Shown: positions 1-33,273 of the stretch, one piece after another
Layout of the letters: every line of letters begins with the position of its first letter
Numbering within the stretch: the stretch's first letter is position 1
NCBI GenBank assembly: GCA_036399055.1
Contig: DASWNX010000043.1
Span: 1 to 33,273 of the forward strand
Length of the DNA stretch: 33,273 nt
DNA from: Jatrophihabitans sp.
GTDB taxonomy: Bacteria; Actinomycetota; Actinomycetes; Mycobacteriales; Jatrophihabitantaceae
Direction of reading: 5' to 3'
Position numbers and translations under genes: made by a program
The notes under the pieces: generated by a model
The model's input: the letters and a program-made list of their open reading frames with translations, nothing else
Told to the model about the DNA's origin: nothing
Database searches by the model: none

Positions 1-1
1 C

Positions 2-778
2 GCCCAGGCCGACACGGACCAGCCGGGCGCCCGGCTGCTGCTGAACCGGTTCGCCGCCGGCGGCGGGGCGCTGCTGGACCTGGAGTACCTCACCGACGAC
101 AACGGCCGCCGGCTGGCGGCGTTCGGTTACTGGGCCGGCTACGTGGGCGCGGCCCTGGCGGTGCTGCAACACGCCGGCGCGCTGCAAGCGCCCTTGCAGC
201 CGGGGACCCGGCAGCAGTTGGACACCCAGCTGGCCACGGCGGCCGCCAGCGTGCCCGGACTGCGGGTGCTGGTGCTTGGCTCGCTCGGCCGCTCCGGCAG
301 CGGCGCCCGGGACGCCCTGGCAGCCGCCGGAGTGGCGATCACCGGATGGGATGTGGCCGAGACCCGGACGTTGGACCGGCCCGCGATGCTCGAGCACGAC
401 ATCGTCGTGAACACGGTGCTGACCACCGAGCCCGGCCGGCCGTACCTGAGCGCGGCCGACCTCATCGCAGCCGACTCAGCAGGCCGGCCCTACCGGCTGC
501 GAGTGCTGGCCGACGTCACCTGTGACGTCGGCTCGCCGTACAACCTGTTTCCGCTCTATCAGGACACCACGAGCTGGGAGCAGCCGGTCTTTGCGGTGCC
601 GGCGACCGAGCTGGCCGTCATCGCGATCGACAACCTGCCGTCACTGCTGCCACTGGAGGCAAGCATCACCTTCTCGGGCGACCTGCGGGGGCAGCTGTCC
701 GGGCTGGGCGCCCAGCCCGCCTGGCAGCGCTGCCTGGACCTGTTCCACCGCCACCTATCCACTCCGACAGGGAGCTGA
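2..778 (+). CDS. Saccharopine dehydrogenase, NAD+, L-lysine-forming (Lys1 type), 5'-truncated by the window
   Basis: The reading frame is open from base 2, so only the C-terminal ~258 residues are present; the family is about 370 aa. Family features visible are the stretch FGYWAGYVGAALAVL, the nucleotide-binding core around LRVLVLGSLGRSGSGA, and VTCDVGSPYNLFPLY near the C-terminus. All are typical of the alanine dehydrogenase/transhydrogenase-fold saccharopine dehydrogenases. The known reaction is the reversible conversion of saccharopine to lysine and 2-oxoglutarate with NAD+. The stop is followed after three bases by the start of the second saccharopine dehydrogenase, so the two are almost certainly co-transcribed. 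The physiological direction (lysine breakdown or supply of aminoadipate semialdehyde) is inference. Confidence 0.85.
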   Translation, partial: AQADTDQPGARLLLNRFAAGGGALLDLEYLTDDNGRRLAAFGYWAGYVGAALAVLQHAGALQAPLQPGTRQQLDTQLATAAASVPGLRVLVLGSLGRSGSGARDALAAAGVAITGWDVAETRTLDRPAMLEHDIVVNTVLTTEPGRPYLSAADLIAADSAGRPYRLRVLADVTCDVGSPYNLFPLYQDTTSWEQPVFAVPATELAVIAIDNLPSLLPLEASITFSGDLRGQLSGLGAQPAWQRCLDLFHRHLSTPTGS

Positions 779-781
779 CTG

Positions 782-1930
782 ATGCCTGAGCCGACCCCGC
801 CTGCCTCCGGTCCGACCATCCACTGGGTAGGCACCGGACTGTCCAGCGGCAGCGGACTGACCATGCTCGCCGGGCGTGGCCACCCGCTGGTGCTCTGGGG
901 CCGGACCGAGGAGAAGGCGGCGGCGCTGGCCGACCGGCTGGGGGTTCCGGTCGCTGCGAGCCGCGCTCTGCAACTACCGGCGCTGGCGGCCGAACTGGCG
1001 CCGGGCGACGTGCTGGTCTCGATGCTGCCGGCTGCCTGGCATGCCGAGCTGCTCGAGATCTGCCTGCAGACCGGGGCGCATTTCGCCTGCTCGAGCTACA
1101 CCTCGCCACAGCTGGCGGCCCTGGCCGAGCAGGCTCGCACGGCGGGGCTGGTGGTGCTGACCGAGGCCGGGTTGGACCCGGGCATCGACCACCTGCTGGC
1201 TCACCAGTTGATCGCTGAGGCCCTCGCCAAGGTCGGCGCCGGCCCTGCGACGGTGTCACTGACGTCCTACTGCGGTGGCGTGCCGGCAGTCGCCAACGAC
1301 TTTCGCTACCTCTTCAGCTGGGCGCCGCAGGGTGTGCTGACCGCGCTGCTCTCACCAGCTCGCTATCTCGACGGCGGCGAGGTCACCGAGGTGGCCAAGC
1401 CCTGGCATGCGGTTCGGCCGCACTCGGTGAACGGCGAGGATTTCGAGGTGTACCCGAACAGGGACAGCGTCCCGTTCATCGAGCAGTACGGCATCCCGAG
1501 CGGCTGGGAAGTGGAATCGTTCGTGCGTGGCACGCTGCGGCTGCCAGGCTGGCGCCAGGCCTGGCAACCAGTGTTCGACCAACTGGAATCACGCGGATCA
1601 GACTGCGTTCCCGAGCTCGCCGGCGAGTTGGCCCAGCGGTACCCGATGACCCCGACCGACCGGGATCGCGTGGTGCTCACCGTGGAGTTGGACGTGCGCG
1701 CCGAGCACGGCGCCACGTTCGGCGCCGGTCGGGTGCTGGACCTGATCGGTGATGACGCCGAGGCCGCGATGGCCCGTTGTGTCTCCGCTCCGTTGGCGAT
1801 CGGGGTCTGCCGGCTGCTGGACGGCGCGTTGCCGGCTGGGCTGAATCGGGCAGCCGAGACGGCGGACGAGGCCGGGGTGTGGCTGGACATGTTGTCCGAG
1901 CACTTCGCCATAGACATAGTGGGCGTGTAG
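782..1930 (+). CDS. Saccharopine dehydrogenase, L-glutamate-forming (Lys9 type)
   Basis: A 382 aa cytosolic Rossmann-fold oxidoreductase. The N-terminus IHWVGTGLSSGSGLTML resembles the glycine-rich start of bacterial saccharopine dehydrogenases. TEAGLDPGIDHLLAH at about residues 126-140 is the family's conserved central motif. The C-terminal half fits the saccharopine dehydrogenase substrate domain. The enzyme would cleave saccharopine to glutamate and 2-aminoadipate 6-semialdehyde, or run in reverse. ATG 782 has GGGAG about nine bases upstream and lies three bases after the Lys1-type gene. The pair therefore forms a complete saccharopine module, unusual for actinobacteria, which normally make lysine through diaminopimelate. 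It converges on the NRPS operon, so a link to that pathway is plausible but unproven. Confidence 0.87.
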   Translation: MPEPTPPASGPTIHWVGTGLSSGSGLTMLAGRGHPLVLWGRTEEKAAALADRLGVPVAASRALQLPALAAELAPGDVLVSMLPAAWHAELLEICLQTGAHFACSSYTSPQLAALAEQARTAGLVVLTEAGLDPGIDHLLAHQLIAEALAKVGAGPATVSLTSYCGGVPAVANDFRYLFSWAPQGVLTALLSPARYLDGGEVTEVAKPWHAVRPHSVNGEDFEVYPNRDSVPFIEQYGIPSGWEVESFVRGTLRLPGWRQAWQPVFDQLESRGSDCVPELAGELAQRYPMTPTDRDRVVLTVELDVRAEHGATFGAGRVLDLIGDDAEAAMARCVSAPLAIGVCRLLDGALPAGLNRAAETADEAGVWLDMLSEHFAIDIVGV

Positions 1931-1939
1931 GTCTGGCCT

Positions 1940-1970
1940 GTCGCGCCCCCGCTTCGTTCAGGGGCGCGAC
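1940..1970. terminator. Bidirectional hairpin terminator between convergent genes
   Basis: Perfect 10 bp inverted repeat, GTCGCGCCCC (1940-1949) and GGGGCGCGAC (1961-1970), around an 11-base loop. It starts ten bases after the Lys9-type stop and lies about 50 bases beyond the NRPS stop on the other strand. There is no clear U-tract, as is common in GC-rich actinobacteria. Confidence 0.7.
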
Positions 1971-2018
1971 CCGCGTGAGGCCATTGCTATGGGGCCGTCG
2001 TCAGGAGCCCTTCGCTGG

Positions 2019-5000
2019 TCAGGAGGTCGGCTGGACCTTCTCCTCGATCACGGCCGAGATGGCGCTCACCGTGGCGTTTCCGTACAACAGCCGAATGTTG
2101 ATCTTGATCCCGAAGGCCTTGTTGATCCGGCTCACCACCCGCATGGCCTGCAGGGAGTTGCCGCCGATGGCGAAGAAGCCGTCCTGCGCGCTGACCTTCG
2201 GCACCGACAACACGTCCGAGAAGACCTGGGCCACCGTCTCCTCGGTGGCGTTGGCCGGCGCCACGAAGGCGTCTTCGGACAGCTCCTGCTCCACCGGGTC
2301 CGGTAGTGCTTTGCGGTCGATCTTCCAGCCCCCGCTCAGCGGGAACTCCTCGAGCACCACCCAGGCGGTCGGAACCATGTAGTCCGGCAGCAGGCCGCCG
2401 AGGTGCGCGCGCAGCTCCTGCGGCACCGGCGGGCGCTGCCCCGAAGCGGTGACGTAGCCGACCAGTCGATTCTCCCCCTGCGGGTCCGGGCGTAGCAGCA
2501 CGACCGAGCGGCCCACGTCGGGATGGGTCAGCAACGCCCCCTCGATCTCGCCGAGTTCGATGCGCAGCCCGCGCAACTTGACCTGGTTGTCGACCCGGCC
2601 GATGAACTCGATCTGCAGGTCCTCGTTCCACCGGACCAGGTCACCGCTGCGGTACACCAACCGTCCGGGGTGATACGGGTCGGCGATGAACTTCTCCGCG
2701 GTGAGCTCGGGTTGATTCAGGTACCCCTGGGCCAGCCCGCCGTCCTCACCGCCGATCAGAAGCTCGCCGGGAACACCCTTGGGGACCAGGTTCTGCCGCT
2801 GGTCCACCACATACACCTGGCGGTTGACCTGGGGCCGGCCGATCGGCGGCGAGGTCTGCCAGTCGATGTGCGGGCACTTGTACTCGGTGCAGGCGATGGC
2901 GGCCTCGGTCGGGCCGTAGAGGTTGACGAACGTGCGGCCGGGCAGGTTCCACTTGTTCACCAGCTCCGGCGGCAGGACCTCAGCGCCTCCCATCACGTAC
3001 TTCAGGTTCGGGTAGGGCTCGGCCTCCAGCACCGAGAGAATCGCCGGCGGCAGACCTGCGTAGCTGACTCGCTGCTCACGCATCAGCGTCATCAGGCCCT
3101 CTGGTGACAGCGCCTCCTCCGCCCCGACCGCGACCACCGTCGCACCGACCAGGAAGCCAGTCCACAGTTCGCCCTGCGACATGTCGAAGGACAGCGAGGG
3201 CAACTGGAGCAACCGGTCCTGCGGGCCGAAGTCATAGGTCCGCCGGTAGCCCTCGGCGAACAGCGACACCGCGCGATGAGCGATCATCACTCCCTTGGGA
3301 GTCCCGGTCGAGCCCGAGGTGTAGAGGATGTAGGCCAGGGAGTCGGCAGTCGACCATTCCTCGAGCGGCTCGTCGGCCGGCATGGCCTCGATGGCGGGCC
3401 AATCGGCGTCGATCAGCACTCGCTGCCAGCCGGTGGGCTCCGGCAGCCGGTCAGCCAGATCCGAACGGGTGATCACGATCGGCGCGGCGGTGTCGCCGAT
3501 CATGAAGGCCAGCCGGTTGGCCGGAAGCTTGGGGTCCAGCATGGTGAAGGTGGCCCCGGCCATGAGGATGCCGAGCATGGTGACGTAGGCGTCGAGGTCA
3601 CGGTCGATGACGACCGCGATCACCTGCTCGCGCCGTAGGCCGAGCGAACGCAGGTAGCGGGCCAGCTGGCCGGCCTGCCGGACGAACTCGCCGTAGCTGA
3701 GCTCCACGCCGTTGCAGACCAGCGCCACCGCGTCGGGGGTCCTGGCGGCGACGGCCGCGACCGCGGCATGCAGCGGTAGCTCGTTGTAAGCGACGACCTC
3801 GCCCCGCCCGACGGCCAGCAGCTCCGCCTTCTCGTCTTCGGTGACGACCGGTATCTGCGACAGCCGCAGCGCCGGGTCGGCCGTCGCTGTGCGCAGCACG
3901 CTCTCGACATGTCCGAGCATGGCCTTGATTCGCCACTCGTCGAACAGCGCGGTGGAGTACTCGACCCCCGTCAGGAGCCCGGCCGGCGTGTCGATGAAGG
4001 TCAGCGCGAGGTCGAAGCGGGCGCTGACCGAGGCAAGCAGCAGGTAGTCCGCGCTCACCCCTGGCAGCGAGAGGCTTTCTCCGGACGTGGCGCCCCCCAG
4101 CAGTTGCGCAGCGACCTGGAACAGCGGGTTGCGGTCGGGGTCACGCACCGGCTGCACCCGGTCCACGACCTGGTGGAAGGGCACTTCTTGGTGCTCGTAG
4201 AGGTCCAGGTTGAGGTCAGCGACCCGGTCCAGCAGCTCCGCGAACGAGGGGTCGCCGGACAGGTCTGACCTCAGCACGACCATGTTGATGAACAGGCCGA
4301 CGACATCCTCGAGCTCGGGCTCGGGACGGCCCAGCATCGGCACCCCGATCGGGATGTCCTCCTGGCCGCTGTACCGGCTCAGGACCACGGCCAACGCGGT
4401 GGCCAGCACCATGAACAGCGAGGCCCCGTGCTCGTCGGCCAACTGCTGGGCGGCCTCACGCAAGCCTGGGGGAAAGGGGGAGAGCACCGAGTCGCCGCGG
4501 TGGTCGCCGCCCACCGGCCGCGGCCGGTCGGTGGGCAGCTCGAGCACCGGCAGGCCTGCCAGCCGCTCCTGCCAGAAGGCCAGTTCCTCCTCGAGTGCCT
4601 CGCCCTGCAGTCGCTCCCGCTGGGACTGGGCGTAGTCGAGGTAGCTGACTTCGGGATCGTCCAGTTGCGGGTCATCGCCTTCGAGCAGCGCCCGATAGGT
4701 AGCCGAGATCTCGGAGTTAATGATCGCCGAGGACCAGCCGTCGGTGACGATGTGGTGATAGCCCTGGCACAGCACGTACTGCTCGTCTGCCAGCTGGAAC
4801 AACTGGAATCGGTACAGCGGGCCGGTCTTGAGGTCGAAGGGCACCGTGAGCTGCTCACGAAGCGCCGACTGCAGGCCTTGCTCGCGTTCGGCCTCCGGGA
4901 GCGGCCTGAGGTCGAGGATCGGCAGCTCGACCGGGGCAGGCGGGGAGACCACCTGATAGGGCGTGCCGTCCTCGGTCTGGATCGTCACCCGGAGCACCTC

Positions 5001-5228
5001 GTGCCTGGTGATGACCAGGGTCAGACAACGGCGCAGGATGTCGATGTCCAGCGGGCCCTGCACGCGCCAGGACTGGAGGATGTTGTAGGTGGTCTGCCCA
5101 GGCGCCAGCTGGTCGATGAACCACAGCTGTTCCTGACCGAAGGAAAGCGGTCGTAGAGGTAGCCCCGTCTCGGCCTGGGTCCGGCCGTCGCCCAGGTCGG
5201 AGAGGTTCCGGTCCGTGTCGAGTGTCAT
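2019..5228 (-). CDS. Monomodular non-ribosomal peptide synthetase, C-A-PCP
   Basis: A 1069 aa single-module NRPS. The condensation domain (about 24-450) has HHIVTDG at 158-164, so its catalytic His is intact. The adenylation domain (about 480-975) has core A3 YTSGSTGTPKG at 636-646, A4 FDMSQGE at 681-687, YGPTE at 771-775, YRSGDL at 859-864, and the A10 lysine at 969 in GWKIDRKALP. The carrier protein (about 990-1065) has FFAIGGNSL with attachment Ser1025. The specificity residues I read by hand alignment to GrsA are D-M-G-G-V-G-L-I-A-K; I do not recognise a matching substrate. No thioesterase, reductase or terminal condensation domain follows the carrier protein, and there is no MbtH-like gene nearby. 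The start lies 12 bases after the PLP-enzyme stop. It is the last gene of a five-gene operon. An upstream donor for the condensation domain, or a transfer or release partner, must be encoded elsewhere. Confidence 0.95.
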   Translation of the reverse strand: MTLDTDRNLSDLGDGRTQAETGLPLRPLSFGQEQLWFIDQLAPGQTTYNILQSWRVQGPLDIDILRRCLTLVITRHEVLRVTIQTEDGTPYQVVSPPAPVELPILDLRPLPEAEREQGLQSALREQLTVPFDLKTGPLYRFQLFQLADEQYVLCQGYHHIVTDGWSSAIINSEISATYRALLEGDDPQLDDPEVSYLDYAQSQRERLQGEALEEELAFWQERLAGLPVLELPTDRPRPVGGDHRGDSVLSPFPPGLREAAQQLADEHGASLFMVLATALAVVLSRYSGQEDIPIGVPMLGRPEPELEDVVGLFINMVVLRSDLSGDPSFAELLDRVADLNLDLYEHQEVPFHQVVDRVQPVRDPDRNPLFQVAAQLLGGATSGESLSLPGVSADYLLLASVSARFDLALTFIDTPAGLLTGVEYSTALFDEWRIKAMLGHVESVLRTATADPALRLSQIPVVTEDEKAELLAVGRGEVVAYNELPLHAAVAAVAARTPDAVALVCNGVELSYGEFVRQAGQLARYLRSLGLRREQVIAVVIDRDLDAYVTMLGILMAGATFTMLDPKLPANRLAFMIGDTAAPIVITRSDLADRLPEPTGWQRVLIDADWPAIEAMPADEPLEEWSTADSLAYILYTSGSTGTPKGVMIAHRAVSLFAEGYRRTYDFGPQDRLLQLPSLSFDMSQGELWTGFLVGATVVAVGAEEALSPEGLMTLMREQRVSYAGLPPAILSVLEAEPYPNLKYVMGGAEVLPPELVNKWNLPGRTFVNLYGPTEAAIACTEYKCPHIDWQTSPPIGRPQVNRQVYVVDQRQNLVPKGVPGELLIGGEDGGLAQGYLNQPELTAEKFIADPYHPGRLVYRSGDLVRWNEDLQIEFIGRVDNQVKLRGLRIELGEIEGALLTHPDVGRSVVLLRPDPQGENRLVGYVTASGQRPPVPQELRAHLGGLLPDYMVPTAWVVLEEFPLSGGWKIDRKALPDPVEQELSEDAFVAPANATEETVAQVFSDVLSVPKVSAQDGFFAIGGNSLQAMRVVSRINKAFGIKINIRLLYGNATVSAISAVIEEKVQPTS

Positions 5229-5240
5229 GTGTGAGCAGAC

Positions 5241-6353
5241 CTATTCTGTGAGCCGTGTCAAGCCGGTGAGAACGCCCTCGATCCGCGCCAAGCCCTCGGC
5301 CAGGACGGCGGGCTCGCGCGCGAAGCTGATTCTGATGCCGCCTGTGGTCCCCAGTGTCTCAGCTGGCATCAACAGCACGCCTGTCTCCAGCACCTGCCTG
5401 GCGAATGCCATCGACGAGCCGCCCGTCAGCAGACGCAACCACGCGAAAGGGGTCCCTTCCGGCGGCGTCAACCGCAGCAGGTCGGAGTGGCGCGCGGTGA
5501 ACTCCTGCAGCAAGCCCAGCCCGGCGCCGGTCAAGCGCTGGTACTGCCGCTCGTACCGGTCCCAGTGCCGCAGCACGTCGGCCGCGAGGGCCTCGCACAG
5601 CACGGAGTTGGAGATCGTGGTCAGGTGCTTGTACTCCGCGCAGGCCGACACCACCTCGGGTGGGCCGTACATCCACCCGACACGCAGGCCGGGGACGCCG
5701 GCGGTCTTGGACAGGCTCGACACCGAGATGGCGCGGTCGTGGAGCACTGCCGGCGAGGTCGAGAGGTCCAGCAGGTACTCCTCGTCCACCACCAGGTAGG
5801 CGTCAGCGCGTTCGGCCAGCTCGAGCAGCGCCGTGAACTCCTCGGCGCGGATCCGCCGGCCGGTCGGGTTCGTCGGGCTGTTGACCGTGATGAGCCGCAG
5901 GCCACTCGGGTCGACCTCGGCGAGCTCGGCGAGGTCGATGCTGAAGTCCTCGGCAAGGTCCATGACCTCTACCCGGCATCCCAGGCGTTGCGGCGCCTGC
6001 CAGGCCTGCTGCCATCCCGGGCGAAACGCGATCACCCGATCGCCGGGCCGCAACAGCGTGCAGTACAGGAGGTAGAGCGCTTCCTGGGCGCCATGGGTTA
6101 TCACCACATGCTCAGGTGAGCCGCCGTAGCGCTGTGCCACCAACCGGATGAGCTCGGGGCTGCCTCGATCGAAGCCGTAGTTGAGCTCGAGGTCAGCAGA
6201 GATCTGGAACTGCCCGACGGTGCTGCACTGCACGTGGCTGTCGCCGAGGTCGATGTCGAACTTGCCGATCGTCTCCTCGAAGACCCAATGCCGCATGGAG
6301 CCCAGCTCGCCGGCCGCGCCAGCCTCAGCGATGGCGTTGGCAGCCGCGGTCAT
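5241..6353 (-). CDS. Fold-type I PLP-dependent aminotransferase-like enzyme
   Basis: A 370 aa class I/II aminotransferase-fold protein. Visible PLP-site elements are NSPTNPTG at 158-165, the aspartate in VVDEEYLL at 189-196, and the Schiff-base lysine K216 in SSLSKTAGVPGLRVGW. An arginine near the C-terminus in GGIRISFA would bind the substrate carboxylate. The N-terminal region (HVQCSTVGQF..LELNYGFDRGSPELI) is reminiscent of capreomycidine synthase (VioD)-type PLP enzymes, which cyclise a beta-hydroxylated arginine; this is from memory and not aligned. With a 2OG hydroxylase two genes upstream, either side-chain chemistry on a hydroxylated amino acid or plain transamination is possible. The start ATG overlaps the stop of the DapF-like gene (ATGA), so translation is probably coupled. 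Confidence 0.85.
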   Translation of the reverse strand: MTAAANAIAEAGAAGELGSMRHWVFEETIGKFDIDLGDSHVQCSTVGQFQISADLELNYGFDRGSPELIRLVAQRYGGSPEHVVITHGAQEALYLLYCTLLRPGDRVIAFRPGWQQAWQAPQRLGCRVEVMDLAEDFSIDLAELAEVDPSGLRLITVNSPTNPTGRRIRAEEFTALLELAERADAYLVVDEEYLLDLSTSPAVLHDRAISVSSLSKTAGVPGLRVGWMYGPPEVVSACAEYKHLTTISNSVLCEALAADVLRHWDRYERQYQRLTGAGLGLLQEFTARHSDLLRLTPPEGTPFAWLRLLTGGSSMAFARQVLETGVLLMPAETLGTTGGIRISFAREPAVLAEGLARIEGVLTGLTRLTE

Positions 6354-7231
6354 GCCGGCACGGCTGAGGCTCGTGAGACTCCGATCCGTTCGCCGAGGGT
6401 GGCCGAGAAATCACCGGTCGCCACCTTTTCGACGATGCCGGTCATCGTGACGCACTGGTCGGCGCCGATGCTGATCTGCAATTGCCCGCCGGGCATCTGC
6501 ACCGTGAGCTCGTCATCGACCAGGCCGGCCAGGTGTGCCGCGCTGGCCACAGCGCAGCCACTGCCTCCGGAGGCCAGCGTGTAACCGGCGCCCCGCTCCC
6601 AGATCTCGACCTCGATCAGGCGGCGGTCGCGCACGCGGGCGAATTCCACATTGGTCCGATCCGGGAACCGGGGGTGCCGCGCGATCTGGGGTCCGAGCTC
6701 GCGCGCCCGGTCAGCGCTCAACTCGTCGAGAAACACCACAGTGTGCGGGTTGCCGTTGTGGACGCAGGTCGCCGTCACCTGCTCGCCGTCGAGGTCGAGC
6801 GTCCAGTCGATCGCCGGTCCGGACAGCCCGAGCACGGGGATCGCGCCGGCCTCGAAGGACGGCCGGCCGAGATTGACCCGCACCAGGCCGGCGGAGAAGT
6901 CGGCGATCTCCACCAGCGAGTCCCCGGCCGGGGTGCGGATCGTGAAGCTGGTGGCGTCGAGGTGGTGCTCGGCAAGGTGCAGGGCGAACATCCGCACCCC
7001 GTTCGCGCTGAGACCGCAGGTGGTGCCGTCGGAGTTCAGAGTCACCAACTCCACCGGCTGGCCAGCCTGGACCGGCTTGACGGGCCCGTACATGACACCG
7101 TCGGCGCCGATGCCGAAGTGCCGGTCACACAGCTGCCGGGCTGCTGCCGGGGACGGCTCCCACTTCACCTGCTGCGGGTCGAGGACGAGGTAGTCGTTGC
7201 CCAACGCCTGGTACTTGACGAAGTCCGCCAC
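6350..7231 (-). CDS. Diaminopimelate epimerase-fold protein with both catalytic Cys replaced by Ser
   Basis: A 293 aa protein of the DapF fold, full length for the family. Substrate-binding landmarks are kept: GND at 11-13, NSDG at 66-69, GNPH at 160-163, TNVEF at 193-197, and ERGAG at 212-216. Canonical DapF uses two cysteines in a two-base mechanism, in the CGNG and LACGTG motifs. Here these read SANG (S75) and LASGGSG (S221), and the Glu of GAGET is Tyr217. Related folds with Ser or Thr at one position are known, such as hydroxyproline dehydratases, and PhzF isomerases lack the Cys pair. Racemase, isomerase or dehydratase activity on an amino acid is therefore all open. It is unlikely to be the housekeeping DapF. 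The GTG start lies three bases after the dioxygenase stop. Confidence 0.88.
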   Translation of the reverse strand: MADFVKYQALGNDYLVLDPQQVKWEPSPAAARQLCDRHFGIGADGVMYGPVKPVQAGQPVELVTLNSDGTTCGLSANGVRMFALHLAEHHLDATSFTIRTPAGDSLVEIADFSAGLVRVNLGRPSFEAGAIPVLGLSGPAIDWTLDLDGEQVTATCVHNGNPHTVVFLDELSADRARELGPQIARHPRFPDRTNVEFARVRDRRLIEVEIWERGAGYTLASGGSGCAVASAAHLAGLVDDELTVQMPGGQLQISIGADQCVTMTGIVEKVATGDFSATLGERIGVSRASAVPA

Positions 7232-7234
7232 GTG

Positions 7235-7975
7235 TCAGCCGGTCCCGTTGAGCGCACCAGCATTCTGGGGAACGGTCGCCGGGGGCTCGTCCTCCAGGAC
7301 GGCCTTGTCATGCTCCTCGCCGTACCACTTGTCCTTCCAGCGGGAGAAGGCGACGATCACGATGTCTCGGTGCGCGGGCTGACCGTCGACCGAGAGCACG
7401 TCGGTGACGTCGTGCGCGATCGCCCGGTCGTCCAGCAGCACGGCCTGCCCGGCCTCCAGGGTTCCGGTCCAGAAGGGCGCCGGCGCGCCGTCGTGCCACA
7501 GCCGGGTCTGCGCGCCGGCCACATTGACCTTGCGCAGCACGGCGATCATGACGAACTCGTGCCCGTCGTGATGGACCCCTTCGGGGGTCAGCGGCGCCGC
7601 CGTGCTCTCATCAGCCCGCGAGCGGTTCTGATGGACGTTGATCTGCCAGTCCTCGCTCTGGTCCAGCCCCAGTTCGGCGACGCCGTGCGCGATGAGCGGG
7701 GTGAGGTCGGCCTCGATCGGCTCGTAGGTCCGCTTGATCCCGCCGCCGACCGGGTTGAACTTCTTGAAGGCCGTGTAGTCACGGTGCTCAAGCCGCTCGA
7801 ACGACCAGCCGTTGGCGGCTTGGGCGTCTGGTGTCAGGCGGTACTGCGCGAACCGCTTGTACCGGGTGCCGTGGCCCATGTACTCGTCGACCGGGCAGTT
7901 CTCGTAGCTGTCAAGGACCTCGCTGGGGACCGGCGGGAGGTCGATCACTGCGAATCCTTGCGGGTTGAGCGGCAT
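7235..7975 (-). CDS. 2-oxoglutarate/Fe(II) dioxygenase of the L-isoleucine 4-hydroxylase type
   Basis: A 246 aa soluble protein of the bacterial 2OG-Fe dioxygenase family that includes free amino acid hydroxylases such as Bacillus isoleucine dioxygenase. The iron-binding facial triad is visible as H135-x-D137 in GVHHDGHEF and the distal H188 in AIAHDV. R203 in AHRDIVIVAF would bind the 2-oxoglutarate carboxylate. Family members hydroxylate, desaturate or sulfoxidise aliphatic amino acids such as Ile, Leu and Met. Here the likely role is C-H oxidation of an aliphatic or basic amino acid before loading by the NRPS; the substrate is unknown. ATG 7975 is preceded by AGGAAGG at a good distance. 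It lies 43 bases after the diiron oxidase gene and three bases before the DapF-like gene. Confidence 0.9.
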   Translation of the reverse strand: MPLNPQGFAVIDLPPVPSEVLDSYENCPVDEYMGHGTRYKRFAQYRLTPDAQAANGWSFERLEHRDYTAFKKFNPVGGGIKRTYEPIEADLTPLIAHGVAELGLDQSEDWQINVHQNRSRADESTAAPLTPEGVHHDGHEFVMIAVLRKVNVAGAQTRLWHDGAPAPFWTGTLEAGQAVLLDDRAIAHDVTDVLSVDGQPAHRDIVIVAFSRWKDKWYGEEHDKAVLEDEPPATVPQNAGALNGTG

Positions 7976-8018
7976 TTCTCATGCCCTTCCTCTTGCGGGG
8001 GAACGGGGGGTCAGGCGG

Positions 8019-9077
8019 TCAGCTGGCTGCCGAAGGCATGCGCTCGTCCAGGTAGCGCGCCGAGGAGTTCAGCCGCCACAGTGTGCCTCGGGCGATTCCG
8101 TGGCGCATGTGGGGGGACTTGGCGGCAGGCAGCACGACGTTGTGAAACCAGCCGGCGGCGTGCTGGGAGTCGATGGTCACGTGCAGCTTGTGGTAAATGA
8201 CACCGCTGGGGGGCAGTCCGAGCCGGTCCCAGGCATGCAAGACATGCACGAACCGGTCGGGGACCAGCCACTCCAACATTCCCATGAAGCCGACTGCCTC
8301 GGCGTAGAACTGCCGATAGCGGCAGAGCATGACAGCGAGATTGCCCGACAGCAGGGCGTTGGCCGTCAGCGACTCTTCGAACTCGTCTGCCTGGACGTCG
8401 AACACCTTGAAGATGTTGTTGAACAGGTGGGTGTGGACCTGGTGCTTGTCACCGTTGCCCATCTCGTCCCAGAAGTTATTGGCGATCTCCATCTTGGCCG
8501 CGCCGTTAGTGCCGACCTGCATCATGGCCAGCAGATCGTCGAACCGCCCGTCGACGACGGACTCCTGGATCATGTAGGAGCGCAAATCCTCGGCCGTGGC
8601 GTGGTTACGGATGAAGTCCTTGTAGTAGGGGTGCTTGTACACGGGATGCTCTTTGGCGGTCCGCTTGATCCACGAGAGGTAGGGACGGGGCTCGTCCGGG
8701 CTGGACTCGATCAGGCCCGGCTCGATGTCGGCGTCCTGGGCGGCGATGGTCGCCTGTTCCAGCAACCGCGTGACCTCGTGCAGCGCTATCGACCCCTCCG
8801 CGGTCGCGCCGTCGGGTATCACCGTGTGGAGCTGGTAGATGCGCGCCAGCAGGAACTGCTGGGCGTAGAAGGCGTCGGCGTCGCCGGCCTGCGCCCGATT
8901 GTTCAGCGCGGTGACCGCGGTACGGATCCTGCGCCGCTCGGCCGCCGGCACGTTGCGGTCGACCTCATCGGCCGACTGGCCCAGCCAGGACGAGATCTCC
9001 TCAACCAGGTCAGGGCGTACGCCGTTCCGCCCTGTTCGCGAATTCGGTCCGGGTTCGGCTTCGGTGACGGCGCGCAT
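8019..9077 (-). CDS. Haem-oxygenase-like diiron oxidase/oxygenase (HDO superfamily)
   Basis: A 352 aa, mostly helical protein. The metal-ligand pattern of HDO enzymes can be read: E172 in QESVVD, E205 and H215 in DEMGNGDKHQVH, E260 in YAEAVGF, then H299-x3-D303-x2-H306 in HKLHVTIDSQH. The H-x3-D-x2-H spacing is that of the diiron site of SznF. Superfamily members catalyse N-oxygenation (SznF, RohS), oxidative C-C cleavage (UndA, BesC) and azetidine formation (PolF), typically on free or tailored amino acids. About 150 N-terminal residues precede the core. First gene of the five-gene operon. ATG 9077 has a purine-rich GAGGGAG site about eight bases upstream. The exact reaction cannot be told from sequence. 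Confidence 0.88.
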   Translation of the reverse strand: MRAVTEAEPGPNSRTGRNGVRPDLVEEISSWLGQSADEVDRNVPAAERRRIRTAVTALNNRAQAGDADAFYAQQFLLARIYQLHTVIPDGATAEGSIALHEVTRLLEQATIAAQDADIEPGLIESSPDEPRPYLSWIKRTAKEHPVYKHPYYKDFIRNHATAEDLRSYMIQESVVDGRFDDLLAMMQVGTNGAAKMEIANNFWDEMGNGDKHQVHTHLFNNIFKVFDVQADEFEESLTANALLSGNLAVMLCRYRQFYAEAVGFMGMLEWLVPDRFVHVLHAWDRLGLPPSGVIYHKLHVTIDSQHAAGWFHNVVLPAAKSPHMRHGIARGTLWRLNSSARYLDERMPSAAS

Positions 9078-9136
9078 GATTTCTCCCTCTAGGAGTCGAG
9101 TGAGATGGCTCGGGGGTGATCGCAGCTCTATGACTC

Positions 9137-9158
9137 GATCAGGGCCTATGGCCTGATC
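9137..9158. promoter_or_regulatory. Inverted repeat in the operon leader, possible operator
   Basis: GATCAGG-g-CC (9137-9146) is mirrored by GGCCTGATC (9150-9158) around TAT, giving nine paired positions with one extra base in one arm. It lies 60-81 bases upstream of the diiron oxidase start and just downstream of the putative -10, where a repressor could block transcription. No regulator gene is close by. A transcript hairpin is the alternative. Confidence 0.45.
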
Positions 9159-9172
9159 AAGACGTTGGCGTA

Positions 9173-9201
9173 ATAATCATCTATTGCTATATGTTAGTCA
9201 A
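9173..9201 (-). promoter_or_regulatory. Putative sigma-70-type promoter of the NRPS operon
   Basis: Read on the minus strand: -35 TTGACT (9201-9196), a 17-base spacer and GATTAT (9178-9173). It lies in a conspicuously AT-rich patch (about 9165-9230) in otherwise GC-rich DNA, about 100 bases upstream of the first operon gene. The -35 is a good match, the -10 only moderate. Confidence 0.4.
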
Positions 9202-9787
9202 CATTCATTCCGGCGATTTTGACTTTTTCTGACAGTCAGTGGCCCCTGCCTGCGGCCACGGGTGGCCACAGCAGCGAAAGGGGCCGCTCGCGCTGTGCCG
9301 GCGTTATGCCAGGCGGTTTTCCGCTGCCTGAGCCAGGTAATTGTGTCTGCACCGAACATGACTGCTTGCCACCGGGCCCCGACTGCCCAGCGGGGCAGTG
9401 GCGGTACCGAACCATCACACCCCCGCCTCCTGGCGTGTGGTTTGCGTAAAGTATCTGCAAGATGGGGTCCGACGACGCTCTCACCGCGGAGCTCCAGCGG
9501 CGTCGAATACCGTGTCAATGATCAACTGTCAATGAATTGTCAGCGACGGCTCGGGGACCTCAGCGGTTCAGCTGTAAACAAGACGATAAGCGAACCCTCG
9601 ATGTCGTTGAAACTAATACTTGCTTGCTCATACAAAGTGCCGCGGCCTGAGCCCGGCTCATAGCGCTTCTCGGCCTTCCTCGCCTAGTGAGCGTGACGCC
9701 AGGACGGCCCGCTGCGATCAGGTCGGCCGGTGAGCCCCCGCCGCTTCACCCGGCGTCACCGTGTGACTTGCCGCGAGGTGACTACGG
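9202..9787. other. Gene-free intergenic region
   Basis: No convincing gene is found between the operon promoter and the MOSC gene stop; open frames here lack family features and good start sites. Noted elements are a perfect 7 bp hairpin ACTGCCC-AGCG-GGGCAGT (9382-9399) and a cluster of TGTCA repeats at 9513-9543. Base composition is lower in G+C than the flanks in places (around 9500-9640). It could be decayed coding sequence or a regulatory island. Confidence 0.6.
9513..9543. repeat. TGTCA direct-repeat cluster
   Basis: TGTCAATGA occurs at 9513-9521 and 9527-9535, followed by TGTCAG at 9538-9543. The periods are 14 and 11 bases. Short spaced direct repeats can be activator sites (SARP sites use about 11-base periods), but there is no gene close enough to assign. 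Confidence 0.35.
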
Positions 9788-10483
9788 TCAGGCCACGGAG
9801 TAAGGGGCCCCGATAATCCATCCATCGGGCTGGGGCTGGGGCAGGGTCATCTCGATGATCTCCGCGGCGTCCCCGACCCTGATCACCCCGCCCTGGGCGA
9901 CCCAGCAATTGAGGGCGAGCCTGCCGGCGAACTCATAGTGAATCTTGCGCAGGACGTTGAGGTCCTGCTCGCCGGTGTCGGGGTCGATGGTGGTCACGAT
10001 GCAGCGTGACCTGAGGGAGTACAGCCCGATGAGCACCTCGCCGATCCGCAGCACCTTGCCCGGCCAGGATCGCTCCTGCAGGCCCGGCACGCCCCCGATC
10101 ACGATGTTCGGCCGCAGCCGGCGCCCGTTGTAGCCGAACGCCTGCACGCCCCCGTCGGTGGCGACCAGCAGCGGCAGCACGTCGAAGCGCTCGTGCCCGG
10201 AGTAGTAGACCGCTTCGGCGCCCGGACCGGCCGCCTCACGGATGGCTTGTGCCGCTGCCGGGTCATTCCACGGGACGCCCTCGATCAGGGCCGTCCCGTC
10301 CGCGGCGGTCGACCCGGTGAGGCCGAGCAGGCGGGGCCTGGTCCGGCCGGTGACCACATGGGCGTGCTGGCGGACGTGCACGAGCCGGTCACCGACCACA
10401 CCGTCCTCGGTCAGCACGGCCGACTCGAGCGGCTCTCCTCGTAGCGACTTGACAGGAAATCGCCATAACTGCTCTACATGCAC
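9788..10483 (-). CDS. MOSC domain-containing protein (mARC-like)
   Basis: The protein has an N-terminal MOSC beta-barrel segment (VEQLWRFPVKSLRGEPL and EDGVVGDRLVHV) followed by the MOSC domain. The conserved cysteine in SRCIVTTIDPDTGEQD matches the RC-x-x-TT-x-DP-x-TG motif of mARC/YcbX-type proteins, where Cys carries the molybdenum cofactor. Such proteins reduce N-hydroxylated compounds or deliver sulfur. I place the start at GTG 10483 (231 aa) because AGGTGG lies seven bases upstream and the conserved region begins at once. An in-frame extension to 10603 adds 40 residues with no family similarity. It lies 0.7 kb upstream of, and on the same strand as, the NRPS operon. A role in reducing an N-oxygenated intermediate is conceivable but speculative. 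Confidence 0.82.
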   Translation of the reverse strand: MHVEQLWRFPVKSLRGEPLESAVLTEDGVVGDRLVHVRQHAHVVTGRTRPRLLGLTGSTAADGTALIEGVPWNDPAAAQAIREAAGPGAEAVYYSGHERFDVLPLLVATDGGVQAFGYNGRRLRPNIVIGGVPGLQERSWPGKVLRIGEVLIGLYSLRSRCIVTTIDPDTGEQDLNVLRKIHYEFAGRLALNCWVAQGGVIRVGDAAEIIEMTLPQPQPDGWIIGAPYSVA

Positions 10484-10620
10484 GCTGGCCCACCTGGCAG
10501 GTTCGGTTTCTCGATCATATGAGGCACTCTCTGCAATTGCCGCGAACCGGGGTTCGCCGCCTTCCAGAGGATGGCAGGTGCGGCTGAGGTTCACAACCGT
10601 CAATGGCCTTAGCCCGGTGC

Positions 10621-10694
10621 GGGCGCTTAGCTCAGCCGCAGACGGCTCGGTTCACATCCGCGCGGTCGTTGGTTCGATCCCAACAGCGCCCACC
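10621..10694 (+). tRNA. tRNA-Val(CAC)-like sequence, degenerate, possibly a pseudogene
   Basis: The acceptor stem is perfect (GGGCGCT with AGCGCCC, then A and CC). The T arm is perfect (GTTGG-TTCGATC-CCAAC). The anticodon loop TTCACAT would give anticodon CAC (valine), with T33 and A37 correct. The anticodon stem CTCGG/CCGCG has one mismatch. The D arm is abnormal: GCTC does not pair with its expected partner, the conserved GG of the D loop is missing, and an AGCCG-CAGA-CGGCT hairpin can form instead. CCA is not fully encoded. Total length to A73 is 72 bases. Either a very divergent functional tRNA or a decayed copy. Confidence 0.55.
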
Positions 10695-10799
10695 GGCGGT
10701 TTCACCGAGCCGCACGGCTAGGGTGGAACCGGTGCGCCGGGAAGCCTGGTCGGCAGTGGTTTCGTTCTGCCCGCCGCGTCTTCCTAGTCTCGGAGCGTC

Positions 10800-12260
10800 A
10801 TGTCTGACACCTTTACCTTCGCGCAGCTGGTCCTGCTGGTGGGCGCGGTCGGCCTGCTGGCGCTGCTGTCCAACCGGTTGACCGAGCGGATCCGGATTCC
10901 GGCGCCGCTGCTGGTGCTGGTTGCCGCCGCAGTAGCGGTGCAAGTGATTCCGGAACTGCATCGTCCCCCCGAGCTGCTGGTGGAACGGCTGGTCACCCTG
11001 GCCTTGATCTGCATCCTGTTCGACGGTGGCCTGCATCTGGGCTGGCCAAAGTTCCGGGCCGCCGCCGCGCCGATAGCGATAGTGGGGGTGCTGGGCACTT
11101 TTCTCACCACCGCAGTCGCCGCAGCGTTCATCCACTACGCCTTCGGGCTCAGCTGGTTCCTAGCCTTGCTGGTCGCCACCGCGATCTCGCCGACCGACCC
11201 GGCGGTGGTGTTCTCGGTTTTGGGCCGGCGTGAGGTCGCTGGGCGCAGCGGCACCATCTTGGAGGGCGAGTCCGGGGCCAACGACCCGGTTGGCATCGCC
11301 CTGATGGCCAGCCTGATCGCGGCCGGCGGGATCAGCACCGGCGCGTTCGGGCAGATCGCTGGCGAGTTCGCCCTGCAGATGGGCATCGGCGCGGCAGTGG
11401 GGGTCCTCGGCGGCCGGGCGCTGCTGTGGTTTATGCGGGCGGTGCCGCTGCCGAGCGAGGGCCTGTACCCGTTGCGGACCGCCGCTTGTGCGCTGATCCT
11501 GTTCGGCGCTGCCACCCTGGCCCACGGCTCCGGTTTTTTGGCGGTCTTTGTGGCCGGTATTCTTCTTGGCGACGAGCGGGCGCCGTATAAGCGCGAGATC
11601 GAGCGGTTTCACTCGGCACTGGCCAGCCTCGGCGAGATCGTCGCCTTCGTGGTGCTGGGCTTGACCGTCGACCTGGCCGAGCTGACCCACGCCGACGTGC
11701 TGATCCCGGGATTGGTCACCGGTGCGGTGTTGGCCGCGGTGATCCGACCGGTCTTCGTAGGGCTCTGCCTGATCTCCGCGCGGCTGAGAAGTAATGAGCG
11801 CAACTTCGTGCTGTTCGCCGGACTCAAGGGCGCCGTGCCGATCCTGCTCGGCAGTTTCATCCTGGCCGAGCAGGTGCCTGACGCTGAACGGCTCTACGGC
11901 ATCGTCGTGGTGGTGGTGCTGTTCTCGGTGCTGCTGCAGGGCAGCCTGGTGCCGACCGTCGCGCGGCTGCTGCGGCTGCCGATGCGCGTCGTCGAGCCGG
12001 AACCGTGGGCCATCGGGGTGCGGCTGAGAAACGAGCCTGAGGGCGTGCACCGCTTCACCGTGACGGCCGGCGCACCCGCGCACGGACACCGGATCGACGA
12101 GCTGCACGACCTGCCCGAGGACGCCTGGATCAGCTTCGTGGTGCGCGATGACCGGTTGTTGCCGGTCCGTGGTGACAGCTTGCTGCAAGCCGGGGACGAG
12201 GTGCTGGTGCTGGCCGACCCGAGCCTGCGTGACCGGCTGGTCGCCACGTTCAACGGTTGA
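10800..12260 (+). CDS. Potassium/proton antiporter, CPA1 family, with TrkA-C domain
   Basis: A 486 aa integral membrane protein with about 12 hydrophobic segments over residues 1-395. ATAISPTDPAVVFSVL (about 130) and ESGANDPVGIAL (about 158) are the antiporter core motifs of NhaP/CvrA-type exchangers; the ND pair is typical of CPA1. The last ~85 residues (HRFTVTAGAPAHGHRIDELHD onward) form a cytosolic TrkA-C/RCK_C domain, which often binds nucleotides such as c-di-AMP. It exports K+ (or Na+) in exchange for H+. ATG 10800 has CGGAG about seven bases upstream. It is convergent with a TrkH K+ uptake channel, so the pair would set cellular K+. Confidence 0.9.
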   Translation: MSDTFTFAQLVLLVGAVGLLALLSNRLTERIRIPAPLLVLVAAAVAVQVIPELHRPPELLVERLVTLALICILFDGGLHLGWPKFRAAAAPIAIVGVLGTFLTTAVAAAFIHYAFGLSWFLALLVATAISPTDPAVVFSVLGRREVAGRSGTILEGESGANDPVGIALMASLIAAGGISTGAFGQIAGEFALQMGIGAAVGVLGGRALLWFMRAVPLPSEGLYPLRTAACALILFGAATLAHGSGFLAVFVAGILLGDERAPYKREIERFHSALASLGEIVAFVVLGLTVDLAELTHADVLIPGLVTGAVLAAVIRPVFVGLCLISARLRSNERNFVLFAGLKGAVPILLGSFILAEQVPDAERLYGIVVVVVLFSVLLQGSLVPTVARLLRLPMRVVEPEPWAIGVRLRNEPEGVHRFTVTAGAPAHGHRIDELHDLPEDAWISFVVRDDRLLPVRGDSLLQAGDEVLVLADPSLRDRLVATFNG

Positions 12261-12289
12261 CCCGCCCTGCCTGATCTCGACTCAAGGTG

Positions 12290-12308
12290 GGCTAAGGCGG
12301 CCTTAGCC
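12290..12308. terminator. Palindromic bidirectional terminator
   Basis: GGCTAAGGC-G-GCCTTAGCC is a perfect 9 bp inverted repeat with a one-base centre. It lies 30 bases beyond the antiporter stop and overlaps the TAA of the convergent trkH-type gene, so one element could end both transcripts. Confidence 0.6.
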
Positions 12309-13676
12309 GATGATGGGCTGCTCCTTGGGGAGCTCATACAGCCTGGTGGTGTGCCGCAGTGCCAGGGCAGAGGCAAGGGTGACGGGTCCGACCCTGCCCA
12401 AGAACATCAGCAGCACCAGGATGAGTTGGCCGGCGACCGGCAGGTCGGGGGTGATGCCGGTGCTCAGGCCGACGGTGGCGAAGGCGGAGATGACCTCGAA
12501 CAGGATTCGGTCGAGGCTGAACTCGGTCATGATCAGCAGCGCCACAGTCGAGGTCACCACGACCGCGACCGCGAGCAGGGCCACGGTGGCCGCTTGGCGG
12601 TGAGTGGAGCGGGGCAGTCGCTTGCCCAGGGCGTTGACCGCGCCGTCGCCGCGGAGCTCGCTGTAGATGATGAAGTACAGCACCGCGAAGGTGGTGACCT
12701 TCAGCCCGCCGGCGGTGCCGGCCGGGCCGCCGCCGATGAACATCAGCACGTCCATGCCCAGCCAGGTCGCCGAGTCGAGTGCGCCGATGTCGACGCTGTT
12801 GAAGCCGGCGGTACGGGTGATCACGGCCTGGAAGAAGCCGGCTAGCAGCCGGCCGCCGGGGCTCAGTTTGCCCAGGGTGTCATCGTTGTTCCACTCCATC
12901 GCGGTGATGAAGGCGGTGCTGCTGACCAGCAGGGCGGCAGTGGTGGCCAGCACCAGCCGGGTGTTGAGCGTCCACAGGCGCGGGCGGGTGATCTCTCTGC
13001 GCAGCTGCAGCAGCACCGGAAAGCCGAGGCCGCCGGCGATCACCGCGAAGGCGATCGGCAGGCAGATCCACGGATCGGCGGCAAAGTCCACCAGGTTGTC
13101 CTCGAAGAGTGAGAAGCCGGCGTTGTTGAACGCCGAAACTGCGTGAAACACCCCGTGCCACAGCGCCTGGCCGGCAGGTTCCTGATAGCCGAAGTAGAAC
13201 CGCGTAGTCAGGGCGGCGGCGGCCAGCGCCTCGAGCAGCAAGCTGGCCAGCACGACGCCGACGATCACCCTGCGGACGTCGCCGATGCCGATGCTGCGGG
13301 TCTCGGCAGCCGCCGTGATGCGGCTGCGCAGGCCCAGCCGCCGTGACACCAGCAGCCCCAGCAGCGAGGCCAGCGTCATGACCCCGAAGCCGCCGACCTG
13401 GATCAGGGCAAGGATCACCACCTGGCCGAACACGCTCCAGTAGGTCGCAGTGTTGACGACCAGGTGCCCGGTCACGCACACCGCCGAGGTGGCGGTGAAC
13501 AAGGCCTCCATCAAGCTGGCGTGCCCGGGCCCGGGCGTCGCCGCCGGCAGCAAAAGCAGCGCGGTGCCGACCGCGGTGGCTGCGGCAAAGGCTAGGACGA
13601 TGACCTGCGCCGGATTGCGCAGCCCGTGGCTGCGCCGTCCGGTGCTGGGCGGCCCGGCCGGGCTCCGAAGGCGCAT
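12303..13676 (-). CDS. TrkH/KtrB-family potassium uptake channel subunit
   Basis: A 457 aa polytopic membrane protein. The four pore-loop repeats of the Trk/Ktr family are visible: SAVCVTGHLVV (about 89-99), SAFNNAGFSLF (about 184), ITRTAGFNSVD (about 290) and SAFATVGLSTGIT (about 397). Each carries the selectivity-filter glycine. It forms the membrane pore for K+ (and perhaps Na+) uptake and normally needs a cytosolic TrkA/KtrA ring, which is not encoded beside it. ATG 13676 has no Shine-Dalgarno sequence but has TAGCAT six bases upstream, consistent with leaderless transcription. Convergent with the K+/H+ antiporter. Confidence 0.93.
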   Translation of the reverse strand: MRLRSPAGPPSTGRRSHGLRNPAQVIVLAFAAATAVGTALLLLPAATPGPGHASLMEALFTATSAVCVTGHLVVNTATYWSVFGQVVILALIQVGGFGVMTLASLLGLLVSRRLGLRSRITAAAETRSIGIGDVRRVIVGVVLASLLLEALAAAALTTRFYFGYQEPAGQALWHGVFHAVSAFNNAGFSLFEDNLVDFAADPWICLPIAFAVIAGGLGFPVLLQLRREITRPRLWTLNTRLVLATTAALLVSSTAFITAMEWNNDDTLGKLSPGGRLLAGFFQAVITRTAGFNSVDIGALDSATWLGMDVLMFIGGGPAGTAGGLKVTTFAVLYFIIYSELRGDGAVNALGKRLPRSTHRQAATVALLAVAVVVTSTVALLIMTEFSLDRILFEVISAFATVGLSTGITPDLPVAGQLILVLLMFLGRVGPVTLASALALRHTTRLYELPKEQPIIG

Positions 13677-13682
13677 CCGCCG

Positions 13683-13688
13683 ATGCTA
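13683..13688 (-). promoter_or_regulatory. Putative -10 (TAGCAT), leaderless start of the TrkH gene
   Basis: TAGCAT fits TANNNT and lies exactly six bases before ATG 13676 on the minus strand, putting the predicted transcription start on or next to the start codon. No ribosome-binding site is seen. Confidence 0.5.
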
Positions 13689-13708
13689 TCGATGCCTAGC
13701 CCAACGCA

Positions 13709-13738
13709 ACGGCCGGACGGGCATGCCCGTCCGGCCGT
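13709..13738. terminator. 30 bp perfect palindrome, terminator of the SH3/NlpC-like gene
   Basis: ACGGCCGGACGGG at 13709-13721 is mirrored exactly up to 13738, with centre GCATGC. It lies 24 bases downstream of the hydrolase stop on the minus strand, as expected for an intrinsic terminator, without a U-tract. It also lies 20 bases upstream of the TrkH -10, so a role as an operator is possible. Confidence 0.65.
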
Positions 13739-13761
13739 AGCGCCGCTCACCGAGTGAGGGC

Positions 13762-14556
13762 TCAGTGGTTGATCTGGAACCAGGGCTGGGCCCAGCCGGA
13801 GTAGGTCTGACCCCACCTGCTCTTGATCTCGGAGATGGTGGTGCGGGTGAAGGTGCCACTGCCGTGGATGTCGGTGGACAGGAAGTAGCCGCCGCCGATC
13901 GAGATCATCACGTGCCCGTAACCCTGCGATCCCCCGGAGAAGAACGCCAGGCCGCCGGCCGGGACGTTGCTGTCACCGGCGTGCTTGTAGGCGCCGGGGA
14001 TCGCCAGCCAGTGCGAGCGCGCGCTGGTCGAGCCGCTGTGCGACCAGCCGTAGGCCAGGCCCACCACGTGGTCACAGCGCCCGGCGTAGTCAGCGACGTA
14101 GCTGGTGGTCACGTGGTTCTTGGCCCAGGTGACCGCTTCGCCGCAGGTCCTCGGATTGCCCAAACCGGCGCCGGAGCAGCTCTGGGTGGGGGTGCCGCCG
14201 CACAGCGGCGCGACCAAGGTGTCCGAGCCGGTGTGGACGTAGGCGTCGCTGACGTAGCCGCCCTTGGCCGGAACGTGGTCCCAGATGTTGGTGGTGCCGT
14301 AAGTGCCGCTGACCGTGTCGCCATAGGTCTGGCAGTCGATGGTGATGCTCGCGCCGTCGGCCACCGAGCCGACGGCGGTGCTGCCCACGTGCGGGCCGGA
14401 ACGGACGGTGAGCGGCGCGCCGGCGGTGTTGACGGTGCCGGTGGCCGAGGCCCAGGCGGTCGACGTGACGCTGAAGCCGGTGAGCATCAGCGCCGCGGCG
14501 GCCAGTACCACCGCGAGCCGACGGAGCACGCCTGCGGGCGTGCGAGATCCAGTCAT
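13762..14556 (-). CDS. Secreted SH3-domain, NlpC/P60- or CHAP-like cell wall hydrolase
   Basis: A 264 aa exported protein. The N-terminus MTGSRTPAGVLRRLAVVL followed by a hydrophobic run to ..SVTSTAWASA is a clear Sec signal peptide. Residues about 38-105 resemble a bacterial SH3 domain (GAPLTVRSGPHVGSTAVGSV). The C-terminal half has GRCDHVVGLAYGW (probable catalytic Cys), GGLAFFSGGSQGYGHVMISIGGGYFLSTD (probable catalytic His in GHVMI) and a W-rich end. This layout matches NlpC/P60-like peptidoglycan peptidases, although the Cys context is atypical. ATG 14556 is chosen because GAAGGAG lies at the right distance and the signal peptide starts there; the frame continues open upstream only by chance. 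Divergent from the ABC-F gene. Confidence 0.8.
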   Translation of the reverse strand: MTGSRTPAGVLRRLAVVLAAAALMLTGFSVTSTAWASATGTVNTAGAPLTVRSGPHVGSTAVGSVADGASITIDCQTYGDTVSGTYGTTNIWDHVPAKGGYVSDAYVHTGSDTLVAPLCGGTPTQSCSGAGLGNPRTCGEAVTWAKNHVTTSYVADYAGRCDHVVGLAYGWSHSGSTSARSHWLAIPGAYKHAGDSNVPAGGLAFFSGGSQGYGHVMISIGGGYFLSTDIHGSGTFTRTTISEIKSRWGQTYSGWAQPWFQINH

Positions 14557-14751
14557 GGAGCTCCTTCGAGAGGGGGGTGAGTGAAACGGGGGAGTGCGCT
14601 GTGCAGCGCGACGCCGCCGAGCGGGCCGGCGCGGGCTGCCATAGAAATACAGCAAACCTCGCACAAGGCGCAACAGGGGCAACAAACCCTCAACCGGTCG
14701 CGGTGGCCGCGTCGCCGTGCCCGACAGCCCTGGCCGGACGCGGCCGTCAGC
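14557..14751. other. Divergent promoter region
   Basis: About 200 bases between the hydrolase and ABC-F starts. It contains an AT-richer patch (about 14640-14695) with repeated CAACA/CAAACC words that probably holds the hydrolase promoter on the minus strand. No gene and no recognisable riboswitch is seen. Confidence 0.4.
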
Positions 14752-14757
14752 TACCGT
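14752..14757 (+). promoter_or_regulatory. Putative -10 (TACCGT), leaderless start of the ABC-F gene
   Basis: TACCGT fits TANNNT and lies six bases before GTG 14764, with no Shine-Dalgarno sequence. This supports GTG 14764 over the in-frame extension to 14581. Confidence 0.45.
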
Positions 14758-14763
14758 CGCGGC

Positions 14764-16401
14764 GTGAGCGCAACGATCCTGGTCACCGACGCCAGCGCCG
14801 CCTATGGCTCGCGCTGGCTGTTTCGCGGCCTGGACATGGTCATCGCGCCGGGCGCGGTGATCGGGCTGGTAGGGCCCAACGGCGCAGGCAAGACCACCTT
14901 GTTGCGGATGCTGGCCGGGCTGGCGCAACCGGAGACCGGCTCGATCACCCGGGTGCCGGCCGAGGCGAGCGTCGGGTACCTGGCGCAGGAGCCCGACCGG
15001 CGCGCCGGTGAGACGCTGGCGGCGTTCCTCGGCCGTCGAACCGGGGTGAGCCGGGCCACCGAGGCGATGCAGCGGACGGCTGCCGCGCTGGCGGACGGCC
15101 CACAGGCCGAGGCCGACTACTCGGCCGCCTTCGACCGCTGGCTGGCGCTGGGCGGCGCGGACCTGGAAGACCGGGTGCCCGCCGTGCTGGCCCAGCTCGG
15201 CCTCGACACCGGCCCCCAAGCGGAGATGACCTCGCTGTCCGGCGGCCAGGCCGCCCGGGCGGCGCTGGCCTCGTTGTTGCTGGCGCGCTTTGACGTCTTC
15301 GCTCTGGACGAGCCGACCAACGACCTGGATCTGGCAGGCCTGGAACTGCTGGAGCGGTTCGTGAGCTCCCAACGTGCCGGGCAGGTGATCGTCAGCCACG
15401 ACCGGGAGTTCTTGGCCCGCACCGCCACCGAGATCGTCGAGCTCGACCTGGCGCAGCAGCAGATCACCCACTACGCCGGCGGCTACCAGTCCTACCTCGA
15501 GGAGCGGGCGATCGCCCGGCGCAGGGCTCGCGAAGCCTTCGAGGAGAACGCCGAACGGCGCCAGGATCTCCATGACCGGGCCCGGATGCAGCGCAACTGG
15601 CTGGAGAGCGGCACCCGCAACGCCCGGCGCAAGGCCGGCAAGGACCCGGACAAGATCAGCCGCAAGTTCCAGCAGGAGAGCACCGAGAAGCAGGCTGCCA
15701 AGGCCCGCCAGACCGAGCGCCTGCTGCAGCGGCTGGAGGTGGTGGAGGAGCCGCGCAAGGAGTGGGAGCTGCGGCTGGAGATCGCCGCCGCGCCCCGCTC
15801 GGGCTCGGTGGTGGCAGTTCTGGACCAGGCGGTCGTCTCGCGCGGGACGTTCCGGTTGGGGCCGGTGAGCCTGCAGGTCGACTGGGCTGACCGCATCGCG
15901 ATCACCGGCGCCAACGGCAGCGGCAAGACCACCTTGCTAGCGGCGCTGCTGGGGCGGCTTGCACTGTCTGAAGGCCGCCAGCACCTCGGCGCCAACGTCG
16001 TGGTGGGTGAGATCGACCAGGCTCGGGCACTGCTCGGCCGGGACGAGACCCTGCCGCTGGCCTTCGGCCGGCTGCTGCCGGACTGGCCCGACGCCGACAT
16101 CCGGACGTTGCTGGCCAAGTTCGGCCTGCGAGCCGCGCACGCCGACCGGCCGGCCGGCACGCTGTCGCCGGGGGAGCGGACCCGGGCGGCGCTGGCGCTG
16201 CTGCAAGGGCGCGGGGTGAACCTGCTGGTGCTGGACGAGCCCACCAACCATCTGGACCTGCCGGCGATCGAGCAGTTGGAGCAGGCGCTGGAGAGCTATC
16301 CCGGCACCCTGCTGCTGGTCAGTCACGATCGCCGGCTGACCGAAGCCGTTCAGGTGAGCCGGCGGATAACGCTGGCTCACGGGGCGTTGACCCTCAGCTG
16401 A
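14764..16401 (+). CDS. ABC-F family ATP-binding protein
   Basis: A 545 aa cytosolic protein with two ATP-binding cassettes and no membrane segments. Domain 1 has Walker A GPNGAGKTT (37-45), signature LSGGQ (about 159) and Walker B LDEPTNDLDL (about 181). Domain 2 has GANGSGKTT (about 382), LSPGER (about 467) and LDEPTNHLDL (about 494). Between them is a charged helical linker rich in Arg and Lys (about 250-340), the ribosome-contacting arm of ABC-F factors. Members act on the ribosomal E site, either in general translation or in antibiotic resistance; the sequence does not decide which. GTG 14764 is used because the first strand of the cassette (ATILVTDASAAYG) begins there and the upstream frame has no conserved character. 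Confidence 0.92.
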   Translation: MSATILVTDASAAYGSRWLFRGLDMVIAPGAVIGLVGPNGAGKTTLLRMLAGLAQPETGSITRVPAEASVGYLAQEPDRRAGETLAAFLGRRTGVSRATEAMQRTAAALADGPQAEADYSAAFDRWLALGGADLEDRVPAVLAQLGLDTGPQAEMTSLSGGQAARAALASLLLARFDVFALDEPTNDLDLAGLELLERFVSSQRAGQVIVSHDREFLARTATEIVELDLAQQQITHYAGGYQSYLEERAIARRRAREAFEENAERRQDLHDRARMQRNWLESGTRNARRKAGKDPDKISRKFQQESTEKQAAKARQTERLLQRLEVVEEPRKEWELRLEIAAAPRSGSVVAVLDQAVVSRGTFRLGPVSLQVDWADRIAITGANGSGKTTLLAALLGRLALSEGRQHLGANVVVGEIDQARALLGRDETLPLAFGRLLPDWPDADIRTLLAKFGLRAAHADRPAGTLSPGERTRAALALLQGRGVNLLVLDEPTNHLDLPAIEQLEQALESYPGTLLLVSHDRRLTEAVQVSRRITLAHGALTLS

Positions 16402-16456
16402 TCGGCGAGCCACGGCCAGCGGTGGTGGCCCGCCCACAAATAAAGGCTCCGTTAGG

Positions 16457-16462
16457 TAGCCT
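16457..16462 (+). promoter_or_regulatory. Putative -10 (TAGCCT), leaderless start of the phosphodiesterase gene
   Basis: TAGCCT followed by GGGCGG and then GTG 16469. Almost the same string, TAGCCT-GGGCGGC-ATG, precedes alkB on the other strand. No ribosome-binding site is present. Confidence 0.5.
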
Positions 16463-16468
16463 GGGCGG

Positions 16469-17992
16469 GTGCCTTTCGACCACCACCTGAGCCGGCGTTC
16501 GATGCTGGGTGCGCTCGGCGGTCTCGGCCTGCTGGCCGCCTGCTCGCCGACGGCCGATCCCACCAGCCCGGTGCCCGGCGCGGCCGGCGCGAGCGCGACC
16601 CGGACGACCGCCAGCTCCGGCCCGGTGACGGCGCGATCGTGGATCGCCACCCGCGGCAAGCCGTTCTACATCGCCCACCGCGGCGCCGGCGACGTCTATC
16701 CCGAGCACAGCCTGCCCAGCTACCGCGCGGCGGTGGAACTGGGCGCCCCGTGCCTGGAGGTCAGCGTCAACATGACCTCCGACGGCGTGCTCATCTGCCT
16801 GCACGACCTGAGCTATGACCGCACCACCACCGGCAAGGGGTTGGTGGCCGGCCAGCCGTCCTCGGTGCTGTCCACGATCAGAGTCCGGCAACCGCAACTG
16901 GGCCCGGCCTGGACGCGCGAACCGCTGCCCGTGGTCCCCCGGCTGGAGACGGTGCTGGCCGAGTTCGGCGGCAAGGTGGTGATCTGCCTGGAAGCCAAGG
17001 ACGACAGGGCCTACCCGGCGATGATGGCGATGGTGACCCGGCTCGGATTGCTCGACACCGTGATCGTCAAGGCCTATCACACCAGCGTGCGGATACCGCA
17101 GGCCAAGAAGACCGGCCTGCCGGTGTTCTCCTATCTCAGCCCGGCCGACATGAACGAGCCCACCATCGCCGCGGCGGCCCGCAAGCTGGACCGCAACGAC
17201 CTGCTGGTGCTGCCCTACGACACCGGCGACTACGTGACCTACTACCCGGACGCGCTGATCGCCGCCGCCAAGGCGCACGGCGTGCCGTTGGTGGTCTACC
17301 CCATCCATCGACGCGCTGACGCCGCGCACTACTTCAAGCTCGGTGTGAGCGGGGCGGTCACCTCCGACTACGGCTACACCGCCACCGACACCGCCGCCAC
17401 CACCTCCGACAACTGGGCCAGCAAGCGGATCTCGTCGGGGGAGAAGCCGAAGATGCCCGACAGCAGGTCGCTGGCCGGCGCCTGGACCGCGCTGAACGAG
17501 CTGACCCTGGGATCTGAGGACAAGCGGCAGTTCATCACCCTGGGCCAGCTCAGCCCCATCGCCGCGGCGGCCTCGCACTATCGGCTGACGTTCTCCGCCG
17601 CCTGGGACCGGTTGCCCGCCGACCCGTCGGCCGTGCTGTCGCTGGCCTTCTGCCATCTCGATGACCGCTATTACGAGGATGGCCTGAGCCTGAGCGAGGG
17701 CTACCACGCCACCATGTCGCCGGACGGCACGCTGCGGATCTACCGGCACGGCCCGTCCGCGCCGCAGGAACTGCTCGGCCAGGCCAAGACGCCGCCGGTG
17801 CAGGCCGGTCAGTGGGCCACCCTGCGGTTGGACGTCTCGCCCCAGGCGTTGATCTGGCGGCGCGGGGACCTGTTCGACACCGCGCAGGTCGTGGTGCACG
17901 ACTCGGCTGTGCGCGGCGGCTATGTGGCGATCGGCCGGTCCAGCGCCGACCCCCGAGCGGCGCTGGCGCTGCGCGAGTTCTCGGTCGGCTAG
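16469..17992 (+). CDS. Exported glycerophosphodiester phosphodiesterase-like lipoprotein
   Basis: A 507 aa protein. SRRSMLGALGGLGLLAAC (8-25) is a twin-arginine signal with a lipobox, so a Tat-exported lipoprotein is likely. The TIM-barrel GDPD domain (about 65-335) shows AHRGAGDVYPEHS with H70, R71 and E79, the catalytic HD pair H112-D113, and E175 in ICLEAK. The ExD metal motif normally following reads LEVS: E97 is present, but the Asp is Ser99. About 165 further residues follow, rich in beta-type sequence, probably a ligand-binding jelly-roll domain. The family hydrolyses glycerophosphodiesters to glycerol 3-phosphate and an alcohol outside the membrane. The missing metal ligand leaves activity uncertain. 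Confidence 0.85.
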   Translation: MPFDHHLSRRSMLGALGGLGLLAACSPTADPTSPVPGAAGASATRTTASSGPVTARSWIATRGKPFYIAHRGAGDVYPEHSLPSYRAAVELGAPCLEVSVNMTSDGVLICLHDLSYDRTTTGKGLVAGQPSSVLSTIRVRQPQLGPAWTREPLPVVPRLETVLAEFGGKVVICLEAKDDRAYPAMMAMVTRLGLLDTVIVKAYHTSVRIPQAKKTGLPVFSYLSPADMNEPTIAAAARKLDRNDLLVLPYDTGDYVTYYPDALIAAAKAHGVPLVVYPIHRRADAAHYFKLGVSGAVTSDYGYTATDTAATTSDNWASKRISSGEKPKMPDSRSLAGAWTALNELTLGSEDKRQFITLGQLSPIAAAASHYRLTFSAAWDRLPADPSAVLSLAFCHLDDRYYEDGLSLSEGYHATMSPDGTLRIYRHGPSAPQELLGQAKTPPVQAGQWATLRLDVSPQALIWRRGDLFDTAQVVVHDSAVRGGYVAIGRSSADPRAALALREFSVG

Positions 17993-18008
17993 GGCCGCCC
18001 CCTCGTTA

Positions 18009-18025
18009 TTGCAACAGACTTGCAA
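18009..18025 (+). promoter_or_regulatory. Nur (nickel-responsive Fur-family) operator
   Basis: TTGCAA-CAGAC-TTGCAA matches the Streptomyces Nur box, tTGCaa-N5-ttGCAA, at all twelve positions. It lies 71 bases upstream of the nickel/cobalt permease. The right half-site doubles as a possible -35 for a -10 TAGCGT at 18044-18049 (18-base spacer), so bound Nur-Ni would block the promoter. Confidence 0.8.
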
Positions 18026-18043
18026 GAAGGTCTGGGCCAGCGA

Positions 18044-18049
18044 TAGCGT
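18044..18049 (+). promoter_or_regulatory. Putative -10 (TAGCGT) of the NiCoT gene
   Basis: TAGCGT lies 18 bases after the right TTGCAA of the Nur box, which would serve as a -35. It leaves a leader of about 40 bases before ATG 18096. Confidence 0.4.
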
Positions 18050-18095
18050 CGACTCCAGCCGCCGCCGCGGCGAGAACGCTAGTGAAAGCGCGGTA

Positions 18096-19262
18096 ATGAC
18101 CAGAGCCACCTCGGTTCCGCAGCCACCAGCCAGCACCGTCCCCGCTTTCCAGCGGATCAGGTTCACCCGCGCCGAGGTGGTGCGGCTGCTGGGGCTGTTC
18201 GGCTTCATCGCCGCGTTGCACGTCGCCGGCTTCGGGTTGTTCTTCTACTACAACTCCCAGCCGCAGTTCCACTCACTCAGTGACGGCAAGGGCAATCTGG
18301 TGTTCGCCGGCGCCGCCGCGCTGGCCTACGGCTTCGGCCTGCGGCATGCCTTCGACGCCGACCACATCAGCGCGATCGACGACACCACCCGGTACCTGCT
18401 GCAGAAGGGCAAGCAGCCGCTCGGGGTCGGGTTCTTCTTCTCCCTCGGCCACTCCACCATCGTGCTGGCGCTCTCGATCGGGGTCGCCTTCGCCGCCAAG
18501 GCCGCCAGCCGGTTCCAAGCCAGTTTCGCCGGCACAGGTGGCATCATCGGCACCCTGGTGTCGGCGTCCTTCCTCTACCTGCTCGCCGGGTTGAACCTCG
18601 TCGTCCTGATCGGAATCGTCAAGATGTGGCGCCAGGCCAAGCTCGGGCGGTACCAGCCCGAGGAGTTGGACGTGCTGCTGGCCAACCGGGGTTTGATGAA
18701 CCGGATCTTCCGAGGCCGCTACAACAAGTTCATCAACCACTCGTGGCAGATGTACCCGGTCGGCGTCCTCTTCGGGCTGGGCTTCGACACCGCGACCGAG
18801 GTGGCCGTCCTCGGCCTGTCGGCCACCGCCGCGGTGGGCGTGGGCGCAGGCGGCGCCTCGCTGCCCCCGCTGGCGATCCTGTCGCTGCCGCTGCTGTTCG
18901 CGGCCGGCATGTCCCTGATGGACACCATCGACGGGGTGTTCATGAGCAAGGCCTACAGCTGGGCGTTCGTGACCCCGATCCGCAAGATCTACTACAACAT
19001 CACCACCACCGGGCTGTCGATCTTCGTGGCGTTCGTGATCGGCTCGATCCAGGTGGTGGGGCTGCTCTCGGAGAAGTTGGAGCTGACCGGGCAGCCCTGG
19101 GACCTGGTAAACGGCATCAACCTCAACACCGCCGGCCAGCTGATCGTGGTGGTCTTCCTGCTGGTGTGGGTCGGCGCCGTCGCCTATTACAAGCTGGCCA
19201 GGGTCGACGAGCGCTACGCCGGCCTCACCCGCGAATCAGGTCCGCTGGACTCAGCCGGCTGA
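18096..19262 (+). CDS. Nickel/cobalt permease, NiCoT family
   Basis: A 388 aa membrane protein with about eight hydrophobic segments. The family signature RHAFDADHISAIDDTTR (the HX4DH metal motif in TM2) is intact, as are LGFDTATEV and GMSLMDTIDGVFMSKAY further on. It is a secondary, high-affinity importer of Ni2+ or Co2+, which feeds urease, hydrogenase, Ni-superoxide dismutase or cobalamin synthesis; none of these is in the window. ATG 18096 is chosen because the frame upstream has no membrane-protein character. The Nur operator upstream points to nickel as the physiological substrate. Confidence 0.95.
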   Translation: MTRATSVPQPPASTVPAFQRIRFTRAEVVRLLGLFGFIAALHVAGFGLFFYYNSQPQFHSLSDGKGNLVFAGAAALAYGFGLRHAFDADHISAIDDTTRYLLQKGKQPLGVGFFFSLGHSTIVLALSIGVAFAAKAASRFQASFAGTGGIIGTLVSASFLYLLAGLNLVVLIGIVKMWRQAKLGRYQPEELDVLLANRGLMNRIFRGRYNKFINHSWQMYPVGVLFGLGFDTATEVAVLGLSATAAVGVGAGGASLPPLAILSLPLLFAAGMSLMDTIDGVFMSKAYSWAFVTPIRKIYYNITTTGLSIFVAFVIGSIQVVGLLSEKLELTGQPWDLVNGINLNTAGQLIVVVFLLVWVGAVAYYKLARVDERYAGLTRESGPLDSAG

Positions 19263-19311
19263 GCGGGGATCGGCCGTCCGGTCCAGGGGCGGCAGGTGGG
19301 CTGTCGCGACG

Positions 19312-19530
19312 TCAGAAGTGATTGTGACGCCGCGGCTTGTCGAAGAAGCGCTCAGGCAGCGGCCGGGTGGCTGGACTTCTGCCGTAAGCCGCCTGCTCGA
19401 TCTCTGAGGCCAGCTCCGGATCATGGCCTCGCAACCGGTCGATGTGCCGTTGCCGGCGGCTCATCGCCCAGTAGCGAGCCACTGCCACCGGCAGTGAGAG
19501 AGCCACACACATCCAAAATAAAAGCCACAT
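19312..19530 (-). CDS. Small single-pass membrane protein, paralogue of the one at 20338-20559
   Basis: A 72 aa protein from the second in-frame ATG, which has GGGGACGGG just before it and aligns with the start of its paralogue; the first ATG at 19542 would add four residues. MWLLFWMCVALSLPVAVA is a transmembrane helix, followed by a charged cytoplasmic tail. The tail ends in RFFDKPRRHNHF, which matches RSFEKPRNRTHY at the end of the other small protein. Function unknown; not a family I recognise. It lies 121 bases beyond alkB on the same strand. Confidence 0.7.
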   Translation of the reverse strand: MWLLFWMCVALSLPVAVARYWAMSRRQRHIDRLRGHDPELASEIEQAAYGRSPATRPLPERFFDKPRRHNHF

Positions 19531-19651
19531 ACCCGTCCCCATCGGTCAAAACGGCATCAGTGCATCGCAGGGTAGCAGCGCGGCGGTCGTCTCGGTCGGG
19601 ACTCGCGGCCCCCAGGCCTGGCGCCGGCTCCTGCGGGACCCAGGCTGGGGG

Positions 19652-20314
19652 TCAGCGGACCCCGCGGGGCCGGAACTGGATGCTGATCCGCGGGCCGACG
19701 GGCTTGCTGGTCTTGGGCACGGCGTGCTCCCAGGTGCGCTGGCAGCTGCCGCCCATCACGACCAGGTCGCCGTGGCCGAGGTTGTGCCGGAGAACACCGC
19801 CGGAAGCGCTGCTGTCACCGGTGCTGCCGACCGTGCCTGGCCTGGGCCGCAGCAGCAGTTGCCGGGGCGCGCCGACCGACAGGATCGCGACCATGGTGTC
19901 CTCGGTGCGGCTGCGCCCGATCCGGTCGCCGTGCCAGGCCACGCTGTCACGGCCGTCGCGGTACAGGCACAGCCCGGCCGTGCGAAACGGCTCACCGAGC
20001 TCGTCGGCGTAGTGAGCGCCGAGCCGCTCACGAGCCTCCTCCAGCACCGGGTGCGGCAACGGCGCGTCCTCGTCGTAGAAGCTGAGCAGCCGGGGGACCG
20101 CCACGATCCGCTGGTACATCTCGCGCTCCTCGGCGTGCCAGGGCACCGACTCGAGCAGGAAGTCGAACAGCGCGTCGGCGCCGGCCAACCAGCCGGGACG
20201 GACGTCCACCCAGGCGCCCGCGCTCAGCGCTCGCCTGGTGACTGCGCCGCCGAGCGGGCCGAGCGAGATGTCGTCGGCGAGGTCCAGGAGTGAGGCCTGC
20301 AGCGCTGCGGACAT
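19652..20314 (-). CDS. alkB: AlkB-type alpha-ketoglutarate-dependent dioxygenase
   Basis: A 220 aa protein of the AlkB family, which removes methyl lesions from DNA or RNA bases by oxidation. CLYRDGRDSVAWHGDR carries the H128-x-D130 iron motif. H197 in WEHAVPK is the distal ligand. R209 and R215 in PRISIQFRP match the RxxxxxR motif that binds 2-oxoglutarate and the substrate. RLLSFYDEDAPLPHPVL resembles the nucleotide-recognition lid. ATG 20314 has TAGCCT seven bases upstream and no ribosome-binding site, suggesting leaderless transcription. It is flanked on the same strand by two paralogous small membrane proteins. Whether repair is linked to them is unknown. Confidence 0.92.
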   Translation of the reverse strand: MSAALQASLLDLADDISLGPLGGAVTRRALSAGAWVDVRPGWLAGADALFDFLLESVPWHAEEREMYQRIVAVPRLLSFYDEDAPLPHPVLEEARERLGAHYADELGEPFRTAGLCLYRDGRDSVAWHGDRIGRSRTEDTMVAILSVGAPRQLLLRPRPGTVGSTGDSSASGGVLRHNLGHGDLVVMGGSCQRTWEHAVPKTSKPVGPRISIQFRPRGVR

Positions 20315-20321
20315 GCCGCCC

Positions 20322-20327
20322 AGGCTA
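20322..20327 (-). promoter_or_regulatory. Putative -10 (TAGCCT), leaderless start of alkB
   Basis: On the minus strand TAGCCT is followed by GGGCGGC and ATG 20314, nearly identical to the element upstream of the phosphodiesterase gene at 16457. It falls in the 23-base gap after the small membrane protein gene, so alkB may be transcribed independently of it. Confidence 0.45.
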
Positions 20328-20337
20328 CACCGCTAAA

Positions 20338-20559
20338 TCAATAGTGTGTTCGATTGCGGGGCTTCTCAAAGGAGCGGTCACGCATCGGCAGGGCGGCCTC
20401 ACTGGCGGAGTAGGCCACCTGAGAGACCGTCGCCTCGCGTTGGGCGTCGATGTTGTAGGACCGGCCGACGCCGCCCCGCTTGCGCCCGGCGGTCACTGCC
20501 CAGCCCAGAATCAGCACCACTGGCGCCGCCGGGGGAACCCACCACAGCCAGTACCACAT
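20338..20559 (-). CDS. Small single-pass membrane protein, paralogue of the one at 19312-19530
   Basis: A 73 aa protein from an ATG preceded by GGGGG, giving MWYWLWWVPPAAPVVLILGW, a Trp-rich transmembrane segment. A TTG start at 20592 would add 11 residues, but the chosen start aligns with the paralogue, which also begins MW. The cytoplasmic tail contains GVGRSYNIDAQREATVSQVAYSA and ends in RSFEKPRNRTHY. Its length, topology and C-terminal motif match the protein downstream of alkB. Function unknown. Confidence 0.68.
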   Translation of the reverse strand: MWYWLWWVPPAAPVVLILGWAVTAGRKRGGVGRSYNIDAQREATVSQVAYSASEAALPMRDRSFEKPRNRTHY

Positions 20560-20678
20560 GTCGCCCCCGATCCCCATCCCGATAGGTGTCAAAGCAGGCT
20601 AACAGGACGCCGTCGTCGGCAGGCGGGGGTCGCGTCAGCGATCCAAGCCACGGCGTACCGCGCCTCCGGGGCAGGCAG

Positions 20679-20684
20679 TAACGT
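20679..20684 (+). promoter_or_regulatory. Possible -10 (TAACGT) of the Nif3-like gene
   Basis: TAACGT lies eight bases before GTG 20693; no Shine-Dalgarno sequence is seen. Weaker case than the other leaderless candidates because the spacing is slightly long and the start codon is uncertain. Confidence 0.3.
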
Positions 20685-20692
20685 TGCCAGCC

Positions 20693-21862
20693 GTGCCGAG
20701 CCCTGCCCATGCGCCCAGTCTCGCCGATGTCCTCGCCGCCCTGGACGGCTGGTACCCACCGGCCACCGCCGAATCCTGGGACGCGGTCGGGTTGACCTGC
20801 GGCGATCGGGGCGACCGGATCGAGCGCGTCCTGCTGGCGGTCGACTGCGTCCCGGCGACGGTGGCCGAAGCGGTCGAGTCCGAGGCGCAGTTGCTGATCA
20901 CCCACCACCCGTTGCTGCTCACCGGCGTGCACGGCGTGCCCGCCGATGATCCCAAAGGCGCCCTGGTGCACCGGATGATCCGGGCCGGCGTCGCGCACTT
21001 CGTCGCCCACACCAACGCCGACATCGCTGCCGACGGGGTGTCGCAGGCGCTAGCCGACTGCCTGGGCCTGCGCGCCACCGCGCCGTTGTCGCCGGCTTCG
21101 ACCCCGGCCCTGGACCACCTGACCGTGTACGTGCCTGCCGCCGACTGCGACCGGCTGATCAGCGCCCTGATCGAGGCCGGCGCCGGCGCGGTCGGCGACT
21201 ACGACCAGTGCACCTTCACGGTGTCGGGCCAGGGCAGCTACCGGCCGCTGCCCGGCGCCGACCCGGCCGACGGCGAGATCGGCGTGCTGACCCGCAAGAG
21301 CGAGCAGGCGCTGTCGGTGGTGCTGCCCAGGCCCCGACGCGCCGCCGTGCTGGCGGCGATGCGCCAGGCCCATCCGTATGAAGAGGTGGCGTTCACGCTG
21401 ACCGAGCAGCCGGCGTTGGACGCCGACACCGGCGCCGGCCGGATCGGGCAACTGGCAGAGCCGATGACGCTGCGGGAGTTCACGAGCTACGTCGCGGACC
21501 GGTTGCCCAGCACCGTGTGGGGGGTCCGGGCATCGGGGCGGCCGGACCAGCTGGTCTCCACGGTGGCGGTCTGCGGCGGCTCCGGCGCGTCCTACACCGA
21601 GCTGGCGCGGGCCCGTGGCGCCGACGTGTACCTGACCTCGGACCTCAAGCATCACAGCACGGTGGAGGCGGTCACCGAACGCGCTGACCTCGCCGCCGGC
21701 GCGGACCCCGACGCGCGGCTGGCACTGGTCGACGCGGCGCACTGGGCGACCGAGTGGCCCTGGCTGCCGGTGGCCGCCGGGCTGCTGCGCCAGCGATTCG
21801 GCGGCCTCGACGTCGCCGTCTCCACCGCGGTCACCGACCCCTGGACCCTGCATGCAGGCTGA
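20693..21862 (+). CDS. Nif3-like dinuclear metal centre protein
   Basis: A protein of about 389 aa of the Nif3/YbgI family. LLITHHPLLL gives the paired His metal ligands, HTNAD the next, and GGSGASYTELARARGADVYLTSDLKHH plus DAAHWATEW the C-terminal half of the dinuclear site. An inserted middle domain (about 120-235) is typical of the longer Gram-positive members. Molecular role unsettled; often annotated as GTP cyclohydrolase I type 2. The start is uncertain: GTG 20693 is preferred, TTG 20684 would add three residues. Followed by the zinc-ribbon and RNase H/CobC genes in the same order as mycobacterial Rv2230c-Rv2229c-Rv2228c. Confidence 0.92.
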   Translation: MPSPAHAPSLADVLAALDGWYPPATAESWDAVGLTCGDRGDRIERVLLAVDCVPATVAEAVESEAQLLITHHPLLLTGVHGVPADDPKGALVHRMIRAGVAHFVAHTNADIAADGVSQALADCLGLRATAPLSPASTPALDHLTVYVPAADCDRLISALIEAGAGAVGDYDQCTFTVSGQGSYRPLPGADPADGEIGVLTRKSEQALSVVLPRPRRAAVLAAMRQAHPYEEVAFTLTEQPALDADTGAGRIGQLAEPMTLREFTSYVADRLPSTVWGVRASGRPDQLVSTVAVCGGSGASYTELARARGADVYLTSDLKHHSTVEAVTERADLAAGADPDARLALVDAAHWATEWPWLPVAAGLLRQRFGGLDVAVSTAVTDPWTLHAG

Positions 21863-21945
21863 CTGTCACACTTGCTATCCGGGCCGAGTTCTCATCCGTT
21901 CTGCCTGTCTGACCGTGAATCCGCCAGAAAGGGCTAGCTCACCAC

Positions 21946-22686
21946 GTGATCGCTGATCCCTTCGTCCAACTCCGGCTGCTGGATCTGCAGGCGGTCGACA
22001 CCGCCCTGGCCCAGCTGGCACACCGGCGCCGCAACCTGCCCGAGCTTGCCACCATCGCCGACTGCGACCAGCGTGCCTCCGGCGTCCGGTCCCAGCTGGT
22101 GGACGCTGAGACCTCGCTTGCCGACCTGGCCGCCGAGCAGCGCCGGCTGGAAGCCGACGTCGACAACGTCCGGCTCCGGGCCGACAAGGACCAGCGGCGG
22201 ATGGCCGCCTCCGGAGTGCCGGCCAAGGAGATCGCCGGCCTGCAGCACGAGGTCACCTCGCTGGCCCGCCGGCAGGGCGTCCTGGAGGACGAGCTGCTGG
22301 AGCTGATGGAGACGCGCGAGACAGCCGAGGCGCAGGTCAGCCGGCTGCAGTCGGAGTTGCAGGCGATCCTCGCCGAACGAGCCACCGCCGAGGCAGCCCG
22401 CGACGAGGTGTTCGGCGAGATCGACGACGCCCTCGCCAAGCGCCGCGCCGAGCGGGACCGGCTGGCGGGCACCCTGCCGGCTGACCTGCTGGGCCTCTAC
22501 GACAAGGTCCGTGAGTCCAGCGGCGGGGTCGGCGCGGCGATGCTGCGGCAACGCCGCTGTGAAGGCTGCCGGCTGGAGCTGTCCGGTTCGGAGCTGGGCG
22601 AGGTCCGGGCAGCCAAGGCCGAGGCCGTGGTGCGCTGTGACAACTGCCGGCGCATCCTGGTCCGCACCCACGAGTCGGGACTGTGA
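21946..22686 (+). CDS. Coiled-coil zinc-ribbon protein (Rv2229c-like)
   Basis: A 246 aa protein from GTG 21946. Residues about 10-190 form a long coiled-coil hairpin (many Leu, Glu and Arg heptads). A C4 zinc ribbon ends the chain: RRCEGCRLELSG and VRCDNCRRILVR. It belongs to the CT398/PF02591 family, conserved in bacteria but poorly understood. It overlaps the RNase H/CobC start by four bases (GTGA), so the two are translationally coupled. Conserved gene order with Nif3 suggests housekeeping RNA or translation work, but that is inference. Confidence 0.88.
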   Translation: MIADPFVQLRLLDLQAVDTALAQLAHRRRNLPELATIADCDQRASGVRSQLVDAETSLADLAAEQRRLEADVDNVRLRADKDQRRMAASGVPAKEIAGLQHEVTSLARRQGVLEDELLELMETRETAEAQVSRLQSELQAILAERATAEAARDEVFGEIDDALAKRRAERDRLAGTLPADLLGLYDKVRESSGGVGAAMLRQRRCEGCRLELSGSELGEVRAAKAEAVVRCDNCRRILVRTHESGL

Positions 22687-23885
22687 GCCCAGCCGAAGGC
22701 TCAGCCGGCCTGCGGGTGGTCGTGCAGGCCGACGGCGGCTCACGAGGAAACCCCGGGCCGGCCGGTTACGGCGCGGTGGTGCTGGACGCCGACACCGGCG
22801 CCACGCTGGCCGAGCGCAAGGCGGCCATCGGCGTCGACACCAACAACGTCGCCGAGTACCAGGGCCTGATCGCGGGGCTGACCGCGGCCGGTGAGCTGGG
22901 CGCCAGCGAGGTTCGGGTGCAGCTGGACTCCAAGCTGGTGATCGAGCAGATGTCGGGCCGCTGGCAGGTCAAGCACCCGTCGATGCGCCCGCTCGCCCGG
23001 CAGGCCGCCGAGCTGGCCGCCGGCTTCGACCGGGTCAGCTACGAATGGATCCCGCGCGCTGAGAACAGCCATGCCGACCGGCTGGCCAATGAGGCGATGG
23101 ACGCGGCGGCCAAGCCAGGGGAGCGTGCCGAGCAAGTGAAGGGTGCCAAGCCTGTGCAGAGCGCCGAGCCGGCGAAGCCCACCGAGCCTGCGAAGCTCGC
23201 CGATGGCGCGCGGGAGCGGCTGCCGGCGAACAACAACGGGGCCTGGGTGCCGCCGCAGGACACTGCGACCCGGCTGCTGCTGGTCCGCCATGGCGTCACC
23301 AAGTACTCGGTGGCCAAGAAGTTCGCGGGCCGCTCGGACCTGGAGCTGACCGACGAGGGCGTGGAACAGGCTCGCCGGGCCGCCGGCCGGATCGCCGAGC
23401 TCGGCCCGGTGGACGTGCTGATCTCATCGCCGCTGCGGCGGACCCGGCAGACCGCGCAGCAGATCGCCGACCGGCTGGAGCTGCCGGTGCAGGTCGAGGA
23501 CGGCGTGATCGAGACCGACTTCGGCGACTGGGACGGCTACACCTTCGAGGAGGTGCGCCAGCGGTGGCCTGCCGAGCTGCAGCGGTGGCTGGAGGATCCC
23601 GCGGTGGCGCCGCCGGCCGGCGAGTCGTTCGAGACGGTGACCCGGCGGGTTCGGCGGGCCCGGGACCGGATTCTGGCCCAGCACGCCGGCAAGACGGTGG
23701 TCGTGGTCTCGCACGTGTCACCGATCAAGACCCTGGTGCGCCTGGCCCTGGACGCCCCGGTCTCGGCGATGCGGCAGATGTTCCTGGCGCCGGCCTCGGT
23801 CAGCGTCATCGAGTACTACGCCGACGGCCCGGTGTCACTGCAGTCCTTCAACGACACCGCGCACCTGGGCGCGCTCGCGCACTGA
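22683..23885 (+). CDS. Bifunctional RNase HI / alpha-ribazole phosphatase-like protein (Rv2228c-like)
   Basis: A 400 aa fusion. The N-terminal RNase H domain (about 10-140) shows ADGGSRGNPGPAGYGAVV, NNVAEYQGLI, DSKLVIEQM and NSHADRLANEA, carrying the acidic catalytic residues. A Lys-, Pro- and Ala-rich linker follows (about 140-185, with VKGAKPVQSAEPAKPTEPAK). The C-terminal histidine-phosphatase domain (about 195-400) has LLLVRHGVT, SSPLRRTRQTA, E in VIETDFGDWDG, and VVVSHVSPI. The mycobacterial homologue degrades RNA-DNA hybrids and has CobC-like phosphatase activity. Translation is coupled to the zinc-ribbon gene. It normally lies near rnpB; here a low-GC insertion separates them. Confidence 0.95.
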   Translation: MSPAEGSAGLRVVVQADGGSRGNPGPAGYGAVVLDADTGATLAERKAAIGVDTNNVAEYQGLIAGLTAAGELGASEVRVQLDSKLVIEQMSGRWQVKHPSMRPLARQAAELAAGFDRVSYEWIPRAENSHADRLANEAMDAAAKPGERAEQVKGAKPVQSAEPAKPTEPAKLADGARERLPANNNGAWVPPQDTATRLLLVRHGVTKYSVAKKFAGRSDLELTDEGVEQARRAAGRIAELGPVDVLISSPLRRTRQTAQQIADRLELPVQVEDGVIETDFGDWDGYTFEEVRQRWPAELQRWLEDPAVAPPAGESFETVTRRVRRARDRILAQHAGKTVVVVSHVSPIKTLVRLALDAPVSAMRQMFLAPASVSVIEYYADGPVSLQSFNDTAHLGALAH

Positions 23886-23890
23886 GGCGC
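23875..23890 (+). repeat. Left member of a near-direct repeat flanking the low-GC segment
   Basis: TCGCGCACTGAGGCGC at the end of the RNase H/CobC gene closely matches TCGCGCAGTAGGCGC at 26334-26348. Identical 7-base and 6-base blocks flank a 2-3 base difference. Confidence 0.35.
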
Positions 23891-24328
23891 TGACTCGGGC
23901 AGCTGTGTGCATTGCTCGCGCATCGCGGTACGCATGACCGAAGCCATTCATTCGGTTGGCCGGAGCAGATGGCCAGACTCCACAATTCGCTAAGATTTGT
24001 CGAGCAAATTGGACGTTGTAATTGAACGGCCCGTGGCGATGCAGCGCCTCCGTCGTACCACTACGCTCGGGCTCCCCATCACGGCTTGGGCTAGCACAAA
24101 TCGACCCTCTCATCGGAGCATCGCCCGGCACCGATCTCAAGAACACCGAGCGCCTCCCGACGGGAGCTACCGACGATGCTGCGTCGTTCTTCCGAGTGAG
24201 AGGTTCCGCTCGCCGGTGAACGATGATCTAGACGTTAGGTTCGCCGACTCCGGGGCGCTGTCTCGCGGTACCACGACTCGGTCCTCTTCAGTGAAGGTCA
24301 GTCCTTCCGTCAGAGGTACAGTCCGCTA
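23891..24328. other. Low-GC, gene-free leader of the inserted segment
   Basis: About 440 bases of visibly lower G+C than the gene on its left. Open frames here (both strands) show no family features, no good start sites and no consistent codon bias. A TAAGAT hexamer at 23991-23996 is the only promoter-like word besides TACAGT at 24317. It may be decayed coding sequence or carry upstream control of the ATPase gene. Confidence 0.5.
24317..24322 (+). promoter_or_regulatory. Putative -10 (TACAGT), leaderless start of the ATPase gene
   Basis: TACAGT fits TANNNT and lies six bases before GTG 24329, the same layout as four other genes in the window. An ATG at 24341, four codons downstream, is the alternative start. 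Confidence 0.45.
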
Positions 24329-26344
24329 GTGACAAGTGACATGTCGGTCCCTCGCAAGCTCGTGAATGTGAAGGAAGAGGCGCGCTCTCTCGTGAGTCAG
24401 GACAGCCTGGCGTCTGAAGTGTCGACTGCGCTAGTTGGCCTATTCGAGATTACGAGCTATGCCAGATTTAGAGCCTTCAACGGTAACTACGTGGGGATGT
24501 ACGCTAGACCCACGAAGACAATCCGAGGCTCGCTGGTCATTGAACGGGAAGTTTTCGTACTCATAGCGAACTACTCCGTGCTGCACGCTCGCACAATTAC
24601 GGTCTGTCAGGAGGCCATACAAGCTGAACAACCCCGATTACAGCCAGACTTAGCCATTGTCGTGCATGCGGATCCTGACGGCGATGACAACTTGAGGGCT
24701 TGGGGCCGCGAGGCAGGGCTAACCGTCCTACCGATTTACAGGCCAGGTGCTGGTGCGATGCCCCCAGCCACCATTCTCAGACAGCGCCTCGCGCGCGAGC
24801 TATTCGCCACGGATAGTTTCCAGATCACGGGCCCGGTCAGCGACGACGCTGACTTCTTCGGGCGGCGCGAGCAGGCTAACGATTTGCTTCGGCAACTGCA
24901 GGCAGGCCGGATCGCTGCAATCTTCGGCTTGCGCAAGGTCGGCAAGACTTCAATGCTCAATCGGGTCATCGATCTCGCTAACAATGCTGGATCTCCAAAG
25001 GTCGCGATGATCGACTGCTCGCTGCGTGGCTTCAATGAGATGCGCGCCACCGAGGCATTGAAGGTGGTTGCACGGCTCGCGCGGCTCGCGAGCCAACAGG
25101 GCTACGCACACGTGAGCCAGACACTGCGCCGGTCCGACGGAGACATAATGTCGACCTTCGACGCCATGTGGCAGGCAGGATCGACAAAGACGCCACTCCT
25201 GATCGTGTTCGACGAGGTCGACTACATTACGCCGGAATCACCGACCAGTACACATTGGAAGCATGACTTCAACGACTTCTGGCGTGAATTCCGGGCGCTC
25301 ATACAGGAGTCGAAACGGCATGACCTCACCGTGAGCGTGCTCGTAAGCGGCGTCAGCAGCAGCAGTTTTCGCACAGCAGAGATCGCTGGCACTGAGAACT
25401 CTGTGCTCCACTTCGTGCCCGAGGACTACCTCAGCCCTTTCGCGGAGGCTGCCGCCGACGCGATGATCAATGCCCTTGGAAAGCGTTGCGGACTGACTCT
25501 TTCGCCGGAGGCACGTGGCGTCATCGCTCAGACATCTGCCTACTTGCCCTACTGGATGCGGATGTCTGGATCGTATATTCATCGCCACGTCGAGGTCGAA
25601 GCGCGACCCGTGGACATCGACGCTCACCTGGCTACGCAGCTATGCAGTGAGTTCGCCGAGACCGAAGGCGCCGAAATCAGTCGAGTTGCCCTGCAAAACT
25701 TGCGCAGAGTCGACCGACCAATGTTCGACCTATTGGTCCGTGTGTCGAAAGGGGATGACGTTGACGCGCGCCAGGCGCGCCCCCTCATCAGGTACGGCCT
25801 CGTGCGGCAACAAGCTGGCTCGATTTCAGTCGACAGCCTGATGATCCAGCGCGGCCTCGAGCTGCTCGAGAGCCAGTCCGCTCATCCCGGGGTCGACGAG
25901 GCGGGCGAGGTCACCGCCAGCCGCAGAGCGTTGGATCTGGACGAGGGGGAGTGGGCAGAGGAACTGGCATCCATCAGCCGGCGGAGGAACATCCTCGAAC
26001 GAAAGGCCAGGGAATTCGTCCGCGTCGTGCTCAAGATGACTCTCCCCCCGGGCCGGGACTGGGTCGGGGTTGTCAACGATTCGCTGTCGGCTCGCAGGCG
26101 AGAGGAATGCGCCGGCCTTGCACCCGACGCGCTAATGTCCAAGCTGTACTGGATTGAGCTAAGCGCAGTAATCGGTAGAGAGTGGGCGCAGTTCGAGCGA
26201 TTTTTCCAAGACAAGAAACGTCTGCAGAACGCCTTCAACCTGTTGAACGAGCGGCCGGACGCGCACGCGAAGGATGTCGACCTAGCGGACGTCGCGCTTC
26301 AGCGACGAGAGCTTACTTGGCTAGAGGAGCGCATCGCGCAGTAG
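24329..26344 (+). CDS. P-loop (AAA/STAND-like) ATPase with possible C-terminal HEPN-like domain; defence candidate
   Basis: A 671 aa protein of no named family I recognise. Residues 1-155 form an alpha/beta domain (FEITSYARFRAF.., DLAIVVHADPDGDDNLRAWGREAGLTVLPIYR) of unknown role. The ATPase begins at FFGRREQANDLL (176-187), a typical STAND/AAA lead-in. Walker A is GLRKVGKTS (200-208) and Walker B LLIVFDEVD (290-298), followed by a possible sensor in SVLVSGVSS (336-344) and a helical or winged-helix region (about 385-510). The last ~130 residues are helical and contain LLNERPDAHAKDVD (638-651), resembling the R-x(3-6)-H motif of HEPN/Swt1-type RNases (R642, H646). G+C is clearly lower than in its neighbours. 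It sits alone between RNase H/CobC and rnpB, so recent transfer is likely. A sensor-ATPase-nuclease defence protein is inference. Confidence 0.8.
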   Translation: MTSDMSVPRKLVNVKEEARSLVSQDSLASEVSTALVGLFEITSYARFRAFNGNYVGMYARPTKTIRGSLVIEREVFVLIANYSVLHARTITVCQEAIQAEQPRLQPDLAIVVHADPDGDDNLRAWGREAGLTVLPIYRPGAGAMPPATILRQRLARELFATDSFQITGPVSDDADFFGRREQANDLLRQLQAGRIAAIFGLRKVGKTSMLNRVIDLANNAGSPKVAMIDCSLRGFNEMRATEALKVVARLARLASQQGYAHVSQTLRRSDGDIMSTFDAMWQAGSTKTPLLIVFDEVDYITPESPTSTHWKHDFNDFWREFRALIQESKRHDLTVSVLVSGVSSSSFRTAEIAGTENSVLHFVPEDYLSPFAEAAADAMINALGKRCGLTLSPEARGVIAQTSAYLPYWMRMSGSYIHRHVEVEARPVDIDAHLATQLCSEFAETEGAEISRVALQNLRRVDRPMFDLLVRVSKGDDVDARQARPLIRYGLVRQQAGSISVDSLMIQRGLELLESQSAHPGVDEAGEVTASRRALDLDEGEWAEELASISRRRNILERKAREFVRVVLKMTLPPGRDWVGVVNDSLSARRREECAGLAPDALMSKLYWIELSAVIGREWAQFERFFQDKKRLQNAFNLLNERPDAHAKDVDLADVALQRRELTWLEERIAQ

Positions 26345-26348
26345 GCGC
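26334..26348 (+). repeat. Right member of a near-direct repeat flanking the low-GC segment
   Basis: TCGCGCAGTAGGCGC spans the stop of the ATPase gene and resembles 23875-23890, which spans the stop of the RNase H/CobC gene. The two may mark the ends of an insertion of about 2.45 kb, or be chance in GC-rich DNA. Confidence 0.35.
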
Positions 26349-26558
26349 ACGAGCCGCAGGCAGGCGCTGCAACACCTCGTGGGTGCACGTGCATGCGGTT
26401 CTCCGCGGCTCCCCGCCAGAATAGCCGCGGTGGAAGCGAGTTCGGCAACACTGTGCCAGGCGGTCGTCAGCCCCGGTGAGCATCACCACCAGCGCGCGCG
26501 GTACCGCGACCACGGCCTCACGTGGGACGAGCGGTAAGTCACGCCGTCGCGCGGGCGT

Positions 26559-26564
26559 TAAGAT
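26559..26564 (+). promoter_or_regulatory. -10 element of rnpB (TAAGAT)
   Basis: TAAGAT ends ten bases before the inferred 5' end of RNase P RNA. No clear TTGACA-like -35 is seen. Confidence 0.5.
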
Positions 26565-26574
26565 CGGCATGCGG

Positions 26575-26992
26575 CGGACGAGCCGACCGGGCGACCGCGT
26601 CAGCCTGGCGACAGGCTGCCGAGGAAAGTCCGGGCTCCACAGAGCAGGGTGGTTGTTAACGGCAACCCGGGGTGACCCGCGGGAAAGTGCCACAGAAAAC
26701 AGACCGCCGGACGGTTCGGGCTTGCTCGAACGGCTCGGTAAGGGTGAAACGGTGGTGTAAGAGACCACCAGCGTCCCGGGTGACCGGGATGGCTAGGCAA
26801 ACCCCACCCGGAGCAAGGTCAAGAGGCGTCTCAGGCTTGCCGGAGACGCTGCGCAGGCGTTCGAGGGCTGCTCGCCCGAGCCTGTGGGTAGACCGCTAGA
26901 GCCTGCCGGCGACGGCAGGCCGAGATGGATGGTCGCCGTTCGGAGGACTCGTCCTCCGTCCACAGGACCCGGCTTACAGGTCGACTCGTCCG
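26575..26992 (+). ncRNA. rnpB: RNase P RNA, bacterial type A
   Basis: The catalytic RNA of RNase P, which matures tRNA 5' ends. The highly conserved GAGGAAAGTCCGGGCTCC lies at 26621-26638, followed by CACAGAGCAGG, then ACAGAAAACAGACCGCC (about 26691-26707), AAGGGTGAAACGGTGG and GGCAAACCCCACCCGGAGCAAG. The 3' end CCCGGCTTACAGG precedes the P1 strand CTCGTCCG (26985-26992), which pairs with CGGACGAG at 26575-26582. The P1 pairing sets both ends to within a few bases. Confidence 0.97.
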
Positions 26993-27014
26993 TCGCCCCT
27001 CGTCCGTCGCCCCT
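26987..27014. repeat. 14 bp tandem duplication at the rnpB 3' end
   Basis: CGTCCGTCGCCCCT occurs twice in tandem (26987-27000 and 27001-27014). The first copy includes the 3' strand of P1, so the second provides a potential alternative pairing partner. Confidence 0.7.
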
Positions 27015-27018
27015 CGTG

Positions 27019-27080
27019 CTGAGGCCTGCCGCGCCGGCTCGCCGGCGGGGCTGAGGCCTGCCGCGCTGGCTCGCCGGCGG
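27019..27080. repeat. 30 bp repeat, two near-identical copies, 32 bp period
   Basis: The copies at 27019-27048 and 27051-27080 both begin CTGAGGCCTGCCGCG and end GGCTCGCCGGCGG, with one base difference. Each contains a CCGGCTCGCCGG-like dyad, so they may act as hairpins after rnpB. Confidence 0.7.
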
Positions 27081-27144
27081 CCGGTTCCTCTAGCGTGACG
27101 TGCACGGCGGCCGCCCCGAGGCCGCCTCTGCGCGGGAGTCGCCG

Positions 27145-27345
27145 ATGGGTACCGAAGATCTGACCGGGACGTTCTGGTTCTGCCAGAAGCACCACGCCGT
27201 CGAGCCGTTCGCAGGCTGCGGCAGCCATGAGCGGATCGGCCCGTTCGACACCGAGGCCGAGGCGGCCAAGGCGCTGGACACCATCGCCGAGCGCGAGCGC
27301 AAGTATGACGCCGAAGACGCCTCCTGGGACGCCTGGGAGGGCTGA
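27145..27345 (+). CDS. Small conserved actinobacterial protein
   Basis: A 66 aa soluble protein from ATG 27145, with GGGAG about seven bases upstream. The pattern FWFCQKHHAVEPFAGCGSHERIGPFDTEAEAAKALDTIAER..WD has a WFC..H..VE start, a second Cys, a G-P-[FY] turn and an Ala-rich helix. This resembles short uncharacterised actinobacterial proteins I recall having the form H-x-VE...R[IL]GPY-x-T-x-EAA-x-AL, but I cannot name a family. The His and Cys could bind metal. The frame also reads upstream to 27100, without support. Convergent with panB. Confidence 0.65.
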   Translation: MGTEDLTGTFWFCQKHHAVEPFAGCGSHERIGPFDTEAEAAKALDTIAERERKYDAEDASWDAWEG

Positions 27346-27410
27346 GCAGGCTTGTCGCCCAAGGGCTGAGCAGAGGCTTTCGCCAAGGGCTGAGCGGGCC
27401 TGCCTGTCAC
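27339..27410. repeat. Three imperfect 24 bp tandem repeats after the small protein gene
   Basis: Units start GGGCTGAG at 27339, 27363 and 27387. The first overlaps the TGA stop of the 66 aa gene. The second and third keep the GGCTGAGC core and a GGC-T-TCGCC-AA tail. Located between convergent genes; function unknown. Confidence 0.6.
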
Positions 27411-27431
27411 GCCCAGGCCGAACGCGCGCTG

Positions 27432-28265
<834 letters not shown>

Positions 28266-28377
28266 GTCGAGTCCTAGGGGTTCCTCGAGGCCGGCTCACC
28301 GGTCCCCGGGCGATGGGTGGACCCCACCATGGTGCTCCATTTCCCCAGACTTGGGAACCGGCGACCCGCCGAGAGAT

Positions 28378-30102
28378 CTAACTCACCCCGTGCTCGCGCC
28401 AGCGGTTGGTGATCGGCAGCCGGCGATCGCGGCCGAAGGCCTTGAGGCTGATCTTGGGCCCCGGCGGGTACTGCCGCCGCTTCCACTCGGCCGCGTCGGT
28501 CATCCGCGTCACCCGGGCTGCCAACTCCTCGTCGAAGCCGAGGGCCAGCAGGTCGGAGAAGCCGGCGTCGCCGTCGACGTAGTGGGCCAGCAGCTCGTCG
28601 AGCACCTCGTAGTCAGGCAGCGAGTCGGTGTCGAGCTGGCCTGGCCTCAGCTCCGCAGACGGCGGCTTGGTGATCGAGTTCTCCGGGATCGGCGCGGTCT
28701 CACCCCGCCGCGTCGCCTCGGCGTTGCGCCAGCGCGCGAGCTTCCAGACCAGCGTCTTGGGGACGTCCTTGATCGGGGCGAAGCCGCCCACCGCGTCGCC
28801 GTAGATCGTCGAGTAGCCGACCGACAGCTCGCTCTTGTTGCCGGTGGCCAGCACCAGGTGGCCGTGCTGGTTGGACAGCCCCATCAGCGTGGTGCCGCGG
28901 ACCCGGGCCTGCACGTTCTCCTCGGCCAGGCCGGTCAGCTTCAGCGACTCGACGAACGCGCTGACCATCGGCGCGATCGGCACCGTCTGCAACGGCGCGC
29001 CTAGGTTGGCGGCCAGCTCGGCGGCGTCGGCGAGCGAGTGCGCGGAGGAGTAGTCGCTGGGCAGCGCCACGCCGTGCACGTTCGCGCCCCCGATCGCGTC
29101 CGCCGCGATCGCGGCCACCACCGCCGAGTCGATGCCGCCGCTCATGCCGAGCACCACCGAGGAGAAGCCGTTCTTGACGACGTAGTCCCGGGTGCCGACC
29201 ACCAGCGCGCCCCACACCTCGGCCTCGTCCTGCAACCGGTCAGCGATCCCGAGCGGCTCGGCCAGCTCCTCGCTGAGCGGGCGTGGCGGCTTGGGCGCCC
29301 GGTAGCGGCCGACGCTCAGCTCGCCGGCCTGGCTGACCGTGTTGCCGGTGCTGGCGGGCAGCTCCAGCTCCAGCAGGAAGAGGCCCTCGACGAACTGCGG
29401 CGCCCGGGCCAGCAGCTGGCCGTCGGCGCCGACCGCGAACGAGTCGCCGTCGAAGACCAGCTCGTCCTGCGCGCCGCACTGGTTGACGTAGACCACCGCG
29501 GCGCCGGCCTCCACCGCCCGGCGACGCACCAGGGACAGCCGCACGTCGTCCTTGTCGCGCTCGTAGGGCGAGCCGTTGATGTTGACCAGCAGTCCGACCT
29601 CGGCGGCCGCGGCGGCGGCGAACGGGCCGCCGTCCTGCCAGACGTCCTCGCAGATCGTCAGCCCGATGTCGACGCCGCCGAAGTGGACCACGCTGAGCTC
29701 AGCGCCGGCCTTGAAGTAGCGGGACTCGTCGAAGACGCCGTAATTGGGCAGGTGGTGCTTGAAGTAGCGGGCCACCACCTGGCCGTCCTGGACGAAGGCG
29801 GCGGCGTTGCGGGGACCGCCCTCTGAGTCCAGGTAGCCCACCACCACCGCGATGTCGCCCTGACCGGCGGCCGCCAGCTCAGTGGCCAGCCTCGTCAGCG
29901 CCGCGCACGAGGCCTGCCGAAACGACTGGCGCAGCACCAGGTCCTCGGGCGGGTAGCCGGTCAGCGTCATCTCCGGAAAGACCACCAGCTGGGCGCCTGC
30001 CTCAGCGGCCTGCCCGACCCGCTCGCGCACCATGGCGCAGTTGGCGTCCAGGTCACCGACGACCAGGTCGACTTGGGCAAGGGCGATCCGCACGACACTC
30101 AC
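28378..30102 (-). CDS. nadE: Glutamine-dependent NAD+ synthetase
   Basis: A 574 aa two-domain enzyme making NAD+ from nicotinic acid adenine dinucleotide. The N-terminal nitrilase-type glutaminase (about 1-265) carries Glu in FPEMTLTGY, Lys in RYFKHHLPNYGVFDE and Cys in LTICEDVW. The C-terminal ATP pyrophosphatase synthetase (about 290-574) has LGMSGGIDSAVVAAI, LPSDYSSAHSLADA, ATGNKSELSVGYSTIYGD and the terminal YPPGPKISLKAFGRDRRLPITNRWRE. The GTG start at 30102 is used; the next GTG, three codons in, is possible. It is separated from panB by about 110 bases and may be its own unit. Confidence 0.96.
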   Translation of the reverse strand: MSVVRIALAQVDLVVGDLDANCAMVRERVGQAAEAGAQLVVFPEMTLTGYPPEDLVLRQSFRQASCAALTRLATELAAAGQGDIAVVVGYLDSEGGPRNAAAFVQDGQVVARYFKHHLPNYGVFDESRYFKAGAELSVVHFGGVDIGLTICEDVWQDGGPFAAAAAAEVGLLVNINGSPYERDKDDVRLSLVRRRAVEAGAAVVYVNQCGAQDELVFDGDSFAVGADGQLLARAPQFVEGLFLLELELPASTGNTVSQAGELSVGRYRAPKPPRPLSEELAEPLGIADRLQDEAEVWGALVVGTRDYVVKNGFSSVVLGMSGGIDSAVVAAIAADAIGGANVHGVALPSDYSSAHSLADAAELAANLGAPLQTVPIAPMVSAFVESLKLTGLAEENVQARVRGTTLMGLSNQHGHLVLATGNKSELSVGYSTIYGDAVGGFAPIKDVPKTLVWKLARWRNAEATRRGETAPIPENSITKPPSAELRPGQLDTDSLPDYEVLDELLAHYVDGDAGFSDLLALGFDEELAARVTRMTDAAEWKRRQYPPGPKISLKAFGRDRRLPITNRWREHGVS

Positions 30103-30282
30103 CCGCTCAGTCTGCCGCCTGCCTGTGCCTAGGCGCCCGGGGGGAGTGGTTCGAGCCTTGAACGGCCTCCATTTGACACCGTTTCGTCACGAGCCGTGAC
30201 CGTGAACGCCCGGAAAGTAAGTCACAATGGTTGCGCTACGGCGCCCGCGACGGCGGGTGGCCGTGAAGTGGGAGGAACGGTC

Positions 30283-31539
30283 TTGGTGGGTTACCGGGAT
30301 AGGACGGCGGCGGTGGTGTCGGGGGTGCTGGCTGCCGCGCTGTTGCTGAGCGCCTGCTCCCAGAAGAAGTCCCCCGACGCGGCCGGGCCCGGGTCGGGCG
30401 CCTCCACCGGGACGGCCTCTGCTGCCAGCAGCGCGCCGCAGACGCCACCGGCGGCACTGCGCTTCGCCCCGGCCCACGAGGCGGCCGGCGTCAACCCGTT
30501 GACCCCCGTCAAGGTCGCGGTGTCAGGCGGCTCGCTGTCTCAGGTCAGCCTGACCAACCTCGAAGGCAAGCAGGTCAAGGGCGCGCTGTCGGCCGACAAG
30601 CGGTCCTGGTCATCGGCTGAGACGCTGGGCTACAACCGCCTGTACTCGCTGGCGGCCACGGCCGTCAACCCGGCGGGTCAGCAGACCTCGACAACCAGCA
30701 CCTTCAGCACGCTCAAGCCTGCCAACATGACGATGCCCTACATCCAGACCGCGGCCGGCGGCGGCGTCTCACCGGGAGTCACCTTCGGGGTGGGACAGGT
30801 GGTGCGGGTCCACTTCGACGAGCCGATTCCCGACCGCAAGGCGGCCCAGGCCGCGCTGTCGGTCAAGACCGAGCCGGCTCAGGTCGGCGGATTCAGCTGG
30901 CTGGACGACTCCAACGTCTACTGGCGCACCAAGAACTACCTCAAGCCGGGCACCAAGGTGACCATCACCGCCAAGGTCTACGGCAAGAACTTCGGCAAGT
31001 CGCTCTACGGCCAGGCCGATGCCAGCACCTGGTTCCGGGTCGGTGACAAGCACATCTCGATCGCTGACGACCGCACCAAGATGATCAAGGTCTACTCCAA
31101 CGACAGGCTGGTCCGCACAATGCCGACCTCGATGGGCCGGAACGTGCGCATCCCCGGTGACAAGGGCCCGATCGACCTGCGCACCAACTCCGGCCCGCAC
31201 GTGGTGGTCGGCGGCGAGAAGAAGATCAAAATGGACTCAGCCTCGTTCGGCCTGAGCAAGGGCGACGAGGCGTACAAGAAGGTCGTGCCGGTCGGCGTGC
31301 GGATCAGCTACGACGGCGAGTACGTGCACTGGGCCGACTGGTCGATCGCACAGCAGGGCAAGGTCAACGTCTCGCACGGCTGCCTCAACGTCTCACCGTC
31401 CAACGCCTACTGGTTCTACGACTTCTCCCTGCCCGGCGACATCGTCGACGTGCGCAACACCGGGCGGAACCTGGCCGAGTGGAACTCCGGCTACTGGAAC
31501 GTCTCGTGGGCGAGCTGGCTGGCCGACAGCGCCACCTGA
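30283..31539 (+). CDS. L,D-transpeptidase lipoprotein (LdtMt2-like, YkuD domain)
   Basis: A 418 aa (TTG start) exported protein. The hydrophobic VLAAALLLSAC ends in a lipobox, so it is a lipoprotein. Two Ig-like domains (about 45-250; RFAPAHEAAGVNPLTPVKVAVSGG and TFGVGQVVRVHFDEPIPD) precede the YkuD catalytic domain, whose SHGCLNVSPSNAYWFYDF contains the catalytic Cys. It makes 3-3 crosslinks in peptidoglycan and matches the mycobacterial LdtMt2 layout. GGAGG at 30271-30275 suits TTG 30283 or GTG 30286; the frame reads back to 30196, but that adds a non-signal extension. Divergent from nadE. Confidence 0.92.
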   Translation: MVGYRDRTAAVVSGVLAAALLLSACSQKKSPDAAGPGSGASTGTASAASSAPQTPPAALRFAPAHEAAGVNPLTPVKVAVSGGSLSQVSLTNLEGKQVKGALSADKRSWSSAETLGYNRLYSLAATAVNPAGQQTSTTSTFSTLKPANMTMPYIQTAAGGGVSPGVTFGVGQVVRVHFDEPIPDRKAAQAALSVKTEPAQVGGFSWLDDSNVYWRTKNYLKPGTKVTITAKVYGKNFGKSLYGQADASTWFRVGDKHISIADDRTKMIKVYSNDRLVRTMPTSMGRNVRIPGDKGPIDLRTNSGPHVVVGGEKKIKMDSASFGLSKGDEAYKKVVPVGVRISYDGEYVHWADWSIAQQGKVNVSHGCLNVSPSNAYWFYDFSLPGDIVDVRNTGRNLAEWNSGYWNVSWASWLADSAT

Positions 31540-31622
31540 GTCGCGCCTTCGCCGGAAGTGGCTCGGCGCCCGACCGGGGCGTCGCTACCCGGCCGGAGCC
31601 GGTTACGGCAGACTGACTGATT

Positions 31623-32981
31623 GTGGATCGCCAGCAGGAATTCGTCCTACGCACTCTGGAAGAGCGACAGATCCGGTTCGTCCGGCTCTGGTTCACCGAC
31701 GTGCTCGGCTTTCTCAAGTCCGTCGCCGTGGCGCCGGCCGAACTCGAAGGCGCCTTCGCCGAGGGGATCGGCTTCGACGGCTCGGCGATCGAGGGCTTCG
31801 CCCGGGCCAGCGAGTCCGACATGCTGGTCCGGCCCGACCCGGCGACCTTCCAGATCCTGCAGGGCGATGACGGCAAGCCCAGTGACACCGCGCGGATGTT
31901 CTGCGACATCACGATGCCCGACGGCTCGCCGTCCTGGGCAGACCCCCGCTACGTGCTGCGCCGGACGCTGTCCAAGGCTGCCGACCGGGGCCTGACCTTC
32001 TACACCCACCCCGAGATCGAGTTCTTCCTGCTCAAGAACCGCCCCTCCGACGGCAGCGAGCCGGTGCCGATCGACGACGGCGGCTACTTCGACATGACCA
32101 GCCACGACACCGCCCACGACTTCCGCCGCAGCGCGATCACCGCGCTCGAGGCGGTCGGCATCTCGGTGGAGTTCAGTCACCACGAGGTGGCGCCGGGCCA
32201 GCAGGAGATCGACCTGCGTTACGCCGACGCGCTGTCCACCGCCGACAACATCATGAGCTTCCGGCACATCATCAAAGAGGTCGCCCGGACCCGCGGCGTG
32301 CATGCCACCTTCATGCCCAAGCCGTTCCGCCACCAGCCGGGCAGCGGCATGCACACCCACCTGTCGCTGTTCGAGGGCGACCGCAACGCCTTCCACGACC
32401 CGTCGGACAGCCTCTACCTCTCGGCCACCGCCCGCTCGTTCATCGCCGGCCTGCTACGCCACGCCCGTGAGATCACCGCGGTCACCAACCAGTGGGTGAA
32501 CTCCTACAAGCGGCTGTTCGGCTGGTCGGCGCCGGGCCAGCTGGTCGAAGCCCCGACCTACGTGTGCTGGGGCCACGCCAATCGCTCAGCCCTGGTCCGG
32601 GTGCCGATGTACAAGCCCGGCAAGGCCAACTCCACCCGGGTCGAGGTCCGGTCGCTGGACTCGGCGTGCAATCCCTACCTGGCCTTCGCGGTGCTGCTGG
32701 CGGCCGGCATGAAGGGCATCGAAGAGGGCTACGAGCTGCCGCCGGGCGCCGAGGACGACGTCTGGGCGCTGTCGGACACCGAGCGGCGAGCGCTGGGCTA
32801 TGACGACCTGCCGCACAACCTGGCCGACGCGCTGCGGGCGATGGAAGACTCGGAGTTGGTGGCCGAGACCCTGGGCGAGCACGTCTTCGAGTTCTTCCTG
32901 CGGAACAAGCGCTCGGAGTGGGTCGACTACCGCGCCGAGGTGACCCCGTTCGAGCTGCGCAGGTACCTGCCCTCGCTGTGA
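31623..32981 (+). CDS. glnA: Type I glutamine synthetase, GlnA2-like
   Basis: A 452 aa enzyme of the GS-I family. The N-terminus DRQQEFVLRTLEERQIRFVRLWFTDVLGFLKSVAVAP is almost that of M. tuberculosis GlnA2 as I remember it. Catalytic and metal sites are visible: GFDGSAIEGFA, EIEFFLL, SHHEVAPGQQEIDL, MPKPF, GSGMHTHLSLF, NRSALVRVP and RVEVRSLDSACNPYLAFA. The adenylylation loop Tyr of GlnA1 (NLYDLPP type) is absent, as usual for GlnA2. Adjacent glnE and glnA1 are common downstream but are not in this window. GTG 31623 is chosen to match the family start; no Shine-Dalgarno sequence is seen. Confidence 0.96.
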   Translation: MDRQQEFVLRTLEERQIRFVRLWFTDVLGFLKSVAVAPAELEGAFAEGIGFDGSAIEGFARASESDMLVRPDPATFQILQGDDGKPSDTARMFCDITMPDGSPSWADPRYVLRRTLSKAADRGLTFYTHPEIEFFLLKNRPSDGSEPVPIDDGGYFDMTSHDTAHDFRRSAITALEAVGISVEFSHHEVAPGQQEIDLRYADALSTADNIMSFRHIIKEVARTRGVHATFMPKPFRHQPGSGMHTHLSLFEGDRNAFHDPSDSLYLSATARSFIAGLLRHAREITAVTNQWVNSYKRLFGWSAPGQLVEAPTYVCWGHANRSALVRVPMYKPGKANSTRVEVRSLDSACNPYLAFAVLLAAGMKGIEEGYELPPGAEDDVWALSDTERRALGYDDLPHNLADALRAMEDSELVAETLGEHVFEFFLRNKRSEWVDYRAEVTPFELRRYLPSL

Positions 32982-33044
32982 CCGACGCGCGGCGGCGGGT
33001 CTTGTCTGCCGGCGCCGAGAGCGGACATACTCGCCCGAGACCTG

Positions 33045-33063
33045 CCCCGGGGCTCGGCCGGGG
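33045..33063 (+). terminator. Possible hairpin after glnA
   Basis: CCCCGG (33045-33050) and CCGGGG (33058-33063) form a 6 bp stem around GGCTCGG, about 65 bases beyond the glnA stop and 33 bases before the next start. It is short and GC-only, so the call is weak. Confidence 0.3.
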
Positions 33064-33096
33064 TGTGGGGCGCCTGAGCGACGCAGGGAGATGTCG

Positions 33097-33273
33097 GTGG
33101 CCGCTGTCGGAAGGTGCAGTGTCGTCATCCCGACCTATAACCGGGCGGAGTTGCTCAGGCGCACGCTGGACTCGTTGATCGGGCAGGACCTGGGCAGGGA
33201 CGCTTTCGAGGTGCTGGTGGTCGATGACGGCTCCAGCGACGGGACGGCTGAGCTGGCGCGGGGGTATCGGGAT
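33097..33273 (+). CDS. Family 2 glycosyltransferase, 3'-truncated by the window
   Basis: Only the first 59 residues are present. CSVVIPTYNRAELLRRTLDSLIGQ followed by FEVLVVDDGSSDGTAELA is the GT-A fold nucleotide-sugar-binding start of family 2 glycosyltransferases, with the first Asp pair in VVDDGS. GTG 33097 is preferred because GGGAG lies six bases upstream; an ATG at 33091 abuts the same purines and is too close. The substrate cannot be told from this fragment. Confidence 0.88.
   Translation, partial: MAAVGRCSVVIPTYNRAELLRRTLDSLIGQDLGRDAFEVLVVDDGSSDGTAELARGYRD

Follow-up and report, generated by a model that had tools for sequence, protein, structure and literature searches.

What does a compact operon make when it joins two oxygen-activating iron enzymes, an epimerase-fold protein, a PLP enzyme and a single NRPS module? 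The question is raised by a locus in the window, the 33,273-nucleotide stretch of Jatrophihabitans sp. DNA analyzed here. The original prediction had read this locus as a compact route to a non-proteinogenic amino acid, or a small dipeptide, loaded on a carrier protein. Our analysis indicates that enzymes of the hormaomycin and belactosin kind very probably convert lysine here to a rare nitro-cyclopropane amino acid. The five open reading frames were found again on the minus strand, running from 9077 to 2019 with gaps of 43, 3, -4 and 12 bases, exactly as claimed. Together with one further candidate, they are as follows.

8019..9077, minus strand: HDO (haem-oxygenase-like diiron enzyme), HrmI/BelK homologue (PF14518; phmmer match to HrmI)
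7235..7975, minus strand: Fe/2OG oxygenase, BelL/HrmJ homologue (PF10014; match to 8jms/9dq0)
6350..7231, minus strand: DapF-like protein of the belM/hrmT type, C72/S75/S221, GTG start (PF01678)
5241..6353, minus strand: fold-type I PLP enzyme, GntC/VioD-like (PF00155)
2019..5228, minus strand: NRPS with a single C-A-PCP module and A code DMGAMGLI, without a thioesterase domain (Pfam domains, A code)
9788..10603, minus strand: MOSC_N + MOSC protein (mARC/YcbX-like), possible extra member upstream of the operon (Pfam)

Families were assigned with Pfam and NCBIfam, both of which agree with those named earlier for all five proteins (Pfam E-values of 9.8e-37 for the HDO, 2.4e-45 for the 2OG enzyme, 4.2e-43 for the DapF-like protein and 2.4e-34 for the PLP enzyme). 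The PLP reading frame starts four bases inside the DapF-like gene. The NRPS comprises Condensation, AMP-binding and PCP domains, carries the motifs HHIVTDG (HHxxxDG) and GGNSL, and contains no thioesterase domain, which bears out its description as one module without a release domain.

The cassette at the front of the operon

The HDO aligns with HrmI (PDB 9n1a) over residues 40-346 at an E-value of 1.7e-69 (phmmer). Of its candidate metal ligands, E172, E205 and H215 are conserved across all 31 proteins aligned; H299, D303 and H306 are shared by 30 of them, the exception being, as we take it, L017, whose HDO is frameshifted. By the general HDO pattern, these six residues would form a 3-His/3-carboxylate metal site, and all residues of an HrmI/BelK-type site would then be present in the window protein. 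The 2OG enzyme matches a solved "BsmA domain containing protein" (8jms/9dq0) at an E-value of about 1e-117. Its residues H135, D137, H188 and R203 (HxD...H plus Arg) are found in all 31 aligned proteins, and position 136 is His.

According to passages of a review (PMC10764440), BelK and HrmI convert L-lysine into L-6-nitronorleucine, from which BelL, HrmJ and further homologues produce nitrocyclopropylalanine (Ncpa) via a C6 nitronate; an excerpt of PMC13108848 describes HrmI and BelK as six-electron lysine N-oxygenases. Judged by sequence, three of the five window genes are an already known cassette, being homologues of the HDO, 2OG and DapF-like genes hrmI-hrmJ-hrmT of hormaomycin, in which Ncpa is a building block and an NRPS is used, and belK-belL-belM of belactosin. 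The claim that no described cluster had this combination therefore fails for the first three genes. It stands for the PLP and NRPS ending within the open-licence literature searched (titles, abstract starts and some passages), where no description of that ending was found.

Because of this homology, the chemistry of both iron enzymes becomes predictable, running from lysine through 6-nitronorleucine to nitrocyclopropylalanine. The HDO is predicted to oxidise L-lysine to L-6-nitronorleucine. With considerable confidence, we expect that the 2OG enzyme would then abstract the C4 hydrogen and join C4 to the C6 nitronate, giving 3-(2-nitrocyclopropyl)alanine, or Ncpa. Both steps have been shown in the literature for homologues, and for the window they are inferred from homology. 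We consider it likely that the operon as a whole is a nitrocyclopropane amino-acid pathway from lysine, the product of which is then processed by the PLP enzyme and the NRPS.

The two known systems differ from the window in what follows the cassette. A hormaomycin-like locus (L095 and L108, on the same contig) has an HDO at 40%, a 2OG enzyme at 42% and a Ser/Ser DapF, and its 20-kb stretch L095 gave no hit for the window's PLP family. Hormaomycin uses a large multimodular NRPS, whereas the window has one C-A-PCP module, and the A codes differ. Belactosin-like loci are closer (HDO 64-69% and 2OG 67-69% identical to the window's) but possess a molybdopterin oxidoreductase and lack a PLP enzyme of the window's family. 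Such an oxidoreductase follows the cassette in 7 of 29 relatives (with Pfam on one) and was absent from the window genes scanned. Belactosin is made with ATP-grasp ligases, as stated in a passage of PMC10764440.

Relatives and genomic setting

A scan with the 2OG protein yielded 29 loci, whose gene content was taken from mechanical gene calls. The presence of the same five-gene set in other actinobacteria had been named as a check, and an identical order was found in 14 of the 29 loci. The operon is thus more than a chance arrangement, absence of co-occurrence is excluded, and the original idea of a compact amino-acid pathway gains support. The loci fall into five types.

Type A (L005, L007, L014, L016, L020, L029): HDO-2OG-DapF-PLP-NRPS, most with TE and/or MFS genes (the L014 stretch ends right after the NRPS)
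Type B (L003, L004, L006, L008-L011, L015): type A genes plus an SHMT-family gene and a second NRPS, usually with a TE
Type C (L012, L013, L017-L019, L021, L030): belactosin-like, a label given from gene content alone, with a molybdopterin oxidoreductase
Type D (L022, L024, L025): HDO-2OG-DapF-PLP next to an EamA-family transporter gene, with no NRPS hit
Type E (L023, L026-L028, L031): 2OG first, HDO 37-42% identical

Type B clusters, with a 2OG enzyme like 8jms/9dq0, share all five genes, their order and the A code with the window, but add an SHMT-family gene, perhaps for a threonine-transaldolase-like enzyme, a second NRPS (A code DMYALGLI) and usually a TE. No product of these clusters was found in the open-licence literature. 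The 2OG enzyme of the type B locus L010 is identical to 9dq0 at 219 of 230 positions (hand count), which places the solved enzyme in clusters of this sort; our guess is that it is the ScBelL of PMC10764440. Since the 9dq0 protein also has His-His-Asp and may be a cis-former, ring stereochemistry is not readable from the window's His136. In two type E loci, a conserved protein of about 450 residues follows the PLP gene (L023:13779-15158 and L027:13800-15152, 63% identical to each other); the L023 copy has no Pfam match.

Trees were built from 30 2OG and 30 HDO proteins, with L017 left out. The window 2OG groups with type A/B rows (94/90) and the window HDO with rows of types B and C plus two of type A (84/80), in both cases on long branches with modest support. 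In L017, from Streptomyces tailanensis, the HDO (3599-4586) matches in two frames, an apparent frameshift. The 2OG gene (E up to 1e-25) occurs in 2 of 396 Actinomycetota genomes, namely its own and one with a 38% match that has no HDO within the 3.7 kb examined. Of 392 Streptomyces genomes, 18 contain it, and some of the 20 matches there are loci of the 29-locus set. Sixteen of the 20 are at least 65% identical, with an adjacent HDO in 16/16 and an adjacent DapF in 15/16. Among the other four, L094 has HDO and NRPS neighbors and looks hormaomycin-like, and the remaining three gave no HDO hit within the stretch examined.

The same genome carries a second cassette on contig C46 (G000:C46:69063 onward, L040/L041), arranged as HDO-2OG-PLP-NRPS-TE-MFS without DapF. 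Its 2OG enzyme has Gln at position 136, as opposed to His in the window, and the two loci may accordingly make different stereoisomers; in passages of PMC10764440 this position is tied to stereochemistry, with His in BelL and Arg in HrmJ.

Upstream of the operon, the MOSC protein is 61% identical over 230 residues to one encoded next to the MFS gene in the Longispora cluster L029, and no MOSC gene was found in the remaining loci compared. Its true start is probably near 10483, and it could reduce an N-oxygenated intermediate. Two plus-strand genes, a 211-aa ORF (143-778) and a saccharopine dehydrogenase (782-1930), were rejected as pathway members, as both are convergent to the operon and had no match in the other loci compared. 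That a gene of a lysine-metabolism family converges on a lysine-using operon is probably a coincidence. None of eight congeners has a close HDO (best 38%), and neither MOSC nor saccharopine dehydrogenase was matched in them. Positions 10621-10694 hold a tRNA-Val. In congener G002, an NhaP-TrkH block is found 2.5 kb past a tRNA-Val, and the first 755 bases of the window match the far side of that block, from which we conclude that the window site is rearranged and variable. Positions 1-755 and 10621-13688 of the window, along with L129, appear as parts of this rearranged site at tRNA-Val. The remainder of the window consists mostly of core genes.

The DapF-like protein

By fold and family score, this protein is a DapF (201 bits against TIGR00652, cut-off 114.65). 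However, Ser replaces the two catalytic Cys, at S75 and S221, so the Ser/Ser pattern that had been predicted is indeed seen. Ser occupies both positions in all 28 of the relatives' cassettes that gave a DapF hit, as well as in the window, and these copies form one clade. A new Cys, C72 in the window protein, is present in every Ser-type copy inspected, giving C72/S75/S221 as against A72/C75/C221 in the housekeeping enzyme; position 14 is Tyr in the window protein and Phe in housekeeping DapF. Common to both are the invariants N12, N66, N194, E212 and R213 (alignment without L113). The Ser/Cys alignment was made without four DapF matches lacking loci: G045:C22 and G042:C137, which look like the L013 and L005 copies that were inspected separately, and G053:C81 and G055:C62, which lie outside the inspected set. 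A Cys/Cys DapF was present in each of 24 genomes inspected (25 such loci), and the two DapF genes found in the window's own genome are that of the window and one Cys/Cys copy. Two cassettes gave no DapF hit, the second locus and L012; the strain of L012 also carries L011, which has a DapF. Each shares a genome with a DapF-bearing cassette, so another DapF copy exists in both genomes.

An altered lysine-pathway enzyme thus seems to have taken on a new job. Given that 6-nitronorleucine is a nitro isostere of DAP, a nitronate-forming role is proposed, although only tentatively: the Ser/Ser protein would not act as a DAP epimerase but would bind 6-nitronorleucine in the retained head-group pocket and form or hold the C6 nitronate for the 2OG enzyme. 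Alternatively, it might isomerise Ncpa or 6-nitronorleucine through Ser or Cys72, as an alpha-epimerase or as an epimerase at the nitro-bearing carbon. Many racemases and isomerases belong to this fold family, and C72 is common to all inspected Ser-type copies. Nevertheless, no stereochemical need for an isomerase is known here, and according to passages of PMC10764440 the 2OG enzymes themselves set the stereochemistry of the ring; we regard this role as rather unlikely.

The published suggestion, in passages of the same review, is that belM/hrmT, the third shared gene pair, "may encode" DAP epimerases supplying lysine; in this reading, the PLP enzyme would act on Ncpa as a normal aminotransferase, taking off its alpha-amino group or resetting it. 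The DapF fold, the TIGR00652 score and the shared invariants accord with this, and the PLP fold suits aminotransferases too. However, with both catalytic Cys replaced throughout the cassette copies and Cys/Cys housekeeping copies in the same genomes already covering lysine supply, the lysine-supplying role is unlikely, and the PLP model has GntC and OrfR cyclases among its highest-ranking matches. We therefore hold this combination of roles to be improbable. A literature search for a DapF in which Ser replaces Cys listed a single paper, on a histidine racemase, and one on HrmT gave no result.

The PLP enzyme, the NRPS and the fate of Ncpa

In structural comparisons, the modeled PLP enzyme is closest to GntC, the gamma-eliminating cyclase of guanitoxin, tied with one unassigned aminotransferase; the OrfR cyclase is also near the top. 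The GntC/VioD-like fold, shared with GntC, OrfR and VioD, and the PLP lysine are present, and the scores fall below the NCBIfam equivalog cut-offs (223 of 415 bits for GntC and 203 of 390.9 for VioD). GntC and VioD have a partner 2OG oxygenase. The substrate expected for the window enzyme is Ncpa, whereas GntC/VioD-type cyclases use a hydroxyarginine. A literature search on GntC gave no result. PLP matches of at least 50% identity adjoin a 2OG gene in 12 of 12 cases, in a scan that scored five candidates per genome and may miss weaker relatives. Where the DapF and PLP genes are neighbors (22 loci), they overlap by four bases in 17. No locus holds both the PLP gene (22/29 loci) and the belactosin-type molybdenum oxidoreductase (7/29). 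This mutual exclusion and the GntC-like structure suggest that the PLP enzyme probably represents a third fate of Ncpa. We lean toward free Ncpa as its substrate, which would be converted via gamma-carbon chemistry.

The A code DMGAMGL[IV] (positions placed by hand) occurs in the first NRPS of the 14 five-gene relatives, in the second locus and in the window. On the hormaomycin-like contig, 60 kb yielded seven A-like domains, and not one of them has it. The NRPS may therefore take Ncpa itself, what the PLP enzyme makes from it, or some other acid. Ten of the 14 relatives with the five-gene order have a called TE-family gene, as does the second locus (Pfam-confirmed on the L029 copy), which indicates that release probably occurs in trans. 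On balance, we favor a final step in which the A domain would activate the product and load it on the PCP, with release by such a thioesterase.

A bolder version combines both inferred steps. Here, 6-nitronorleucine would mimic DAP, with NO2 replacing one carboxylate, and its acidic C6-H would no longer need two thiolates; the DapF fold, turned into a nitronate-forming proton transferase, would pass the nitronate to the cyclopropane-forming 2OG enzyme. Opening of the nitrocyclopropane by the PLP enzyme, in which the nitronate carbon would serve as the gamma leaving group, and re-closure through oxygen would give an isoxazoline N-oxide amino acid, in a biological Cloke-Wilson-type rearrangement, as the new amino acid that the NRPS loads. 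Because both steps must hold together, the odds of this combined scheme are low.

In a further alternative, hydroxylation of C4 would be all that the 2OG enzyme does, and ring closure would fall to the PLP enzyme in the manner of GntC, whose substrate is a gamma-hydroxy amino acid. The homologous PLP genes that overlap a PF10014 oxygenase gene without HDO in L146 and L147 would fit this. However, in passages of PMC10764440 the tested BelL homologues close the ring directly and a synthetic 4-hydroxy compound is not turned into Ncpa, and the belactosin-like loci lack this PLP enzyme; we consider the alternative quite improbable. Least probable of all is that the operon no longer works and is merely left over from the second, more complete locus. 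TE and MFS genes are absent here and unrelated convergent genes come next, but the operon's five frames are open, its active-site residues are intact, the two NRPSs are just 61% identical, and it carries the sole Ser/Ser DapF found in the genome.

The L146 and L147 units (L146:8820-10558; L147:8943-11787), in which a PF10014 2OG oxygenase gene overlaps the PLP homologue by four bases and no HDO or DapF was hit, are possibly amino-acid pathways in their own right that have gone unrecognised. AzlC/AzlD exporter genes follow the L147 unit, and a 440-aa ORF after the L146 PLP gene looks spurious.

The nitrocyclopropane cassette of hormaomycin and belactosin thus emerges as the first part of a broader group of pathways, which end in several different ways; a PLP enzyme with an NRPS is one such ending. 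This provides a concrete target for finding natural products that contain nitro or nitro-derived amino acids. It also makes directly testable what is done by a DapF homologue that has lost both catalytic Cys in every copy inspected.
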